Below are positions 1 through 64,000 of a stretch of 64,000 nucleotides of DNA, one piece after another. How positions within the stretch are numbered: the first letter of the stretch is position 1; each line of letters opens with the position of its first letter. The DNA comes from Salinibacterium sp. (GTDB lineage: Bacteria; Actinomycetota; Actinomycetes; Actinomycetales; Microbacteriaceae). The position numbers and the translations under genes were made by a program. Below the pieces are notes generated by a model, which ran no database searches, was not told the DNA's origin, and saw nothing but the letters and a program-made list of their open reading frames with translations. The stretch lies in assembly GCA_019638845.1 (NCBI GenBank), contig JAHBSZ010000005.1, forward strand, positions 1 through 64,000. The letters run 5' to 3'.

Positions 1-114
1 CCCCGAAGCTACACAGGCCCGATCTCGCCCGATGCAGAATCTCAAGCGGTTCGTCAGCGACCGCTGCTACCATCAAAGCCATAACCACCCGGATGTTTCG
101 ACTACCGGGCGCGG

Positions 115-134
115 CCCTCGGCGAAAGCCGGGGG
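115..134. terminator. GNRA-loop hairpin after the NYN gene
   Basis: A short GC-rich hairpin (CCCtCGGC, loop GAAA, GCCGGGG) lies just past the 3' end of the minus-strand NYN-domain gene. It has no T-tract, so it is only a possible terminator. I see no gene in bases 1-114. Confidence 0.35.
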
Positions 135-145
135 CCTGCTTCATT

Positions 146-802
146 TCAGGGCCAACTCGGCGGCTTCCGAATCGTTCTGCCCTCGCCGTCAACGAGGGTC
201 GCCGGAAACTGTGAAGCGTGCAGCGTTCCCCGACGTATCTGCCGAACGGTTCGAATACCGGCCACGTCGAACGCCTTGTTGTAGCTCGCTCCGGCGACTG
301 ACACAAGTGCAACGTCGTGCCCGCGCTGCGTCAGCATCTCCACTGGTGGCGCGAGATCTGAGTCATTGGTGAGGACGGCATACGGGTCCGCGAGGCCATC
401 GAGCGCGTCGAGTATGAGGTGCGATGCGAGAGCAACATCAGTGCCCTTCTCCTCGGGACGTTTGATGAGCGTGGTGATGACTTTGCCTTTCGCGTCGAGC
501 TGCTCCGGATGAATTGGCAACCGCTGTTTTACGAACGAGAATTTACCTTCGATGATCTCCACGTTGGTCGTGCGCAAAGCACGCCAGAAAATCTGCTGTC
601 GCTGACCGACGCCGGGGTCATTGGTCCTCGGCTTTAGCTGGGCCGAGAAGTACTTCACCTGAGTGGCGTCGCGGTGCGGAAAAAGTCGTCGAGAGAAGGC
701 CTCGAGATCGAGCCACTTGTACTGCGGATATGTGTGCTGAAGAAGCGCCTTATAGAGTGCGAAGCCGTCAATGTAGACAGCGATGGTTCGACGGGAGCGC
801 AC
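146..802 (-). CDS. NYN-domain (PIN-like, LabA/DUF88-type) putative ribonuclease
   Basis: A 218-aa protein. The start is AVYIDGFALY, the first-strand Asp motif of NYN/PIN-like nucleases; a middle stretch reads KGTDVALASHLILDAL, and LTNDSDLAPPVEML carries the late acidic motif. Together these acidic residues would form the metal site of an RNA-processing nuclease; substrates of this family are mostly unknown. The GTG at 802 is chosen because a TACGAT -10 hexamer sits 7 nt upstream, suggesting a leaderless message. The gene is 63 bp downstream of glcG on the same strand but has its own promoter signal, so it is probably not part of the glycolate operon. Confidence 0.85.
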   Translation of the reverse strand: MRSRRTIAVYIDGFALYKALLQHTYPQYKWLDLEAFSRRLFPHRDATQVKYFSAQLKPRTNDPGVGQRQQIFWRALRTTNVEIIEGKFSFVKQRLPIHPEQLDAKGKVITTLIKRPEEKGTDVALASHLILDALDGLADPYAVLTNDSDLAPPVEMLTQRGHDVALVSVAGASYNKAFDVAGIRTVRQIRRGTLHASQFPATLVDGEGRTIRKPPSWP

Positions 803-809
803 GGGGGCG

Positions 810-815
810 ATCGTA
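810..815 (-). promoter_or_regulatory. -10 element (TACGAT) of a likely leaderless NYN gene
   Basis: TACGAT on the minus strand ends 7 nt before the GTG at 802, so transcription would begin at or next to the start codon. There is no ribosome binding site. The same spacing recurs at many genes in this window. Confidence 0.5.
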
Positions 816-865
816 TCTGTGACCGACGTCCTTACTAGTTTTGACCAGAAACGACCGAACGCAAA

Positions 866-1291
866 TCACCCAGGCAGCCTGTCGGCACCGATCGTCGCGA
901 GCACCGCGGTCGCGATCTCGATGTCTTGGTCTGGGGTGCCTCCAGCGATCCCGAGCCCTCCGACGAGGATGCCCTTGAACGAGATCGGCACGCCGCCACG
1001 GATGTTCGTCAGCAAGTTACCGGTGCCCGAAGGCAGCGCCACGGCGAGGTCGCCCTGCATCCATCCGCTCGGTCGACGGGTGGATGCCGCGGTGTTTGCC
1101 TTGCGTCGGCTGGTCTCGACGCTGTGCGGTGGCGTTCGGTCGGCCCGCGCGTAGGCGACCATGCCGAGCGCGGGGTCGACCACCGTGACTGAGACGGCAA
1201 CTCCGATCGCGGCCCCGGCATCGAGGGATGCCCGAACGGCGTCGAGTGCGGTCTCATGGCTGATCGAGACGGTGTCGATGTGAGTGTTCAT
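866..1291 (-). CDS. glcG: GlcG/HbpS-family protein (DUF336)
   Basis: A 141-aa protein of the GlcG/HbpS (heme-degrading-domain, DUF336) family, recognised from [38 protein letters not shown] near the N-terminus and the glycine-rich [21 protein letters not shown] near the C-terminus. The family is often encoded with glycolate oxidase genes but its biochemical role there is unclear. Its ATG overlaps the stop of the malate synthase gene by 4 nt (ATGA), so it is translationally coupled as the last gene of the glcD-glcB-glcG operon. Confidence 0.85.
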
Positions 1292-3447
1292 GATGCGTGC
1301 TCCGCTTTCGCCTGACGGCGGCGGCGGTGCAAGATCGGCTCGGTGTATCCGTTGGGCTGGCGGAGCCCGTCGAAGATCAACTCTTTCGCGGACTGGAACG
1401 CGATGCTCCCGTCGAAGTCGGCCGCCATCGGTCGGTACAGCGGATCGGTGGCGTTCTGCGCATCGACGATCGCCGCCATGCGTGCGAGCGACTCATCGAG
1501 TTGTTCGCGGGTCACGATTCCGTGCCGCAACCAGTTCGCGAGGTGCTGGCTCGAAATGCGCAACGTCGCGCGATCCTCCATGAGCCCGACATCGTGGATG
1601 TCGAGAACCTTCGAGCAACCCACGCCTTGGTCGATCCAGCGCACGACATAGCCGAGCAGCGACTGAACGTTGTTATCGACCTCCTCGCGAATCTCCGCCT
1701 CGGTCCACGTCGGCTTGGCGACGACGGGAATGGTCAGCAGCTCGGCAAGGGTGGAGCGAGCCTTCCCCGCGGTGAGCTCGTGCTGGCGGGCCGCGACATC
1801 CACGCGGTGGTAGTGGATCGCGTGCAGGGTCGCGGCGGTGGGCGACGGCACCCAGGCCGTCGTTGCGCCCGAGCGCGGATGCCCGATCTTCTGCTCGAGC
1901 ATGTCAGCCATGAGGTCGGGGGCGGCCCACATTCCTTTGCCGATCTGGCCGTGGCCGGGCATCCCGACCGCAAGACCCACGTCGACGCTCTGGTCTTCAT
2001 ACGCCTTGATCCAGACCTGATTGCGCATGTCGGCCTTGCGCACGAACGGGCCCGCCTCCATCGAGGTGTGGATCTCGTCGCCCGAGCGATCGAGGAACCC
2101 GGTGTTGATGAACACGAGACGCGTGGATGCCGCGGCAATCGACGCCGCGAGGTTTGCCGACGTGCGGCGTTCCTCATCCATGAGGCCGATCTTGATGGTT
2201 TCGACGGGAAGCCCGAGAAGCTGCTCGACACGGGCGAACAGGTCGACGGCGAACTCCACTTCGGAAGGTCCGTGCATCTTCGGCTTGACGATGTAGATCG
2301 AGCCGTATTTGCCGTTGCGGTGAGGATTCTTGGGGTCGCGGCCGGGTAGCGCGGCGAGGCTCGTGACGACGGCGTCGAGGATGCCCTCCGGGATCTCCTC
2401 ACCACGGGAATCCAGGATCGCGTCGGTGGTCATGAGGTGACCGACGTTGCGCACGAGTAGGAGCGCCCGACCGGAGAGCTCGAGGGCGGAGCCATCCGGT
2501 GCCGTGTAATGCGCATCGTCCACCAGCCGACGGGTGACCTCGCGGTCGCCCTTGCGGAACGTCTCCGTGAGGTCGCCGCGGTTGAGGCCGAGCCAGTTGC
2601 GGTACGCCTCGACCTTGTCGGGCGCGTCGACGGTCGCCACGGAGTCTTCAAAGTCGACGATCGCGGAGAGAGCGGACTCCGCCAGCACGTCCGAGATGCC
2701 GGCCTTGTCGTCGGCGCCGATCACGCTTGTTCTGTCGATGCGTACGTCGAGGTGCAACCCATGATGGCGCAGCAGCACGGCTGTCGGCGAGTCCGCGTCA
2801 CCCCGGTAGCCGGCGAACGCCGCCGGGTCAGCGAAGTGGACGGTCGAGCCGTCCGCCAGGGCAACGTTGAGGCCGCCGTCCACCACCGAATAGGACGTGG
2901 CGTCGGCATGGCTGCCCGACGCGAGAGGCACGAATTCGTCGAGGAGGCCACGCACGTGAGCGATCACCTGTCCGCCGCGTTCGCGATCGTAGCCACCGGG
3001 CGCCGCAACCCCTGGGAGGGCATCCGTGCCATAGAAGGCGTCGTAGAGCGAACCCCAGCGGGCATTCGCCGCGTTGAGCGCGTACCGCGCGTTCGACACC
3101 GGTACGACGAGCTGCGGGCCAGCGAGGTGGCTGAGTTCGTCGTCCACGTCTACTGTCGTGACGGCTACCTCCTCGGGGACGGGCTGGAGATAGCCGATCT
3201 CGGCGAGGAAGTCGAGGTACCCGGTCGCGTCGGGGTGCTCCCCATGCCAGCGATCGATGGCGTCCTGCAGTCGATCGCGCTCGGCAAGCAGCTCGCGATT
3301 GCGCGGCGCGAGGTCATCAACGATGGACTCAAGGCCAGACCAGAAGGTCTCAGGGGTGATGCCCGAGTCTCTCAGGGCTTCATTCTCGATGAAGTCGCGG
3401 AGCTCGGGAGCGATCTGGAGGCCGCCAATTGTGGTGCGTTCGCTCAT
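1288..3447 (-). CDS. glcB: Malate synthase G
   Basis: Condenses glyoxylate with acetyl-CoA to malate in the cytoplasm. At 719 aa it matches the long monomeric G isoform (about 720 aa), not the shorter A isoform. Visible signatures are [14 protein letters not shown] around residue 420, [24 protein letters not shown], and [19 protein letters not shown]. The start at 3447 gives MSERTTIGG and overlaps the upstream glcD stop by 4 nt (ATGA). The frame stays open upstream of that ATG, but the extra sequence is arginine-rich antisense-type translation and is rejected. Placement between glycolate oxidase and glcG indicates assimilation of glycolate-derived glyoxylate. Confidence 0.95.
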
Positions 3448-4877
3448 GAGAGCTCCTTCGGATTGCGGGCAGTCGTGCCCTCGAAAATGACGCCGGGGCT
3501 GAACAGCCCGGCCGGGTCTAGGGCGTCCTTGATTCGCTGGGAGATCTCCAGCACGTCGACGCCGATTTGGTTGACGAGCCAGGGCCGCTTGAGGCGTCCG
3601 ACACCATGCTCGCCCGTGATGGTGCCTCCGAGTTCGAGCGCGAGGTCCATTACTTCGCCATACGCGAGGGTCGCGCGCGCTGTGAGGTCCTGATCGGCAG
3701 GGTCGAAGACGACGAGCGGATGCGTATTGCCGTCGCCAGCATGGGCGATGAAGGCGATGGTCACGTCGTGAGCAGCGGCGATGCGCTCGACGCCAGCGAC
3801 GAGTTCGGGAAGGCGGGTGATGCTCACACCGACATCCTCGAGCATGAGCGAGCCCTGCAGTTCGACAGCCGGAATCACCATGCGCCGTGCGTGCGCGTAC
3901 CGCTCGCCCTCGGCGGCATCCGCACATTCGAATGCACTGGTAGCGCCGTGCCGTAGAAGGGCGTCGAGCATCGTGGGAATTTCCGGATCCCCCGCACCTT
4001 GCATGTCGGATCGAGCAACGACCAGTGCGGCCGCGCCCCGGTCGAGCCCCAAGCCCAGCATGTCTTCCACGGCGTTGATCGACGTGCGATCCAGATATTC
4101 GAGCATCGATGGCCGCAGGCGCGAGGCGATCTCGAGGATCGCGGCCGCCGCCTCCTCGGTGCTGGAGAACCACCCGACGACCGTTCGGGGCGCCGGCTGC
4201 GCGGGAAGCAAACGCAAGGTGATCTCGGTAATGATCCCGAGCGTGCCCTCGCTGCCGACGAACAGTTTGAGCAGGGAGAGCCCGGCGACATCTTTGACGA
4301 GCGGCCCTCCGAAGCGCACGGCTCGCCCATCGCTGAGAACGACCTCCATCCCCAGCACGTAGTCAGCGGTAACCCCGTACTTGACGCAGCACAGGCCACC
4401 AGCGTTCGTCGCGACATTTCCACCGATCGAGCAGATCTCGAAGGATGCAGGGTCGGGCGGGTACCACAGCCCGTGCTCTCCAGCGAAGGCCTTGACCTCG
4501 GCATTGAGGAGTCCCGGTTGCACCACGGCGACACGGGTCTGCACGTCGATGGAGTGAGCGCGCATCCGTTCGGTCGAGATCACGATGCCACCGTCGATTG
4601 CGCTCGATCCACCGGAAAGCCCGGTGCCTGCGCCTCGCGTCACCACCACGACGCCGTGAAGCGCCGCCCATCGCACCGCCGCCTGCACGTCGGCGGTCGA
4701 CTCCGCAAGCACGACTGCAATCGGTGTGCCCACGTTCGGATCGTGGGCACGGTCGCGTCGGTACGACTCAATCTCTGCAGCCGTGGTGACTACCTCGCCT
4801 CCAACGCCCGCCACGAGATCCGATACCGATGGTGGCTGCCCAGTCTCTTTCCGTATTGTGGAATGCTGGTTTCGCAT
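3444..4877 (-). CDS. glcD: FAD-linked glycolate oxidase subunit GlcD-like
   Basis: A 477-aa flavoprotein of the GlcD/D-lactate dehydrogenase family that would oxidise glycolate (or another 2-hydroxyacid) to glyoxylate. It shows the PCMH FAD-binding motif [19 protein letters not shown] in the first 100 residues, [15 protein letters not shown], and the C-terminal [17 protein letters not shown]. The ATG at 4877 is favoured because a TTGACA/18 nt/TGTAAT promoter ends 6 nt before it. The first 20 codons look poorly conserved, and an internal GTG at codon 22 is the alternative start. No glcE or glcF is nearby, so the electron acceptor partner is unknown. It is the first gene of the operon. Confidence 0.88.
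4849..4863. promoter_or_regulatory. Candidate IclR-family operator
   Basis: The interrupted palindrome TTCCgtattgtGGAA lies between the glcD start (4877) and the iclR -35. It overlaps a TTGTGG -35 hexamer (4856-4861) that pairs at 18 nt with TAGAAT (4880-4885) for the plus-strand regulator, and it lies about 14 nt inside the glcD message. One bound protein could therefore repress both directions. The assignment to the adjacent IclR protein is inference. Confidence 0.45.
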
Positions 4878-4883
4878 AATAGA

Positions 4884-4913
4884 ATTACACCCGCTAGCCA
4901 GCTGTCGTGTCAA
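4884..4913 (-). promoter_or_regulatory. glcD operon promoter (TTGACA-18-TGTAAT)
   Basis: A consensus -35 TTGACA (4913-4908) and a near-consensus -10 TGTAAT (4889-4884) are separated by 18 nt. Only 6 nt separate the -10 from the glcD ATG, which implies a leaderless transcript. Confidence 0.6.
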
Positions 4914-4934
4914 GCGCGGTCGAGGAAGGACCCC

Positions 4935-5696
4935 ATGAGTGACGCCCGCCCCAACGCTCGCGGATCCGGCGTGCACTCGGTTGAGCGCGCGCTCGACCTG
5001 CTCGAAGTGCTGGGTGAACACAGTGGGCCGATGGGAGTGACCGAGCTCTCGTCGAATACTGGGCTCCCGGCCGCGACGATCCATCGTCTCGCCCAGACCT
5101 TGGTCGCTCGCGGGTACCTTCGCCAACTCCGCGACCGTCGCTACTACCTCGGGTCGCGGCTCGCGGCACTCGGTTCGCGCGCGGGAGCCATGATGGGCTC
5201 GCGCGCCCAGCCACTGCTCCGTGAACTCGCCCGCGAACTGCAAGAGACCGTCAACTTGGCCACGCTGACTCCCGACGGTGCCGAGTACATCGGCCAATCG
5301 GCCGGCTCTCATTCCGTGCGAATGTTCACCGAGGTCGGACGCAGGGTTCCCCTCCACAGCACGGGGGTCGGCAAGGCGCTGCTCTCGCTACTGCCCGACC
5401 ACGACGCGCTGCGACTGCTCCGGCCCGACGACATGGTGCAGTTCACCCCCACCACCATCACTACCCCGCAGCAGATGCTCGTCGAACTGGCGACGATCCG
5501 TGCACATGGTTTCGCGATGGATGAGGGCGAAATGGAACAGGGTGTGCGGTGCATCGCCGTGCCGTTTGTGGCTGACACGTACATGGCGGTGTCGGTATCC
5601 GGCCCCGCGGCCCGCATGACAGACGAACTCGTGGAACGCGCTCGCGTGGCTCTCGATGCAGCGCGTCCGCAGCTCGTCGCCATGCTGGCGGACTAG
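4935..5696 (+). CDS. IclR-family transcriptional regulator
   Basis: A 253-aa regulator. Residues about 14-75 form the IclR winged helix-turn-helix (VHSVERALDLLEVL...LPAATIHRLAQTLVARGYLRQ). The remainder is the GAF-like effector domain, with GVGKALLSLLP and EGEMEQGVRCIAVPF typical of IclR proteins. The ATG at 4935 has a strong AGGAAGGA 4 nt upstream. It is divergent from glcD-glcB-glcG with 57 bp between start codons, so it probably controls that operon, perhaps in response to glyoxylate or glycolate (inference). Its end overlaps the convergent SDR gene by 4 nt. Confidence 0.92.
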   Translation: MSDARPNARGSGVHSVERALDLLEVLGEHSGPMGVTELSSNTGLPAATIHRLAQTLVARGYLRQLRDRRYYLGSRLAALGSRAGAMMGSRAQPLLRELARELQETVNLATLTPDGAEYIGQSAGSHSVRMFTEVGRRVPLHSTGVGKALLSLLPDHDALRLLRPDDMVQFTPTTITTPQQMLVELATIRAHGFAMDEGEMEQGVRCIAVPFVADTYMAVSVSGPAARMTDELVERARVALDAARPQLVAMLAD

Positions 5697-6493
5697 CCCA
5701 GTAGCGCCTTCATCTGCTTCGCGATGAGCTCAGTCGCACGGCGAGGCGCGAGCCGTGCCATCCGGTCCATGAACTTCGCATCGCTGCCGATCAGCACGCG
5801 GTACGAGCCCTTCTCGAGGCCTTCGATGATGAGACGTCCGGCTTCCTCCGGGCTCGTGGTCTTGGGCATCTTCCCCGAGCCGCCCGTCATCTTAGGCATC
5901 TCCACACCCGAGTTGACCGTGATGTTGGTCGCGACCCCGCCCGGGAAGACGACAGTCACGGCGACGCTCGTGCCCTGAGTCTCCGCGTAGAGAGCTTCGG
6001 TGAAGAGTTTCACAGCAGCCTTGCTCGCGCCGTAGGCGGCCTGTCCAGGCACCGGTAGGAACCCACCCATACTGGAGACATTCACCACGGCGGCGCTGGG
6101 CCGCTGTTGCAGGAGGGGCAGGAACGCCTTGACCGTGTTCACGACTCCCCAGAAGTTGACGTTCATCACGTGCTCGATGTGGGCGAAGTCGAGTTCCGCG
6201 ATCTTCACGAACGGCTGAATGATCCCGGCGACGTTGAGCAGGCCATCCACCGCGCCGTGTTCCTTCACGACGGCGTCTGGCAGGGCGAGTACCGCCGCGC
6301 GGTCGCTGACATCCAACCGGTGAAGACTCAGCCCGGATGCGGTTCCCGCGAGCCTCTTCGTCTCAGCGAGGCCGTCCTCACTGAAGTCGACGGCCGCCAC
6401 CTTCGCGCCACGCTGCAGCAGGCCCAGAACGACCTCGCGCCCCATCCCGTTGCCGCCTCCAGTGACGACGAAGACTTTACTGGTGAGTTCCAT
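5693..6493 (-). CDS. Short-chain dehydrogenase/reductase (SDR)
   Basis: A 266-aa classical SDR with an NAD(P)-binding TGGGNGMGREV at residues 11-21, NVAGI near 88, catalytic Ser in VNVSSMGG near 144 and the YGASK catalytic Tyr/Lys near 157-161. Asp in AVDFSED after the second strand suggests NAD rather than NADP preference. The substrate cannot be told from sequence. AAGGAGA lies just upstream of the ATG. The C-terminal stretch MDRMARLAPRRATELIAKQM resembles SDRs annotated as short-chain oxidoreductases acting on lipophilic substrates, but that is weak. Confidence 0.88.
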   Translation of the reverse strand: MELTSKVFVVTGGGNGMGREVVLGLLQRGAKVAAVDFSEDGLAETKRLAGTASGLSLHRLDVSDRAAVLALPDAVVKEHGAVDGLLNVAGIIQPFVKIAELDFAHIEHVMNVNFWGVVNTVKAFLPLLQQRPSAAVVNVSSMGGFLPVPGQAAYGASKAAVKLFTEALYAETQGTSVAVTVVFPGGVATNITVNSGVEMPKMTGGSGKMPKTTSPEEAGRLIIEGLEKGSYRVLIGSDAKFMDRMARLAPRRATELIAKQMKALLG

Positions 6494-6526
6494 GTGTCTC
6501 TCCTTGCGCGTGGTTGATGAGCTGGC

Positions 6527-6985
6527 TTAGTCGCGGTCGGGCTCTGGCCCGCGTCGGAAGATCCGACCGCCGATGGTGTTCGGCACGATGCGCACCCACC
6601 GATATTTCGCGGTGGGGGCCCACGGTGCTAGTTCGAGAAGGTCGGCCGCGGCGATCTCCGACTGCATTTCCAGCCGCTCGGCGGTTCCCTTCACGACCAC
6701 GCTGAACGCGGTGATGTCGTCAAACCCGTCGATCTCGAATGCCACGTTGGGGTTCGCCGTGAGTCCGAGCAGCTTGGAACCAGGGGCCGTGCGGAAATAG
6801 ATACCGCCCTCATGAAGCACGTAGTTCACCGGGAAGATCTCGGCTTCCCCCGCTACCGCGATCGCAATTCGCCCGAGAGTGTTGCTTTCGAGCGCAAGCA
6901 GGCAGGCGTCAGGAGACATCTCGGCGATGGAGTCATCCCCGACGGCAGATTCCCAGAATTTCTCGATGTTACTGGCACTGTTCAT
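6527..6985 (-). CDS. Pyridoxamine 5'-phosphate oxidase-fold protein (DosR-linked)
   Basis: A 152-aa split-barrel flavin-binding-fold protein: LGRIAIAVAGEAEIFPVNYVLHEGGIYFRTAPGSKLLGL is the FMN-barrel signature, and the end reads YRWVRIVPNTIGGRIF. Similar small proteins occur in actinobacterial DosR regulons; the reaction is unknown (F420, flavin or heme binding are all possible). I chose ATG 6985 because GAGGAG lies 9 nt upstream. ATG 7012 would add 9 residues. A DosR-like box lies at 7045-7059. It is a paralogue of the 10340-10759 gene on the other side of the two-component system. Confidence 0.85.
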   Translation of the reverse strand: MNSASNIEKFWESAVGDDSIAEMSPDACLLALESNTLGRIAIAVAGEAEIFPVNYVLHEGGIYFRTAPGSKLLGLTANPNVAFEIDGFDDITAFSVVVKGTAERLEMQSEIAAADLLELAPWAPTAKYRWVRIVPNTIGGRIFRRGPEPDRD

Positions 6986-7044
6986 GGCACTCAGCTCCTC
7001 ATTCGACGTCATCCGAATTCTGCTGCTATTCGGTGTCGGACTAC

Positions 7045-7059
7045 AGGGCCGAAGGTCCT
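7045..7059 (-). promoter_or_regulatory. DosR-like box 1
   Basis: Reads AGGACCTTCGGCCCT on the minus strand, differing at 2 of 15 positions from the two other boxes (9406-9420 and 10291-10305), and resembling the mycobacterial DosR consensus (GGGACT..AGTCCC). Its centre is about 42 nt upstream of a plausible start site near 7010, the usual DosR activation distance. It overlaps the end of the response regulator gene. Confidence 0.7.
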
Positions 7060-7684
7060 AGCTGTCGTCGCGGTGTCTGGTGCGATAGACCGCGGCCTGT
7101 GTGCGACGCTCCATACCGAGCTTGCCGAGCAGACCCGAAACGTAGTTCTTGACGGTCTTCTCGGCGAGTTCCAGCCGCTCCCCGATCTGGCGGTTGGTGA
7201 GCCCTTCGGCGATGAGTTCGAGTACCTGCCTCTCGCGCATGCTGAGATCGGTCGTCGGATCACTGGGGGTTGTCGCGGTGCTCACGATGCGCAGCGGCAC
7301 CGATCGATCGATGAGAATCTCGCCGCGAGCGACGCGTCGGATGCTGTCGATCAGGTTCTGTCCACGGATGTCCTTCAAGACGTACCCGGCGGCCCCAGCG
7401 AGTACGGCGGTGTAGCTCGCCTCGTCGTCGTCATAGCCGGTGAGCATGAGGCACACGACTGTCGGGTGCGCGGACCGGATGTCACGGCAGAGGTCGAGCC
7501 CGCTGCCGTCGGGCAACCTCACGTCGAGTACCGCAACATCGGGAAGGGTAGCCGCGATCCGGCCGAAAGCCTGTTTGATGGTTGCCGCCTCGCCCACCAC
7601 ATCGAGGTCTGACTCGGCATTGATGAGATCGGCAATGCCGCGGCGCACAATTTCGTGGTCATCCACGAGGAAGACAGAAGTCAC
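7058..7684 (-). CDS. devR: DosR/DevR-like response regulator (NarL family)
   Basis: A 208-aa regulator with a receiver domain (acidic pair D8-D9, phospho-acceptor D54 in VLDVRLPDGSG, same number as in mycobacterial DosR) and a C-terminal LuxR/NarL helix-turn-helix. The recognition region LAEKTVKNYVSGLLGKLGME closely resembles DosR from memory, supporting recognition of the nearby GGGACCTTCGACCCT boxes. The GTG at 7684 overlaps the sensor kinase stop by 4 nt (GTGA), so the kinase and regulator are coupled. A longer reading frame upstream has an unrelated arginine-rich N-terminus and is rejected. Role: response to hypoxia, NO or redox stress (by family). Confidence 0.92.
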   Translation of the reverse strand: MTSVFLVDDHEIVRRGIADLINAESDLDVVGEAATIKQAFGRIAATLPDVAVLDVRLPDGSGLDLCRDIRSAHPTVVCLMLTGYDDDEASYTAVLAGAAGYVLKDIRGQNLIDSIRRVARGEILIDRSVPLRIVSTATTPSDPTTDLSMRERQVLELIAEGLTNRQIGERLELAEKTVKNYVSGLLGKLGMERRTQAAVYRTRHRDDS

Positions 7685-9387
7685 GCCTCGCTCCCTTGGC
7701 TCAGTGGCACCGACCAACTCAGGGTAGTTCCTGACGGCACGCGTGCGGTCAGGAGGCACCCACCGCCGTGGTTGGCGGCGCGCGTGTCGAGGTTGCTCAA
7801 GCCGCTTCGTCGTTGCTCTTGGGGGTCGAGGCCGACTCCGTCATCCTCCACCACAACGGTGACGCTCGTCGTCGTAGCCACAATCGCGACTGAGGCCTGG
7901 GTGCAGTTCGCGTGGCGCGCGACATTCGTGAGCCCTTCCCGCACGACGGCGATGATGTCGTCGGACAGCGCGGTAGGCACCAGCAGGTCGATGGCGCCCC
8001 CAAACGACAACTGGGGTGAATCGCTGAACAGCGCCGCCATCTCGCCGACGGTGTCGATAACTCGGTGCCGCAGCGAGAGCGGGCGCGCGCTGGCTTGCGC
8101 CGTCATAGTAAAGATCGCCGTGCGGATCTCGGCAATGGCATCGTCGAGCGATTCGATCTGCTCGTCGAGCTTGGCACGAACCGTCGGATTGGAGATGCTG
8201 CCCGCGACCGCTTGCAGACTCAATCCGGCGCCGAAGAGCCGTTGGATTACGTGGTCGTGGAGATCCCGCGCGATTCTGCCGCGATCCTCGAGCAGGGCGA
8301 GAGTTTGTGCGTCCCGTCGACCGGCCGCCAACCGCAGCGCGAGCCCAGCCTGCGTGGCGAACTCCGCCGCCATGTCCAGATCGGTGACCGTGAAGCGCGT
8401 GCTACCCGCACGCCGCGACACGGTGAGCACGCCCATCGGGTTGTCGGCGGAGGTCAACGGGACCGCCATGGTCGGGCCGATCGACAACTCCGGGGCGGCT
8501 GCGCTGTCATCCCCTCTGTCGGCGAGAATCGGTTGGCGGCTCGCCAGTGCTTGAGCGGCGAGCGTGCCTTGCTCCGGGAAGGTGCTCCCCACGAAACGTT
8601 CCCCGAGAGCTCCGCCGGCCATCTCGACCGACATGTTCTCGGCGCCGAGCGGCACTACGACGCACACCACATCGGCATCGGCAAGCACTGCCACCCGCTC
8701 GGCGAGGATCGACAGAGACTGTTCCGAGTCATCCGACAGCAACGTTGCTGTGATCTCGGCCGACGCGGCAGACCACTTGCGCCTGCGTTCGCTCTCGTCA
8801 TAGAGGCGCGCGTGGTCGATAGCGGCACCAGCGGTCGCGGCAAGCGCGCTCAGTAGCTGCTCGTCTTCGGCCGAAAACTGGCCAGACAACTGCTCGGTGA
8901 GGTAGAGGTTTCCGTACACCTCGCCGCGCACGCGCACGGGCACCCCGACAAAACTGTCCATGGCCGGATGCCCGTCGGGAAATCCCACCGATCGCGGATC
9001 ATCCGACAGATGTGCGAGCCGGATGGGTCGCGGATCGGCGATGAGCGCACCGAGCACGCCGTGACCCTCCGGAAGGTGGCCGATGTGCGCGATGAGTTCA
9101 TCGGGCATACCCACGTGGATGAACTGCTCGAGCATCCCTTCCTGGTTCACCACACCGATTGCCCCGTATCGTGCCCCGACCAGTTCGACTGCCGCTTCCA
9201 CGATCGTGCGGAGCACCACCGGCAGCTCGAGTTCGTCTGCGACCACGCGACTGGCCTTCAGCAGACTTCGCAGCCGCCCTTCCGTAGCGAGCACTTCTTG
9301 GGCGCTGCCCAAGAGATCGCGGATGGCGAGATCGAGCCGAGACCGCGGCACGTCGGGGAAGACGAGTTCGACGTCGTCACTATCCAT
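7681..9387 (-). CDS. devS: DosS/DevS-like GAF-domain sensor histidine kinase
   Basis: A 568-aa soluble kinase: two GAF domains (about 45-195 and 215-360), a HisKA_3 dimerisation domain with phospho-acceptor His377 in RIARDLHDHVIQRLFGAGL, and a C-terminal ATPase domain with the N-box VVREGLTNVARHA and VEDDGVGL. GAF-A contains GFPDGHPAMDSFVGVPVRVR, where His140 lines up with the heme-ligating His149 of Mycobacterium DosS (alignment by eye), so heme-based gas or redox sensing is plausible. ATG 9387 has AAAGGA 6 nt upstream; an earlier ATG at 9453 lacks one. It is translationally coupled to devR. Confidence 0.92.
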   Translation of the reverse strand: MDSDDVELVFPDVPRSRLDLAIRDLLGSAQEVLATEGRLRSLLKASRVVADELELPVVLRTIVEAAVELVGARYGAIGVVNQEGMLEQFIHVGMPDELIAHIGHLPEGHGVLGALIADPRPIRLAHLSDDPRSVGFPDGHPAMDSFVGVPVRVRGEVYGNLYLTEQLSGQFSAEDEQLLSALAATAGAAIDHARLYDESERRRKWSAASAEITATLLSDDSEQSLSILAERVAVLADADVVCVVVPLGAENMSVEMAGGALGERFVGSTFPEQGTLAAQALASRQPILADRGDDSAAAPELSIGPTMAVPLTSADNPMGVLTVSRRAGSTRFTVTDLDMAAEFATQAGLALRLAAGRRDAQTLALLEDRGRIARDLHDHVIQRLFGAGLSLQAVAGSISNPTVRAKLDEQIESLDDAIAEIRTAIFTMTAQASARPLSLRHRVIDTVGEMAALFSDSPQLSFGGAIDLLVPTALSDDIIAVVREGLTNVARHANCTQASVAIVATTTSVTVVVEDDGVGLDPQEQRRSGLSNLDTRAANHGGGCLLTARVPSGTTLSWSVPLSQGSEA

Positions 9388-9405
9388 CAACAATCCTTTC
9401 TCGTT

Positions 9406-9420
9406 GGGACCTTCGACCCT
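9406..9420 (+). promoter_or_regulatory. DosR-like box 2
   Basis: GGGACCTTCGACCCT in the devS-usp divergent region, identical over all 15 bases to the box at 10291-10305. It is 60 nt upstream of the universal stress protein start. It is only 18 nt upstream of the devS ATG, too close for a standard activation position there, so the stress-protein gene is the likelier target. Confidence 0.75.
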
Positions 9421-9480
9421 GACCATCGGGGCGTTCCGCTGGAAGTCTGTCACTGTTCGCTCGGAAAGGACTGGCTCATT

Positions 9481-10275
9481 GTGAAGAGGACAGTGATCAT
9501 CGGCATCGACGGGTCTGGCCCGAGCAATGCCGCGCTGCTCTGGGGGACGCGGTGGGCCGCAGCGCTAGACGACCCAGTTCTGCTTGTGCACGTGCTGGAC
9601 GGCGAATGGGGTCAGGCTGGCCCGGATGTCGAGGTCGAGGAACGGCACGAAGCGGCAGAACTCCTCGCCGACTCCACCCGGCGGGTGGCGAAGATTGCGC
9701 CGTCCCTCGCTGTCGAGGAACGCATGGAGGAGGGCAGTGCCGCGCATCAGCTCGCTGCCCAGGCGGGCCCCGACGACCTGCTCGTCGTCGGCACGCACAA
9801 GACCGGCTATATCCGCGGTCGAGTATTGGGTACACGCAGCATTGTCGTCGCTACCGTGGCTCCGTGCTCGGTCGCTGTGATCCCAGAGAACTGGGTATCT
9901 TCCCGCAGCGGAGTGCTCGTCGGGGTTGCTAGCGGACCGGGATGGGCTACCGCCGTGAAGATCGCGGCAGCCGAAGCGACCCGACGGGGTCAGAACCTCA
10001 CTCTGGTTCACGCTTTGTCCGGCGGCCCTGCCGAGCGCGACGGAGGTCGGGCTCTGCTCGCCGAGGCGGTGCGCTGCGCCTTGTCGGTCGCGCCAGATCT
10101 GCCGGTGACGAGCCGAGTGTCAGAGCGAGGCGCCTCCGAAACACTTCTTGACGCCTCCCGAACTGCGGGGTTGCTGGTGTTGGGTGAGAGTCGACGCCCC
10201 CACTCGGACATGCTGGGTTCGGTTACCCACGACGTGCTCCTGAACATCAACTCACCGGTGCTGATCGCTCGCTAA
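9481..10275 (+). CDS. Universal stress protein with tandem Usp domains
   Basis: A 264-aa cytoplasmic protein made of two UspA domains (about 1-140 and 145-264). The first begins VKRTVIIGIDGS and ends with the ATP-binding loop VGTHKTGYIRGRVLGTRSIVV; the second ends LVLGESRRPHSDMLGSVTHDVLL. Tandem Usp proteins are characteristic members of DosR regulons. The GTG at 9481 follows GGAAAGGA by 10 nt, and a DosR-like box lies 60 nt upstream. The reading frame extends further upstream, but that part is antisense to devS. Confidence 0.92.
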   Translation: MKRTVIIGIDGSGPSNAALLWGTRWAAALDDPVLLVHVLDGEWGQAGPDVEVEERHEAAELLADSTRRVAKIAPSLAVEERMEEGSAAHQLAAQAGPDDLLVVGTHKTGYIRGRVLGTRSIVVATVAPCSVAVIPENWVSSRSGVLVGVASGPGWATAVKIAAAEATRRGQNLTLVHALSGGPAERDGGRALLAEAVRCALSVAPDLPVTSRVSERGASETLLDASRTAGLLVLGESRRPHSDMLGSVTHDVLLNINSPVLIAR

Positions 10276-10290
10276 ACGCCCTGCCGCGAA

Positions 10291-10305
10291 GGGACCTTCG
10301 ACCCT
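10291..10305 (+). promoter_or_regulatory. DosR-like box 3
   Basis: A second exact copy of GGGACCTTCGACCCT, between the universal stress protein stop and the next gene. The box centre (10298) is 42 nt upstream of the ATG at 10340. A TGGACT hexamer at 10328-10333 would give a leaderless transcript starting at that ATG, placing the box at about -42. Confidence 0.75.
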
Positions 10306-10339
10306 CCCCGTTACGGATGAGCCGGTGTGGACTTGACGC

Positions 10340-10759
10340 ATGACTACACCGCAGGCATCCGCACCCGAAGTTTTGGACGAGTCCACCTGCTGGGAGTTGC
10401 TGGCGACGACCGATCTCGGGCGGATCGCCATCTCGACGGCAGAGGGTCCCGATATCTTCCCGATCAACTTTCTCGTCAAAGACCGAGAGATCTTCTTCAG
10501 CAGTGCGCCCGGTACGAAACTCGTCGAACTTACTGCAGAACCCGTTGTCGCCTTCGAGGCTGACGGCGTGCACGACCGAAAGCGATGGAGCGTGGTCGTT
10601 CGCGGCGGTGCGACGCGACTCAGTTTCGACGCCGACATCACCGCCGCCGGAGTTCACGAGCTCGCCACGATGACGGCCACCGACAAGTGGAACTACGTGC
10701 GAATCGCACCCACTTCCATAACCGGACGCCGCTTCTCGGCTCTGCGTCATCTCTCCTAG
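10340..10759 (+). CDS. Pyridoxamine 5'-phosphate oxidase-fold protein (DosR-linked, second copy)
   Basis: A 139-aa split-barrel protein, with LGRIAISTAEGPDIFPINFLVKDREIFFSSAPGTKLVEL and the end WNYVRIAPTSITGRRF, clearly a paralogue of the 6527-6985 gene. Probable FMN, F420 or heme binder of unknown reaction. It directly follows a DosR-like box and a weak -10, with no ribosome binding site before the ATG, which suits a leaderless message. It closes the block PNPOx-devR-devS-usp-PNPOx, in which the three apparent target genes each have their own box. Confidence 0.87.
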   Translation: MTTPQASAPEVLDESTCWELLATTDLGRIAISTAEGPDIFPINFLVKDREIFFSSAPGTKLVELTAEPVVAFEADGVHDRKRWSVVVRGGATRLSFDADITAAGVHELATMTATDKWNYVRIAPTSITGRRFSALRHLS

Positions 10760-10788
10760 CAGGCAAGGCTTGCACGCCGATATATCGC

Positions 10789-10794
10789 TACGCT
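10789..10794 (+). promoter_or_regulatory. -10 element (TACGCT), leaderless
   Basis: TACGCT ends 6 nt before the ATG at 10801. No ribosome binding site precedes the start. Confidence 0.5.
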
Positions 10795-10800
10795 GGGACC

Positions 10801-11427
10801 ATGATTGCTGCACGCACCCGGTTTCTTCGCCGGTCGCTCCTCGTGCTCCTGGGAAGCGTCGTTGCAGCCGGCAGTATCGCCGCGACCGTCTCACTGTTGC
10901 TGCACACTCCTGACTCGGACGCGGGCTTCGGCCCACTCGTCGCCTTTATCGCGGTGGTCCTCCTGCTCATGGGCCTCGGCGGCGGAGCGATCTGGAACGG
11001 TATTGGTCTCATGCGGATCGCGCGCCTCAAGCCCGACGCGCTCGTGTTCCTCGCCCGGCGTGAACCAACCCTCACACCAGACCTACCCGTGTACCTCCAT
11101 CGCAAAGACATCTCTGCCGACGTCAGCGATCGGTGGGTTCCCGCGGTGATCGACGAACGAGGTTTGGCCGCGTGGACCGGCGGATTCCGACCGCGCGAAA
11201 TCCTGATCATGGAGTGGAGCGAATTGGGCAAGGTCGAAGCTGCCGATTACATCTCCATCGATGGACAGCGCAGGTTTGGAATTTCGGTCGATGTCGCGCC
11301 ATTCCCGACACCCTTGATCGTGCGAGTGGGCACGTCGATGTTCGGACTGCAGGCAGCGTTCGACCGCGAGGGCACCCTTGCGGTCGCCGACGATACCAAC
11401 GCCCTCCGGCCCGCTCCCGCCCCTTAG
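10801..11427 (+). CDS. Two-TM membrane protein of unknown function
   Basis: A 208-aa protein not recognised as a named family. Residues about 14-32 and 42-64 are hydrophobic segments, giving a short loop outside and a roughly 140-residue soluble C-terminal domain inside (predicted PH-like from the alternating strands and FRPREILIMEWSELGKVEAADYISIDG, a weak impression). The N-terminus is basic (RTRFLRR). The start is set by the -10 hexamer 6 nt upstream. It converges on lgt with a 4-nt overlap; no functional clue comes from the neighbours. Confidence 0.7.
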   Translation: MIAARTRFLRRSLLVLLGSVVAAGSIAATVSLLLHTPDSDAGFGPLVAFIAVVLLLMGLGGGAIWNGIGLMRIARLKPDALVFLARREPTLTPDLPVYLHRKDISADVSDRWVPAVIDERGLAAWTGGFRPREILIMEWSELGKVEAADYISIDGQRRFGISVDVAPFPTPLIVRVGTSMFGLQAAFDREGTLAVADDTNALRPAPAP

Positions 11428-12314
11428 GCTGGTTGCTCTTCCGACGACGCCTCGTCCTGTGAGGCAGGATCACGACCGGTCCGATAGATACTCAGCTCGG
11501 GCTCTCGGTGCCGGCGGGACTGCACCACGAACAGGATCACGCCCAGCGCGATCGCCGCGAACGAGGCCCAGATGTTGGCGGGGATGCCCAGAAACGCGTC
11601 GCTCGTCGGGTCGATGCGAATCGCCTCAAGCCAGCTGCGGCCGAGCCCGTACCAGATGAGGTAGAGGGCGAAAGCTTTACCCCAGCGGAGCGCGATGCGC
11701 CTCTCGAGCAACAGGATGATCCCGACTCCGATGAGATTCCAGATCATCTCGTAGAGAAAGAGCGGGTGAAACAGGGTGCCCGCAGGAAGGCCATCCGGAA
11801 ACATCGTGTCTGTCGGAAGGATCTCGAGACCCCACGGCAGCGTGGTCGGAAGCCCGAACAGCTCGTGGTTGAACCAGTTGCCGAGACGCCCGATCGCCTG
11901 GGCCACGAGCATGGCCGGTGCTAGGGCATCCGCGAACGACCACAGTTTGATGCCGAGGCGACGGCAGCCGATGTACGCACCCACGGCGCCACCTAGGAGC
12001 GAGCCGTAGAGGGCGTTTCCGCCGTCCCAGATCGCGATGACGTTCCAGAGGTTCGCGCCGGGATAGAAGTAGTCACCGCCGTGCGTGAACACGTGATAAA
12101 AACGCGCGCCCACGATGCCGAGCGGCACCGCCCAGATGATGACATCGAGCACCGCACCCGGATGACCGCCGCGCGCTGAGAGCCGCCGTTGCGTAATAAT
12201 TACCGCTGCGATAATCCCGGTAAGGATGAACAGTGCATAGATGTGGATCGTAAGCGGTCCCACCTGAAACTGCGAGAAGATCGGGTCAGGGCTGGGGATA
12301 CTCAACGGGCGCAT
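11424..12314 (-). CDS. lgt: Prolipoprotein diacylglyceryl transferase
   Basis: A 296-aa multi-pass membrane enzyme that transfers diacylglycerol from phosphatidylglycerol to the lipobox cysteine of prolipoproteins. Signatures are GNALYGSLLGGAVGAYIG and the Lgt motif GRLGNWFNHELFG, followed by the HPLFLYEMIWN segment. The start MRPLSIPSPDPIFSQFQVGPL at 12314 matches the usual Lgt N-terminus; a 24-residue extension to 12386 would overlap the VIT gene and is rejected. Several lipobox proteins encoded in this window (17822, 31666, 34248, 49444, 50979) would be substrates. Confidence 0.95.
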   Translation of the reverse strand: MRPLSIPSPDPIFSQFQVGPLTIHIYALFILTGIIAAVIITQRRLSARGGHPGAVLDVIIWAVPLGIVGARFYHVFTHGGDYFYPGANLWNVIAIWDGGNALYGSLLGGAVGAYIGCRRLGIKLWSFADALAPAMLVAQAIGRLGNWFNHELFGLPTTLPWGLEILPTDTMFPDGLPAGTLFHPLFLYEMIWNLIGVGIILLLERRIALRWGKAFALYLIWYGLGRSWLEAIRIDPTSDAFLGIPANIWASFAAIALGVILFVVQSRRHREPELSIYRTGRDPASQDEASSEEQPA

Positions 12315-12366
12315 GGCACCATCCAACCACTGACGGCGACTCCCATCCTGTGACTCGGCCCAGACC

Positions 12367-13422
12367 TCAGCTCGCAACCACGCCAAAGAACAGGCCGAGC
12401 AGGTAGGTGGCCGCAGCCGCGCCGTACCCGATGGCGAGTTGACGTAGCGCCCGATGCCACGGCGACGTGCCCGACAGCAAGCCCACGATGGACCCGGTCA
12501 CCACGAGAGCGATCCCCACGAGCACTGCGGCAGCGATGACCGCCGGCAGCCCAGTGGCCCCGAAGAGATAGGGGAGCACCGGGATGACCGCGCCGGAGGC
12601 AAAGAAGAGGAAGCTCGATACCGCCGCTGGCAGCGCACCACCGACGGCCTCGTGACCGTCGGCGCCCCCTTGGGGCATCGTCGCTCGACCGGCGATGAGC
12701 TCGGCGGCATGAGCGTTCGCCTCAGCGGCCGACATTCCCCGCGCCCGGTAGACGAGGGCGAGCTCATTGGCATTGACGTCGAGTGCAGCGAGGGATTCGC
12801 TACCGGTCGAGTTGGGGGTCGTGGAATCCAGAAGCTCGCGTTGGGAACGCACCGAGACATACTCACCCGCACCCATCGACAGGGCCCCCGCGAACAGCCC
12901 GGCAACCCCGGTGAGAAGCACGATGCGCGTGTCAATACCCGACGCGCTGACCCCGAGGACAAGCGCGAGGTTGCTCACGAGGCCGTCGTTCGCGCCGAAT
13001 ACCGCCGCGCGGAACGTGCCCGAGAGCCGCTGGCGACCCCGTGCGGCGAGGGCACGCACAACCTCGGCGTGGATATGCTCATCAGCCGCCATCGCGTCCG
13101 TCGCATCCGTGTCGCGCGCATACGGCGATCGGGACTCTGCCCGCTGCGCGAGTGCGAGCACGAAGACCGAGCCGAAACGGCGGGCGAAGAATCCGAGAAT
13201 CCCGACGCGGGGATCCCGACGGGGTCTGCCGACATTGTCGCCTAGGAGGTCGATCCAGTGCTGTTCGTGTCGGCGCTCGGCGTCCGCGAGGGCAAGCAGG
13301 ATTTCCCGCTCCTCGCCGGTGCGCCGCGACGCGAGGTCTCGATACACCGAGGCCTCTGCGCGTTCTGCGGCGAGATACTTTCGCCAGCGCCGGAGTTCCG
13401 CTGCGGTCGGAGTCGTGGTCAT
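12367..13422 (-). CDS. VIT1/CCC1-family Fe/Mn transporter with N-terminal ferritin-like domain
   Basis: A 351-aa protein. Residues about 5-140 look like a rubrerythrin/ferritin-like helical domain (LAAERAEASVYRDLA..., AEERRHEQHW-type ExxH). The C-terminal part is the VIT1/CCC1 transporter: GANDGLVSNLALVLGVSASG, MGAGEYVSVRSQRELL, and three C-terminal membrane helices. Such fusions are thought to export or store iron or manganese. The ATG at 13422 overlaps the galM-like stop by 4 nt (ATGA), so this metal transporter is translationally coupled to the sugar genes deoR-galM, an odd pairing with no obvious functional explanation. Confidence 0.92.
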   Translation of the reverse strand: MTTTPTAAELRRWRKYLAAERAEASVYRDLASRRTGEEREILLALADAERRHEQHWIDLLGDNVGRPRRDPRVGILGFFARRFGSVFVLALAQRAESRSPYARDTDATDAMAADEHIHAEVVRALAARGRQRLSGTFRAAVFGANDGLVSNLALVLGVSASGIDTRIVLLTGVAGLFAGALSMGAGEYVSVRSQRELLDSTTPNSTGSESLAALDVNANELALVYRARGMSAAEANAHAAELIAGRATMPQGGADGHEAVGGALPAAVSSFLFFASGAVIPVLPYLFGATGLPAVIAAAVLVGIALVVTGSIVGLLSGTSPWHRALRQLAIGYGAAAATYLLGLFFGVVAS

Positions 13423-14339
13423 CCCGAGTACTGGATCCCCCACCCGGCGTTCCAGGTGGCGCCGGGCTCGACCCAGTGCAGCCCGAGACCCGAGTTGAGT
13501 GCATCCGGAGCTGCCGTCATGGGTTCGATGGCGACGGCAAGTCCCGCGCCATCCTTCTTGGGATAGGTGCGCGTCGTGAACACTTGAACGTAGGGATGGG
13601 CGTCGTCCTGCACGAGTCGTACCTCGCGACCGTCGGGTGCCTGCAAGACTGCCACGACACCGTCTCGGGTGCTGACTCCACCGAACGCGGTGTCGAGCTC
13701 GAGGTCTCCGACTCGCACGCCGTTGCGGAGGTCGTACCGCGTGCCGACGACCGAGAGCTCGCCGTGCGGCAGGAGCCGGGCGTCCACGTCAAAGTAGGTA
13801 GAAGCGTGCACGGTCAGCACGAGGTCTTCGGTGGGCACGTCGCCGATCGTGAGGAACGGGTGGGCGCCGATCCCCACGGGGGCGGTATCGCTCGAGAGGT
13901 TGCGCACGCCGTGGGTGACGGCGAGACCCCCGTCGACGAGCTCGTACCGCACCGTCGTCTCGAGGTGGAACGGATAGCCATGTTGCGGGAACACTGTCGC
14001 TGCGAGGGTGATGCTCTCGTCGGTTCGGTCGTCGACTCGATAGCCGGTGTAGCGCAGAAGTCCGTGGATCGCGTTGTTCTTCGCGGGTTCGGTGATGTCG
14101 AGTTGTTGCGTCACACCGCCGAGGTTCCACCGACCGTCGGCGACCCGGTTCGGCCAGGGCATGAGGATGATCCCGGAGGCGAACGGAGGCGACGACAGCT
14201 CTGGGTACGGCTGCACGATGTCCACGCCGCCGACACTGTATTCGCGCACGGATGCCGCCACCTCCGTGATCACGGCGCGCGCATCACCCCTCGTCAGGAC
14301 GTGCTGCGTACCGGTGGGCTCAGTGGTGGGCTGGTTCAC
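13419..14339 (-). CDS. galM: Aldose 1-epimerase-family protein
   Basis: A 306-aa protein of the galactose mutarotase fold: ILMPWPNRVADGRW (substrate-binding Asn-Arg region), NNAIHGLLRYTGYRV (first catalytic His), VGIGAHPFL (second His) and a late Glu in VAIEPMTAAPDAL (general base). It interconverts alpha and beta aldoses; a role in galactose use is inferred from galT/galK across the divergent promoter. The GTG start overlaps the deoR stop (GTGA). The sequence resembles the LacX/YihR-type subgroup as much as true GalM, so the symbol is tentative. Confidence 0.85.
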   Translation of the reverse strand: MNQPTTEPTGTQHVLTRGDARAVITEVAASVREYSVGGVDIVQPYPELSSPPFASGIILMPWPNRVADGRWNLGGVTQQLDITEPAKNNAIHGLLRYTGYRVDDRTDESITLAATVFPQHGYPFHLETTVRYELVDGGLAVTHGVRNLSSDTAPVGIGAHPFLTIGDVPTEDLVLTVHASTYFDVDARLLPHGELSVVGTRYDLRNGVRVGDLELDTAFGGVSTRDGVVAVLQAPDGREVRLVQDDAHPYVQVFTTRTYPKKDGAGLAVAIEPMTAAPDALNSGLGLHWVEPGATWNAGWGIQYSG

Positions 14340-15154
14340 CCGTCAACCCTATCGGCGCGCTCGACCGTGAGACCCGCAGCACGAAGGCCCTCCACGATGC
14401 CCGGTCCCGCCTCGCCTGCGGTGACGAGTTCGTCGAAATCGTCGAGGGAACCGATGACCGCCAAGTCGGTGCGCCCGAGCTTCGTGGCATCCGCGATGAG
14501 TACACGCCGCTGGGCGCGCGCGAGAACCCGCGACTTGATCTCCGCCTCGGGCAGGTTCACGTTGGTGACCCCTCCCACAGCGTGAACGCCGTTGCAGCCG
14601 ATGAACGCAATGTCGAGGTGGAGGGCTTCGAGCATCGGTACCGCAAACGGGCTCACGAGCGAGTGCTGAAGGGGTCGCAGGGTGCCTCCCGTGACAACGA
14701 CCGTGTAGCGCGGCACCGCGGGCTCGAGGGCGAGCGCGATCGTCAGCCCGCTCGTGACAATGGTGAGGTCGCGGAGGTCCTGCCGTTCGACGAGCGCCTG
14801 AGCGAGCGCCATCGCCGTGCTGCCGGAATCGAGGTAAATGCCGTGGCCGGATGCCACCATGCGCGCGGATGCTCGCCCGATCGCGCGTTTCGCCGCAGCA
14901 TCCCGTTCCGTCGAAGATTCGATGGGTGACTCGAGGTCGGGGATGACCCCGGCGGCCATGGCGCCGCCATGAACCCGCACCACACGCGCGTCGGACTCCA
15001 GCGCGCTCAGGTCGCCGCGCACGGTCACTTCGCTCACCCCGAGTTCGTGACTCGCGTCCACGACGCGCATGAAGCCGCGCTCTCCGACCAGTCGTGCTAG
15101 CTGCTCACGGCGAACCTCGGCGCTTACGAATTCTTTCTTATTCGAAACCGTCAC
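14336..15154 (-). CDS. DeoR-family transcriptional repressor of sugar metabolism
   Basis: A 272-aa DeoR/GlpR-type regulator: N-terminal winged helix (VRREQLARLVGERGFMRVVDASHELGVSEVTVRGDLSALE), the hallmark VHGGAMA, then a sugar-phosphate-binding domain with IYLDSGSTAMALAQAL and IGCNGVHAVGGVTN. The GTG at 15154 lies 7 nt after a TACGAT -10 (15167-15162), so the message is probably leaderless; the longer frame upstream is antisense to galT. It likely represses both its own operon and galT-galK through the inverted repeat at 15142-15160, with a sugar phosphate (galactose pathway) as inducer (inference). Confidence 0.92.
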   Translation of the reverse strand: MTVSNKKEFVSAEVRREQLARLVGERGFMRVVDASHELGVSEVTVRGDLSALESDARVVRVHGGAMAAGVIPDLESPIESSTERDAAAKRAIGRASARMVASGHGIYLDSGSTAMALAQALVERQDLRDLTIVTSGLTIALALEPAVPRYTVVVTGGTLRPLQHSLVSPFAVPMLEALHLDIAFIGCNGVHAVGGVTNVNLPEAEIKSRVLARAQRRVLIADATKLGRTDLAVIGSLDDFDELVTAGEAGPGIVEGLRAAGLTVERADRVDG

Positions 15155-15160
15155 TTTCGA
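15142..15160. promoter_or_regulatory. Candidate DeoR-family operator
   Basis: A perfect inverted repeat TCGAAA-N7-TTTCGA spans the deoR start codon and ends next to the shared -10 region of deoR and galT. Its position would block transcription in both directions. Confidence 0.55.
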
Positions 15161-15167
15161 TATCGTA
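15161..15167. promoter_or_regulatory. Symmetrical bidirectional -10 (TATCGTA) for deoR and galT
   Basis: On the plus strand TATCGT ends 6 nt before the galT ATG. On the minus strand the overlapping TACGAT ends 7 nt before the deoR GTG. One 7-bp stretch can thus serve as -10 for both divergent, leaderless transcripts. Confidence 0.5.
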
Positions 15168-15172
15168 ATGCC

Positions 15173-16264
15173 ATGTTGACCGCCGGGATCACGAAACACG
15201 AGACGACGCTTGCCGACGGGCGCGCCCTCATCTACTACGACGACGCTGACACCAGCCTCACCGCCGATCGCGTCACGGATGCCCGAACCCTCGACCCCCG
15301 TCCCGACACCGCCACCATGCGCCAAGACCCGCTCACCGGTGAGTGGATCTCCATCGCCGCGGCCCGCCAGAACCGCGTGTTCCTCCCGCCGACCGACCAG
15401 GACCCACTCGCGCCAGCGACGCCGTCCAACCCGTCAGAGGTGCCGAGCAACTACGACGTCGTGGTGTTTGAAAACCGCTCCCCCTCGTTCGGTCCAGCCC
15501 TCGGGGAGCTCGACCTGACCGGCATCGGACTCGGTCGCACCGCGCCCTCCCACGGCCGGTGCGAGGTGGTGAGCTTCAGCCCGGAGCACGAGGGATCGTT
15601 CGGATCACTCACCGAGTCGCGCGCGCGCACCGTGATCGAGGCGTGGGCCGATCGCACCGCTTTCCTCTCCTGCCTGCCCGGCGTGCAGCAAGTGTTCCCC
15701 TTCGAGAATCGCGGAGAGGCGATCGGGGTTACGCTGCACCACCCGCACGGCCAGATCTACAGCTACCCGTACATCACTCCGCGCACGAGGCGCCTTATCG
15801 AGTCGATCGAAGCCTTCGGCCCCGGCCTGTTCGAGTCGATCCTTCAGTTCGAGATCGCCTCGGAGCGAGTCGTACTCCAGGGCGAGCACTGGACTGCCTA
15901 CGTTCCGTTCGCTGCCCGCTGGCCACTGGAAGTGCACATGCTTCCCCACCGGCAGATCCCCGACTTCGCGGCCACGAGTTCCGCGGAGCGCTCCGAGCTC
16001 GCCGGGCTCTACCTCCGACTGTTGCGCGGCCTCGACGCCCTCTACAGCACTCCCACGCCGTACATCGCGGCGTGGCACCAAGCACCAGTGGTCGAGTCTC
16101 GCGCCGACATCCGTCTCATGCTGCAGGTGACTTCCCCACGTCGCGCTGAATCTAAACTGAAGTACCTCGCGGGTTCAGAGAGCGCGATGGGGGCATGGAT
16201 CGGCGACATCCCACCGGAGCAGTCCGCACAGTTCATCCGAGAAGGGATCGCCCGTGCCTGCTAA
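15173..16264 (+). CDS. galT: Galactose-1-phosphate uridylyltransferase
   Basis: Leloir-pathway enzyme exchanging UMP between UDP-glucose and galactose-1-phosphate. The 363-aa protein has the catalytic His-Pro-His in VTLHHPHGQIYSYPY (about residues 189-203), PLTGEWISIAAARQNRVF near 55 and FAARWPLEVHMLPHRQIPDF near 250. The ATG at 15173 has no ribosome binding site but lies 6 nt after a TATCGT -10, so it is likely leaderless. It overlaps galK by 11 nt. Divergent from deoR-galM-vit and probably repressed by that DeoR protein. No galE is in the window. Confidence 0.96.
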   Translation: MLTAGITKHETTLADGRALIYYDDADTSLTADRVTDARTLDPRPDTATMRQDPLTGEWISIAAARQNRVFLPPTDQDPLAPATPSNPSEVPSNYDVVVFENRSPSFGPALGELDLTGIGLGRTAPSHGRCEVVSFSPEHEGSFGSLTESRARTVIEAWADRTAFLSCLPGVQQVFPFENRGEAIGVTLHHPHGQIYSYPYITPRTRRLIESIEAFGPGLFESILQFEIASERVVLQGEHWTAYVPFAARWPLEVHMLPHRQIPDFAATSSAERSELAGLYLRLLRGLDALYSTPTPYIAAWHQAPVVESRADIRLMLQVTSPRRAESKLKYLAGSESAMGAWIGDIPPEQSAQFIREGIARAC

Positions 16265-17429
16265 TGGCAACAGCCTCGACATCCGCGACGAGGTCGCTCA
16301 GGGGTTCGAGGACATCTTCGGGAGCCCGCCCGCCGGCATCTGGTCAGCTCCCGGCCGCGTGAACCTGATCGGCGAGCACACCGACTACAACCAGGGTTTC
16401 GTGCTTCCGTTTGCCATCAACCGCCGCACGGTTGTCGCCCTCGGGCCGCGCGATGACGGCATCCTGAGAGTGGCTTCGGCATTCGCCGACGAAGTCGCCG
16501 AGATCTCACTCGCGGACCTGACCCCCGACCGCCTCCAAGACTGGTCGGCGTACCCGCTCGGAGTCGCCTGGGCTCTCGGCCAATTCGGGGCCGACCTCGC
16601 CGCCGTTCCTGGGGTCGACCTCTACATCGAGTCGACCGTGCCCGTGGGTGCCGGGCTCTCCTCGTCCGCGGCGATCGAGAGCGCGGTCGCCGTCGCGCTC
16701 AACGACGTGTGGCGGCTCGGACTCGACCGCCCGACACTGGCGCGGGTCGGACAGCTCGCCGAGAACAAGGCCGTCGGCGCCCCGACCGGCATCATGGATC
16801 AGTCGGCATCGCTGCTCGGCACGCCCGACCACGCAGTGTTTCTCGACTGCCGCTCGCTGCAGTCCGAACTCGTGGAACTGGGGTTCACTCGCGCAGGCCT
16901 CGAACTGCTCGTCATCGACACGGACGTCTCGCACGACCATGCCACCGGCGGCTACGCCGAGCGGCGGGCATCCTGCGAAATGGGCGCCATGCTGATGGGT
17001 GTTCCCGCCCTGCGCGACCTCGGCATCGTCGACCTCCCGCGCGCACGCGAAGTGCTCGACCACGAGACCTATCGACGGGTGCGACACGTCATCACCGAGA
17101 ACCAGCGGGTGCTCGACACCGTTCGTCTTCTGCGTTCCGAGGGGCCCCTCGCGATAGGCGAGCTGCTCGATACCTCACACGTCTCTCTGCGCGACGATTT
17201 CGAGATCTCCGTGCCCGAGCTCGACCTGGCCGTCGAGACCGCGCAGGCGAACGGTGCGATCGGCGCTCGGATGACCGGGGGCGGGTTCGGCGGTGCAGCC
17301 ATCGCCCTCGTGCCGACCGACGGGATCTCGCGGCTTCAGGTTGCGCTCGACGGCGCCTTCGCGGAGCACGGATTCTCGCAACCCACGACCTTCACGGTCG
17401 TCGCCAGCGGCGGCGCGGGTCGCAACTAG
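16254..17429 (+). CDS. galK: Galactokinase
   Basis: A 391-aa GHMP-family kinase phosphorylating galactose with ATP. The galactokinase signature PGRVNLIGEHTDYNQG is near residue 33, the GHMP ATP loop PVGAGLSSSAAIESA near 128, and the C-terminal GARMTGGGFGGAAIAL completes the fold. The GTG at 16254 lies inside the end of galT, giving an 11-nt overlap and coupled translation. Galactose is taken through galK and galT to glucose-1-phosphate. Confidence 0.97.
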   Translation: MPANGNSLDIRDEVAQGFEDIFGSPPAGIWSAPGRVNLIGEHTDYNQGFVLPFAINRRTVVALGPRDDGILRVASAFADEVAEISLADLTPDRLQDWSAYPLGVAWALGQFGADLAAVPGVDLYIESTVPVGAGLSSSAAIESAVAVALNDVWRLGLDRPTLARVGQLAENKAVGAPTGIMDQSASLLGTPDHAVFLDCRSLQSELVELGFTRAGLELLVIDTDVSHDHATGGYAERRASCEMGAMLMGVPALRDLGIVDLPRAREVLDHETYRRVRHVITENQRVLDTVRLLRSEGPLAIGELLDTSHVSLRDDFEISVPELDLAVETAQANGAIGARMTGGGFGGAAIALVPTDGISRLQVALDGAFAEHGFSQPTTFTVVASGGAGRN

Positions 17430-17536
17430 AGCCAGACCCACACTTTCAGCACGAACCATCCGGCGAGCGCAATGGCAAGGATGCTCGCGACCCCCACCCA
17501 CAACCTGGCCCAGGGGAACCGTCTGCGCGCACTCAC
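17426..17536 (-). CDS. Possible 36-aa single-TM protein
   Basis: A short minus-strand frame from GTG 17536 encodes a basic N-terminus (SARRRFPWARLW) followed by one hydrophobic helix (VGVASILAIALAGWFVLKVW) and ends 1 nt inside the galK stop. The basic-then-hydrophobic pattern is what a small membrane protein looks like, and antisense translation of GC-rich DNA rarely gives it. There is no clear ribosome binding site, so it could still be chance. Confidence 0.4.
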   Translation of the reverse strand: MSARRRFPWARLWVGVASILAIALAGWFVLKVWVWL

Positions 17537-17626
17537 AGGAAAAGGCTACCGGTCGGGTGACACCCTCACCGCACATGCTCGCGGACGCTCACCCACATCG
17601 CTGTACGCGCGCACTCACGCCACCAC

Positions 17627-17741
17627 GGCACGCTCACCCCCATCGCCTCGGCACGCTCACCCCCGCCGCCACGGCACGCTCACCCCCGCCGCCACGGCAC
17701 GCCCACCCCCATCGACTCGGCACGCTCACCCCCATCGACTC
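17627..17741. repeat. 23-bp tandem repeat, five units
   Basis: Five consecutive 23-bp units of the form GGCACGCTCACCCCC followed by ATCGCCTC, GCCGCCAC (twice) or ATCGACTC (twice), with one C/T change in unit four. A degenerate relative precedes it (about 17583-17626). Within the unit the conserved core is 15 bp and the last 8 bp vary in blocks. The repeat is intergenic, 23 is not a multiple of 3, and the last unit overlaps the conserved element at 17732-17793. Confidence 0.9.
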
Positions 17742-17793
17742 GGGGCAAAAGCGCGCCCCGCTCGTCGAGAAGGGCCACATGACCCGAATGAAC
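17732..17793 (-). repeat. Conserved intergenic element, copy 1
   Basis: Read on the minus strand it has TCATTCGGG(t)CATGTG(g)CCCTT, a 14-bp imperfect palindrome GGGYCAYRTGRCCC, about 21 nt of unconserved GC-rich DNA, then TTTTGCCCCGAGTCGATGG. Both blocks and their spacing match copy 2 at 28051-28111. The tail of the element continues into the 23-bp tandem repeat. Function unknown. Confidence 0.65.
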
Positions 17794-17808
17794 GCACGGC
17801 GAGCGCGC

Positions 17809-17814
17809 TAGTCT
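17809..17814 (+). promoter_or_regulatory. -10 element (TAGTCT), leaderless lipoprotein gene
   Basis: TAGTCT ends 7 nt before the ATG at 17822, and there is no ribosome binding site. Confidence 0.5.
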
Positions 17815-17821
17815 CCTTCAC

Positions 17822-18568
17822 ATGAGGCCCATTCACGTCGCCATCGTCGCATCCGTGCTCGCCCTAGCCGGGTGCGGGGTAATGCCCGTCCCGACCGGCT
17901 CAGGCACGCCAACGACATCGCCTTCCCCCAGCGCAAGCGTGGCCACTCCCAGCGCGAGTCCGACCGCGACCTCGGCCGCATCCGACGTACTCTTCACGAT
18001 CTCGGCGACACTCACCTCCCCGGTGGGCGCCATTGCACACATCGAGCAGGTAGTCCACGCCCCGACCTCTGAACTCAGCGACGTCGCCAGCGTGACAGCG
18101 CAACTCGACGAAGAATGCGACGGCTGGCGCGCTCGGTTCGGCCAGCCCGACTACGTGGTCAGCATCATCACCACCACCGACCTGTCCACTGGCGGCAAGA
18201 AGTGGTCACCCGCCGGGCAGGTTGTCGTCTCGATGGCGGGGACGGCGGTATATCAGGGCGACTTCACCCCGTTCCAGTCGTACTGCACGAGTGTCCAGGC
18301 TCTCATCCCCGCAACTATCCGCGGGGTCACGCCGGTTCCGGCTGGCGGATCCCCCGACTCGGCAGAAGGCTGGGGCACGATCACCTACGGATTCGGCATT
18401 GCCACGGAGCCGGGCACCGACGCGACCGATCCGCAATACACGCAATTGAGCGACTGCGCGATTACGGTCACCGCGTTGGGGAAACAGCTCAGTGCGATCG
18501 CCGCGAAGTGGACGAGCAGCAACATTTCCCATCCGGGGTCGTGTGAAGTGAACCACCCCGGGGTCTAG
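17822..18568 (+). CDS. Lipoprotein of unknown function
   Basis: A 248-aa exported lipoprotein: signal peptide with lipobox LAGC (Cys18), then a Ser/Thr/Pro-rich linker to about residue 55 (SGTPTTSPSPSASVATPSAS) typical of actinobacterial surface lipoproteins, then a roughly 190-residue globular domain with four Cys residues (ECDGW, SYCTS, SDCAI, GSCEV) that could form two disulfides. I do not recognise the domain. The start is set by a -10 hexamer 7 nt upstream. Confidence 0.82.
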   Translation: MRPIHVAIVASVLALAGCGVMPVPTGSGTPTTSPSPSASVATPSASPTATSAASDVLFTISATLTSPVGAIAHIEQVVHAPTSELSDVASVTAQLDEECDGWRARFGQPDYVVSIITTTDLSTGGKKWSPAGQVVVSMAGTAVYQGDFTPFQSYCTSVQALIPATIRGVTPVPAGGSPDSAEGWGTITYGFGIATEPGTDATDPQYTQLSDCAITVTALGKQLSAIAAKWTSSNISHPGSCEVNHPGV

Positions 18569-18600
18569 GGCGGGCCTGCGCCGTTCCCACGAGCCATTCG

Positions 18601-18659
18601 GGAGGACGACGCGCCGCGCGAAGCGGGTCGTGCGGCCTCGGCGCGGAGTGTCGTCCTCC
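18601..18659. terminator. Long GC-rich hairpin between convergent genes
   Basis: Outer arms GGAGGACGAC (18601-18610) and GTCGTCCTCC (18650-18659) are perfectly complementary, and inner arms GCGCCG (18611-18616) and CGGCGC (18639-18644) extend the stem with a small asymmetric bulge. It sits in the 175-bp gap between the convergent lipoprotein and folD genes and lacks a T-tract. Bidirectional transcription stop or RNA-protecting structure are both possible. Confidence 0.5.
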
Positions 18660-18743
18660 GGAACGGAAGGGCCGGGGGACGGCAGGGCGGCAGCCCGGGA
18701 CGGAACGACCGCGGCGAACGGAACGCCCGGACGCGGCCGGACG

Positions 18744-19619
18744 CTAGAGCCGCTCGGCGGCGTCCACGACGTTCTTGAGGAGCATCGCGCGCGTCATGGG
18801 CCCGACTCCACCCGGTACGGGCGACAGGAACCCGGCGATGTCCGCGACACCCGGATCGACGTCCCCCACGAGTCGCGCCTTGCCGGTCTCCGGGTTGACG
18901 ACGCGAGTGATCCCGACGTCGAGCACTGCGGCGCCCGGCTTGACCCAATCGGGCTGGATAAGCCCGGGCACCCCGACCGCCGCGACCAGTATGTCGGCGC
19001 GACGAACGTAGCTCTCGAGATCGTGGGTGCGCGAGTGCGTGAGCGTGACGGTGGCGTCGAGTCCCTTACGGGTCAGGAGCAGCCCGAGCGGCCTGCCGAC
19101 GGTCAACCCTCGTCCGACGACCACCACGTGGCGACCGGAGATCGGCACGTCGTAGCGCTGAAGCATCTCGACGATTCCGGCCGGTGTACAGGGCAGGGGT
19201 GAGTTGATCTCTCCGCCGACGCCGAGCACGAGACGCCCGAGGTTTGTCGGGTGCAGTCCGTCGGCGTCCTTGTCCGGGTCCATGAGTTCGAGCATCGCGT
19301 TCTCGTCGAGCCCCGCCGGTAGCGGAAGCTGCACGATGTAGCCGGTGACCGCCGGATTGGCGTTCAGATCGGCGATCGCGGCGCGCACATCGTCGCCGGA
19401 TGCCGCGGCCGGAAGATCCACGCGAATCGACTCGATACCGACCTCAGCGCAGTCCCGATGTTTTCCGGCGACGTACGAGATCGAGCCGGGGTCTTCACCG
19501 ACGAGGAGCGTGCCGAGTCCCGGCACGACCCCGCGCGCCTTGAGGGCAGCAATGCGTTGCGCGAGCTCGCCCTTGACTGCGGTCGCCGTGGCAACCCCGT
19601 CGAGTCGTACTGCTGTCAT
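18744..19619 (-). CDS. folD: Bifunctional methylene-THF dehydrogenase / methenyl-THF cyclohydrolase
   Basis: A 291-aa cytoplasmic enzyme interconverting 5,10-methylene-THF and 10-formyl-THF. Signatures are [15 protein letters not shown] (catalytic Lys), [26 protein letters not shown] and [14 protein letters not shown] (NADP loop). ATG 19619 is 11 bp after the glyA stop; a start at 19640 would overlap glyA. It is the second gene of glyA-folD, so it falls under the ZTP riboswitch. Confidence 0.96.
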
Positions 19620-19630
19620 GGTGTCTGCGC

Positions 19631-20917
19631 TCAGTTCCACGACCCCGGCGACGTGAGGCCCGGGTAGAGCGGGTAGCCGTCGGTCAGCTGGAGTACCCGG
19701 GTGCGGAGCGCCGCGACATCCGGGGTCGGCATGAGGGCGCTCGCGATGATGTCGGCGACCTCGGTGAACTCGGCGTCGCCGAAACCGCGCGTAGCGAGGG
19801 CGGGCGTACCGATGCGCACACCGGAGGGCGTCATCGGCGGGCGTGGGTCGAACGGCACGGCGTTGCGGTTCACGGTGATTCCCACGGAGTGCAGGATGTC
19901 TTCAGCGTCCTGGCCGTGAATTGCCGCGTTCCGAAGGTCGACGAGTACGAGGTGCACATCGGTGCCACCGGTCAACACATCGACGCCAGCGGCGACGGCG
20001 TCAGCAGCCGTGAGGCGCTCGGCAAGGATCTGGGCGCCGCGGATCGTGCGCTCCTGGCGATCCTTGAACTCGGGCTCGGCGGCGAGCTTGAAAGCGGTCG
20101 CCTTCGCCGCGATGACGTGCATGAGCGGCCCGCCCTGCTGGCCGGGGAACACGTTCGAGTTGATCTTCTTCTGCAGCTCAAGATCGTTGGTGAGAATGAA
20201 GCCCGAGCGCGGCCCGCCGATGGTCTTGTGCACGGTCGACGAAGTGACGTGCGCATGCGGCACGGGCGACGGATGCAGTCCTGCTGCGACGAGACCGGCG
20301 AAGTGCGCCATGTCCACCCACAGGGTCGCGCCCACTTCGTCAGCAATCGCGCGGAACGCCGCGAAGTCGAGCTGGCGCGGGTAGGCGGACCAGCCGGCGA
20401 TAAGCACCTGCGGTCGAACCTCGAGCGCCTTCTCGCGCACGACGTCCATGTCGACGAGGAACGTATCAGGGTCAACTCCGTAGGCGTGAGCCTCGTAGAG
20501 CTTGCCGGAGAAGTTGAGCTTCATGCCGTGCGTGAGGTGACCGCCGTGCGCGAGCTCGAGGCCGAGGATCCGGTCGCCCGGCGATGCGATAGCCGCGAGA
20601 ACTGCAGCGTTGGCGGAGGCACCGGAGTGCGGCTGCACATTCGCGTAGGCCGAGCCGAACAGGCTCTTCGCGCGGGAGATCGCGAGCGATTCGGCGATGT
20701 CGACGAACTCGCACCCGCCGTAGTACCGGCGGCCGGGGTATCCCTCGGCGTACTTGTTCGTGAGCACGGAGCCCTGGGACTCGAGGACTGCGCGTGGAAC
20801 GAAGTTCTCGCTGGCGATCATCTCGAGGGTGCCGCGCTGGCGGCCGAGTTCCTGCTCGAGAACCGCTGCGATCTCGGGGTCGACCTCAGACAGGGGGGAA
20901 TTGAACGTGGAAGACAC
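19631..20917 (-). CDS. glyA: Serine hydroxymethyltransferase
   Basis: A 428-aa PLP enzyme converting serine and THF to glycine and 5,10-methylene-THF. Signatures: [52 protein letters not shown] and the PLP-lysine motif [16 protein letters not shown] near residue 228. The GTG at 20917 is preceded by GAGGAG. A ZTP riboswitch occupies its leader, so expression should rise when 10-formyl-THF is short and Z nucleotides accumulate. The downstream folD completes a one-carbon operon. Confidence 0.97.
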
Positions 20918-20939
20918 TGGCGCTCCTCATAACACTCGA

Positions 20940-20961
20940 CGGATAAAGATAACGGTATCCG
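20940..20961 (-). other. Stem-loop between the ZTP aptamer and glyA
   Basis: CGGATA and TATCCG are separated by 10 nt, immediately 3' of the aptamer and about 22 nt before the glyA start. It could belong to the expression platform, but how it alternates with the aptamer is not evident. Confidence 0.35.
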
Positions 20962-20963
20962 GT

Positions 20964-21040
20964 GGGCCCAGGCGTACGGCCCAATCGTGTATGCGGTCGC
21001 TCCCCGATGGTTGCCCATCTCAACGCCAGTTGCGACCTGA
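20964..21040 (-). ncRNA. ZTP (pfl) riboswitch controlling glyA-folD
   Basis: Read on the minus strand, the leader shows the ZTP aptamer layout: P1 strand GGTCGC followed by AACTGGCG, a small hairpin ATGG-GCAA-CCAT, CGGGGA and the returning P1 strand GCGACC, a variable linker, then the invariant pseudoknot/P3 segment ending CGCCTGGGC. ZTP riboswitches sense ZMP/ZTP (AICAR nucleotides), the alarm for 10-formyl-THF shortage, and glyA/folD are classical targets. It ends about 46 nt before the glyA GTG. Confidence 0.9.
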
Positions 21041-21083
21041 TCAGTGTACCTGTCCGGTGGACTCTGGCAGAATGGCAACACAA

Positions 21084-21104
21084 TTAGTTAGGACTCCTGA
21101 CAAA
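21084..21104. promoter_or_regulatory. Candidate ROK-type operator upstream of the hexosaminidase gene
   Basis: Palindrome with arms TTAGTTAGGA and TCCTGACAAA around a central C (8 of 10 positions symmetric), ending 8 nt before the ATG at 21113. It resembles the palindrome at the ROK regulator gene (34142-34165) in its TTAGTT..A core, so the same GlcNAc-responsive ROK protein may bind both. Confidence 0.5.
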
Positions 21105-21112
21105 AGGTAGCC

Positions 21113-22537
21113 ATGGCCTCCGTGATCCCCGCCCCCGTCCTCCACCTCGAGGGCGACGGCAGCTTCGACCTCACCAGCACGTCGACCGTGGGGGGCGAGC
21201 CCGCGGTGGCTGCCTACCTCTCCGATGTGCTCGGGCTTGAGCTCGGCAATGCACACCCCGCGATCGAGCTGGTCATCGGAGTCGCGCCGAGCCCGGGGGG
21301 CTACACGCTCGACGTGTCGGCAACGGGCATCCGGATCGAAGCGGATACCCCGGCAGCACTCTTCGCGGGCGCACAAACCCTGCGCCAACTCCTGCCGCCG
21401 GACCAGTTCGTCGGCGTGACGACAGCGACCGTACCCGCCACCCACATCGAGGACTACCCGCGCTTCGCCTACCGCGGCGCCATGCTCGATGTGGCGCGAC
21501 ACTTCTTCACTGTCGAACAGGTCAAGCGCTACATCGACGACATCGCGCTGCTCAAACTCAACCACCTGCACCTGCACCTCACGGATGACCAGGGCTGGCG
21601 CCTCGCCATCGAATCGTGGCCAGGACTCACCGGCATCGGCGCGAGCACGCAGGTGAACGGCGGCGGCGGGGGCTTCTACACCCAACAGGACTATGCCGAC
21701 CTCGTCACGTATGCGGCGTCACGCTTCATCACGATCGTGCCCGAGATCGACATGCCCGGGCACACCAACGCGGCGATCAGCGCGTACCCGGAACTCGGCG
21801 ACGGTGCGGTCGAGCCGTATGAAGGCATCGAGGTCGGATTCAGCTCATTCGCAATCCGAAGCGAACACACCTACGAGTTCATCGACGACGTCGTTCGGGA
21901 GGTCGCCGCCCTGACGCCCGGGCCGTACCTGCACTTGGGTGGCGATGAGTCGCTCGCGACGACTGACGAAGACTTCAGGTACTTCATCGGGCGCGCCACG
22001 GCTATCGCAGCGAAGCACGGAAAGACCCTCATCGGCTGGCACGAGATGGGGCGCAGCGATGCGCTGCCGACCGGGACGATCGGTCAGTACTGGAGCTTTA
22101 CCACTCCGCAGGAGGGGGCTGCCGAACACACCCTTTCGTTCGTTCGGCAGGGCGGCCGCGTCATCATGTCGCCCGCGGATGTCGCCTACCTTGACATCAA
22201 GTACGACACCCAGTCACCGCTCGGCCTCGTCTGGGCGGAAGGACCGACGAGTACGCGCTCGTCCTATGGCTGGGATCCGGCAGCCATCGTGCCGGGCCTC
22301 GGCGAGGCGCAGCTCCTCGGCGTCGAGGCCCCGCTCTGGACCGAGACCATCGTCACGATGGAAGACGTTGAGTCGATGGCGTTCCCGCGAATCGCTTCCG
22401 TTGCCGAGATCGGGTGGTCGGCCGCCGACCGACCCCGCGACTGGAGCGAGTTCGCTGAGCGCCTCAACGGGTTCGGCGCGCGACTGGATGCGGCGGGCAT
22501 CCGGCACACGCCCGTTCCGCCGAGTGACGCGCCCTAG
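21113..22537 (+). CDS. GH20 beta-N-acetylhexosaminidase (intracellular)
   Basis: A 474-aa family-20 glycosidase that removes terminal beta-GlcNAc from chitooligosaccharides by substrate-assisted catalysis. The N-terminal domain (about 1-115) is the GH20b fold; then YRGAMLDVARHFFTVEQVKRYID, HLHLTDDQGWRL and the catalytic Asp-Glu pair in LHLGGDES (near residue 282). It has no signal peptide or lipobox, so it should act on imported chitobiose or similar, in keeping with the ABC importer, nagA and nagB in the same window. AAAAGG lies 6 nt before the ATG. Divergent from glyA. Confidence 0.95.
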   Translation: MASVIPAPVLHLEGDGSFDLTSTSTVGGEPAVAAYLSDVLGLELGNAHPAIELVIGVAPSPGGYTLDVSATGIRIEADTPAALFAGAQTLRQLLPPDQFVGVTTATVPATHIEDYPRFAYRGAMLDVARHFFTVEQVKRYIDDIALLKLNHLHLHLTDDQGWRLAIESWPGLTGIGASTQVNGGGGGFYTQQDYADLVTYAASRFITIVPEIDMPGHTNAAISAYPELGDGAVEPYEGIEVGFSSFAIRSEHTYEFIDDVVREVAALTPGPYLHLGGDESLATTDEDFRYFIGRATAIAAKHGKTLIGWHEMGRSDALPTGTIGQYWSFTTPQEGAAEHTLSFVRQGGRVIMSPADVAYLDIKYDTQSPLGLVWAEGPTSTRSSYGWDPAAIVPGLGEAQLLGVEAPLWTETIVTMEDVESMAFPRIASVAEIGWSAADRPRDWSEFAERLNGFGARLDAAGIRHTPVPPSDAP

Positions 22538-23739
22538 CGGGACCGAGTGAGTCCGCGGCGCACAACGACGTCGCCGACGACGAACACCACAATTGCCACG
22601 AGCGTGATCACGACATCCGCATAGGGCAAGACGAGGATGCTCGTGTTGTCGAGGAGGATGCCGCCCACGAACGCACCGCCGCCGATCGCGATGTTGAACG
22701 ACGTGGTGAGGTACGCCGACGCGACGTCGCGAATACGCGATGACGCCGTGTGGAGCAGGAGCGTCTGGAGCATCGCAGGGGCTCCGCCGAACGCAATGCT
22801 CCAGATCACCATGGTGCTGATGACGATCACCGGCTGCGACGGGAACAACGCAATCACGAGCACGGCCAACGAGACGATCACGAGTGCCCCGACAAGCCCT
22901 GCGCGCGGAAACCGATCGGCGAAGAAGCCGGCGAGAGCGAGACCGATCGCACCCGCGCCGCCGTAGAGGAAGAGCACCCCCGCGATCGCCGAGGGGTCGA
23001 CGCCGACCGGAGAGATGAGGAAGGGCGCGATGTAGGTGTAGAAGATGTTGTGGCCGAGCATGATGAGGATCACGGTCACGCAGATGAGGACCACACCGGG
23101 GATCGAACGATCACGGCGCAGCGGGAGCGCAATCTCGCCCGTCGCGAGGCTTTCGATGTGCTGGATATGCGGCAGCAGGCGTGCTGCGACAAGCGTGAGG
23201 GCAAGGATGATCACCGCAATCGCCGCGAAAGCGAGACGCCAGCCGACCGCATGGCCGAGGGCAGTGCCGACCGGCACCCCGAGGATGAAGGCGGCAGTGC
23301 CACCTCCCGCCGTGATGGCGACGGCGCGACCAAGTTGGCGCTTCGGAACCAGATAACCGGTGTACCCGCCCACCACGGCCCAGAACAAGCCGTGCGCGAG
23401 ACCGCCGAGCACGCGTGCCATCGCTAGCCACTCGTAGGTTGGTGCGAGCGCCGCAAGCACGTTCGCGATGATGAAGACGAACAAGACGGTAATCACGAGG
23501 TGTTTCCGGGGGAAACGACGCGTGAGTATCGCGAGCGGTGCGGCTGACACCACGACGGTTGCCGCGAACAGGGTAATGAGCAACCCCACTTGGGACTCGC
23601 TCACCTTCAGGTCCCGGGCAATATCCGGGAGCAGACCGGTGGGAAGGAACTCGCTCGTCACCGAAGTGAAGATGAGGGCGGAGAGCACGAAGAGCCCGGT
23701 CCAAGGGAACGGCTTCGCGGAGGTGGTTCCCTGAGTCAT
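22534..23739 (-). CDS. Major facilitator superfamily transporter (DHA1-type)
   Basis: A 401-aa 12-helix permease. SEFLPTGLLPDIARDLKVSESQVGLLITLFAATVVVSAAPLA, RFPRKHLVI and ARVLGGLAHGLFWAVVGGYTGYLVP are typical of the DHA1 drug/sugar-efflux group (AraJ/PbuE-like); the substrate is unknown. The ATG at 23739 follows a TAAGCT -10 by 7 nt, and the longer frame upstream is antisense to purU. It overlaps the hexosaminidase end by 4 nt (convergent) and shares a 30-bp divergent promoter region with purU. Confidence 0.9.
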   Translation of the reverse strand: MTQGTTSAKPFPWTGLFVLSALIFTSVTSEFLPTGLLPDIARDLKVSESQVGLLITLFAATVVVSAAPLAILTRRFPRKHLVITVLFVFIIANVLAALAPTYEWLAMARVLGGLAHGLFWAVVGGYTGYLVPKRQLGRAVAITAGGGTAAFILGVPVGTALGHAVGWRLAFAAIAVIILALTLVAARLLPHIQHIESLATGEIALPLRRDRSIPGVVLICVTVILIMLGHNIFYTYIAPFLISPVGVDPSAIAGVLFLYGGAGAIGLALAGFFADRFPRAGLVGALVIVSLAVLVIALFPSQPVIVISTMVIWSIAFGGAPAMLQTLLLHTASSRIRDVASAYLTTSFNIAIGGGAFVGGILLDNTSILVLPYADVVITLVAIVVFVVGDVVVRRGLTRSR

Positions 23740-23746
23740 CGCCTTC

Positions 23747-23763
23747 AGCTTAAGCCCTACGCT
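23747..23763. promoter_or_regulatory. Back-to-back -10 elements of MFS and purU
   Basis: On the minus strand TAAGCT (23752-23747) is 7 nt before the MFS ATG. On the plus strand TACGCT (23758-23763) is 6 nt before the purU GTG. The start codons are only 30 nt apart, so both messages would be leaderless and their promoters must overlap. Confidence 0.5.
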
Positions 23764-23769
23764 GGAGCG

Positions 23770-24627
23770 GTGACTGATGCTCCCACCCATTGGATCTTGA
23801 CCCTCGTCTGCGAGGACCGACCCGGAATCGTGCACGCCATCAGTGGTGCGATCGTTGAGGCCGAGGGCAACATCACCGAGTCACAGCAGTTCTCCTCGGA
23901 TGACACGGGGCGCTTCTTCATGCGCCTGCAAGTTGAGTCGCAAGCATCCCGTGACGCGTTCGAGGCTGCACTCGCGCCCGTCACCGCCCGCTACGACATG
24001 ACGTGGGAACTCGACGTCGTCGGCCGACCATTGCGAACGCTCGTTCTCGTCTCGAAAGCTGGGCACTGCCTCAACGACCTTCTCTACCGCGAACGGGCCG
24101 GCCAGTTGTCGGTAAAGCTCCCGCTCGTACTCAGCAACCATGCCGATCTCTCCGGGCTCGCGTCGTTCTATGACGTGCCGTTCGAGGCGCACCCGGTGAC
24201 GAGTCCGGGGCAGAAACTCGCGTTCGAGCAGCGGATCCTGGAGGTCGTCGAGGAGCACGATATTGAGGTCGTGGTGCTCGCTCGCTACATGCAGATCCTG
24301 TCGCCGGATCTCTGCGCTGCGCTCAGCGGCCGAGTGATCAACATCCACCACTCGTTCCTGCCCGGCTTCAAGGGTGCCAACCCCTACAGGCAAGCCCATG
24401 CCCGTGGCGTGAAGCTCATCGGCGCCACCGCACACTTCGTCACGAGCGACCTCGACGAGGGTCCGATCATCGAGCAGAACGTCGTGCGCGTCGACCACTC
24501 GCGCAGCTGGCAGGAGCTCGTCGCGATCGGTCAGGACGAGGAGTCACGCACCCTCACCCAGGCCGTCAAATGGTTCGCGGAACGTCGGGTGCTGCTCGAC
24601 GGTGCACGCACGATCATCTTCAAGTAG
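23770..24627 (+). CDS. purU: Formyltetrahydrofolate deformylase
   Basis: A 285-aa enzyme hydrolysing 10-formyl-THF to formate and THF, balancing the one-carbon pool. Residues about 5-85 are the ACT domain (ILTLVCEDRPGIVHAISGAIVEAEGNI). The C-terminal formyltransferase-type catalytic domain has VINIHHSFLPGFKGANPYRQA (catalytic His) and GATAHFVTSDLDEGPIIEQ (catalytic Asp). GTG 23770 is chosen from the -10 spacing and gives the normal family length. It is functionally related to glyA-folD and purH-purN elsewhere in the window. Confidence 0.95.
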   Translation: MTDAPTHWILTLVCEDRPGIVHAISGAIVEAEGNITESQQFSSDDTGRFFMRLQVESQASRDAFEAALAPVTARYDMTWELDVVGRPLRTLVLVSKAGHCLNDLLYRERAGQLSVKLPLVLSNHADLSGLASFYDVPFEAHPVTSPGQKLAFEQRILEVVEEHDIEVVVLARYMQILSPDLCAALSGRVINIHHSFLPGFKGANPYRQAHARGVKLIGATAHFVTSDLDEGPIIEQNVVRVDHSRSWQELVAIGQDEESRTLTQAVKWFAERRVLLDGARTIIFK

Positions 24628-24661
24628 TCCCGGATTTCGCAGCCTCCGTTGCGGGGCTACA
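24625..24661. terminator. Weak stem-loop after purU
   Basis: GTAGtCCC and GGGgCTAC can pair across a 21-nt loop starting at the purU stop codon. There is no T-tract; it may be a weak terminator ahead of the beta-helix gene. Confidence 0.3.
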
Positions 24662-24698
24662 CTGAGCTACCCTCACCCCCCTCAGCTCGGGATCGCCC

Positions 24699-26885
24699 GT
24701 GACCGTTCTGCCCCGCGTCCTTGCTGCCCTTGGCGTGCTCGCGCTCGGACTGGGTGGCGCACTCGTCGTGGCGTCCCCCGCGGCGGCGGCCACGTTCACC
24801 GTGACGAAGAACGCCGATGACGGCCTCGTGGGCAGCCTCACGTATGCGCTCGCCAATCTGGTTCCCGGCGGCAACACGATCACTATCACCGCGGTCGGCA
24901 CCATCACGATCCCTGGCGTCATCCCCGACATTACTGAGGATGTCGACATCGTCGGCCCTGCCGGTGGGGTGACTATCGAGACAACAGACACGATCGACCA
25001 CGTCACTATCGACGGCGCAACCGTCAGCATGACCGACATCGATATCCGACCCAACCTTGGCGGCATCGACGAGGGCATCGAGATTACGGACTCGAACGTC
25101 ACGCTCACCCGCGTGAGCGTTCAGGGATTCGACTACGGCATCACAGCGACCGACAGCTCTCTTATGGCGACCGGTGTCTCGCTCACCCAAAACGTGACGA
25201 TCGGCCTCTACTTCGCCGACGCCGTCGGTACGAACCCGCTCTCCCTGACGAATGTCACGCTCGGCGGCACCGCAGGTGCGCACACGGACACTGGCGCCGT
25301 CTTGTTCGGGTCTGGGGCGATGATGTCGCTCAGCAACGTGAACTCCGTCTTCACCGACACCGCTGGCCTCGCGATCGGCAGTGACGTGGGCGACGTCTCC
25401 CTCGACACCGTTACCGTCGAGGACTCGCCTATCGGCATCAACTTCGCCGCATCTGGCGGCTCGACGACCACCGTGAACCATCTCACCATCAACCGCACGC
25501 AGTCTGGCCTCTACGTCAACGTGCTCGACGACGCCAACCTCACTGTCAGTGACATGAACATCGCCAGCACGGACGGCGACGGCGTCGACCTCACGGCCGT
25601 CAACGGCTCGCGCGCGACGATCACGGCATCATCCGTGACGGGCAGCTCGGGAAGCGGATTCATTCTCGACGCAAGCGACAGCACCATTGAACTCACGAAT
25701 TCAACGTCGAGTGGAAACGGCCTCGGCGGCGGTTGTGGCTGTGGTGGCGGGTCGGGCGTCGAACTCTATGCGGACAACAGCGTCGTCACCCTCGACGGCG
25801 TGACGTCGAGTGGAAACACGGCGGCTTTTGGAGGCGGCATCGAGGCCGCGAGCGTCACCAACGGTTCCACAGTCACAGTCACCCGCTCGACGATTACCGG
25901 CAACCACGCCACGGATGACGGCGGGGGAATCGACGTCGACTCCGTAGCTGACGACGGTACGGTCGTCACGATCAGCGACTCCACGATCTCGAGCAATGAC
26001 TCCGTCGACTTCGGCGGCGGCGTCTACCTGCACGACATTGGCGGGGGGACAACGAACACCGCCCGGGTCGTCATCCAACGCACCACGTTCGACGGCAACA
26101 ACGGCGGCGGCTACGGCGGCGCGTTAGCGATCGATGGCATTAGCCCCGAAACATCCGGGTTGCCGAAGGTGCTTATCGACAGCTCCACCCTGTCGAACAA
26201 CACCACCCCATACGGTGGCGGGGGCATCCATGTCCGCAACCCGACGGGGCTTACCGCTCCCGTGGTGAAGCTCCTCAACTCCACCATCTCTGGCAATGAT
26301 GCCCAGGTCGGCGGTGGATTCGACGCGTCCGGGAGCCCCCTTGCAATCGTCATCAGCCACTCCACGATTGCGGACAACTCGGCGCACACCTCCGGGGGCG
26401 TCGCCGCGGACCCCAATACCCTGCAGCTCGACAACTCGATCTTGTCGGGCGCCTTCAGCAACAATGGCAACACCCCCGACGATCTCGACGTCGGCGGTGC
26501 CCTCATCGCCACGTTCAGCCTCGTGCAGGCGCCGCGCCCCGGAGTGCCGATTTCGGCGGTCGGCGGCAACATCCTCGGTGTCGACCCGAAGCTCGCGCCG
26601 CTCGCCAACAACGGCGGCTCCACGATGACCCGTCTCGTCGCTCCCGGCTCCCCCGCCTACAACGCGGGCGACCCCGCATTCACCGGCGTCGGCCTGTTCG
26701 ACCAGCGCGGTCAGGCGCGCGTCTTCGAACGACTCGACATGGGCGCCGTCGAGTGGCACCCGGCGCTCGCCCATACGGGCACCGAACTCACGCCCCGCCC
26801 GCTTCTGATTGCCTTTCTGCTCCTCTTCAGTGGAGTCGCCATGGTCGCGTTCTCCCGGCTTCGGACGGTTCGAGCAGTAGCCTGA
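24699..26885 (+). CDS. Cell-wall-anchored right-handed beta-helix surface protein
   Basis: A 728-aa exported protein. Signal peptide to about residue 31 (VLALGLGGALVVASPAAAA), then about 640 residues of repeated short strands rich in N, T, S, G and D (right-handed parallel beta-helix; repeated ...TISGN..., SSGNTAAFGGGIEA, STISSNDSVDFGGGVYL). The C-terminus is a sorting signal: LAHTG, a hydrophobic helix (PLLIAFLLLFSGVAMVAF) and a basic tail (RLRTVRAVA). LAXTG is the motif of actinobacterial class E sortases. Such helices often bind or cut polysaccharides, but no catalytic set is evident. A GLGGGCGCGGGSG turn with three Cys is unusual. GTG start; its neighbours are GlcNAc genes. Confidence 0.88.
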   Translation: MTVLPRVLAALGVLALGLGGALVVASPAAAATFTVTKNADDGLVGSLTYALANLVPGGNTITITAVGTITIPGVIPDITEDVDIVGPAGGVTIETTDTIDHVTIDGATVSMTDIDIRPNLGGIDEGIEITDSNVTLTRVSVQGFDYGITATDSSLMATGVSLTQNVTIGLYFADAVGTNPLSLTNVTLGGTAGAHTDTGAVLFGSGAMMSLSNVNSVFTDTAGLAIGSDVGDVSLDTVTVEDSPIGINFAASGGSTTTVNHLTINRTQSGLYVNVLDDANLTVSDMNIASTDGDGVDLTAVNGSRATITASSVTGSSGSGFILDASDSTIELTNSTSSGNGLGGGCGCGGGSGVELYADNSVVTLDGVTSSGNTAAFGGGIEAASVTNGSTVTVTRSTITGNHATDDGGGIDVDSVADDGTVVTISDSTISSNDSVDFGGGVYLHDIGGGTTNTARVVIQRTTFDGNNGGGYGGALAIDGISPETSGLPKVLIDSSTLSNNTTPYGGGGIHVRNPTGLTAPVVKLLNSTISGNDAQVGGGFDASGSPLAIVISHSTIADNSAHTSGGVAADPNTLQLDNSILSGAFSNNGNTPDDLDVGGALIATFSLVQAPRPGVPISAVGGNILGVDPKLAPLANNGGSTMTRLVAPGSPAYNAGDPAFTGVGLFDQRGQARVFERLDMGAVEWHPALAHTGTELTPRPLLIAFLLLFSGVAMVAFSRLRTVRAVA
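26878..26883 (+). promoter_or_regulatory. -10 element (TAGCCT) for nagA inside the preceding gene's end
   Basis: TAGCCT ends 7 nt before the nagA GTG at 26891 and overlaps the last codons of the beta-helix gene. It allows nagA to be transcribed separately and leaderless. Confidence 0.5.
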
Positions 26886-26890
26886 GAACC

Positions 26891-28027
26891 GTGAGCATCC
26901 TCTTCCACGGCGCCCGAAAACTCGACGCCCACGGTCAGGTCGACGACTTCTGGATGCTCGTTGACGACGACACAATCCTGTCGACCGGCAGCGGCCCGCA
27001 GCATCCGGATGCCGCTGCGCACGTCGACGTCGCCGGACACTGGCTGGTCCCGGGATTCCTCGACCTGCACGGTCACGGTGCCGGCGGCCACTCCTACGAC
27101 GACGGGCCGGACGACTTGCTCGCCGCCGTTGCTACTCACCGCGCGCACGGCACGACCCGTTCGGTGATCAGTCTCGTCGCCAATCCCGTCGATGACCTCG
27201 TCGTCAGCCTCGGGATGGTCGCCGACGCGGCGGGCGCCGACCCGCTCATCCTCGGCTCACACCTCGAGGGGCCCTTCCTCGCGGCGGGCAACCGCGGCGC
27301 ACACAATCCGGCGCACCTGATCGAACCATTCCCGTTCGAGGTTGAACGGCTCATCGGCGCCGCACGCGGAACCCTCCGACAACTCACGATCGCCCCCGAG
27401 CTCCCCGGTGCGATGGAGGCGATCGACGTGCTCGTCGAGTCACGGGTCGCGGTCGCCGTCGGACACACGATGGCCGACGAGAAGCTTGCCCATGAGGCCT
27501 TCGACCGCGGCGCGCGACTGCTCACCCATGCGTTCAACGCGATGGAGGGCATCCATCACCGCGACCCCGGCCCGATAGTCGCAGCGTTCGAAGACGAGCG
27601 CGTGATTCTGGAACTCATCCTCGATGGCAAGCACGTGCATCCCAGTGTCGCCCACCTCGCCTTCACGGCTGCACCCGGGCGCATCGCCCTCATCACCGAC
27701 TCGATGGCTGCGGCCGGTTCGAGCGACGGGGACTACACGCTCGGTGATCTCAACGTCTCCGTACGAGACGGGCTCGCGATGCTGCGGGGCACGACGACGA
27801 TCGCCGGATCGACGCTCACCCAAGACCGTGCACTCCGCATCGCCATGCGCGACACTCACATCGCCCCGCCCATTGCCGTCGAGGCGCTCACGCTCACGCC
27901 AGCGCGGGCCCTCGGCCTCGAGCACCGGCACGGGCTGCTCGCCCCTGGGTTCGTCGCGGACGCAGTGCTGCTCGACCACGAGTGGCACGTCGCGGGAGTC
28001 TGGGGGGATGGGAAGCAACTCTCCTAG
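26891..28027 (+). CDS. nagA: N-acetylglucosamine-6-phosphate deacetylase
   Basis: A 378-aa amidohydrolase converting GlcNAc-6-phosphate to glucosamine-6-phosphate. Motifs: VPGFLDLHGHGAGGHSYDD (metal/first-strand HxH), LGSHLEGPFLAAGNRGAHN (metal Glu), VAVGHTMADEKLA (metal His), LTHAFNAMEGIHHRDPG (His) and ITDSMAAAG (catalytic Asp). The GTG at 26891 is set by the -10 hexamer; the upstream in-frame extension overlaps the beta-helix gene and is rejected. Its product feeds NagB, encoded convergently next door. Confidence 0.96.
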   Translation: MSILFHGARKLDAHGQVDDFWMLVDDDTILSTGSGPQHPDAAAHVDVAGHWLVPGFLDLHGHGAGGHSYDDGPDDLLAAVATHRAHGTTRSVISLVANPVDDLVVSLGMVADAAGADPLILGSHLEGPFLAAGNRGAHNPAHLIEPFPFEVERLIGAARGTLRQLTIAPELPGAMEAIDVLVESRVAVAVGHTMADEKLAHEAFDRGARLLTHAFNAMEGIHHRDPGPIVAAFEDERVILELILDGKHVHPSVAHLAFTAAPGRIALITDSMAAAGSSDGDYTLGDLNVSVRDGLAMLRGTTTIAGSTLTQDRALRIAMRDTHIAPPIAVEALTLTPARALGLEHRHGLLAPGFVADAVLLDHEWHVAGVWGDGKQLS

Positions 28028-28050
28028 CCGTGCGCGCCCCCTCCGACCGC

Positions 28051-28111
28051 GTCATTCGGGCCATATGACCCTTTTGGGCGCGCGGGAGGTGCGTTTGCCC
28101 CGACTAGATGG
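28051..28111 (+). repeat. Conserved intergenic element, copy 2
   Basis: Contains TCATTCGGG(c)CATATG(a)CCCTT (palindromic core GGGCCATATGACCC), 21 unconserved nt, then TTTGCCCCGACTAGATGG. The same two blocks at the same spacing occur in copy 1 (17732-17793, other strand). It lies in the 96-bp gap between the convergent nagA and nagB genes, here without a tandem repeat. Confidence 0.65.
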
Positions 28112-28123
28112 CCGCAGCCCGGG

Positions 28124-28894
28124 CTAAAGCTTCTCCCAGTCGAGCCGGTTCGCCCACGCGTACCGGTAGTAGTCGGCGTAGGCGAGCTGCGACGCCGCGG
28201 CCTCGTCGACGATGACCGTCACGCGGGCGTGCAGTTGGATCGCCGAACCCGGCAGCGAAGCCGTAACCGGCCCTTCGACCGCACCCGCGAGCGCCGCGGC
28301 CTTGCCAGCGCCGAACGCGAGGAGCACGAGGTGTCGCGCCCGCATGATCGTTCCGAGTCCCTGGGTGATGCAATGCACGGGCACGTCGTCGGGTGAATCG
28401 AAGAAGCGCGCGTTGTCGCGCCGCGTCTGCTCGGTGAGGGTCTTCACGCGGGTGAGTGAGGCGAAGGACGACCCCGGCTCGTTGAAGCCGATGTGACCGG
28501 TGCTCCCGATACCAAGGACCTGCAGATCGACTCCGCCTGCGGCGGTGATCGCCGCCTCGTAGTCGACGCCTGCGGTCTCGATGGGTCCACTATCCGCAGG
28601 TACGCGAACGAGCGATGGCGTGAGCCCCAGCGGCTCCACAACTTCCCTGCTGATGACAGACCGGTAACTCTCCGGATGCCCGACAGGAAGCCCCACGTAC
28701 TCATCGAGCGCGAATCCCCTCACCTGCGTGAGGTCGAGCTTGCGCGCAGCAAGTGCACGCCACGTCGTCAGGGGCGTGGAACCGGTGGCCAGCCCCAGCA
28801 CCGCCCGCGGGTTGGACCGGACGAGTTGCTCGATCTCGTCCGCGGCCACCTCGCCCGCGGCATCCGGGGTCTCGACAATCACTACCTCAGCCAT
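28124..28894 (-). CDS. nagB: Glucosamine-6-phosphate deaminase
   Basis: A 256-aa enzyme converting glucosamine-6-phosphate to fructose-6-phosphate and ammonia. LGLATGSTPLTTWRAL is the phosphate loop; LDEYVGLPVGHPESYRSV carries the catalytic Asp; LGIGSTGHIGFNEPGSSF gives the catalytic Asn-Glu and His. The start overlaps the ROK kinase stop by 1 nt (TGATG). It is the last gene of the GlcNAc operon. The usual allosteric C-terminal extension of enterobacterial NagB is absent, as in the shorter Gram-positive forms. Confidence 0.96.
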   Translation of the reverse strand: MAEVVIVETPDAAGEVAADEIEQLVRSNPRAVLGLATGSTPLTTWRALAARKLDLTQVRGFALDEYVGLPVGHPESYRSVISREVVEPLGLTPSLVRVPADSGPIETAGVDYEAAITAAGGVDLQVLGIGSTGHIGFNEPGSSFASLTRVKTLTEQTRRDNARFFDSPDDVPVHCITQGLGTIMRARHLVLLAFGAGKAAALAGAVEGPVTASLPGSAIQLHARVTVIVDEAAASQLAYADYYRYAWANRLDWEKL

Positions 28895-29808
28895 CAGCCC
28901 TCCCCGACCAATGCCGCGCCCACTGCAGCGGCAGGGAAGTCGACGGGCACGATGGCGACTCTATCGCTCAGTCCAGTCGAGGCAAGGAAGGGTGACGTCG
29001 ACTCCCAGGACGCGAGAACGTCGTGCACCTCGTCGAGGAGTACGGGACCGAGCGACGAAAGCCCACCCCCGATCACGACGCTGTCGACGTCGACGGTGAG
29101 CACCAGAATCCGCACCGCCGCAGCAACGTTCTCCACGAAGCGTGCCTTCACGCCTAGTGCACGGGCGTCACCGGCGGCCGCTGCAGCAAAAAGCGCCCGC
29201 GCCGGCGTCGGGTCGTCGGTCGGCCATTGGCGGGCGATAGCGGACCCGGATGCCACCATCTCGAGACACCCACGCTGGCCGCACGGGCACTCGGGCCCCT
29301 TCGGATCGACCGGAATGTGACCGATCTCCCCTGCCGTACCGCGTGACCCACGCCAGACCCGGCCGTCGATGACGATTCCGGCAGCGAGCCCCGTGCCGAG
29401 GTTGAGGAACGCCATCGAGTGCAACTCATGCTTCTCGAGCAGGTGGAATGCCCCGAGAGCTGCCGCATTCACGTCGTTGTCGATGCGGACCGGCCGGCCG
29501 AGACGGGCGGAGAGTTCGGCGCCAAGCTCGAGCCCCTCAAGACCCAGATTGACGGCATGCGTGACGCGCCCGGTGGCGTTGTCGACGGCTCCGGGAATTC
29601 CGATACCAATGGAGGCGAAGCTCGCAATCTGCGCCTGCGCAAGCTCGGCGAGTTGGCTGACTGCGGCGACGGCAGTCTCCACGACCGCCTCGGGGCCGAA
29701 GCCCGTGGGGAGCCGGAGGCGTTGCACGATGAGCCCGGAGGGGGCGATGGCGACGGCATCCGTCTTCGTGCCGCCGATATCAATTCCGATGCGAAGGGCG
29801 TCGCTCAT
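28894..29808 (-). CDS. ROK-family sugar kinase (likely N-acetylglucosamine kinase or glucokinase)
   Basis: A 304-aa kinase: phosphate-1 motif IGIDIGGTKTDAVAI, IGIGIPGAVDNATG, catalytic Asp in IDNDVNAAALG, EIGHIPVDP and the zinc-binding ROK motif CPCGQRGCLEMVASG. It lacks the N-terminal DNA-binding domain present in the ROK regulator of the same cluster. Phosphorylation of imported GlcNAc to GlcNAc-6-phosphate is inferred from nagA/nagB; glucose is the other common substrate. ATG 29808 overlaps the permease stop by 4 nt. Confidence 0.93.
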   Translation of the reverse strand: MSDALRIGIDIGGTKTDAVAIAPSGLIVQRLRLPTGFGPEAVVETAVAAVSQLAELAQAQIASFASIGIGIPGAVDNATGRVTHAVNLGLEGLELGAELSARLGRPVRIDNDVNAAALGAFHLLEKHELHSMAFLNLGTGLAAGIVIDGRVWRGSRGTAGEIGHIPVDPKGPECPCGQRGCLEMVASGSAIARQWPTDDPTPARALFAAAAAGDARALGVKARFVENVAAAVRILVLTVDVDSVVIGGGLSSLGPVLLDEVHDVLASWESTSPFLASTGLSDRVAIVPVDFPAAAVGAALVGEG

Positions 29809-30641
29809 CCCTTGACCGCGCCACTGACGAGGCCCGACGTCAGGCGCCCCTGAACGATGAGGAAGAAGATGATGACCGGCACGGCGACCAGTGTTGAGGC
29901 CGCCATGACCTGACCCCAGTCGGTCTCCCTCGTCGCAGAGGCCTGCACAAACCCACGCAACCACAGCGGCAGGGTCTGGGCGGCTTCGGAGGGCAGCAGC
30001 ACGAGCGCCACCGTGAACTCGTTCCACGCTTGAAGGAACGCATAGACACCGGATGCCACGAGCCCCGGTGCGAGCAACGGGAACGTGATCCGCATGAAGG
30101 CCCCGAACCGGCTGAGGCCGTCGACCATCGCAGCCTCCTCAAGATCGGCCGGGACCCCTGCCACGAAGCCGCGCAGCATCCAGATGGTGAACGGCACGAC
30201 CGCCGCAATGTAGATGATGCTCACTCCGATGACGCTGTCGAGAAGGTGCACGCTCGACACCATCTTGTACTGCGCGATGAACAGGCCTTCCGCCGGGAGC
30301 ATCTGCACGATGAGGACCGCGATCACAAAGCTGCGGCGCCCACGAAACCGGAACCTACTGATCGCGACGGCGGCGAGGAACGCGAAGATGATGCAGAACA
30401 CGACCACAGTCAGGGTCACCGCAACGCTCATGCCGAGCGCGCTGAAGAACGACCCGTCGGCAATCGCACCCGCATAGTTGCTGACCGTGCCGTTGATCGG
30501 GAAGAAGGTCGGGATGAACGATTGCAGGATCGCCGTGGGGATGAACGATGAACTCACCATCCAGTAGACCGGGAAGGCCCAGATCAGGGCGATAAGGATG
30601 GCGAGGGCGCTCAAGAGCCCTTTCGCAAGACGGCGGCTCAC
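29805..30641 (-). CDS. ABC sugar importer permease (MalG-type)
   Basis: A 278-aa inner-membrane permease with six predicted helices. The coupling (EAA) loop reads RGFVAGVPADLEEAAMVDGLSRFGAFMRITFPLLAPGL. The GTG at 30641 overlaps the previous permease stop by 4 nt (GTGA); the longer in-frame start would run 39 nt into that gene. It forms the translocation pore with the 30638-31558 gene. No ATPase is in the cluster, so a shared MsiK-type ATPase encoded elsewhere is expected. Confidence 0.94.
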   Translation of the reverse strand: MSRRLAKGLLSALAILIALIWAFPVYWMVSSSFIPTAILQSFIPTFFPINGTVSNYAGAIADGSFFSALGMSVAVTLTVVVFCIIFAFLAAVAISRFRFRGRRSFVIAVLIVQMLPAEGLFIAQYKMVSSVHLLDSVIGVSIIYIAAVVPFTIWMLRGFVAGVPADLEEAAMVDGLSRFGAFMRITFPLLAPGLVASGVYAFLQAWNEFTVALVLLPSEAAQTLPLWLRGFVQASATRETDWGQVMAASTLVAVPVIIFFLIVQGRLTSGLVSGAVKG

Positions 30642-31558
30642 GCTTCGTCCTCTTTCAACAGGCTGCGGATGTAGAACCAACTCAGGGCGATGGTGATCCC
30701 GAGCACGAGGATGGAGACTGCCGAGGCCATCCCGAAGTCTTGGGCACTCGTGCCGAGCTTGTAGATGTAGGTGCCGAGCAGATCGTAGTCACCGGACTTG
30801 GAACCGGCATCCTGCAGAAGCTTGATCTGGGTGAACACCCGAAGGTCCCAGATGAGTTGGAGCAGAAGCACAATCGAGATCACGGGTCGGATCATCGGCA
30901 GGATGATCCCCCAAAACCGTTGCCAGCCGTTCGCGCCGTCGAGCTGAGCCGCTTCCATGACCTCATCGGAGACCTGGGTGAGCCCGGCATAGACCGAGAA
31001 GGAGACGAACGGCACACTCATCCACACGACGATGATGGATGCCACGAGCAAGAAGGTGAGCGGAGTAGACAACCAGTCGAACCGGTTCATGGCGACGCCC
31101 GGAATCATGTCGAGGAGGTAGTTGATGGCTCCGCGGCGGCGATCGAACAGCCAGATCCAGACGGTCATCGCCGAGACGACAGGCATCGACCACGCGAGCA
31201 ACAGCGCGACTTGAAGAACGAGCCGCGCAGTCTTGGTGACCGCTGCCATGAGCTGCGCAAGCACCGTTCCGATGACGAGCGTCACGAAGGCGGTGATAAG
31301 ACAAAATGCGAGCGACTTGCCCACGACCACCCAGAGCTGGGGGTCGGTGGCGAGCGTGATGTAGTTGTCGAGACCGACGAACTCCGCCGCCTTGCCGAAC
31401 TGCTGCTGCAGGCCGTACTTCTGAAAGGACGTGACGATCTGCCAGATGACCGGATAGCCCATTCCGAGCACGAGGACGGCAATCGATGGGATCAGGAGGA
31501 GGTGTGGGGCGCGGAAGCCACGGCGTCCGTTCGTGCGAGTCAGTGCGTCAGCAGACAT
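30638..31558 (-). CDS. ABC sugar importer permease (MalF-type)
   Basis: A 306-aa permease with six hydrophobic segments and the EAA loop YAGLTQVSDEVMEAAQLDGANGWQRFWGIILPMIRPV. The ATG at 31558 follows AGGAGG by 6 nt, the strongest ribosome binding site in the cluster, placed just after the long hairpin at 31601-31658. It works with the MalG-type permease and the lipoprotein receptor encoded upstream to import GlcNAc or chitooligosaccharides (substrate inferred from the nag genes). Confidence 0.94.
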   Translation of the reverse strand: MSADALTRTNGRRGFRAPHLLLIPSIAVLVLGMGYPVIWQIVTSFQKYGLQQQFGKAAEFVGLDNYITLATDPQLWVVVGKSLAFCLITAFVTLVIGTVLAQLMAAVTKTARLVLQVALLLAWSMPVVSAMTVWIWLFDRRRGAINYLLDMIPGVAMNRFDWLSTPLTFLLVASIIVVWMSVPFVSFSVYAGLTQVSDEVMEAAQLDGANGWQRFWGIILPMIRPVISIVLLLQLIWDLRVFTQIKLLQDAGSKSGDYDLLGTYIYKLGTSAQDFGMASAVSILVLGITIALSWFYIRSLLKEDEA

Positions 31559-31600
31559 GGCTAGTCCTCCTTTCGGGTAGCTGAGTAGCGGATCGAGGTT

Positions 31601-31658
31601 GGCGGATCGAGCCCATCGAGACCTCCCTGGCCGAGAGTCTCGATGGGCTCGACCCGCC
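31601..31658 (-). repeat. Long perfect hairpin between receptor and permease genes
   Basis: Two 21-nt arms (31601-31621 and 31638-31658) are complementary at 20 of 21 positions around a 16-nt loop; the core is CGAGCCCATCGAGA/TCTCGATGGGCTCG. There is no T-tract, and it lies within an operon, so it probably stabilises the receptor mRNA 3' end and lowers permease expression, as intercistronic hairpins do in maltose-type operons. The sequence may also be one copy of a genome-wide palindromic repeat. Confidence 0.8.
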
Positions 31659-31665
31659 GGTAGAG

Positions 31666-32958
31666 CTAGCCGTTGATCAGTGCGTCGATCTTGGCGTCAT
31701 ACTCCTTGGCAAGAGCGGTGATGTCGCCACCGCCGTTGACCTTGCCGAAGAACTCCTCGAGCAAGCCCGAACCCTCGACTGCAGCCCAGCCGGGAGCGGC
31801 GGGAGTGAGCTTCGAGTTGGCAGCCGACTCCGAGAGCGCCTTGGCGAACTGGTCATCACCGAGCGAGGACGCGTAGTCCAGGTTCGCCGGGCCGAGGCCG
31901 TTCGCACCGAGCATCTTCTGGTAGTCACCCGAGAAGATGATCTTCATCAACTCGCGGGCACCGGCCTGGTGCTTGCTGGCAGCCGAGATCGCGATGTTGG
32001 AGCCACCGGCGAACACCGGGGCAGCACCACCATCGACGCCGGGGAGCACGAAGACGCCGAAGGTGTCATCGTTCCACGTCGCAACGGTCTTCGTGCTGTC
32101 CTTCGGGTCAGCGGTCAGGTCACCGATCGACCAGTGCGCCCATCCGGGAGCGATGATCGTCGCGGCCTCGGGTGCGCCGGTTGCCGCGTTGTTGTTGATG
32201 TTGACCCACGGGGTGCTGTCAGCTTCCGTGACGGGGGCGAGCGAAGAATCCGTGTACAGCTTCTGCAGTTGCTTGAGGCCCTCGATCGTCTTGGAGTCAG
32301 AAAGCGTTGACTTCCAGGTGTCGCCGTCCTTCTTCGCGAGCTCGCCGCCGTTGGCGAACACCCACGAGATGCCGTTGCGCCAGTCCTCGCCGCCGATGTA
32401 GAAGCCGGACTGCGTGGCGGTCTTCAGCTTCGCCGCATCCTCGTTGAACTGCGCAAGAGTGGTCGGAACGTCGAGGCCGGCCGCGGCCCAGACGTCTTTG
32501 CGGAAGAAGATGTAGCGCGAACCGAAGTAATACGGCAGCGCGTAGTTCGCACCGTCGACCTCGCCGACCTGAACGAACGAGGGAAGCAGCTTGTCGCCGC
32601 CGAGCTCGGTGTACATGTCGCTGATGTCGCTGAACGCGCCCACTGTCGTGAATGTGGGGGACCAGGTGTTGCCGATCTCCGTCACGTCCGGGGTATTCTC
32701 GGCATCAGGTAGCGCGGTGGTCAGCTTCGAAAGAGCATCCGACCAGTCCTGCTGCTCAATGGTAAGAGTGCCCCCGGTTGCGTTCGCGTACTCGGTCTTA
32801 AGGTAGTCGCGCAGCGCATCCGGGGTGTCACCGCCCATGACCCACAGGGTGATGTTCTGGCCATCGGCTGATTCCTCGACGGGCGCCGGAGTGGAGCACC
32901 CGGCAAGAACGACGAGTGCGGCGGTCGCGGCTGCGACCAATCCGATCTTTCGCTTCAT
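31666..32958 (-). CDS. ABC sugar importer substrate-binding lipoprotein
   Basis: A 430-aa family-1 solute-binding protein: signal peptide with lipobox VLAGC (Cys20), an ITLWVMGGDTPDALRDYLKTEYANATGG opening typical of sugar receptors, and the late stretch VFAGGSNIAISAASKHQAGARELMKIIFSG. It would capture GlcNAc, chitobiose or related sugar at the cell surface for the two permeases. Similar receptors are NgcE and DasA of Streptomyces, but I cannot tell which ligand fits. AAGGAAG precedes the ATG. The gene lies 48 bp after the ROK regulator gene. Confidence 0.94.
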   Translation of the reverse strand: MKRKIGLVAAATAALVVLAGCSTPAPVEESADGQNITLWVMGGDTPDALRDYLKTEYANATGGTLTIEQQDWSDALSKLTTALPDAENTPDVTEIGNTWSPTFTTVGAFSDISDMYTELGGDKLLPSFVQVGEVDGANYALPYYFGSRYIFFRKDVWAAAGLDVPTTLAQFNEDAAKLKTATQSGFYIGGEDWRNGISWVFANGGELAKKDGDTWKSTLSDSKTIEGLKQLQKLYTDSSLAPVTEADSTPWVNINNNAATGAPEAATIIAPGWAHWSIGDLTADPKDSTKTVATWNDDTFGVFVLPGVDGGAAPVFAGGSNIAISAASKHQAGARELMKIIFSGDYQKMLGANGLGPANLDYASSLGDDQFAKALSESAANSKLTPAAPGWAAVEGSGLLEEFFGKVNGGGDITALAKEYDAKIDALING

Positions 32959-33006
32959 TGTGTCTTCCTTCTTTGGAGGGGGTGGTGCAGGCAGTGGTGC
33001 GTGGGG

Positions 33007-34140
33007 CTAGGAAACCCCGAGTTGCGCGGAGAGAACCATGACGGCAGCGCCGCGCATGACGATGTCTTCTCCGAGCGTCGTCATCCGCAACGTCAGATCA
33101 CCGTGGAATTCGGCCATCGTTCTGCTGCGGAGCGTCTCGATGGTCGCCAAAGCAAGCGGGCCATCAAGCAGGTGGGTCGGACCGCTCAGCACGACCTCAG
33201 CGAGGTTGAGCGCTCCGACAACCGGTGCGAGGGCAATGCCAAGGCGCTGTCCTGCTTCCGTGAGAATCTCGTCCCGCGATTCCGGTGCGGCGGTAATCGC
33301 CTTCTCGAGTCGGGGAGTGGCTAGCCAGGTCTCGAGGCAACCGCGCTTTCCGCACACGCACTCGAGGCCACCGTCGGTGCCGACCACGACATGACCGATC
33401 TCACCGGCGGCGAAGCGGCTTCCGAAGAGCGGGGTACCGCCGAGCAGGAGTCCCGCACCGACGCCGTGGCCGACCTTGATGAGCATCATGTCGCTGTCCG
33501 CGTCGCCGAAGCTGTGCTCGGCGAGCGCCGCAGCATTCGCATCGTTCGCCACGACTACGGGAACTCCAAACCGCGCTGACAGCGTGCCCTGCAGATCTTC
33601 ACCGACCCAGCCGAGGTTGGGCGCGGAGAGCACGACTCCGCCGAGATCGACAACACCCGGGGATCCGACACCCAGTCCGAGGATGGGTGAGGTGGTTTGC
33701 GCGACGAGCGACTCTGCGAGTCGGATGACGAGCGCCGTGGCATCCGGGCCGGTGGCGCCGGCGAGGGGAAGTTCAGCGCGGTGCAGGATCTGACCGTCGA
33801 GGTCGAGCACTGCCCCGCGGAAGATCGCGTACTCGCTCAGATCGATACCGATGATCTGGAAGGCCGACCGGTCAAGGTCGAGAAGGGTCGCCGGCTTGCC
33901 GGGCCGCACCCCTTCGCGCTGACCGGTCTCGATCAGAAGACCTTCGGCAATGAGCTCGGCGACAAGGTCAGAGATGGTCACGCGGGTTAGGCCGGTCTCA
34001 CGCGCGATATCCGCACGGCTCTGCTGCCCAGCCCGATAGAGCGTCTGCAACACGAGCGATCGGTTGTGGCCACGAGCATGCTCTGGCAACACTTTCGTCG
34101 TAGGACGCAGCGCCCGGCCGGTCGTGAACCCCGTTGTCAT
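33007..34140 (-). CDS. ROK-family transcriptional regulator
   Basis: A 377-aa NagC/Mlc/XylR-type regulator. Residues about 25-85 form the winged helix (LQTLYRAGQQSRADIARETGLTRVTISDLVAELIAEGLL), followed by the ROK sugar-binding fold with VGSPGVVDLGGVVL, VANDANAAALAEHSFG, GEIGHVVVGTDGGLECVCGKRGCLETW (zinc motif). It heads the GlcNAc operon (receptor, two permeases, kinase, nagB) and probably responds to GlcNAc or GlcNAc-6-phosphate. The -10 TTTACT is 7 nt before the ATG and is overlapped by a palindrome, pointing to autoregulation. Confidence 0.94.
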   Translation of the reverse strand: MTTGFTTGRALRPTTKVLPEHARGHNRSLVLQTLYRAGQQSRADIARETGLTRVTISDLVAELIAEGLLIETGQREGVRPGKPATLLDLDRSAFQIIGIDLSEYAIFRGAVLDLDGQILHRAELPLAGATGPDATALVIRLAESLVAQTTSPILGLGVGSPGVVDLGGVVLSAPNLGWVGEDLQGTLSARFGVPVVVANDANAAALAEHSFGDADSDMMLIKVGHGVGAGLLLGGTPLFGSRFAAGEIGHVVVGTDGGLECVCGKRGCLETWLATPRLEKAITAAPESRDEILTEAGQRLGIALAPVVGALNLAEVVLSGPTHLLDGPLALATIETLRSRTMAEFHGDLTLRMTTLGEDIVMRGAAVMVLSAQLGVS

Positions 34141-34141
34141 G

Positions 34142-34165
34142 TTTGTTAGTAAAGCTTACGAACTA
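34142..34165. promoter_or_regulatory. Candidate ROK autoregulatory operator
   Basis: A 24-bp imperfect palindrome with the core GTTAGTAAAGCTTACGAAC (34145-34163), symmetric at 9 of 12 positions per arm. It covers the -10 (34153-34148) of the ROK gene and is positioned to block it. Confidence 0.55.
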
Positions 34166-34176
34166 ATTAACTGCAA
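34148..34176 (-). promoter_or_regulatory. Promoter of the ROK regulator/GlcNAc operon
   Basis: TTGCAG (34176-34171), a 17-nt spacer and TTTACT (34153-34148) on the minus strand, then 7 nt to the ATG at 34140: a leaderless arrangement. Confidence 0.55.
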
Positions 34177-34247
34177 GCCTTTCTCGGGAAGTTTTCGTCA
34201 AGTTACGACATGCTGATCTCACATCTGTCTCTCGACCAAGGAGCTTC

Positions 34248-34658
34248 ATGAGGCTGCTCGACCAGAACAAGACCGCTGTCGCCCTACTCGGAGGTGTGGC
34301 GCTCGTGGGCGCCCTCGCGGGTTGCTCAAGCGGCGCGGCCGACTCGAGCGGGGTTCACGGCACTTACACCGACGGAACGTACACGGAGAGCGCCGACTAT
34401 CAGGCGCCCAGCGGCACGGAAACCGTCGACGTCACCCTCACCCTTGCCAGCAACGTCATCACGGCGGTCAAGGTCACGGGTCACGCCACCGACCCACAGG
34501 CCAAGACCCACCAAGGCGAGTTCGCCGGAGGCATCGCCGGGATTGTCGTCGGCAAGAATCTCGACGACATCAAGGTCGACAAGGTGGGCGGATCATCGCT
34601 GACCAGCGGCGGCTTCACCGCGGCCGTCGCACTCATCAAGGCTGACGCTGCAAGCTAG
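34248..34658 (+). CDS. FMN-binding-domain lipoprotein (probable ApbE substrate)
   Basis: A 136-aa exported lipoprotein: signal peptide with lipobox ALAGC (Cys26), then a single FMN_bind-type domain (TYTDGTYTESADYQAPSGTETVDVTLTLASNVITAVKVTGHA). The C-terminal motif VGGSSLTSGGFTAAV corresponds to the place where ApbE attaches FMN to a Ser/Thr in this fold. It would carry a covalent flavin outside the membrane and pass electrons. The AAGGAG ribosome binding site is clear. ApbE follows after 1 nt, and a membrane flavoreductase follows that, so all three probably form one redox unit. Confidence 0.88.
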   Translation: MRLLDQNKTAVALLGGVALVGALAGCSSGAADSSGVHGTYTDGTYTESADYQAPSGTETVDVTLTLASNVITAVKVTGHATDPQAKTHQGEFAGGIAGIVVGKNLDDIKVDKVGGSSLTSGGFTAAVALIKADAAS

Positions 34659-34659
34659 C

Positions 34660-35523
34660 GTGCGGCCGCACTGCCTCGCCTTCGACGCGATCGGTACCGG
34701 CTGGCAGCTCGATACCGCCGAGCCGGTCTCGGCGGATCTTGAACGCGCGATCCGGCAGCGAATCGAAACCTTCGACCGCACCTGGTCACGGTTTCGGGGG
34801 GATTCGCTCGTCTCACGTCTCGCCGCCACCCCGGGTGTGTACGAGTTTCCGGATGACGCTCCCGCGCTGTTCGACCTGTACCGCCGTCTCTACGACGCCA
34901 CGGATGCCGCGGTCAGCCCGCTCGTCGGCACAGCCCTCGAGTCCCTCGGCTACGACAGGACGTACTCGTTGCGCGCGTCCGCACACCCCGCCCCGGTTCC
35001 GGCGTGGGCGGACGCGATCGCGTGGGACGGCCACGCCCTCACTACCGTGCGCCCCGTCTGCCTCGACGTGGGTGCAGCAGGCAAGGGGTACCTCGTCGAT
35101 ATCGTGAGTGAACTGCTCCACGAGGGCGGTCACAGCGAGTTCATCGTGGACGGCAGTGGAGACATTCGACACCACGGTCCCAGCATCATCCGGGTGGGAC
35201 TAGAGCATCCGTGGGATGCGTCCAAGGCGATCGGCATCGCCAACGTCGGCGAGGGCGCGATCTGCTCGTCGGCGACCAACCGCCGCGCCTGGGGTGACGG
35301 CCTACATCACGTCATCGATGCGACCACGGGCCTCCCGACTCACGGGATTGTCGCCACCTGGGCGATCGCAGCGACGGCACTCGTGGCGGACGGCCTTGCT
35401 ACCGCTCTGTTCTTCGCCGACCCGGCCCGGCTCGCGGAGTCGTTCGATTTCACGTTCGCCCGTATGCACTCGACCGGGCGGGTAGAGTACTCGCCACACC
35501 TCGACGGAGAGATGTTCATATGA
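34660..35523 (+). CDS. apbE: FAD:protein FMN transferase
   Basis: A 287-aa ApbE/flavin transferase, which cleaves FAD and attaches FMN to Ser/Thr of target proteins. Motifs: DVGAAGKGYLVDIVSELL near residue 140, VDGSGDIRHHG, and HHVIDATTGLPTHGIVATWAIAATALVADGLATALFF with the Mg-binding Asp/Thr region. The GTG is 1 nt after the FMN lipoprotein stop, and its own stop overlaps the next ATG (ATGA). Unlike many ApbE proteins it shows no signal peptide or lipobox, which is odd because its presumed targets are outside; either flavinylation precedes export or membrane insertion, or the start is misjudged. Confidence 0.94.
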   Translation: MRPHCLAFDAIGTGWQLDTAEPVSADLERAIRQRIETFDRTWSRFRGDSLVSRLAATPGVYEFPDDAPALFDLYRRLYDATDAAVSPLVGTALESLGYDRTYSLRASAHPAPVPAWADAIAWDGHALTTVRPVCLDVGAAGKGYLVDIVSELLHEGGHSEFIVDGSGDIRHHGPSIIRVGLEHPWDASKAIGIANVGEGAICSSATNRRAWGDGLHHVIDATTGLPTHGIVATWAIAATALVADGLATALFFADPARLAESFDFTFARMHSTGRVEYSPHLDGEMFI

Positions 35524-37046
35524 AGCAATGGCTCGACCGGATGACCGGAATGGTCACCATGTACACGCTCGTGTTGGTTGTACTCGCCGCCATCGGTGTG
35601 AACGCACTCGTGCTGTCGCTGATCGGTCAGTTGTCGTACGGACCACTGCCGCTGCTCGCCTCGGCACTCGTGGCGATTCTGTTCACCGTTGCATCGAGTT
35701 GGCTGGGTGCAAAAATCATGCGGGTCGACGCGCACCTCGTGTCATCGTTCATCACGGCGTTGCTCGTGTTCTTCGTGCTACAGCCGAAGATCGATCTTCT
35801 CGGCCTCTCCAGCTTCGCCCTCGCGGGGCTGGTGGCGGGACTGTCCAAGACGCTCGTCGCGGTGCGCGGGCGCCACATCTTCAACCCCGCGGCACTGGGA
35901 GCCATCGTTCCCACGCTGCTCGTCTTCACCGGTCTCGTTCCAGGGATGAGCTTCGGAGCCTGGTGGATCGGGACGCCCCTACTCATCCCTGTCACGGTCA
36001 TCGGTGCCTTCCTCGTGCTCTACCGCACGCAGCGGCTCACCCTCGGGCTCGCCTTCATCGTGCTCGCCGGTGCCATCCTCACCGACCTGTACGTCGTGCG
36101 GGGTGCCGCGTTCCCCGACGCGCTGTCGAGCGCGCTGCTCAGCTCGCCGATCATCTTCTTTGCCGGGTTCATGTTCAGTGAGCCGCTCACGCTTCCGCCG
36201 CGGCGCTGGCAACAACTCGCCGAGGCTCTCGTCGTCGCGGTTCTGTTCACCATCCCGCTGCCACTGGGTCCAGTGTCGAACAGCCCGCTGTTCGCGCTGT
36301 TGGTCGGAAACCTGCTCGCCTTCCTCGTGGGGCAGCGTCGTGGCATCCGGCTCACCTATCTCGGTAAAGAGCAGATCGGCGCCGCGACCTGGGAGCTCAC
36401 TTTCCAACCCGCGCGGCCGGTGCGGTTCTTGCCCGGACAGTACATGGAACTCGGAATACCGCATCGCAAGGCCGACTTCCGGGGTAGCCGTCGCTACTTC
36501 AGCATCGCCTCCGCCCCGAACACTGAACGCCTCACCTTCGCCATAACGGTGCCAGCAAAGTCGAGCAGCTTCAAACAGGCACTTCTCGATCTCGAGCCTG
36601 GTCAGCTCGTGCACGGCACCAGCGTTGGTGGCGACTTCGCCCTACCGAGGAACGTCAGCGAACCTCTGCTGTTCGTCGCCGGAGGCATCGGCATCACGCC
36701 CTTCGCGAGTCAGCTCGCGCACGCGACAGAACGCGGCGAGACGCGCGACGTCGTCGTCGTCTACGCGACGAGCGCAGGAGGACCGCTGCCGTACTCCGCC
36801 CTGCTGGAGAAGTCCGGCGCGCGCGTAGTGCTGTTCGGGCCGGAGCCACCCTCGACACTCCCCCCGGGGTGGGAATATGCCGGAGAGGGGCGCATCACGG
36901 GTGAACGTCTCCTCGCCGCTGTGCCCGACGCCGCTCGACGCCGGGCGTTCGTCTCCGGACCGCCGGCCCTTGTCAACGACCTGCGGCGAGCGCTGCGCTC
37001 CCAAGGAACCAAGCGCGTTCACTCGGACTACTTCTCCGGCTACTGA
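35520..37046 (+). CDS. NqrB/RnfD-like membrane domain fused to an FAD/NAD(P) oxidoreductase
   Basis: A 508-aa two-part protein. Residues 1 to about 270 have around nine hydrophobic segments with the NqrB/RnfD hallmarks RHIFNPAALGAI (near 120) and FMFSEPLTLPP (near 220). Residues about 275-508 are a ferredoxin-NADP reductase-type module: FAD motif SRRYFSIASAP, NAD(P) motif LLFVAGGIGITPFASQ and the end VHSDYFSGY. The layout suggests electrons from cytoplasmic NAD(P)H cross the membrane through flavin to the covalent-FMN lipoprotein. The SGAT-type FMN attachment motif of NqrB/RnfD is not visible. It is coupled to apbE by ATGA. Confidence 0.88.
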   Translation: MKQWLDRMTGMVTMYTLVLVVLAAIGVNALVLSLIGQLSYGPLPLLASALVAILFTVASSWLGAKIMRVDAHLVSSFITALLVFFVLQPKIDLLGLSSFALAGLVAGLSKTLVAVRGRHIFNPAALGAIVPTLLVFTGLVPGMSFGAWWIGTPLLIPVTVIGAFLVLYRTQRLTLGLAFIVLAGAILTDLYVVRGAAFPDALSSALLSSPIIFFAGFMFSEPLTLPPRRWQQLAEALVVAVLFTIPLPLGPVSNSPLFALLVGNLLAFLVGQRRGIRLTYLGKEQIGAATWELTFQPARPVRFLPGQYMELGIPHRKADFRGSRRYFSIASAPNTERLTFAITVPAKSSSFKQALLDLEPGQLVHGTSVGGDFALPRNVSEPLLFVAGGIGITPFASQLAHATERGETRDVVVVYATSAGGPLPYSALLEKSGARVVLFGPEPPSTLPPGWEYAGEGRITGERLLAAVPDAARRRAFVSGPPALVNDLRRALRSQGTKRVHSDYFSGY

Positions 37047-37074
37047 CGCAGGCGCCGGGGTCGGTGCCCGGTCG

Positions 37075-37080
37075 TAGGAT
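37075..37080 (+). promoter_or_regulatory. -10 element (TAGGAT), leaderless
   Basis: TAGGAT ends 6 nt before the ATG at 37087, and there is no ribosome binding site. Confidence 0.5.
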
Positions 37081-37086
37081 CAGCGC

Positions 37087-37677
37087 ATGGCCTCATTCGC
37101 CGAGAAGCCCGTGCTCGAGTTCGCCACCCCCGACGAGTGGGAGGCGTGGCTCGTCGCCCATGGCCCGGACGACGGTGTGCGCCTCAAGCTGCGCAAGAAG
37201 CTCTCCGGCGCCCCCGGGCTTACCTACGATCTCGCCCTTGATGTCGCGCTGTGCCACGGCTGGATCGACGGACAGGTAGCCCGGCTCGACGACGACGACG
37301 TGCTGCAGGCGTTCACCCCGCGCCGCAAGAACAGCCCGTGGTCGCAACGCAACGTTGGCCACGTGGCTCGACTCATCGCCGAGGGTCGCATGCGCGAAGG
37401 CGGGCAGACCGAGATCGACCGGGCCAAGACCGACGGACGGTGGGATGCGGCCTACCGCGTCAAAGACGCCCCGGTGCCGGATGACCTACGCGCCGCTCTC
37501 GACGCGAATCCGGCCGCGGCCGCCAGCTTCGAGGCGTTGAGCTCCCAGAACCGGTTCGCGATCCTGTTCCGCATCGGCAACGTCAAGCGCGCTGACACCC
37601 GCGAGCGCAACATTGCGCGCTTCGTCGACCAGCTCGCTCGCGGTGAAACCGTCTATCCGCAGAGTCCTCGACCATAG
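37087..37677 (+). CDS. YdeI/OmdA-family protein
   Basis: A 196-aa cytoplasmic protein of the YdeI family (also called bacteriocin-protection/OmpD-associated): DEWEAWLVAHGPDDGVRLKLRKK near the start, YDLALDVALCHGWIDGQVARLD and FTPRRKNSPWSQRNVGHVARLIAEGRM, then the C-terminal helical part SSQNRFAILFRIGNVKRADTRERNIARFVDQLARGE. The molecular function is not established; relatives are linked to stress or antimicrobial tolerance. Transcribed from its own leaderless promoter signal. Confidence 0.88.
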   Translation: MASFAEKPVLEFATPDEWEAWLVAHGPDDGVRLKLRKKLSGAPGLTYDLALDVALCHGWIDGQVARLDDDDVLQAFTPRRKNSPWSQRNVGHVARLIAEGRMREGGQTEIDRAKTDGRWDAAYRVKDAPVPDDLRAALDANPAAAASFEALSSQNRFAILFRIGNVKRADTRERNIARFVDQLARGETVYPQSPRP

Positions 37678-37680
37678 TCA

Positions 37681-37695
37681 TTCGCCTTCGGCGAA
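37681..37695. terminator. Small hairpin after the YdeI gene
   Basis: TTCGCC-ttc-GGCGAA, 4 nt after the YdeI stop. It could be a weak terminator. Its CGCC..GGCG core also resembles ClgR-type operators, so a heat-shock regulatory role toward the downstream hsp20 is an alternative. Confidence 0.35.
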
Positions 37696-37746
37696 CACCG
37701 GGACTTTTCGGGTGAACTTCGAGGTTCACACTCCTAGAATCCAAGA

Positions 37747-37767
37747 GTTGAGTCATTCCGGCTCAAG
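37747..37767. promoter_or_regulatory. HAIR-like element (HspR operator) upstream of hsp20
   Basis: GTTGAGT-N7-GCTCAAG matches the HspR-associated inverted repeat (CTTGAGT-N7-ACTCAAG) at 12 of 14 positions. It lies 25 nt before the hsp20 start and just after a TAGAAT hexamer (37735-37740), placed to repress until heat shock. Confidence 0.75.
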
Positions 37768-37792
37768 TTTGGACATAACCGCAGGAGTTTCC

Positions 37793-38218
37793 ATGACAGT
37801 CGCCTACACCCCGTTCCGCGACGCACGCCGCGTCGCCTTCTCCCCCGAGTTCAGCCCGGCCTCTCGTCTGGCCGCGGTCGACCTCTACCGCACCGATGAC
37901 AGCGTTGTACTGTCGGTCGACCTCCCTGGCGTCGACGCCGGATCCATCGATGTCGACGTGGACGGCGGAATCCTTACCGTGCGTGCGCAGCGCACCGCAC
38001 CCAGCATTGAGGGTGCGACCTGGCTCTCGCGCGAACGCCAGACCGGTGCAGTAGTTCGCAAGCTGCGCCTCAGTGAGAGCATCGATACCGACAGCATCGC
38101 TGCGGACTATGCCAACGGCGTGCTCACCGTGACCCTTCCGGTTGCCGAGAAGGCGAAGCCGCGCAAGGTAGCCGTGGCCGGTATGGCCCCGGCACCCGAG
38201 GTCGCCTCAGCCGAGTAA
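37793..38218 (+). CDS. Small heat-shock protein (Hsp20/alpha-crystallin)
   Basis: A 141-aa ATP-independent holdase chaperone. The alpha-crystallin domain spans about residues 25-125, with VDLYRTDDSVVLSVDLPGVDAGSIDVDVDGGILTVRAQR and the signature ADYANGVLTVTLPVAEKAKPRKVAV. The ATG at 37793 is preceded by GCAGGAG. A HAIR-like element and possibly a degenerate DosR-like half-site (GGGACTTTT at 37700) precede it; Hsp20 is a known DosR target in mycobacteria. A strong terminator follows. Confidence 0.95.
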   Translation: MTVAYTPFRDARRVAFSPEFSPASRLAAVDLYRTDDSVVLSVDLPGVDAGSIDVDVDGGILTVRAQRTAPSIEGATWLSRERQTGAVVRKLRLSESIDTDSIAADYANGVLTVTLPVAEKAKPRKVAVAGMAPAPEVASAE

Positions 38219-38228
38219 ACCGCAAACA

Positions 38229-38260
38229 CGAAAGGCCGAGACATCCGTCTCGGCCTTTCG
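38229..38260. terminator. Strong bidirectional terminator between hsp20 and icd
   Basis: A perfect 14-bp stem (CGAAAGGCCGAGAC / GTCTCGGCCTTTCG) with an ATCC loop lies 10 nt after the hsp20 stop and 13 nt after the icd stop. Each strand ends in a CTTTCG-type short T-run. It is the clearest intrinsic terminator in the window. Confidence 0.9.
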
Positions 38261-38273
38261 TCATGGTGCTGGC

Positions 38274-39488
38274 TTAGGCGAGCCGCGCGGCGAGGTTCTT
38301 GTCGAGCGTGTCGAGGAACTCTTCGGTGGTTTCCCACTTCTGGTCCGGTCCGACGAGGGCCGCAAGGTCCTTGGTCATGTGGCCGGCCTCGACCGACTTG
38401 ATCACGACGTCCTCAAGGGTGCCAGCGAAGGTGGCGAGAGCCGGGTTGCCGTCCAGCTTGGCGCGATGGGCCAGGCCGCGCGTCCACGCGTAAATCGACG
38501 CGATCGGGTTCGTCGAGGTGGGCTTGCCCTGTTGATGCATCCGGTAGTGACGAGTGACCGTGCCGTGCGCGGCCTCCGCCTCGACGACGGAGCCATCCGG
38601 AACCGAGAGCACCGAGGTCATCAGACCGAGCGAACCGAAACCTTGAGCCACGGTGTCCGACTGCACGTCTCCGTCGTAGTTCTTGCAGGCCCAGACGTAG
38701 CCGCCCTCCCACTTCATCGCCGAAGCGACCATGTCGTCGATGAGGCGGTGCTCGTAGGTGAGGCCTGCTGCCTCGAACTTCTCCTTGAACTCGCTCTGGA
38801 AGATCTCCTCGAAGATGTCCTTGAACCGTCCGTCGTATGCCTTGAGAATTGTGTTCTTCGTCGACAGATAGACGGGGTAGTTGCGGCTCAGGCCATAGTT
38901 GAGCGAGGCGCGAGCGAAGTCGACTATCGACGCGTCGAGGTTGTACTGCACCTGAGCGACGCCGTCGCCCGGAGCGTCATAGACCTCGAACTTGAGGGGC
39001 TCCGAGCCGTCTTCCGGGGTGAACTCGACGGTCAGCTTGCCCTTGCCCGCGAACCGGAAGTCGGTGGCCTTGTACTGGTCGCCGAACGCGTGACGGCCGA
39101 TGATGATCGGCTTGTTCCAGCCGGGGACCAGACGTGGGATGTTCGAGATGATGATCGGCTCACGGAAGATCACACCACCGAGGATGTTGCGGATGGTGCC
39201 GTTCGGGCTCTTCCACATCTTCTTGAGGCCGAACTCCTCGACGCGCGCCTCATCAGGAGTGATCGTCGCGCACTTGACCCCGACCCCGTGCTTCTGGATG
39301 GCGTGGGCTGCGTCGATCGTGACCTGATCGTCCGTGGCATCCCGGTGTTCGATGCCGAGGTCGTAGTACTCGAGGTTGATGTCGAGGTACGGGTGAATCA
39401 GGGTGTCCTTGATCTTCTGCCAGATGATGCGGGTCATCTCGTCGCCGTCGAGTTCGACGACGGTGCCTTCTACCTTGATCTTGGACAA
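38274..39488 (-). CDS. icd: NADP-dependent isocitrate dehydrogenase
   Basis: A 404-aa homodimer-type enzyme (eukaryote-like type II) oxidising isocitrate to 2-oxoglutarate and CO2. Signatures are [36 protein letters not shown] (substrate Ser/Asn/Arg), [24 protein letters not shown]-like [23 protein letters not shown] and [12 protein letters not shown] (NADP loop). I chose the TTG at 39488 because AAGGAG is exactly 6 nt upstream and [14 protein letters not shown] is the normal N-terminus; there is no ATG or GTG close by. Central TCA-cycle gene, separate from sucCD. Confidence 0.95.
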
Positions 39489-39584
39489 GCTGAACTCCTT
39501 AGTCTTTTGGGCCGAGAACAGCATACTCGCTGAAAGAAGTATCTTGATGTCGAGATAACTTGGCGTGCCGCTACGCGTGAGCAT

Positions 39585-39590
39585 TAGCCT
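39585..39590 (+). promoter_or_regulatory. -10 element (TAGCCT), leaderless GNAT gene
   Basis: TAGCCT ends 6 nt before the ATG at 39597. Confidence 0.5.
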
Positions 39591-39596
39591 GAGGGC

Positions 39597-40055
39597 ATGG
39601 CTGAACTGCGACTGGAAGAACTCTCCGCGAAGACCATCGTCGCGGCCAACAACCTCATCCTGCGGCGCGGACAGGAACAGTACGTGACTCCGCCGTCGTA
39701 CGCGATCGCCGACAGCTACCTCAACCCGATCACTTCGTGGCCGCGCGTGGTGCTTGAGGGCGACACGGTCGTCGGGTTCATCCGGGGCAATTTCGACCCA
39801 GAAGCACTGCAACCTGAGTTCCGCAGTTGTGTGTGGCGGGTGACCGTCGCGTCGGATGCGCAGGGCAAGGGTGTCGGCAAGTTCGCTGTGTGGGCGCTCG
39901 CCGACGAAGCCCGAAGTCGAGGCTTCGAGAGCATCTCCGCCATCTGGGAGCCTGGCGAAGACGGCCCGGAGCAATTCTTTTTGCGGGTGGGCTTCGTTGT
40001 CGAAGGCGAGACACAGTACGGCGAGAAAATCGGAACCCTCGCCCTCAGTGCGTAA
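39597..40055 (+). CDS. GNAT-family N-acetyltransferase
   Basis: A 152-aa acetyl-CoA-dependent acyltransferase. The CoA-binding motif A is [30 protein letters not shown] (about 80-110), followed by motif [17 protein letters not shown]. The substrate cannot be deduced. Its last 8 nt overlap the start of the alkyltransferase-like gene, so the two are probably translated from one transcript. Divergent from icd with a 108-bp gap. Confidence 0.88.
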
Positions 40056-40356
40056 ACCCCCGGAAGACTTCATCGCGGCTGTGCTGTCGGTGGTCGAGTC
40101 CATCCCGTCGGGGCGGGTCATGGCCTACGGCGATGTCGCCGCGGCGATCGGTTCGCGTGCGGCCCGCGCTGTCGGCACGGTCATGTCGCACTACGGGTCG
40201 GATGCACCGTGGTGGCGGGTGGTACGTGCGAGCGGGCATCCCCCACTCGACCACGAAACCCGCGCGCTGCAGCACTACCGCGTCGAAGGGACCCCGCTGA
40301 AGTGGAGCGGAGACACCTACCGCATTGACCTCGCGATCGCGCGACACACACCTTAG
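40048..40356 (+). CDS. Alkyltransferase-like protein (ATL, MGMT fold without active Cys)
   Basis: A 102-aa protein covering only the DNA-binding/active-site domain of O6-alkylguanine-DNA alkyltransferase: [39 protein letters not shown]. The active-site PCHRV is replaced by [10 protein letters not shown], so it cannot accept alkyl groups; ATL proteins instead flag O6-alkylguanine for nucleotide excision repair. The GTG start overlaps the GNAT gene by 8 nt. The length is normal for actinobacterial ATLs. Confidence 0.9.
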
Positions 40357-40369
40357 CCGCCGGTACGCT

Positions 40370-40825
40370 CTAGCCCGCGTAGGCGGCCTCGAGCTCGGCA
40401 ATGACGATCTTGCGCATTCCTAACATCGTCTGGATCACCCTGCCCGCCTTCTCCCGATCAGGGCCTGACTGCAGTCGCCCGAGTGCCGTGGGGATGATCT
40501 GCCACGAGAGTCCGTACTTATCTTTGAGCCAGCCGCACTGCGACTCTTCGCCGCCGTCTGCGGTGAGGGCATCCCACAGCACGTCGACCTCCTCCTGGGT
40601 GTCGACCGATACGAAGAGCGAGATCGCCTCCGTGAACGCGAAGTTCGGTCCACCGTTGAGTGCCATGATGCGCTGCCCCGCAAGCTCGAAGGTCGCGAAG
40701 AACAGCGTCCCATCGGGGCCACGGCTCTCGTCGATCGTCACCGCATCGGGGAACAACCTCGAGTAGAAGGCGATGGCCTCGTCAGCGTTGTTGTCGAACC
40801 ACAGGAAGGGAGTGATGGTCGTCAT
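40370..40825 (-). CDS. VOC-fold PhnB/3-demethylubiquinone methyltransferase-like protein
   Basis: A 151-aa vicinal-oxygen-chelate protein: ITPFLWFDNNADEAIAFYSRLFPD at the start and CGWLKDKYGLSWQIIP near 115 identify the PhnB/3-dmu-9_3-mt subgroup, whose enzymatic role is mostly undefined. ATG 40825 is chosen because it follows a TAGTCT -10 by 7 nt; an earlier in-frame start at 40852 overlaps the ABC gene. It lies downstream of the ABC exporter on the same strand but has its own promoter signal. Confidence 0.85.
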   Translation of the reverse strand: MTTITPFLWFDNNADEAIAFYSRLFPDAVTIDESRGPDGTLFFATFELAGQRIMALNGGPNFAFTEAISLFVSVDTQEEVDVLWDALTADGGEESQCGWLKDKYGLSWQIIPTALGRLQSGPDREKAGRVIQTMLGMRKIVIAELEAAYAG

Positions 40826-40830
40826 GTCAG

Positions 40831-42636
40831 TCAGACTAGGGAATCTCGCCACGCCGCGTGCAACTGCGCAAACCGGCCGGTCCCCGCAATCAACTCACGG
40901 GGCGTACCGTCTTCGACGATGATGCCGTGTTCCATGACCAGAACCCGATCCGCAATAGCAACGGTCGACAGCCGGTGCGCGATGATGATCGCCGTGCGGT
41001 CGGCGAGCAGAGTTTGCAGGCCCTCCTGCACGAGGCGCTCCGACGGGATATCGAGCGATGCTGTCGCCTCGTCGAGAATAAGCACCACCGGGTCGGCGAT
41101 GAACGCGCGCGCGAACGAAAGCAACTGACGCTGCCCGGCCGAGACGCGACCGCCACGTTTATTCACATCGGTGTCATAACCGCTTGGTAGCGACTCGATG
41201 AACTCATGCGCGCCGACTGCCTTGGCCGCGCGCACGATCTCGTCGCGCGTCGCGTCGGGCTTGCCGAGCGCGATGTTGTCCGCGACGGTCCCCGAGAACA
41301 GGTACGCCTCCTGAGTGACCATGACGATCGCACGGCGAAGGTCCTTGGGATGCAGCTTGCGCAAGTCAACCCCGTCAAGCGCAACGGTTCCCGTGGTGGG
41401 GTCGTAGAAGCGCGAAATGAGCTTGGCGAGGGTGGACTTGCCCGCTCCCGTCGACCCGACGAGGGCGATGGTCTGACCGGCCGGGATCTCCAGCTCGAAG
41501 GTGGGAAGGATCACCCGATCCGTCTTGTACGCGAACTCGACGTCGGTGAAGCTCACGCGTCCACTTGCTTTGCGAAGGTCGATGGGTCGGGTGGGGTCCG
41601 CCACGCTCGGCTTCTCCTCCAGCACGCCAGAAATCTTCTCGAGTGCCGCGGCCGCGGACTGGTACGAATTGTAGAACATCGCCATCTCCTGCGCGGGCGC
41701 AAAGAACTGCCTCGAATACAGCAGTGCCGCGAGCAGTGCACCGATCTCAAGCCCTCCAGAGGCGACGCGCAATCCGCCCACCAACAGGATGACCGAGAGC
41801 GCGAGGTTGCCGATGAACACGAGGCCCGGGTCGAAGATGCCGAACAACTGGATGACCTTGAAGTTGGTGACCCGATAGTTCTCAACGAGCCCACCGAACT
41901 CGGTCTCGTTTCGCTTCTCTTTACGGAAAGCCTTGACTGCCCGGATGCCCGTCATGGTCTCGACAAACTGCACGATGAGCCGCGCGGACGCCGTGCGGGT
42001 GTCGCGGAAGTACATCTGCGATTTGATCTGGAACCAGCGCGTGAGCACCGCGAGCGGCACGAGCGACCCGAGAAGCACGAGGCCACTCACCCAGTCGAGC
42101 GAGAACAACGCGATGGCGATGAACAGCATGTACAGGGCGCCCTGAACGAGCTGGTTGATCCCCGAATCAAGGAGCTCGCGAATCGCGTCGAGGTCGCTCG
42201 TTTGGCGCGCGATGATCCTGCCGGAGGTATAACTCTCATGAAAGTCGAGCGACAGGTGCTGCGTGTGCAGGAACACCCGTTTGCGCAGGTCGAACAGGAT
42301 CGCCTGACTCACGCGGGCCGTCAGCACGGTGTACCACGCAATGAGAGTCGCACCGATCACCCCGGTCACGAGGTAGCCAACTACCGTGAGCCAGAGTGGC
42401 ATCCAGTCCTGCTTGAGCGCCGCGGGTAGTCCCCTATCGATACCGAATGCAATGAATGCGGGACCGGCCACTTGGGCAGCCGTGCTCACGACCACCACCG
42501 CCATGGTGAGGACGACCTTCGAGCGAACCGGGCGGATCAATGAGCCGAGTAATCTCAGCGAGCGACGCCGGATCTGGCGGCTCTCCTGCTTCGAGTAGTC
42601 GTTGCGCTCTTCCCCCTCCACGCCCGTGACACTCAT
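40831..42636 (-). CDS. Heterodimeric ABC exporter subunit (canonical ATP site)
   Basis: A 601-aa half-transporter: six-helix membrane domain (about 40-330), then an ATPase domain with Walker [10 protein letters not shown], a signature [14 protein letters not shown] and Walker [14 protein letters not shown] with the catalytic Glu intact. The signature reads VSAGQ rather than LSGGQ. Its N-terminus overlaps the partner gene by 4 nt (ATGA). Together with the 602-aa partner it should form a TmrAB/LmrCD/BmrCD-like multidrug or lipid exporter; the substrate is unknown. Confidence 0.92.
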
Positions 42637-44441
42637 GACGTCACCTCCGCTCGCTCGCGCTCTTGTTCGTCCTCGAGACTCGAGATGACGAACCGGTAAT
42701 GCTCGCTCGTCGCGAGCAGGTCCGAATGCTTGCCCACGGCGGTGATCTTGCCGTTCTCGAGCAGCGCTACCCGATCAGCGAGCATGACCGTGGACGGTCG
42801 GTGAGCGACGATGAGTGCCGTTGTCGACGCGAGCACTCTGCGGAGGGCAGCTTCGACGAGCGCCTCAGTGTCGACGTCGAGTGCCGACAAGGGGTCGTCG
42901 AGCACGAGCACCGACGGTCGGGCCGCAACAGCGCGAGCGAGGGCGAGGCGCTGGCGCTGTCCGCCGGAGAGCGACAGGCCCTCCTCGCCCACTCGTGTGT
43001 CGAGTCCGTCGGGCAACTCGTAGACGAACGACGCCTGGGCGATCTCCAGTGCTTCCGCGAGGTCGTCCTCCGTGGCATCCGGTCGACCGAGGAGTACGTT
43101 GTCACGCACGCTCGCCGAGAACAGAGTCGCGTCTTCGAACGCCATGGCGAGCAGCGAGCGCAGTTCGACAAGCCTGAGGTCGCGGATGTCGACCCCGTCG
43201 ACCGAGATCGCTCCACCCGTCACGTCGTACAGGCGGGTCGTGAGAGCTGTCACCGTCGATTTTCCCGACCCGGTGAGCCCCACGAGCGCCATGGTCTCTC
43301 CCGGCTCGATTGCGAGGTCGACCCCGTTAATGAGATCCGGCACGTTTTCGGGTGAGTCCTGATAGCGGAAGTGCACGTCGTCGAATACGAGGCGGCCCTT
43401 CGGGTCTGTGACTGTCTTGGGGTCCTCGGGGTCGACGATGGTGTTCTCAGAATCCATGACCTCGAAGAAGCGGTCGGCCGCGGTGCGCGTGTCGAAGGTC
43501 ATCGACAGCAAGAACCCGATCGACTCCACCGGCCAGCGCAACACTGTCGCAGTAGCGAAGAATGCGACGAGCTCGCCAACCGTGAGCTGACCCCCCACCG
43601 CAAGCCACACGCCACCCAGGAGGCACAGCGCGAAGGTCACATCGGGCACGAGAAGCAGCCACAGCCAGATACCCGCAATCGCTCGAGCCTTCTCGATCTC
43701 GGTTCCACGCAATTCCTCGGCCCGAGTTGCGAAGTTCTCGAGCGCATGCTTCCCGCGGCCGAACGCCTTGAGCACCCGGATGCCGTGGACCGATTCCTCC
43801 ACGGCGGTGGCGAGGTCACCCGCTTGGTCCTGGCTGCGCCGCGCGACAACCGAGTACTTGTTCTCGAACAGGTAGCCGTAAATCCACAACGGGATCGAGA
43901 GCACCATGAACAGCACCCCGAGTATCCACGAGATGTTCACCAAAAAAACGAACCCGATCACGATCGTCACGACGTTGACGACGAGCAACACCAGACCGAA
44001 CGAAATCCACCGCCGGATCAGGTTGAGGTCGCTGACGGCGCGAGACAGGAGCTGGCCGCTGGGCCAGCTGTCATGGAACCCGACCGGCAGGTTCTGAAGC
44101 TTCTCGTACAGGGCGTTGCGCAACCGAGCTTCGATGTGAGTGCCTGGCGTCAGCACGAAGGAACGACGCAGGAACACCATCACGGCTTCAACCGCGCCAA
44201 GACCCAGCACGAGGGCAAAAGCCGGGAAGATCTGGGCGGAGTCACCAGACCGCAGCGGCCCGTCGACGAGCGACCGCAGCACCTGTGGGATCAGGAGCGC
44301 GACGACGCCTGCCGCGAGGGCGGCGACCATCCCCAAATAGATGCGGGGCATGGCGGGTCTGGCATAGGGGTAAAGGCGGCGGATAGCCGCGAAGGTACCG
44401 AGCGACTTGCTCTTACCTGGTTTGGCCGTGGAAAACGACAT
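42633..44441 (-). CDS. Heterodimeric ABC exporter subunit (degenerate Walker B)
   Basis: A 602-aa half-transporter with a six-helix membrane domain (about 30-320) and an ATPase domain: Walker [10 protein letters not shown], full signature [14 protein letters not shown], but Walker [14 protein letters not shown] with Asp in place of the catalytic Glu. Loss of the Glu in one subunit is the hallmark of asymmetric heterodimeric exporters, in which only one of two ATP sites hydrolyses. AAGGAAT precedes the ATG. A possible 30-aa leader peptide ORF lies upstream. Confidence 0.92.
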
Positions 44442-44546
44442 TGAGGATTCCTTGTGGGAGCGCGACGTCGAGACGCGTCACTGTGTGAACGAAGTGGGGC
44501 TGGCGAGGGTACGCCGTCGAGGGGCGGTTCGGGGGGCGAAACTGCC

Positions 44547-44639
44547 CTAGGTAAGCCGGATTCGCGGGAACCGCAGCGCACCGACGACAGTGCCCGTGGT
44601 CGCGATCCTGCGCGCCGTGGCGTTCTCTGTCTCTGTCAT
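44547..44639 (-). CDS. Possible 30-aa leader peptide upstream of the ABC exporter
   Basis: A short frame with ATG 44639 preceded by GGGAGGG, ending 106 nt before the exporter ATG. The peptide begins MTETENATARRIATTGTVVG and ends ALRFPRIRLT, arginine-rich at the end. It lies downstream of a fair promoter (44695-44724), with no other gene between it and the exporter. It could be a regulatory leader ORF for drug-responsive attenuation, a small exported peptide, or chance. Confidence 0.4.
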   Translation of the reverse strand: MTETENATARRIATTGTVVGALRFPRIRLT

Positions 44640-44694
44640 GATGCCCTCCCGTGGTCGTGGTGCGTGCGGGCCGATCGGCGCGGCGCAGCCCTCC

Positions 44695-44724
44695 AGAATA
44701 GGACTTGGGTCGAGCCTTCCACAA
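44695..44724 (-). promoter_or_regulatory. Promoter for leader peptide and ABC exporter
   Basis: TTGTGG (44724-44719), an 18-nt spacer and TATTCT (44700-44695) on the minus strand. Start of transcription would be near 44688, giving a leader of about 250 nt before the exporter. This is the only non-trivial signal in the 310-bp gap apart from the short ORF. Confidence 0.45.
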
Positions 44725-44751
44725 GGAGAGATCTCGACAAGCTCGGTGTGT

Positions 44752-45960
44752 CTAGCGCAGGCGGACCGAGAGGCAGGTGACGCAGCCCTCAAGCTTCTCG
44801 AACTCGCTTACATCGACGGAGACGACGCGGTAGCCCAGACTCTCCACGAGCGCGATCGACTTCGGCACGGATGTCGCCATGAGCACGGCATCGTCGGAGA
44901 GCACCACCACAGCCGCGCCCGGTTCCGGCAGCGCGAGGAAGCGCCCGAACAACTGCGGGTTGTCGACGTGCTTGGCGAAGCCCACCACGGTGCCATCCGG
45001 TAACGCGGTCACGGCACTCTTGAGGTGCAACACCTTTGTGACAGGAACCGGTACGACCGTGTAACCGAGGGGGGCGATGATGTCCCGCAATTGCGCGATT
45101 CCCTCACCATTGGTGCGACCACCACGACCGACGTAGACGGTCATCCCGACCTTGAGCACATCGCCACCATCGAGAGTGCCAGGCAGTTCGATCTCGCGCA
45201 CGGCATAGCCGAGGCGGCGTGCGAGCGGGCGCAGGGCATCCGTCTCCCCGCGTCGACTCTCGGCGCCCGGGCTCGTCACGACGGCCGTCCCGCCGAAGAT
45301 CACCACGGCGTCTTCGACGAACACGGAGTCGGGGTGGTCGTCGCTCGAAGGCACCTCAACCAGTTCATATCCTTCGGCCGCGAGTGTTTCGACGTAGTTC
45401 TCCCACTGGGTGTCCGCGAGCTCATCGTCGACGGCAACTCGGTCGATGTGGGTGATCTGGCCTTCCGAAAGCCGTGAGGACGGCATGCGGACGAGCACCT
45501 TCGGTCGACCGGGCATGGATGCCACTGCCCGCCACACACACGGACCAACGAGCGCCGCAGCAATCGTGCCCAGCACAAGGAAGGGCAGGTTCGTGGCGAT
45601 CAGGCTCGCCATCACGAAGCCGAGAGCATCGGCAGTCCATGCGGTGGTCGTCACGATGGCGTAGGTGGTTCCCGCTACCGCCGCGAGCACCGCCACGACG
45701 AGACCGGTCAGTGCCGCGATGGGCCAACGACGCAGCAGCCCAACGCCAGCCGCGAGCGAGGCGAGTACGAACAGTGAAAGGCTGGTCGCCGTGAAGTAGT
45801 CGCTGATCGCCGGGAGGTTATCTGACGAGGCTCCGTTCACTGTGAAAAACAGGAACACGGTCGCCGCGTGCGTGACAGCCGCGATTGCGAACCCCGTGAG
45901 TAGTGCCGCGACGATGCGGCGTCCGAGGGGCAGGGGGCGAGTGAGTGCGCGCGCGGTCAT
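44752..45960 (-). CDS. Membrane-anchored DDAH-like (amidinotransferase-superfamily) protein
   Basis: A 402-aa fusion. Residues 1 to about 145 hold four hydrophobic helices; residues about 150-402 form a complete dimethylarginine dimethylaminohydrolase-type domain: VRMPSSRLSEGQITHIDR, DDHPDSVFVEDAVVIFGGTAVVTSPGAESRRGET, a central HLKSAVTALPDGTVV (catalytic His) and a terminal KLEGCVTCLSVRLR with the nucleophilic Cys. DDAH hydrolyses methylated arginines to citrulline; normal members are soluble and about 255 aa. ATG 45960 is chosen because TAAGTT lies 6 nt upstream (GTG 45966 is the alternative). It lies 37 bp downstream of purH. Confidence 0.85.
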   Translation of the reverse strand: MTARALTRPLPLGRRIVAALLTGFAIAAVTHAATVFLFFTVNGASSDNLPAISDYFTATSLSLFVLASLAAGVGLLRRWPIAALTGLVVAVLAAVAGTTYAIVTTTAWTADALGFVMASLIATNLPFLVLGTIAAALVGPCVWRAVASMPGRPKVLVRMPSSRLSEGQITHIDRVAVDDELADTQWENYVETLAAEGYELVEVPSSDDHPDSVFVEDAVVIFGGTAVVTSPGAESRRGETDALRPLARRLGYAVREIELPGTLDGGDVLKVGMTVYVGRGGRTNGEGIAQLRDIIAPLGYTVVPVPVTKVLHLKSAVTALPDGTVVGFAKHVDNPQLFGRFLALPEPGAAVVVLSDDAVLMATSVPKSIALVESLGYRVVSVDVSEFEKLEGCVTCLSVRLR

Positions 45961-45966
45961 CCTCAC

Positions 45967-45972
45967 AACTTA
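45967..45972 (-). promoter_or_regulatory. -10 element (TAAGTT), leaderless DDAH-like gene
   Basis: TAAGTT on the minus strand ends 6 nt before the ATG at 45960. Confidence 0.45.
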
Positions 45973-45997
45973 CTGCGCCGAACCTCGGCGGAGCCTG

Positions 45998-47638
45998 TCA
46001 GTGGAAGAAGTGACGCTGACCCGTGAAATACATCGTGACGCCGGCAAGTCTCGCAGCGGCGATGACCTCATCATCGCGGATCGATCCACCGGGCTGCACT
46101 ATCGCCCGCACCCCTGCCGCGATCAAAATCTCGGCCCCGTCGGCGAACGGGAAGAACGCGTCGCTCGCCGCGACCGACCCCTTGGCCCGATCGCCAGCGC
46201 GCGTGACGGCGAGCTGGCACGAGTCGACTCGGTTGACCTGCCCCATCCCGACGCCGACAGACGCTCCGTCATGTGCGAGCAGGATGGCGTTCGACTTGAC
46301 CGACCGCACAGCACGCCAGGCAAACTCGAGGTCGGCACGCATCGCCGGGTCCGCTTCCGGGCCCGCCTCTAGCGTCCAGGCATCCGAGGTGAAGTCGTCG
46401 TACGTGTCTGGAGCCTGAATGAGCGCGCCGCCCGAGATCTGGCGGAACTCCTCACTGGCACGGTGATACCCCTCAGGGAGCCGCAACAGTCGCAGGTTTT
46501 TCTTGGCCTGAAGGATCGGCAGGGCATCATCGTCGAAGCCTGGTGCGACAACGACTTCGGTGAAGATGTCTTTGATCGACTCGGCTGCGGCGCGCGAGAT
46601 CGACCGATTCGCCGCAATGACGCCACCGTAGGCAGATACCGGATCGCATGCGTGCGCCCGGGCGTGCGCCGAAGCGATGGCGTCGCCAGAGCCGCGCGCC
46701 ACGGCGATCCCGCACGGATTCGCATGCTTGATGATCGCTACCGCAGGCTCGTCGAAGTCGTACGCGGCACGCAAAGCCGCATCCGCATCGACGTAGTTGT
46801 TGTACGACATCTCCTTGCCACCGAGTTGGGTGGCCTGCGCAATGCCGGCGCCGTCAGATTCGACGTATAGCGCGGCCGGCTGATGGGAGTTCTCGCCGTA
46901 ACGCAGGGTCTGCTTGAGGGTGATCTCGTAGCTACGGGTACTCGCGCCCTCGTCCTCGCTCGCACGCTCACTCGACTCTGGCGTCGCAGAAGCGCTGGCG
47001 CGCTTCCCCAAGCTCCAACGCGCGAACCATGCGGCGACCGCTGCATCATAGGCCGCTGTGTGGGCGAAGGCCTCCCCGGCGAGACGCTGGCGCTGAGCGA
47101 GCGTGGTGCCCCCGAGTGCAAGCGCTTTGACCACCTGCGGGTAGCTGTCGGGGCTCGTGACGATCGCGACGTTCGCGTGGTTCTTCGCGGACGCACGCAC
47201 CAGGGCAGGTCCGCCAATGTCGATCTGCTCGATAACCTCATGCACGGGCGCGCCGGATGCCACGGTCGCTACGAACGGGTACAGGTTCGAGATCACGAGC
47301 TGAAACGGCTCGATTCCCATCTCGGCGAGCTCCGCTTCGTGCGACTCGAGTCGCAGGTCGGCGAGAAGCCCTGCGTGAATAGCGGGGTGAAGGGTTCGCA
47401 CGCGCCCGTCGAGCGACTCGGGGTATCCAGTGACTGCCGCGACCTCGGTCACTGCGAGGCCGGCCGCGGCAATCGTGCTTGCCGTTGAACCCGTCGATAC
47501 GATCTCGACCCCGGCCCCGACAAGAGCCGTGGCGAGTTCAACGAGACCGGTCTTGTCACTGACCGACACAAGCGCGCGTCTGATCGGGACGACGTCCCGC
47601 TCGCGGTAGTCGGCAATGTCGTGGGTGGGCCCGGCCAT
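45998..47638 (-). CDS. purH: Bifunctional AICAR formyltransferase / IMP cyclohydrolase
   Basis: A 546-aa enzyme for the last two steps of IMP synthesis, using 10-formyl-THF. The N-terminal MGS-like cyclohydrolase domain has [36 protein letters not shown] and [17 protein letters not shown]; the C-terminal transformylase has [32 protein letters not shown] and [32 protein letters not shown] low-complexity insert rich in Ser, Glu and Ala (residues about 213-236, [20 protein letters not shown]) separates the domains. It starts directly after the purN TAA. Confidence 0.97.
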
Positions 47639-48223
47639 TTAGATGTCCTTCAAGGTGATGTGGGAGTTGGCGATGTCGAGCACCGCCTGGATGACAAGGC
47701 GGCGCTCGACGGGCTTGATGCGCTCGTGCAAGGTTGCCTCGGTATCGCCAGGCTTCACGGGTACCCGCTCTTGCGAAATGATCGGCCCGCTGTCCACACC
47801 ATTGTCGACCACGATGACACTTGCGCCGGTCTCGGCAACTCCCGCCTCGATCGCGTCCCGCACAGCGTGGGCACCCGGAAACTCGGGCAAATAGGCGGGG
47901 TGGGTGTTGATGAGGTTGGGAGCCAGAGCGGCGACAAAAGTAGGGGGCAGGAGCTTCATGAAGCCGCTCAACACAACGAGATCTGGGTTCCAGGCGAGCA
48001 CCTGAGTCAGGAGTTCGTCGGCCCACGCGTCACGATCTGCGAAATTCGACATGGCCACGGAGAAAGTCGGGACGCCGTACTCCTCGGCGTGGATGAGTCC
48101 ATCTGCCGGACGATCCGCTCCCACCGCGACAACTCGCGCAGGAAACTCCGCGTCCTGCGACGCCTCCAGTAGCGCGCGGAGGTTCGACCCGCCGCCCGAG
48201 ATCAGGACCACGAGTGAGAGCAC
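47639..48223 (-). CDS. purN: Phosphoribosylglycinamide formyltransferase
   Basis: A 194-aa 10-formyl-THF-dependent GAR transformylase. [17 protein letters not shown] is the phosphate loop; [37 protein letters not shown] (catalytic Asn/His) and [13 protein letters not shown] (catalytic Asp) complete the site. GTG 48223 lies 6 nt after a TAGGCT -10 that overlaps the DUF6350 stop. Operon with purH, which follows without a gap. Confidence 0.97.
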
Positions 48224-48229
48224 CCGAAC

Positions 48230-48235
48230 AGCCTA
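48230..48235 (-). promoter_or_regulatory. -10 element (TAGGCT) for purN-purH
   Basis: TAGGCT on the minus strand ends 6 nt before the purN GTG and overlaps the stop codon of the upstream DUF6350 gene. Confidence 0.45.
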
Positions 48236-49429
48236 GCGCTGGGGCCGACGTAGGCTCGCGAACAGTCCGATCAGAGACGACAGGAAGAGCTCGAGAGCAC
48301 CCCAGCCGCCCACCGCCCACGGATTCGGTCCGACTTCAGCCAATCGACCCGGTCCGGCGGCGCCGCCGGAGATCCACGCGAGCAGTCCGAGAAGCACTCC
48401 GGCGACGAACCCCAGCAGCAGCGCGACGAGGACGAGCTCGCGCCGCTCGAGGCTGCGGCGCGCAGTCGGGCCCAGAATCGCCCCGACCAGAAAGCCGACG
48501 ACCACGGGAACCAGGAGGCCCACAAATCCGAAGGCGAGTTGGCCCTGCGGCAACGCCCCCAGCAGCGGGATGGCGGGAACGGGACCGAGCTGCGTCGCGA
48601 GCGGGCTCACGGCCGAACCGGTGCCGAGAGCAAATCCCGGGCCCACCAGCCAACTCGCCGTCCAGATGACGATGTTCGGCAGAAACGCGAGTTGGCCGAG
48701 CGTTATCGCGATACCGCCGAGAACCTCGGTGTGCAGGCTCTCGTAGAGGGAGATGATGCGGGCATACGAAAACCCGATGGCACCCGCGGTCACGAGCGAC
48801 GCGAGGAGCACGACGCCCGCGACAGCGCCTACGGCACCCCGCATCCCGGTGGTGAGAATCGTGCGAGTGGTGATAGTTCGGTCGCCCAGCCAGTCCCGCA
48901 CCGGGGTTGCCACCGGTGACGCCTGTCGACGAGCCCGGCGCAGACCGATGAGTGCACCCACCGCGAACATGATCGTCGGCAGAAGCGTGCCCTGCACGAG
49001 CGACGGTCGTGCGAACACGTGAAGTGCCGAGAAGGTGACCGCGAACGACACGAGGCCGAAGGTGAACAGGGAGACGATCAGGCCGAGGAGCCGATACCGT
49101 GTCTCTGCCACCCGACGACCCGCCCGGATGCCCAACAAAGCTGTCACCAGTGCAAACCCGAGGGCTGCGATCGTGAGCGTGATCGGGGTTCCCGCCCCTG
49201 CGAATCCCAGGGCTGCTGCGGTAGCCGGGTCGAGTGTCATCGTGATATCGACGCCGTGGCCGAGCAGCCACATGTCGACTGCAGCCCGCCAAAACACTGT
49301 CCAGTCGATGGCGAGCCCGTAGTGGATGCCCCACAACAGCGTGAGCGGCAAGAGCGGTATGGCAATGCCGATTGCTGCAACGAGGATCGCCTCGAACGCT
49401 GCGAAGAGCACGGTGAGCTGTCTGTTCAT
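48233..49429 (-). CDS. DUF6350 / PerM-like polytopic membrane protein
   Basis: A 398-aa protein with about ten hydrophobic helices. The conserved segment IVIWTASWLVGPGFALGTGSAVSPLATQLGPVPAIPLLGALP identifies the actinobacterial DUF6350 family, whose mycobacterial relative (PerM) is tied to cell division and persistence. It sits between two hydrolase genes and purN-purH; the purN neighbourhood is the usual place for this gene in many actinobacteria. It is 9 bp before purN. Confidence 0.88.
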   Translation of the reverse strand: MNRQLTVLFAAFEAILVAAIGIAIPLLPLTLLWGIHYGLAIDWTVFWRAAVDMWLLGHGVDITMTLDPATAAALGFAGAGTPITLTIAALGFALVTALLGIRAGRRVAETRYRLLGLIVSLFTFGLVSFAVTFSALHVFARPSLVQGTLLPTIMFAVGALIGLRRARRQASPVATPVRDWLGDRTITTRTILTTGMRGAVGAVAGVVLLASLVTAGAIGFSYARIISLYESLHTEVLGGIAITLGQLAFLPNIVIWTASWLVGPGFALGTGSAVSPLATQLGPVPAIPLLGALPQGQLAFGFVGLLVPVVVGFLVGAILGPTARRSLERRELVLVALLLGFVAGVLLGLLAWISGGAAGPGRLAEVGPNPWAVGGWGALELFLSSLIGLFASLRRPQR

Positions 49430-49443
49430 CCGGGAAAAGCCCG

Positions 49444-50949
49444 TCAGCAGTTCGGATCGGATGCGGGCGCGACACCCTCGAGCAGGAAGGCGTCTACTGC
49501 CGAGTCGACGCAGGTGTCACTCTTGTTGTAGCCGGTATGACCGTCGCCGTTGCGCGTGATGAGGGCGGCGCTTGACAGCTCTGTGACGAGCGCCTGCGCC
49601 CAGACATAGGGAGTCGCCGGATCGCGCGTCGATCCGACGATGAGGATCGTTGGCGCGCCGTCCGCGCTCCACGAGGTGGGTAGCGTCGCGGGAGGAACCG
49701 CCCACTGTGCGCACGCCTCGGCCACGCGCGCGTAGTCAGCGCGGGCGTAGAACGCTCCCACGATCGGAGCCGCGGCCGCGATGTCAGTGAGGTGTTCCTG
49801 CACCGAGACCGAATCTCCCACAAGCCCGCCATCAGCGCAGGAGACAGCCGTGTAAACGTCGATCCCGTTGCCATAGCTTCCGTCGCCGTATCGTCCCCAT
49901 CCCGAATCCGCGGCGGCGAACGCTGGCTCGGGGTCCCCGACCTGCACTGCGGACAGGAGTGTTGAGAGTGCCTCCCAGTAGGCGGGCGCGAACAATTCAA
50001 ACGCGATCGCTACGCCGAGCGTGGCGCTGTCTAGCACTCGACCATCGTTGGCCACGAGAGCCGAGTCGTCGGTACCTGCGATCAGCTCCCGCGCTTGGGT
50101 CGCGGCTTCGTCGAGAGTGCCCGTGAACGGGCATCCGTCGTTCTGAAGGCAGGTCTCGAGGTAGGAACGGAAGGCGAGGTCGTAGCCGACCATCTGCCCT
50201 TTGAAGAGTTCGAATCCGACAAGAGTCGGGTCGTACGGTCCGTCGAGCACCATCGCGCCCACGTTCTGCGGGAAGAGCTGGGCGTACACGGTGCCGAGGA
50301 ACGACCCATACGAGTAGCCGACGTAGTTGAGCTTGTCTGAGTCGAGAACAGCGCGAATCAAGTCCATGTCGCGGGCGTTGCTCGCAGTATCCATGTGCGC
50401 GAGCAACTCGCCGGTGTTGGCCTCGCACGCATCGGCGTAGGCCTTCTCTTTCACTGCCAGTTCATCGAGCCACTGGCTCGAACCGTCGTCGGTGCCGTCA
50501 TAGAACAACTCGTCGTTCTGCCGCCCATCCGTGAAACAGGTCACCCGCGAAGAACGGCCAACGCCGCGGGGGTCCCATCCGATGACGTCGTAGTCGGCCT
50601 TTGCTGCTGGCGTTACCGCGTACCCGTAGGCAACGAAATCAAAACCGGATGCCCCTGGGCCACCGGGATTCGTCAGCAATGAGCCCTTCGTGGTGTTCGT
50701 CGACTCCTGCCGGATCACCGCCAGCTGGATCCGATCGCTATCCGGGTTGGACCAGTCGACCGGTGCACTAACCGTTGTGCAGTCGAACCCAGGGTTGTCC
50801 GTGCACGGGTTCCAGAATGCTTGCTGCTCGTAGATGGCCTCGAATCCGGCGGGCGCACCCGACTGGTGCGACGACGCCGGCGCGCTCGCACATCCCGACA
50901 GTAGGGCTACGGCCGCGACTGCCGCGAGGAGTCGGGAAACCCTAGGCAT
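49444..50949 (-). CDS. TAP-type alpha/beta hydrolase lipoprotein (tripeptidyl-peptidase-like), copy 2
   Basis: A 501-aa secreted lipoprotein: lipobox LLSGC (Cys20); alpha/beta-hydrolase fold with oxyanion region LLTNPGGPGASGFDF, DVIGWDPRGVGRSS, nucleophile elbow LNYVGYSYGSFLGTVYA (Ser), and a C-terminal TAP-like domain with ILIVGSTRDPATPYVWA (Asp) and RNGDGHTGYNKSD (His). Relatives SlpD/SlpE and Tap of Streptomyces cleave tripeptides from proteins. ATG 50949 follows a TAACGT -10 by 6 nt. It is a paralogue of the gene immediately upstream. Confidence 0.93.
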   Translation of the reverse strand: MPRVSRLLAAVAAVALLSGCASAPASSHQSGAPAGFEAIYEQQAFWNPCTDNPGFDCTTVSAPVDWSNPDSDRIQLAVIRQESTNTTKGSLLTNPGGPGASGFDFVAYGYAVTPAAKADYDVIGWDPRGVGRSSRVTCFTDGRQNDELFYDGTDDGSSQWLDELAVKEKAYADACEANTGELLAHMDTASNARDMDLIRAVLDSDKLNYVGYSYGSFLGTVYAQLFPQNVGAMVLDGPYDPTLVGFELFKGQMVGYDLAFRSYLETCLQNDGCPFTGTLDEAATQARELIAGTDDSALVANDGRVLDSATLGVAIAFELFAPAYWEALSTLLSAVQVGDPEPAFAAADSGWGRYGDGSYGNGIDVYTAVSCADGGLVGDSVSVQEHLTDIAAAAPIVGAFYARADYARVAEACAQWAVPPATLPTSWSADGAPTILIVGSTRDPATPYVWAQALVTELSSAALITRNGDGHTGYNKSDTCVDSAVDAFLLEGVAPASDPNC

Positions 50950-50955
50950 GGGAGC

Positions 50956-50961
50956 ACGTTA
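50956..50961 (-). promoter_or_regulatory. -10 element (TAACGT), leaderless hydrolase gene
   Basis: TAACGT on the minus strand ends 6 nt before the ATG at 50949, so this copy can be transcribed independently of the one upstream. Confidence 0.5.
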
Positions 50962-50978
50962 CCGGAGCAAGGTAACGA

Positions 50979-52505
50979 TCAACACATCGGGTCGGCAGCG
51001 GGTACCGTGCCGTTGACGAAGTAGGCGTCTACGAGATCGTCGATGCACGAGACCCCCTGGTTGTACACGGTGTGACCCTCGCCCGTGTGAGTGATGAGCA
51101 CGCCGCTCGAGAGTTGCCGGGCGAGAGACACCGACGAGGCGTACGGGGTAGCCGGGTCGTTCGTGGTTCCGATCACGAGAATCGGGCCAGCGCCCACTGC
51201 CTCGAAAGTCGTGGGCAGGTCGACCCCCCGCGGATATGGCCAGTGGGTGCACGCCGTGTCGAGCACCGCGAAGTCGTCGTAGGTCGCGTACTTGCCGAGG
51301 ATCGGGGCTGCCGCATCGATCTCGGCGATCCGGTCGAGAGTCGACTGGGGGTCGCTCGCGAAATCCCCATCGGCACAGGTTGCCGCGATGTAGACGTCGT
51401 TCGCGTTCGACTCATAGGTGCCGTTCGAACTGCGCTGGTTGTAGTCGTCTGCACTCTTGAAGGTGAGGGCCGGATTGCCACCCCGGAGGTCGGCGAACAT
51501 GTTGCTCAGGTCCACCCAGAACGATTGAGAGTACAGGTTCTCGATGATCGCGGTCGCGAGAGTTGCGGAGTCGAGAACGCGGCCGTCAGCGTTCACGAGC
51601 TTCAGCCCATCGACGGTGTCCAAAGCGGAGCGGACCTGAGCGAGTGCACTGTCCACGCTCCCGCTGAAAGGGCAACCGCTGCGGGAGAGGCAGTCCTCCA
51701 TGTACGCGCGCAGGCCGCTATCGAAGCCCACCATCTGGAACTTGAGCGACTCGAAGTCGGTCTGCAGCGGGTCGACCGCGCCATCGAGCACGAAGCGCCC
51801 GACGTTCTGCGGGAACAGTTCGGCGTACACCGAACCAAAGTACGTGCCGTAGGAATAGCCGAGATAGTTGAGTTTCTTGTCGCCCAAAAGTGCCCGCAGC
51901 ATATCCATGTCTTTGGCGTTGCTCGCCGCGTCGAGGTTGCCGAGCAGTTCGCCAGTGTTCTTCTCACACGCCGCGGCGAAGCTCTCCATCTCGACCGTCA
52001 ACTCGTCGATCCAGCCCTGGGTGTCATAGGGACTGTCGAAGGTGCCGTAGAGCTGGTCGTCCTTCGCTTTGTCGTCGGTGAAACACGTCACGCCCGTCGA
52101 CCGGCCGACCCCTCTCGGGTCCCAACCCACGATGTCGAAAGCGTCCACCACCGCCGGCCCGGCGACCGAGTCGCCCGAGTAGTAGACGAAGTCCCAGCCG
52201 GAGCCGCCCGGCCCGCCCGGGTTGAGCAGCATCGAGCCCTGCTTAGTCCCCGTAGCGAGATGCTTCACGAGTGCGAGATCGATCGCTCCGTCGGCCGGCG
52301 AATTCCAGTCGATGGGCGCCTTCGCCGTCGCACACTCTTGACCCTTGCCGCAGCTCTTCCACGTCAAGGTTTGCGCGTAGAACCCGTCGCTGGTCGTTGC
52401 CGGCGGGTCACTCGGGCGCAACGAGGTCGGGAGCAACTGGCATCCGGCCAGTACCACCATGGCGACGGCCGTCATGGCCACGAGCAGGGGCAGACGACGT
52501 ATCAC
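50979..52505 (-). CDS. TAP-type alpha/beta hydrolase lipoprotein (tripeptidyl-peptidase-like), copy 1
   Basis: A 508-aa lipoprotein with lipobox VLAGC (Cys22) and the same architecture as its neighbour: LLNPGGPGGSGWDFV, DIVGWDPRGVGRS, nucleophile LNYLGYSYGTYFGSVYA, LVIGTTNDPATPYASSV and HTGEGHTVYNQG for the catalytic triad. Conserved Cys pairs (SCGKGQEC, CLSRSGCPF) suggest disulfides outside the cell. GTG 52505 lies 6 nt after a TAGTCT -10. The two copies are diverged over most of their length, so the duplication is not recent. Role: extracellular peptide or ester hydrolysis, possibly nutrient acquisition. Confidence 0.93.
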   Translation of the reverse strand: MIRRLPLLVAMTAVAMVVLAGCQLLPTSLRPSDPPATTSDGFYAQTLTWKSCGKGQECATAKAPIDWNSPADGAIDLALVKHLATGTKQGSMLLNPGGPGGSGWDFVYYSGDSVAGPAVVDAFDIVGWDPRGVGRSTGVTCFTDDKAKDDQLYGTFDSPYDTQGWIDELTVEMESFAAACEKNTGELLGNLDAASNAKDMDMLRALLGDKKLNYLGYSYGTYFGSVYAELFPQNVGRFVLDGAVDPLQTDFESLKFQMVGFDSGLRAYMEDCLSRSGCPFSGSVDSALAQVRSALDTVDGLKLVNADGRVLDSATLATAIIENLYSQSFWVDLSNMFADLRGGNPALTFKSADDYNQRSSNGTYESNANDVYIAATCADGDFASDPQSTLDRIAEIDAAAPILGKYATYDDFAVLDTACTHWPYPRGVDLPTTFEAVGAGPILVIGTTNDPATPYASSVSLARQLSSGVLITHTGEGHTVYNQGVSCIDDLVDAYFVNGTVPAADPMC

Positions 52506-52511
52506 CCTAGA

Positions 52512-52517
52512 AGACTA
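52512..52517 (-). promoter_or_regulatory. -10 element (TAGTCT), leaderless hydrolase gene
   Basis: TAGTCT on the minus strand ends 6 nt before the GTG at 52505 and overlaps the sucD stop codon. Confidence 0.5.
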
Positions 52518-53405
52518 GAGCGCTGCGAGCACCTCGCGCATGAGCGCCGCGGCCTCGCTCGGCGTCTTGCCGACCTTGACCCCGGCAGCTTCGAGGGCTT
52601 CCTTCTTGCCCTGCGCGGTACCTGCGCCCGCCGAAACGATCGCGCCGGCGTGGCCCATCGTCTTTCCTTCGGGAGCCGTGAACCCCGCGACATACCCGAC
52701 GACCGGCTTCGTGACGTACTCGCGGATGAAGTCGGCTGCACGCTCTTCGGCGTCGCCGCCGATCTCGCCGATCATGACGATCGCAGCGGTCTCGGGGTCG
52801 TCTTGGAAAGCGCGTAGGGCGTCGATGTGAGTGGTACCGATGATGGGGTCTCCACCAATGCCAATGGCCGTGGAGAAGCCGAGGTCCCGCAGCTCGTACA
52901 TCATTTGGTACGTCAGGGTGCCGGACTTCGAGACCAAGCCGATCGGACCCTTACCGGTGATGGTCGCGGGGGTGATGCCAACGAGTGACTCGCCAGGGGT
53001 GATGATGCCGGGGCAGTTCGGGCCGATGATCCGCGTCTTGCCGCCCTTGGCCTTGGCGAGCGCCCAGAACTCGGCGGAATCCTGCACGGGGATGCCCTCG
53101 GTGATGACCACGACGAGCGGGATCTCGGCCTCGATCGCCTCAACGACGGCGTCCTTCGCGAAGGCCGGGGGAACGAACACGATCGAGACGTCGGCTGCCG
53201 TGGCATCCATCGCCTCTTTTACCGTGCCGAAGACGGGCAACTCGATGCCGCCGTCGTGGCTGACGGTCGTGCCCGCCTTGCGTGCGTTGACGCCACCGAC
53301 GACCTGGGTGCCCGCCTTCAGCATGAGGGCCGTGTGCTTGGTGCCTTCGCCGCCGGTGATGCCCTGGACGATGACCTTGGAATCCTTGTTGAGGAAGATC
53401 GACAT
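52515..53405 (-). CDS. sucD: Succinyl-CoA synthetase, alpha subunit
   Basis: A 296-aa subunit carrying the CoA-binding Rossmann domain ([27 protein letters not shown]) and the phospho-His ligase domain with [17 protein letters not shown] (catalytic His) and [14 protein letters not shown]. Forms the SucCD complex that makes ATP or GTP from succinyl-CoA in the TCA cycle. It follows sucC after 12 bp. A purine-rich AAAGGGAACC stretch precedes the ATG. Confidence 0.97.
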
Positions 53406-53417
53406 TGTTGGTTCCCT

Positions 53418-54581
53418 TTACGCGTTCGCGAGCTCGGCGGCCTTGTCGGCGCCTTCGTCCATGGTGTCCGCCAGCGTGACCAGCGGGTTGTTAGCGTCGC
53501 GCAGGATGGCACGGCCCTCATCGACCTTGTTGCCGTCGAGACGCACGACGAGAGGCTTTGTTGCGGTGGCGCCGAGCATCTCGAGTGCCTTGACGATGCC
53601 GTTGGCGACAGCGTCGCACGCGGTGATTCCGCCGAACACGTTGACGAAGACGCTCTTGACCTGCGGGTCACCCAAGATGACGTCGAGGCCGGCAGCCATG
53701 ACCTCGGCCGAGGCGCCACCCCCGATGTCGAGGAAGTTGGCGGGTTTGACGTTCCCGTGACGTTCGCCCGCGTAGCTCACGACGTCAAGTGTCGACATGA
53801 CCAGACCAGCGCCGTTGCCGATGACCCCGACCTGACCGTCAAGCTTGACGTAGTTGAGGTCGCTGGCCTTGGCCTTGGCCTCGAGCGGGTCCGCAGCGGC
53901 CGCATCTTCGAGTGCTTCGTGGTTCGGGTGGCGGAACCCGGCGTTCTCATCGAGCGACACCTTGCCGTCGAGCGCAAGAATCTGGCCGTCTTCGGTGAGC
54001 ACGAGCGGGTTGACCTCGACGAGCGTCGCGTCCTCCCCCGCATAGACCTCGTACAAGGTCACGATCACGGGGGCGACCTTGTCGACCAGTTCGGGCGGGA
54101 AGTGCCCGGCGATGGCGATCTCGGTGGCCTTGGCGAGGTCGACACCGGCGATCGGGTCGACTTCGATCTTCGCGAGAGCATCGGGACGCTCGACAGCGAG
54201 TTCCTCGATCTCCATGCCTCCCTCGACGCTGCAGAGCGAGAGGTAGGAGCGATTGGCCCGGTCGAGCAGCACCGAGAAGTAGAACTCCTGAGCGATCTTC
54301 GCGCCGGCCGTGACCATGACCCGATTTACCGGAAGTCCCTTGATCGTGAGCCCGAGGATTGCCTCAGCCGCGGTCGCGGCGTCATCGGCGTTGTGTACGA
54401 CCTTGACGCCGCCCGCCTTACCTCGACCCCCGGCCTTCACCTGCGCCTTAACGACGACGGTGCCGCCGATCTTCGCGGCCGCGGCCCTCGCTTCTTCCGG
54501 GGTGTCGGCGATGATGCCGGCAAGTACAGGCACTCCGTAGGATTCGAAAAGGTCCCGAGCCTGGTACTCGAAAAGATCCAC
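53418..54581 (-). CDS. sucC: Succinyl-CoA synthetase, beta subunit
   Basis: A 387-aa ATP-grasp subunit: [19 protein letters not shown] at the N-terminus, [20 protein letters not shown] (nucleotide loop), [31 protein letters not shown] and [21 protein letters not shown]. Binds ADP or GDP and succinate. The GTG at 54581 is the start of the sucC-sucD operon; the 217-bp gap to the divergent SPFH gene holds its promoter, but no clear -35/-10 pair was identified. Confidence 0.97.
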
Positions 54582-54798
54582 GTAACTCTCGCAATCGCGC
54601 GTCGGTTTAGCTGTTTAATGGGGCCCGGTCGCCCGCCGAATAGCTCGACGTCAAGACACTTTGGCCTACGAGAACTCTACCCGCTCAGCCTGAACGCTTC
54701 GTTCGTGAGCCCCATCGCTGGCTCGAAACTTCCTACATTCTTTCGTTTCGCCTCCCTACACTTGAGGCACGAACGCCCGGCAACAGAAGGATCGAGTT

Positions 54799-55830
54799 TT
54801 GGCCGACATCCGACGCATCTCTCTCGCCCGACACCTTCGGTCAATGCCGACAATGCACGTAGTGCACCTCAGGCGCGGCAAGGTCGCTCACGAGGGTGTC
54901 GGCATTGCGTTCTACTTTCGCGCACTGAACGCTGCCATCAGCGAGGTTCCGACCGCCGAAACCGAGCTTCCGGCAATCTTCCACGCGCGCACCGCCGACT
55001 TCCAGGATGTCAGTGTGCAGGTCACCGTCACCTACCGGTTCGACGAGCCGGGGGTGACCGCTCGGCGTCTCAACTTCGCCATCGACCCGTACACCGGTCA
55101 GTGGCTCTCCGATCCGCTGGAGAAGGTAGCTGCCAGAATCACGGAGCTCGGTCAGCAATACGCGGTTGAGCACATCGCCGCCAGCGGGCTCGTCGAACTT
55201 CTGTCGCGTGGCATCCCGACCGTGCGCAAGGCGATGGTCGACGGGCTCGCCCAAGACCCTCGCCTCGCCGAGACATCCATCGTCGTCATCGGAGTGCGGG
55301 TCGTCTCGATCCGCCCCGTCGCCGACCTCGAGAAGGCTCTGGAGACTCCCCTGCGCGAGCAGGTACAGCAGGATGCCGACAAGGCGACCTACGAACGTCG
55401 CGCCACCGCGGTCGAACGGGAGCGCACGATCGCTGAGAACGAGTTGCAGTCCAAGATCGAGCTCGCCAAGCGTGAGGAGCTTCTCGTCAAGCAGGAGGGT
55501 GCGAACGCACAGAAGCGCGCCACCGAAGCCGCCGCCGTCAAGAAGGTCGAGACGACCGCTCGAGCCGAGAGCACGCGGATGCTCGGAATCGCGACCGCCG
55601 ACGCCGAGGCCGCCCGGCTCGCCGCCTTCGCCGATGCTGATCCGACGCTACTGCTCGCGATGGCCGCACAAGGCTTGGCGCAGAACTTACCTCCGATCGG
55701 CACGCTCAACCTGACCCCGGACGTGATTTCGCAGGCACTGTCTCGGCTCGGTAGCACTCCGGCGCCTTCGGCGGCCGGAGCCGCGGCATCCGGGGAGGCT
55801 CCGAAAGAGCCAAAGCCCCAGCAGGGTTAG
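54799..55830 (+). CDS. SPFH/band-7 domain protein
   Basis: A 343-aa protein. Residues about 12-190 are the SPFH domain (HVVHLRRGKVAHEGVGIAFYF, FQDVSVQVTVTYRF, ETSIVVIGVRVVSIRPVADLEKALETP). Residues about 190-280 form a charged Ala/Glu/Lys/Arg-rich coiled coil (ATYERRATAVERERTIAENELQ), and the C-terminus is Pro/Ala-rich. No N-terminal membrane helix is obvious, unlike stomatins. The TTG at 54799 is chosen for AGAAGGA 7 nt upstream. Only 3 nt separate it from the NAD-kinase-like gene, which suggests a shared role, perhaps scaffolding at the membrane. Actual function unknown. Confidence 0.88.
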   Translation: MADIRRISLARHLRSMPTMHVVHLRRGKVAHEGVGIAFYFRALNAAISEVPTAETELPAIFHARTADFQDVSVQVTVTYRFDEPGVTARRLNFAIDPYTGQWLSDPLEKVAARITELGQQYAVEHIAASGLVELLSRGIPTVRKAMVDGLAQDPRLAETSIVVIGVRVVSIRPVADLEKALETPLREQVQQDADKATYERRATAVERERTIAENELQSKIELAKREELLVKQEGANAQKRATEAAAVKKVETTARAESTRMLGIATADAEAARLAAFADADPTLLLAMAAQGLAQNLPPIGTLNLTPDVISQALSRLGSTPAPSAAGAAASGEAPKEPKPQQG

Positions 55831-55833
55831 TCC

Positions 55834-56727
55834 GTGACGCTCGCACCGCGGATCGTGCTCGTTCACCGACGCACGGAGTACGCGGAGTTGCTCGATCGCC
55901 ACGCCACGCGTGGGCAGGCCGAGTTCTTTCTTTCGTCGCGAGGGCGCAGCATCACCGAGGTCAAGCAGCGCCATGACGAGCTTGAGGCGAGTCTTGCGCT
56001 CGTCTCTCGCTCTCTTCCCGAAGACACGCGGCAGGCTCGGGTCGAGCGATCCGACCTCGACCGCTACGCATTCGCGCCGGAAGACATCGTCGTCATCGTC
56101 GGCCAGGACGGCCTCGTCGCCAACGTCGCGAAATACCTCACCGGGCAACCCGTAATCGGGATCGATCCTGAACCGGGCCGCAACGCCGGAGTGCTCGTCA
56201 CCCACGCGGCCTCGGACGCCGCGGACTTGATCGCTGCGACCATCGCGGCTCGAGCCGTCGTCCATCCCCGCAGCATGGTTCGCGCAACGCTCGACGACGG
56301 CCAGACTCTCGTGGCCCTCAATGAGTTGTACTTCGGTGATGAAGGACATCAGTCGTCACGCTATGTCGTCACGGTACCCGGCGGTGACACCGAGCGTCAG
56401 TCGTCGTCGGGAGTAATTGTCGCCACCGGCACCGGCAGCACGGGATGGGCAGCGTCGATCGCGACGGATCGCGCGCTCGAGAGCATCCTGCCGCCCGCTG
56501 ACTCGGAGGTCTTGAGCTGGTACATCCGCGAGGCGTGGCCCTCCCGCTCCACTGGTCGCACTCTCACCTCCGGTCTGCTGGCTAGCGGCGATCAGCTTCA
56601 GTTCGTCGTCGAGTCGGACTCCTTGGTTACCTTCGGCGACGGCATCGAAGGTGACTACCTGGCGGTCGGGTGGGGACAGCGCCTCACTGTCGAGCTAAGC
56701 GACCGTCGACTGAATCTCGTGCAGTGA
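55834..56727 (+). CDS. Divergent NAD-kinase-like protein
   Basis: A 297-aa protein with the ATP-NAD kinase/diacylglycerol kinase fold: EDIVVIVGQDGLVANVAKYL takes the place of the GGDGT motif, ALNELYFGDEGHQSSRY the NE motif, and VIVATGTGSTGWAASI the GTGSTGW/AY strand. The first Gly-Gly of GGDGT is GQ and the Thr is Leu, so NAD kinase activity is uncertain; a sensor or different phosphotransfer is possible. It is encoded between SPFH and MpaB-like genes with 3 nt and 1 nt gaps, so all three must be co-translated. No canonical nadK is in the window for comparison. Confidence 0.82.
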   Translation: MTLAPRIVLVHRRTEYAELLDRHATRGQAEFFLSSRGRSITEVKQRHDELEASLALVSRSLPEDTRQARVERSDLDRYAFAPEDIVVIVGQDGLVANVAKYLTGQPVIGIDPEPGRNAGVLVTHAASDAADLIAATIAARAVVHPRSMVRATLDDGQTLVALNELYFGDEGHQSSRYVVTVPGGDTERQSSSGVIVATGTGSTGWAASIATDRALESILPPADSEVLSWYIREAWPSRSTGRTLTSGLLASGDQLQFVVESDSLVTFGDGIEGDYLAVGWGQRLTVELSDRRLNLVQ

Positions 56728-56728
56728 C

Positions 56729-57466
56729 ATGGTGCTGCGGATCACGGATGTCTCGGCCGATGCCATCCTGCTGGCGGGGGGCGCACGGGCAATCCTGCTG
56801 CAACTCGCGAATCCCGGCGTTGGGCACGGCGTTGCCGAGCACAGTGACTTCGTGGATCGCCCCCTCGACCGGCTCCACGGTACGCTCACCTATTTGTACG
56901 TGACCGTGTACGGCAGTCCCGACGAGGCGCGGTCCGTCGCACGCGCAGTTGGGCAAGCACACCGACCGGTCACGGGAGCGTCCGATCCTGAGCTACAACT
57001 GTGGGTCGCGGCGACCCTGTATGACACGGCGATGCAGGTGCGTGAACTCGTCTACGGTCCCCTCTCCGCTGAGGACGGCCAATCCCTGTTGTCGGACTAC
57101 GCGATGGTCGGCACCGCGCTCGGCGTTCCGCGGTCGAGCTGGCCCGTTGACCGCGCGGCGTTCGCTGCCTACTGGAGCTCGGAGGCACTGGCGGTGGACG
57201 ACATCGCACGCGGGATGGCGTCGGCGCTGCTGCATCCAACGAATGTGCCGTGGTGGATGCGCGTGCTCATGCCGACCGTTCGAGTCATCACCGCAGGACT
57301 ACTCCCGCCCGAGCTTCGTGCCGCCTACGGCCTTGAGTTCAACGAAAGGAGATTCCAACGGCTCGTGCGTACGGCTCGGATCGTCTATCCACGCCTGCCC
57401 CGCCTCATCCGCCACGCACCGATGCGGCGATACCTCCGCGCCTTCCGTGCCCGCGAGTTACCCTAG
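56729..57466 (+). CDS. MpaB/DUF2236-family (latex-clearing-protein-like) putative oxygenase
   Basis: A 245-aa DUF2236 protein: ILLAGGARAILLQLANPGVGHGVAEHSDFVDRPLDRLHGTLTYLYVTVYG near the N-terminus, then DPELQLWVAATLYDTAMQVRELVYGPLS with the conserved W-x-x-x-x-x-x-D/H region. Family members bind b-type heme (rubber oxygenase Lcp) or act as MpaB in mycophenolic acid synthesis; the canonical H-x-x-W order reads LWVAATLYD here, so heme ligation must be tested. Third gene of the SPFH unit, overlapping the RNB gene end by 4 nt (convergent). Confidence 0.85.
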   Translation: MVLRITDVSADAILLAGGARAILLQLANPGVGHGVAEHSDFVDRPLDRLHGTLTYLYVTVYGSPDEARSVARAVGQAHRPVTGASDPELQLWVAATLYDTAMQVRELVYGPLSAEDGQSLLSDYAMVGTALGVPRSSWPVDRAAFAAYWSSEALAVDDIARGMASALLHPTNVPWWMRVLMPTVRVITAGLLPPELRAAYGLEFNERRFQRLVRTARIVYPRLPRLIRHAPMRRYLRAFRARELP

Positions 57467-58869
57467 GCCCGAAATAGCGTGGTGCCGCTCTCGATGTCGG
57501 CGGTGACAAGAGTCGCGCGCACCGACTCGCCGGGGATCACCGCACCCTCGATGGCCGCAGTCACCACCGGGTCGGTCAGCTGGATGACGCCGCCCGACTC
57601 TTTCGCCGAAATGACGACGGCGTCGAATTGCTGCCCCACTCGATGTGAGAGCAGCGCCGCCTCAATCGCGTCGACCGACGCGTGTTCGAGCCGGGATGCC
57701 ACCCCGTCGGACCTTCCCATGATCTTCGGCAGTGTCGGGAGGGCTTCCCGCACCCAGTCCGGCACCGGTCGCCCCGCGACGAGCGCCTCACACGTCACCA
57801 GCACGAACCTGTCCACAAGCCGACGCAGCGGTGCCGTCGCGTGCGCGTACGGGGCGGCAACGGCTGCCTGCGTCGTGTTCTCGGGCAGGGCACCGTCGAA
57901 CGCGGTATACCCCGCACCACGGAACAAAGACGCTGCCGCATGAATCGCGGCGAGACCGGCCGCGGTCGAACGATCCAGACCGCGCAGGTACTCGCCGTAC
58001 GGCTGGCCTGCAGGCCACGGGCAGCCTAGAGCCGCGACCTGGGTGCGAAAGTGCTCGATCGTGTCGTCCTGCGGCGGGGGCATAGTACGTAGGATGCCGA
58101 CTGACCCGTCGAGCATGATGCGAGCCGCTGCCATTCCCGTCATGAGGGAGATCTGAGCGTTCCACTCTTCGACCGGCAGTGGGCTGCGCCGAACCAGTTC
58201 GTAGCGGCCATCGATGAACTCGACCTCTTCGTCCGGTCGGTTGAGCGACGCACCTCCGCGCTCGCGCTCGAGTGCCGCCCGCAAGGTGCCGACCTCGTTG
58301 AGCAGTTGAAGGGAGAGGTCGGCGGTGCCGTTGTCGAGCTGCGCTTGCACATCCGCGTAGGTGTACTGGTGCTGCGACCGGATGCGCGCACGCTCGAGCG
58401 CTGTCGAGATGACGTTCGCGGAGGCATCGAGAGTGAACGCCCACACGTAGGCTCCGCGCACCTCCCCCTCCAACAGTGATGCCGCGTGCTCGCTCATCAC
58501 GGTGGGGTGCAGCGGGATGCGACCATCCGGTGCATAAAGCGTCTGACCGCGCTCGCGCGCCTCCGCGTCGATCTGTCCGCCCGGACGCACGAAGGCGGGG
58601 ACATCCGCGATCGCGTACCGCACCAGATACCCGTCTCCCACGCGCTCGAGCTGCATGGCTTGGTCGAGGTCCGTTGAGCCTTCAGGGTCGATAGTGACGA
58701 ATGGGATTGAGGTGTGATCCAGCTCCGGAAGCGTGACCTCCCGGACGATCACCTCCGCCTCCGCTTCGACGGCGGGCGGGAACGACTGGGGAAGCTCCAT
58801 GTCCTCCCGAATTTTCCGGAGCGTGGCGGCAAGAATCTCGGTCGGCTTGGGCGCTCGAGGAACGATCAC
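57463..58869 (-). CDS. RNB-domain 3'-5' exoribonuclease (RNase II family)
   Basis: A 468-aa protein whose RNB catalytic domain contains IPFVTIDPEGSTDLDQAMQLE (metal-binding Asp cluster), YAIADVPAFVRPGG, EARERGQTLYAPDGRIPLHP and YAHATAPLRRLVDRFV. It lacks the cold-shock and S1 RNA-binding domains of full RNase II/R apart from a short C-terminal stretch, as is usual for this actinobacterial form. The GTG at 58869 puts the N-terminus where homologues begin; a TTG at 58929 would overlap pcrA. Starts soon after pcrA on the same strand. Confidence 0.87.
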   Translation of the reverse strand: MIVPRAPKPTEILAATLRKIREDMELPQSFPPAVEAEAEVIVREVTLPELDHTSIPFVTIDPEGSTDLDQAMQLERVGDGYLVRYAIADVPAFVRPGGQIDAEARERGQTLYAPDGRIPLHPTVMSEHAASLLEGEVRGAYVWAFTLDASANVISTALERARIRSQHQYTYADVQAQLDNGTADLSLQLLNEVGTLRAALERERGGASLNRPDEEVEFIDGRYELVRRSPLPVEEWNAQISLMTGMAAARIMLDGSVGILRTMPPPQDDTIEHFRTQVAALGCPWPAGQPYGEYLRGLDRSTAAGLAAIHAAASLFRGAGYTAFDGALPENTTQAAVAAPYAHATAPLRRLVDRFVLVTCEALVAGRPVPDWVREALPTLPKIMGRSDGVASRLEHASVDAIEAALLSHRVGQQFDAVVISAKESGGVIQLTDPVVTAAIEGAVIPGESVRATLVTADIESGTTLFRA

Positions 58870-58906
58870 CCGTTCGAGATAGTCATAGATCGAGCTGTTG
58901 GCCGCT

Positions 58907-61279
58907 TCAGAGTTTTTCAATGGGTGCAATCTTGATCAGGAGTCGCTTGCGACCGGCCACGTCGAACTGCACTTCGGCCACCCGTTTGGTTCCCTCACCG
59001 GTGACCGCGGTCACGCTGCCATCGCCAAAGTCGGTGTGCCGGATGCGGTCGCCGACCTCGAGCGTCAGGTCTCCGTTGTCGCGCACGAGGCCAGTGACGG
59101 CACTCGTCCATTCGGTCTTGGCGCGAGGTGGAGCTGGCGGAAGCTCGTTCGATGAATAGTTGTCGCGCATGCGCGGTGCGCGCGCATTGAGCGCCCGACC
59201 ACCCGGACGGAATCCACCCCCACCCGACTGCCGCCACTCGATGAGGTCGGCAGGGATCTCGCCAAGGTAGCGGCTCGGCATTGCCACGTTCACCTCGCCG
59301 AAGCTCGCGCGGGACGCGGCGAGCGACAGAAACAGACGCTTGCGTGCCCGCGTGATGCCCACGTAGAAGAGGCGCCGCTCTTCGGCAAGGCCACCAGGCT
59401 CATTCGACGACATCCGATGCGGCAGCAGGTCTTCTTCGACACCCGTGACGAATACCGAATCGTACTCGAGCCCCTTTGCCGTGTGCAGGGTCATGATCGA
59501 GACCGTGCCGTCGCCGTCATCGATTTCGTCGGTCGCCGCAAACAGGGCAACGTTCGTGAGGAAGTCGACGAGGTTGCCCTCGGGCGTGACCGTGCGAAAC
59601 TCCTTGGTCTGTGAGACGAGTTCTTCGAGATTCTCCGCGCGAGCCTCGTCTTGGGCATCCCCACTGTTCTTCAGCGACGCGAAGTAGCCGGTCTTCGTCA
59701 GAATGTCGGTGAGGATGTCATGCGGGGCCGCCGTCGTGGCAACGGCGGTGAGCTCGCCGAGCAACTCGCCAAGGTCGACGATCGCCGCTGTGACTTTCGG
59801 TCCGAGACCAAGCTGGCCCGCGTCGACGAGCGCCTCCCGTAGAGGCATACCCATTCGGTCCGCGTGAGCCTGAAGCGCCGCTTCGGTTGCGGGCCCGATA
59901 CCGCGCTTGGGCACATTCATGATGCGACGCAGCGCGAGGTCGTCGTCCGGATTGGCGACCTGAATGAGATACGCCATCGCATCCTTGATCTCGGCACGCT
60001 CGTAGAACTTCGTGCCACCGGGGATGCGATACGGGATCGCCGACCTGATGAAGATCTCTTCGAGCGGTCGCGTCTGAGAATTGGTGCGCACGAACACCGC
60101 GATGTCGTTGAGGCTCGAGCCTGCTTTGCGCAACGCATCAACCTCGTCGGCGACGAACTGGGCCTCGTCGTGACCCGAGTACCCGGTGTAGCCGACGATC
60201 TTCTGGCCGGCACCGACGGTCGTGAAGAGGTTCTTCGCCTTGCGGTCGAAATTGTTCGAGATGACGGCGTTCGCGGCATCGAGAATGTTCTGGGTCGACC
60301 GGTAATTCTGTTCGAGCAAGATCACCTTGGAGTTCGGAAAGTCCCGCTCAAATTCGGTGATGTTGCGGATGTCAGCCCCGCGGAACGCATAGATCGACTG
60401 GTCACTGTCACCCACGACCGTGAGCGATGCAGCCGGGATGCCCCCACTCGGGTCGAGCCGGATCCGCGTGTCTTGCGGCACGTTCTGCGGCGCAACCGGC
60501 CGCACGAGTTCGCGGATGAGTGAGTACTGCGCATGGTTGGTGTCTTGGTACTCATCGACGAGAACGTGCCGGAAACGACGCTGGTAGAGCGCCGCAACAT
60601 CCGGAAAGGCCCGAAACAGGTAGACGGTCTCCGCGATGATGTCGTCGAAGTCGAGCGCGTTCGCTCGGCGGAGCGCGGCGCTGTACCGCTTGAAGATCTC
60701 GACGAAGCCAGATTCCTTCGGGTCGTCCATGTTCACCGACCGAGCGAATGCGTCGATGTCGGTGAGTTCGTTCTTGAGCTTGGAGATGCGGCTGGAGACC
60801 CCGCCGGGCGTGAAGCCCACAGTGTCGGCATCCAAATCTTTGATGATGCGCTTGAGCAGTGCCCGTTGGTCAGCGGTGTCGTAGATCGTGAAACTCTGCT
60901 TCATGCCAAAGTGCTCGGCCTGGCGTCGCAGGATGCGCGTGCACGCCGAGTGGAACGTCGAGATCCACATGCCGTCCGTGGCGTCGTCGCCGACCAGGGC
61001 GCGAACGCGCTCGCGCATCTCGGCCGCAGCCTTATTCGTGAAGGTGATCGCGAGAATCTGGCTCGGCCACGCCTCCCGGGTCTGAAGCAGTCCCGCGATC
61101 CGCCGCGTGAGCACGCTTGTCTTGCCCGACCCTGCACCGGCCACGATGAGCAGCGACTTGCCCCGATACTCCACCGCCTCCCGTTGTTGTGGGTTCAGGT
61201 CGGCGAGCAGGGAGTCGTCGATGCGGCCGCCCCGCGTGGGATCGGTGTGGTTGTCGAACGGCTCCAGAACATAGGTCAT
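58907..61279 (-). CDS. pcrA: ATP-dependent DNA helicase PcrA/UvrD
   Basis: A 790-aa superfamily-1A 3'-5' helicase for nucleotide-excision and replication repair. Motifs: Q-motif LNPQQREAV, Walker A VAGAGSGKTSVL, Ia ITFTNKAAAEMRERV, II VLVDEYQDTNHAQY, III VGDSDQSIYAFRGAD, IV LEQNYRST, V TLHTAKGLEYDSVFVTG and VI RLFYVGITRARKRL. A C-terminal Tudor-like RNA-polymerase-binding module ends VGDRIRHTDFGDGSVTAVTGEG. A TAGAAT hexamer ends 9 nt before the ATG, so the 5' UTR is at most a few nt. The overlap downstream with the RNB frame depends on the latter's start. Confidence 0.97.
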   Translation of the reverse strand: MTYVLEPFDNHTDPTRGGRIDDSLLADLNPQQREAVEYRGKSLLIVAGAGSGKTSVLTRRIAGLLQTREAWPSQILAITFTNKAAAEMRERVRALVGDDATDGMWISTFHSACTRILRRQAEHFGMKQSFTIYDTADQRALLKRIIKDLDADTVGFTPGGVSSRISKLKNELTDIDAFARSVNMDDPKESGFVEIFKRYSAALRRANALDFDDIIAETVYLFRAFPDVAALYQRRFRHVLVDEYQDTNHAQYSLIRELVRPVAPQNVPQDTRIRLDPSGGIPAASLTVVGDSDQSIYAFRGADIRNITEFERDFPNSKVILLEQNYRSTQNILDAANAVISNNFDRKAKNLFTTVGAGQKIVGYTGYSGHDEAQFVADEVDALRKAGSSLNDIAVFVRTNSQTRPLEEIFIRSAIPYRIPGGTKFYERAEIKDAMAYLIQVANPDDDLALRRIMNVPKRGIGPATEAALQAHADRMGMPLREALVDAGQLGLGPKVTAAIVDLGELLGELTAVATTAAPHDILTDILTKTGYFASLKNSGDAQDEARAENLEELVSQTKEFRTVTPEGNLVDFLTNVALFAATDEIDDGDGTVSIMTLHTAKGLEYDSVFVTGVEEDLLPHRMSSNEPGGLAEERRLFYVGITRARKRLFLSLAASRASFGEVNVAMPSRYLGEIPADLIEWRQSGGGGFRPGGRALNARAPRMRDNYSSNELPPAPPRAKTEWTSAVTGLVRDNGDLTLEVGDRIRHTDFGDGSVTAVTGEGTKRVAEVQFDVAGRKRLLIKIAPIEKL

Positions 61280-61322
61280 TGCCCAGCGATTCTACGTGGC
61301 GCTACCGACCCCTTCGAGAGCC

Positions 61323-62327
61323 TCAGTGCGCGAGAGCGTCCAGCACGAGGTCGGGCTGATCAGCGAAGACACCGTCGACCCCTGAGCCCAGGATGAGCAG
61401 GAACTCGCCGAGCCAGTCGCCATAGTCACGGGGCGTCGAGCCTCGCCGGAAGTTCGGCGACAAGAACTTGTTCTCGGCACGCAAGGTCCACGTGAAGACC
61501 TGGAGCCCGACGGCATGAGCGCGTTGGACGAGGTCCGTCGTGCCGATGGCGTTGCCGTCGGAATCCTTCCGCAACAGCAGGGACTTGTCGACACTCACGC
61601 CATCGACGCTGTTCGCGAGGCGTGCAAGTCCCGCCGACGTGAGATGCGCCGAATACGACAGCGCCTTCCGGCCGAAGCGCGCGACAAGATCGGCGGGTGA
61701 CCCGGATGCCTCGACGAGATAGATGTATCGGGCTGGCACGTTTCGCTGCCGAACCAAGCTCAGTACCGTCTCTTCGAAGGACTCGACAACGAGCCGGGTG
61801 GGCGTCGCCCACGCCGCGATTTCGGCAGCGAACAACTCGTCGAGCGGGAGCCCGAGCGACGCGAAGTACGTCGCGTGCTTGATCTCCGCAACCATGCCGA
61901 GTTCCCGCCCCAGGCGCTCCGACTGGTCGTCGATGATCCCCAACAAATCCGACAGTCGGAGCACTCCCCACCGGTCACCGAATGTCGCGCTGTCGCCGCG
62001 GATGGCCGGAATCCGTTCCCGGGCGTGCAACGTCGCGAGCTGGCTCCACGTGAAGTCTTCGGTGAACCAGCCCGTGAGGGTTCGACCATCGATGACCTTG
62101 GTCGTGCGGAGATGCGCGAACTCCGGATGCTCGGCCACATCGGTCGTGCCCGAGACCTCATTCTCGTGCCGCAAGACCAGTACGCCGTCTTTCGTGGCGA
62201 CGATGTCCGGCTCGACAGCATCGGCACCGAGGGCGAAGGCCAGCTCATAGGCAGAGCGGGTGTGTTCGGGCCGATAACCGCTCGCCCCACGGTGGCCGAT
62301 CACCATCGGGCGGGAAGGGATTCTCAC
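61323..62327 (-). CDS. Glycerophosphodiester phosphodiesterase
   Basis: A 334-aa TIM-barrel GDPD hydrolysing glycerophosphodiesters to glycerol-3-phosphate and an alcohol. The opening VIGHRGASGYRPEHTRSAYELAFALGADAVEPDIVATKDGVLVLRHE contains the catalytic HRG, E-x-D and H motif. There is no signal peptide, so it acts in the cytoplasm on recycled phospholipid head groups. The GTG at 62327 follows a TAGCCT -10 by 6 nt; ATG 62306 is an alternative. Confidence 0.95.
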   Translation of the reverse strand: MRIPSRPMVIGHRGASGYRPEHTRSAYELAFALGADAVEPDIVATKDGVLVLRHENEVSGTTDVAEHPEFAHLRTTKVIDGRTLTGWFTEDFTWSQLATLHARERIPAIRGDSATFGDRWGVLRLSDLLGIIDDQSERLGRELGMVAEIKHATYFASLGLPLDELFAAEIAAWATPTRLVVESFEETVLSLVRQRNVPARYIYLVEASGSPADLVARFGRKALSYSAHLTSAGLARLANSVDGVSVDKSLLLRKDSDGNAIGTTDLVQRAHAVGLQVFTWTLRAENKFLSPNFRRGSTPRDYGDWLGEFLLILGSGVDGVFADQPDLVLDALAH

Positions 62328-62333
62328 CCCTCA

Positions 62334-62339
62334 AGGCTA
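62334..62339 (-). promoter_or_regulatory. -10 element (TAGCCT), leaderless GDPD gene
   Basis: TAGCCT on the minus strand ends 6 nt before the GTG at 62327, which supports that start codon. Confidence 0.5.
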
Positions 62340-62356
62340 GGCGGTCGGCATCCCGG

Positions 62357-62362
62357 TACCAT
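62357..62362 (+). promoter_or_regulatory. -10 element (TACCAT), leaderless DUF4190 gene
   Basis: TACCAT ends 6 nt before the ATG at 62369. The divergent GDPD -10 is 18 bp away, so the two promoters share one compact 41-bp gap. Confidence 0.5.
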
Positions 62363-62368
62363 TCGAAC

Positions 62369-62689
62369 ATGGCCACGTGCGCGACCTGCTCTGGGGAACT
62401 GAGTCCCGAGTGGCGCTTCTGCGTCTTCTGCGGCACGGCCGTCACCCCAACGGCAGTGGACGACGCGGCCGCCGAGGCCCCTGCTCGCGTCAACTCGATT
62501 GCGATTATCGCGCTCATCCTCGCGTTCGTTGGCGGTATCCCCGCGATCGCCTTCGGGCACATTGCGCTGGGTCAGATCAAGAAGACGCACGAACGCGGCA
62601 GGATCATCGCAATCATCGCCACCGCGCTCGGCTACGCGTGGCTCGCAGTTGGCATCGTGCTCCTCCTGAGATTCGCCAATGGACTCTGA
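62369..62689 (+). CDS. Zinc-ribbon DUF4190 membrane protein
   Basis: A 106-aa protein: an N-terminal zinc ribbon with CATC and CVFC pairs (MATCATCSGELSPEWRFCVFCG), a short linker, then two transmembrane helices of the DUF4190 type (IAIIALILAFVGGIPAIAFGHIALGQIKKTHERG and IIATALGYAWLAVGIVLLL). Function unknown. Its last 11 nt overlap the start of the next membrane-protein gene, so both are probably expressed together. Confidence 0.88.
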   Translation: MATCATCSGELSPEWRFCVFCGTAVTPTAVDDAAAEAPARVNSIAIIALILAFVGGIPAIAFGHIALGQIKKTHERGRIIAIIATALGYAWLAVGIVLLLRFANGL

Positions 62690-63209
62690 CCACCACTGGG
62701 TGGAGCCGAGCCGGGCGCTCGAGCTGCGATGGGGTCGCTACAACGACCGCTATCTGGCCGGACTTGTACTCATCGTGGGCGGCGGGCTTCAACTACAAGG
62801 CTCGAACACGTGGACCCTCCCGCTCCTGCTCATCGGATCCGTGGCGCACGCCACGGGTTGGGCGATCATGCCTGCCAGCGGATGGCGACGCTTCGTTGCG
62901 GTCGTACCGGCATCCGGGCAACTGTGGTTGCTGCTCGCAGGGCCCTTCGCCGTGTGGAGTTTGACGGTTCCCTTCCTGTGCTGGCTGCTGGTGCGGCACC
63001 GTCCGCTGCGCAGCTATGTGACCGTTTTGTTTCCGCTCGCCAACGGATTCATCCTTCCCCAGTTCTTCACCGAGTACTCGGACATGCTTCCTGCTCTGGC
63101 GATCTCATCCGTCGTGCTCGTCGCGTCGGCGTGGGTGGCGCGAATGCTCGCCGTGAGCCCTGAGCGAACGAAGCCGAAATCCCTGCCATCGCCCAGCCAG
63201 TCCCGCTAG
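62679..63209 (+). CDS. Four-to-five-TM membrane protein of unknown function
   Basis: A 176-aa polytopic protein. Hydrophobic segments are at about 27-40, 45-65, 72-90, 93-105 and 135-155 with an N-terminal cytoplasmic-like stretch (HHWVEPSRALELRWGRYNDRYLAG). I recognise no family. It overlaps the DUF4190 gene by 11 nt and is followed by the Bax-inhibitor-like gene. Confidence 0.75.
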   Translation: MDSDHHWVEPSRALELRWGRYNDRYLAGLVLIVGGGLQLQGSNTWTLPLLLIGSVAHATGWAIMPASGWRRFVAVVPASGQLWLLLAGPFAVWSLTVPFLCWLLVRHRPLRSYVTVLFPLANGFILPQFFTEYSDMLPALAISSVVLVASAWVARMLAVSPERTKPKSLPSPSQSR

Positions 63210-63241
63210 TTTTGTAGTACTTCACCGAAAGGCAGAACCTC

Positions 63242-64000
63242 ATGGCGAAATTCGCATTCAGCCGCAACCCAGCGTTCGCGACTACTGCGCAGGGTGGCGT
63301 TGCCGCTGCTCAGAACATCTCGAGCCAGCAGCTCGACGAAATCTACAACCGCGCATCTGCACCCGTCGAGGGCGAGGTGATGACTGTCGAAGACACCATC
63401 GCGAAGACCGTCGGCGCGTTCGCGTTGCTGCTCGTGGGGGCCGGCGTCGGGTGGATCCTCGCTCCGACCATCCCCTTGCTGTGGATCGGCGCTGCAGTCG
63501 TGGGGCTCGTTCTCGGGCTGATCAACGCATTCAAGAAGGAACCGTCTCCCCCGCTGATCCTCAGCTATGCGGCCGTACAAGGCGTGTTCGTTGGTGGAAT
63601 CTCCGCCTTCTACGAGTCGCTGTTCTCCGGGATCGTCATCCAGGCAGTCATCGCGTCGCTCGTCGTCGTGGGCGTGACGCTCGCGTTGTTCGCGAGCGGG
63701 AAGATCCGGGCGTCCAAGCGGGCCACCAAGGTCTTCCTCATCGCGATCGTCGGCTACCTCGTGTTCTCTGTCGTGAACTTCGGCCTCGTCGCGTTCGGCG
63801 TCAACAGCGACCCCTACGGCTTGCGCGGCAGCGTCGAGATCTTCGGGATTCCGCTCGGCATCGTGTTGGGTGTCTTCGTCGTGATCCTCGCCGCGTACTC
63901 GCTCGTGCTCGACTTCGACTTCATCCAACGCGGCGTGCAGAACAAGGCTCCTCGCAAGTACGGCTGGACCGGCGCCTTCGGCATCATGGCCACCGTCATC
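63242..64000 (+). CDS. Bax inhibitor-1/YccA-family membrane protein (3' end beyond window)
   Basis: The first 253 residues of a multi-helix membrane protein. A soluble N-terminus (MAKFAFSRNPAF...ISSQQLDEIYNRASA) precedes hydrophobic helices with ILSYAAVQGVFVGGISAFYESLFSGIVIQAVIASLVVVGVTLALFASGKIR and SLVLDFDFIQRGVQNKAPRKYGWTGAFG, the pattern of the actinobacterial YccA/Bax-inhibitor-1 group (TMBIM, DUF4870-like names also used). GAAAGG lies 8-9 nt upstream of the ATG. The frame remains open at base 64000. Likely ion-leak or stress-related; function not established. Confidence 0.9.
   Translation, partial: MAKFAFSRNPAFATTAQGGVAAAQNISSQQLDEIYNRASAPVEGEVMTVEDTIAKTVGAFALLLVGAGVGWILAPTIPLLWIGAAVVGLVLGLINAFKKEPSPPLILSYAAVQGVFVGGISAFYESLFSGIVIQAVIASLVVVGVTLALFASGKIRASKRATKVFLIAIVGYLVFSVVNFGLVAFGVNSDPYGLRGSVEIFGIPLGIVLGVFVVILAAYSLVLDFDFIQRGVQNKAPRKYGWTGAFGIMATVI

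Follow-up and report, generated by a model that had tools for sequence, protein, structure and literature searches.

The operon and its three genes

The window, by which we mean the whole 64,000-nucleotide stretch of Salinibacterium sp. DNA analyzed here, carries an operon of three open reading frames at 34248-37046 on the plus strand (as are all features given below), confirmed from both the list of open reading frames and the sequence. A previous sequence-only reading had described three coupled genes encoding a lipobox protein with one FMN-binding domain, the enzyme that attaches FMN, and a single polypeptide joining an NqrB/RnfD-like membrane domain to an FAD/NAD(P) reductase, and our data bear out each part of this description. 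The first gene (34248..34658) encodes a 136-aa FMN_bind-domain lipoprotein with its lipobox cysteine, Cys26, in an LAGC motif (34323..34325), predicted to be an extracytosolic carrier of covalent FMN. After a one-base gap following its stop codon, a GTG starts the second gene (34660..35523), whose 287-aa product is an ApbE FAD:protein FMN transferase without a signal peptide. The third gene (35520..37046), the ATG of which lies within an ATGA overlap with the ApbE stop codon, encodes a 508-aa fusion protein composed of an NqrB/RnfD-like membrane domain (35520..36359) and a cytosolic FAD/NAD(P)H reductase domain (36366..37046).

This arrangement is not due to chance. All three genes were found in 77 of 93 related loci, these being the 95 loci examined minus L127 and L128, two further ApbE loci from the genome to which the window belongs. 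The remaining 16 are truncated where the contig or locus stops, contain broken frames, or are loci at which the ApbE or FMN_bind gene was undetected; they include L122 as well as L027, L031, L035, L107, L120, and L121, in whose clusters ApbE was undetected. In L105, ApbE and the fusion share a single open frame of 1044 aa; a natural joint protein was considered here and rejected because the membrane domain of this locus occupies two frames, suggesting a frameshift.

A variant flavinylation site with a predicted serine acceptor

The literature gives the site that ApbE modifies either as D-x-x-[S/T]-G-A-[S/T], with the last residue bearing the flavin (PMC12052999), or as an [S/T]GA[S/T]-like site (PMC8238504, PMC11334425). 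The window lipoprotein has no SGAT and instead reads DKVGGSS at residues 111-117 (34578..34598), with serine where threonine is usual, a feature that the earlier reading had overlooked. Compared with the longer pattern, it keeps the aspartate, the glycine, and a hydroxyl acceptor, while the first Ser/Thr and the alanine are changed. The FMN acceptor is probably the second serine of GSS, Ser117 in the window protein (34596-34598), as judged from an alignment of 80 FMN_bind proteins, two of which duplicate each other and one of which is an MsrQ-type protein from the same genome as the window. In this alignment the glycine is invariant (80/80), the acceptor column contains serine in 70 and threonine in 10 sequences, and the position before it contains serine in 66 and alanine in 14. 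The aspartate of the site, present in the window protein, was kept in 27/80 and is thus absent from most. A GSS site was found in 63 of the 77 distinct full-triplet loci used for the site counts (a set that includes L128, the MsrQ-type cluster of the same genome), distributed as AGSS in 49, SGSS in 10, and GGSS in 4. The lipobox pattern followed the same division, being present in 63/63 GSS-type lipoproteins versus 0/14 of the others.

Taken alone, the window lipoprotein is only weakly assigned to FMN_bind, and the assignment depends on its family. The match to FMN_bind (PF04205), covering residues 59-128, has an E value of 6.1e-4 and a score of 20.8 bits, just under the Pfam cutoff of 22; the protein was not listed in a genome-wide PF04205 search at E <= 0.001, and a search of solved structures returned no match for it. 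Among the GSS-type relatives tested, 7 of 8 matched PF04205 at E <= 0.1, three of them (L006, L008, and L013) above the cutoff.

A change of Thr to Ser in the site is reported to reduce flavinylation by 10-55%, and a change of its Ala to Val to halve it (PMC12052999); GSS differs from the published site at both of these positions. Given this deviation and the poor conservation of the aspartate, GSS might represent a lost site, the lipoprotein binding FMN non-covalently or not at all while ApbE serves another protein. We regard this explanation as very unlikely, since a decaying site should drift, yet GSS has remained unchanged across 63 distinct loci, and an ApbE with an intact catalytic triad is retained beside nearly all of them. 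The operon moreover offers no alternative acceptor, as its membrane domain lacks the RnfD site.

An intact ApbE without an export signal

The ApbE assignment comes from a Pfam match (6.9e-36) and is accompanied by relatives among solved structures (PDB 4xgw and others), with which the histidine and aspartate of the window protein align. The catalytic Ser-His-Asp triad named for ApbE (PMC12052999) is predicted to consist of Ser204 (35269-35271), His217 (35308-35310), and Asp244 (35389-35391), together spanning 35269..35391. Each of the three residues was kept in 62/62 aligned GSS loci, L022 having been left out on account of its broken ApbE frames, and in the 12 non-GSS loci the serine was found in 11 and the histidine and aspartate in 12 each. 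Trp234, a possible specificity position, was present in 62/62 GSS loci versus 1/12 of the others; positions differing between the groups in this way may reflect descent only.

The conserved domain of the window ApbE begins almost at its N terminus, near the lipoprotein stop codon, in agreement with the earlier remark that a signal peptide is missing. That this absence is unusual, as was also claimed, does not hold within the group. A hydrophobic N terminus, defined as a mean hydropathy of >=2.0 over 14 residues within the first 40 (a hydropathy threshold, not SignalP), was found in 0/73 assessable triplet ApbEs, the four not assessable being those of L022, L029, L086, and L134. For comparison, when ApbE loci from 149 genomes of the phylum were ranked by score, 24 of the top 30 passed a comparable test in which the start window was less strict. 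Three ApbE genes were found in the window's genome, none of them above the threshold.

An export signal is described as usual but not universal for ApbE, with known exceptions (PMC12052999). The same source states that characterized ApbEs are mostly exported lipoproteins and that, in one study, a cytosolic version failed to complement. On these grounds the operon could encode the same system with an ApbE exported by a route that does without a classical signal peptide, flavinylation being extracytosolic as in most studied cases. We consider this unlikely: not one assessable triplet ApbE has a hydrophobic N terminus, and with all three ApbEs of the window's genome below the threshold, this genome has no exported ApbE by our test. 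Because ApbE has no export signal, cytosolic attachment of FMN is the likeliest course of events, unless some other export route exists.

A membrane domain fused to a reductase

The window fusion protein itself has no Pfam match to PF03116 (NQR2_RnfD_RnfE) at E <= 1, and we therefore claim kinship from the family profile. In an hhalign comparison, the profile of 28 relatives aligned with E. coli RsxD with a probability of 95.6% and an E value of 1.3e-8 over residues 19-267, and PF03116 matched 18/28 of these relatives at E <= 0.1. By this family-level evidence, the membrane domain is homologous to RsxD/RnfD, and its earlier description as NqrB/RnfD-like stands. About 76 residues of RsxD, including the flavinylated Thr187, have no counterpart in the window protein. 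The membrane flavinylation site is thus absent because the entire loop is absent, which accounts for the lack of an SGAT site in this domain seen in the earlier reading; there it was taken to be unusual, but it is a published characteristic of the group (PMC11334425).

The reductase half resembles flavohemoprotein, BenC, and other reductases in sequence and 1tvc, 1krh, and others in the PDB. Its match to NAD_binding_1 (PF00175; 3.0e-4) scores 21.9 bits, just under the cutoff of 22, and 24/28 fusion relatives match the same profile at E <= 0.1. It contains an RR-x-F-S motif (36489-36503) and a GGIGITP motif (residues 388-394 of the fusion), and R324, R325, G389, I390, G391, T393, and P394 are invariant in the 28 aligned fusion sequences.

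Phylogeny and distribution

We built a tree from 76 fusion proteins, leaving out L128, in which a branch with 100/100 support separates the 63 [A/S/G]GSS loci from all the others. Bootstrap values had not yet converged, and midpoint rooting was used for drawing only. The other 13 loci, with SGAT/TGAT (10) or SGAS/AGAS (3) sites, belong to CPR/Patescibacteria, Ktedonobacter, and one unclassified bacterium, together with L134 and L135. Because the last two carry the same phylum label as the window, some members of the phylum have a site other than GSS. Two more GSS sites lie outside the count of 63, in L132 (same family as the window) and in L136 (same class, with a broken fusion frame). L011, a metagenome-assembled genome labeled Acidobacteria, nests in Microbacteriaceae within the GSS branch.

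The membrane domain of the fusion was matched in 118/299 Microbacteriaceae genomes, representing 39/85 genera, and in 14/396 genomes drawn across the phylum, 6 of these 14 matches being weak (1e-6 to 5e-4). A published survey by Meheust 2021 described 127 "NQR/RNF-like" clusters, mainly from Actinobacteria and CPR, with the fusion and a proposed one-way NAD(P)H path (PMC8238504). Only 3 of the 11 Micrococcales fusion proteins that we tested, a set including that of the window, matched both PF03116 and PF00175 at E <= 0.001. As the membrane domain is so frequent in Microbacteriaceae and so few fusions match both survey profiles, the published count of the system is probably low, with many clusters missed by the survey.

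Proposed electron path and site of flavinylation

We consider it likely that the operon carries electrons from NAD(P)H across the membrane to a lipoprotein-borne FMN with a serine acceptor, with FMN most plausibly attached in the cytosol. In this scenario, NAD(P)H would reduce FAD in the C-terminal cytosolic domain of the fusion, which would hand electrons on to a non-covalently bound flavin in the NqrB/RnfD-like membrane domain; they would then reach the FMN covalently bound to Ser117 of the lipoprotein at the outer face and finally a further acceptor. ApbE, produced from the same mRNA, would attach the FMN to the lipoprotein; this would happen in the cytosol and draw on the FAD present there, either ahead of lipoprotein export or while it is under way. 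The cofactors, the direction of flow, the acceptor serine, and the cytosolic modification are inferred, whereas the sequences show the gene order, the homologies, the variant site fixed across the clade, the intact ApbE triad, and the missing hydrophobic N terminus of ApbE. The sequence-only reading had gone further and proposed a minimal replacement for Rnf/Nqr. The electron route that it proposed, with NAD(P)H as source and an outside flavoprotein as recipient, agrees with ours and with the published model, while nothing in our data shows ion pumping or replacement.

The path might instead serve chiefly as a ferric-iron (metal) reductase for assimilation. VIT1 iron transporters occur in six of the NQR/RNF-like clusters (Meheust 2021, PMC8238504), and in two of our CPR relatives a ZnuA-family protein (L024) or a FUR-family regulator (L032) is encoded just downstream. 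We judge such a role to be somewhat unlikely, as no metal gene adjoins the window triplet and no iron-box-like sequence above chance was found upstream of the 63 lipoprotein genes; this search used a DtxR/IdeR consensus, and the best sequence agreed at 13/19 positions. The sole iron-box exception, at L103, was reached by 6% of shuffles. Clustering of the neighbors of 89 loci likewise gave no common functional partner, with families recurring in <=26 loci. The recurrent families that could be identified are ROK, OmdA, HSP20, and one that we take to be isocitrate dehydrogenase; all are housekeeping or unrelated proteins, and those common to many loci are not metal genes.

Extending this model to the whole actinobacterial branch leads to another hypothesis, which we advance tentatively and to which we give somewhat less than an even chance. 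Here, the branch would have shifted from a threonine in SGAT to a serine in GSS, together with anchoring as a lipoprotein and reliance on a dedicated ApbE confined to the cytosol; the protein would be flavinylated inside and then exported via Sec. We found no precedent for Sec exporting a lipoprotein that already bears its flavin. The Tat pathway, as a way out for the folded flavoprotein, was rejected as a general route, since a twin-arginine pattern, even a loose one, is present in only 5/63 GSS lipoproteins.

Studied Gram-positive systems, such as that of Listeria, are described as providing flavin outside the membrane (PMC9973259); a cytosolic ApbE would bypass this outside supply. If the branch-wide shift is true, no extracytosolic FAD supply would be needed, and the operon would allow a direct test of where flavinylation takes place. 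It would also define a new ApbE substrate site and furnish an easy enzyme-substrate pair for serine protein tagging.

Comparison with known systems

The operon shares with Nqr/Rnf a homologous membrane subunit (RsxD/RnfD) and an outside FMN_bind subunit. Unlike these six-subunit complexes, however, the window system comprises two genes for its subunits plus ApbE only, with the reductase fused on, and its membrane subunit lacks covalent FMN. There is no second electron path, and therefore no pump is expected. A PF03116 search of the window's genome revealed no Rnf/Nqr subunit, although this profile, positive in 4/14 control genomes, also misses the window protein, so that distant copies may have escaped it; the window fusion searched against its own genome matched only itself and two reductase-type proteins.

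A second point of comparison is the MsrQ-like system, a copy of which (L128) is present elsewhere in the same genome. In both, an FMN_bind protein and ApbE accompany a membrane protein that has an NAD(P)-binding domain, but in L128 the membrane part is of the heme-type Ferric_reduct family (PF01794) and the FMN_bind site is GGAT, with threonine. With respect to its ApbE, the operon resembles Klebsiella pneumoniae, in which a cytosolic ApbE without a signal peptide is described as flavinylating its partner (PMC12052999); there, ApbE acts on a soluble fumarate reductase of the cytosol, whereas in the window its partner would be an exported lipoprotein.

The closest counterpart is the published NQR/RNF-like system. 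Ktedonobacter racemifer, whose complex was modeled by Huang 2024 with a membrane part lacking a flavinylation site and with non-covalent flavin suggested in that place (PMC11334425), is among the relatives found here (L028, 33% identity). As in the published accounts, the window operon clusters FMN_bind and ApbE genes with a fusion of an N-terminal NqrB/RnfD-like domain (hhalign) and a C-terminal NAD-binding domain (PF00175); the membrane domain has no flavinylation threonine, Actinobacteria are among the hosts, and one-way outward flow from NAD(P)H is proposed. At least one product, the lipobox protein, is predicted to be exported. The system type, the fusion, the one-way path, and the missing membrane site are thus already published (PMC8238504, PMC11334425). 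The serine variant, or flavinylation in Microbacteriaceae, was not found in the open papers searched, taken without their supplements. What sets the actinobacterial branch apart from the system as described there is its [A/S/G]GSS site with a predicted serine acceptor, its lipoprotein anchor, and the poor fit of the window's branch to the Pfam models on which the survey relied. The operon is, accordingly, a clade-wide actinobacterial subtype of the published NQR/RNF-like flavinylation system.

The genome from which the window was taken carries two other ApbE loci besides the triplet of FMN_bind lipoprotein, ApbE and fusion protein at 34248-37046 (+). One is a second flavinylation cluster (L128; contig C10, about 119-122 kb), whose membrane protein combines Ferric_reduct and NAD-binding domains. 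The FMN_bind protein of this cluster has a GGAT site and no lipobox, and its ApbE, which begins where the FMN_bind gene stops, is without a signal peptide. The third ApbE of the genome (L127; contig C1, about 723 kb) lies next to the gene for a membrane protein that matches Ferric_reduct/DUF4405 weakly and contains FAD/NAD domains as well as a 2Fe-2S domain. A Pro/Ala-rich protein that appears to be exported is also encoded there, and no FMN_bind gene is among the genes listed at this locus.

At three loci from a single genus (L107, L120 and L121; genomes G159, G097 and G016, respectively), the FMN_bind and fusion genes are clustered and no ApbE gene is detected in the cluster; all three genomes carry ApbE genes elsewhere. 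Among L105, L017, L136, L039 and L040, split fusion frames were observed, and at L105 the fusion is merged with ApbE in a single open frame. These odd frames look like sequencing errors or decay.

In two CPR genomes, the gene immediately downstream of the fusion gene encodes a ZnuA-family protein (L024) or a FUR-family regulator (L032). Distant membrane-domain matches in six other genomes of the window's phylum (L137-L142) fall in large or different open frames.

A near-palindrome, GTTAGTAAAGCTTACGAAC, lies at window positions 34145-34163, between the lipoprotein gene and a divergent ROK regulator gene, and nearly the same near-palindrome is found at L005. It is perhaps a ROK operator, in which case the triplet would stand near a sugar regulator.
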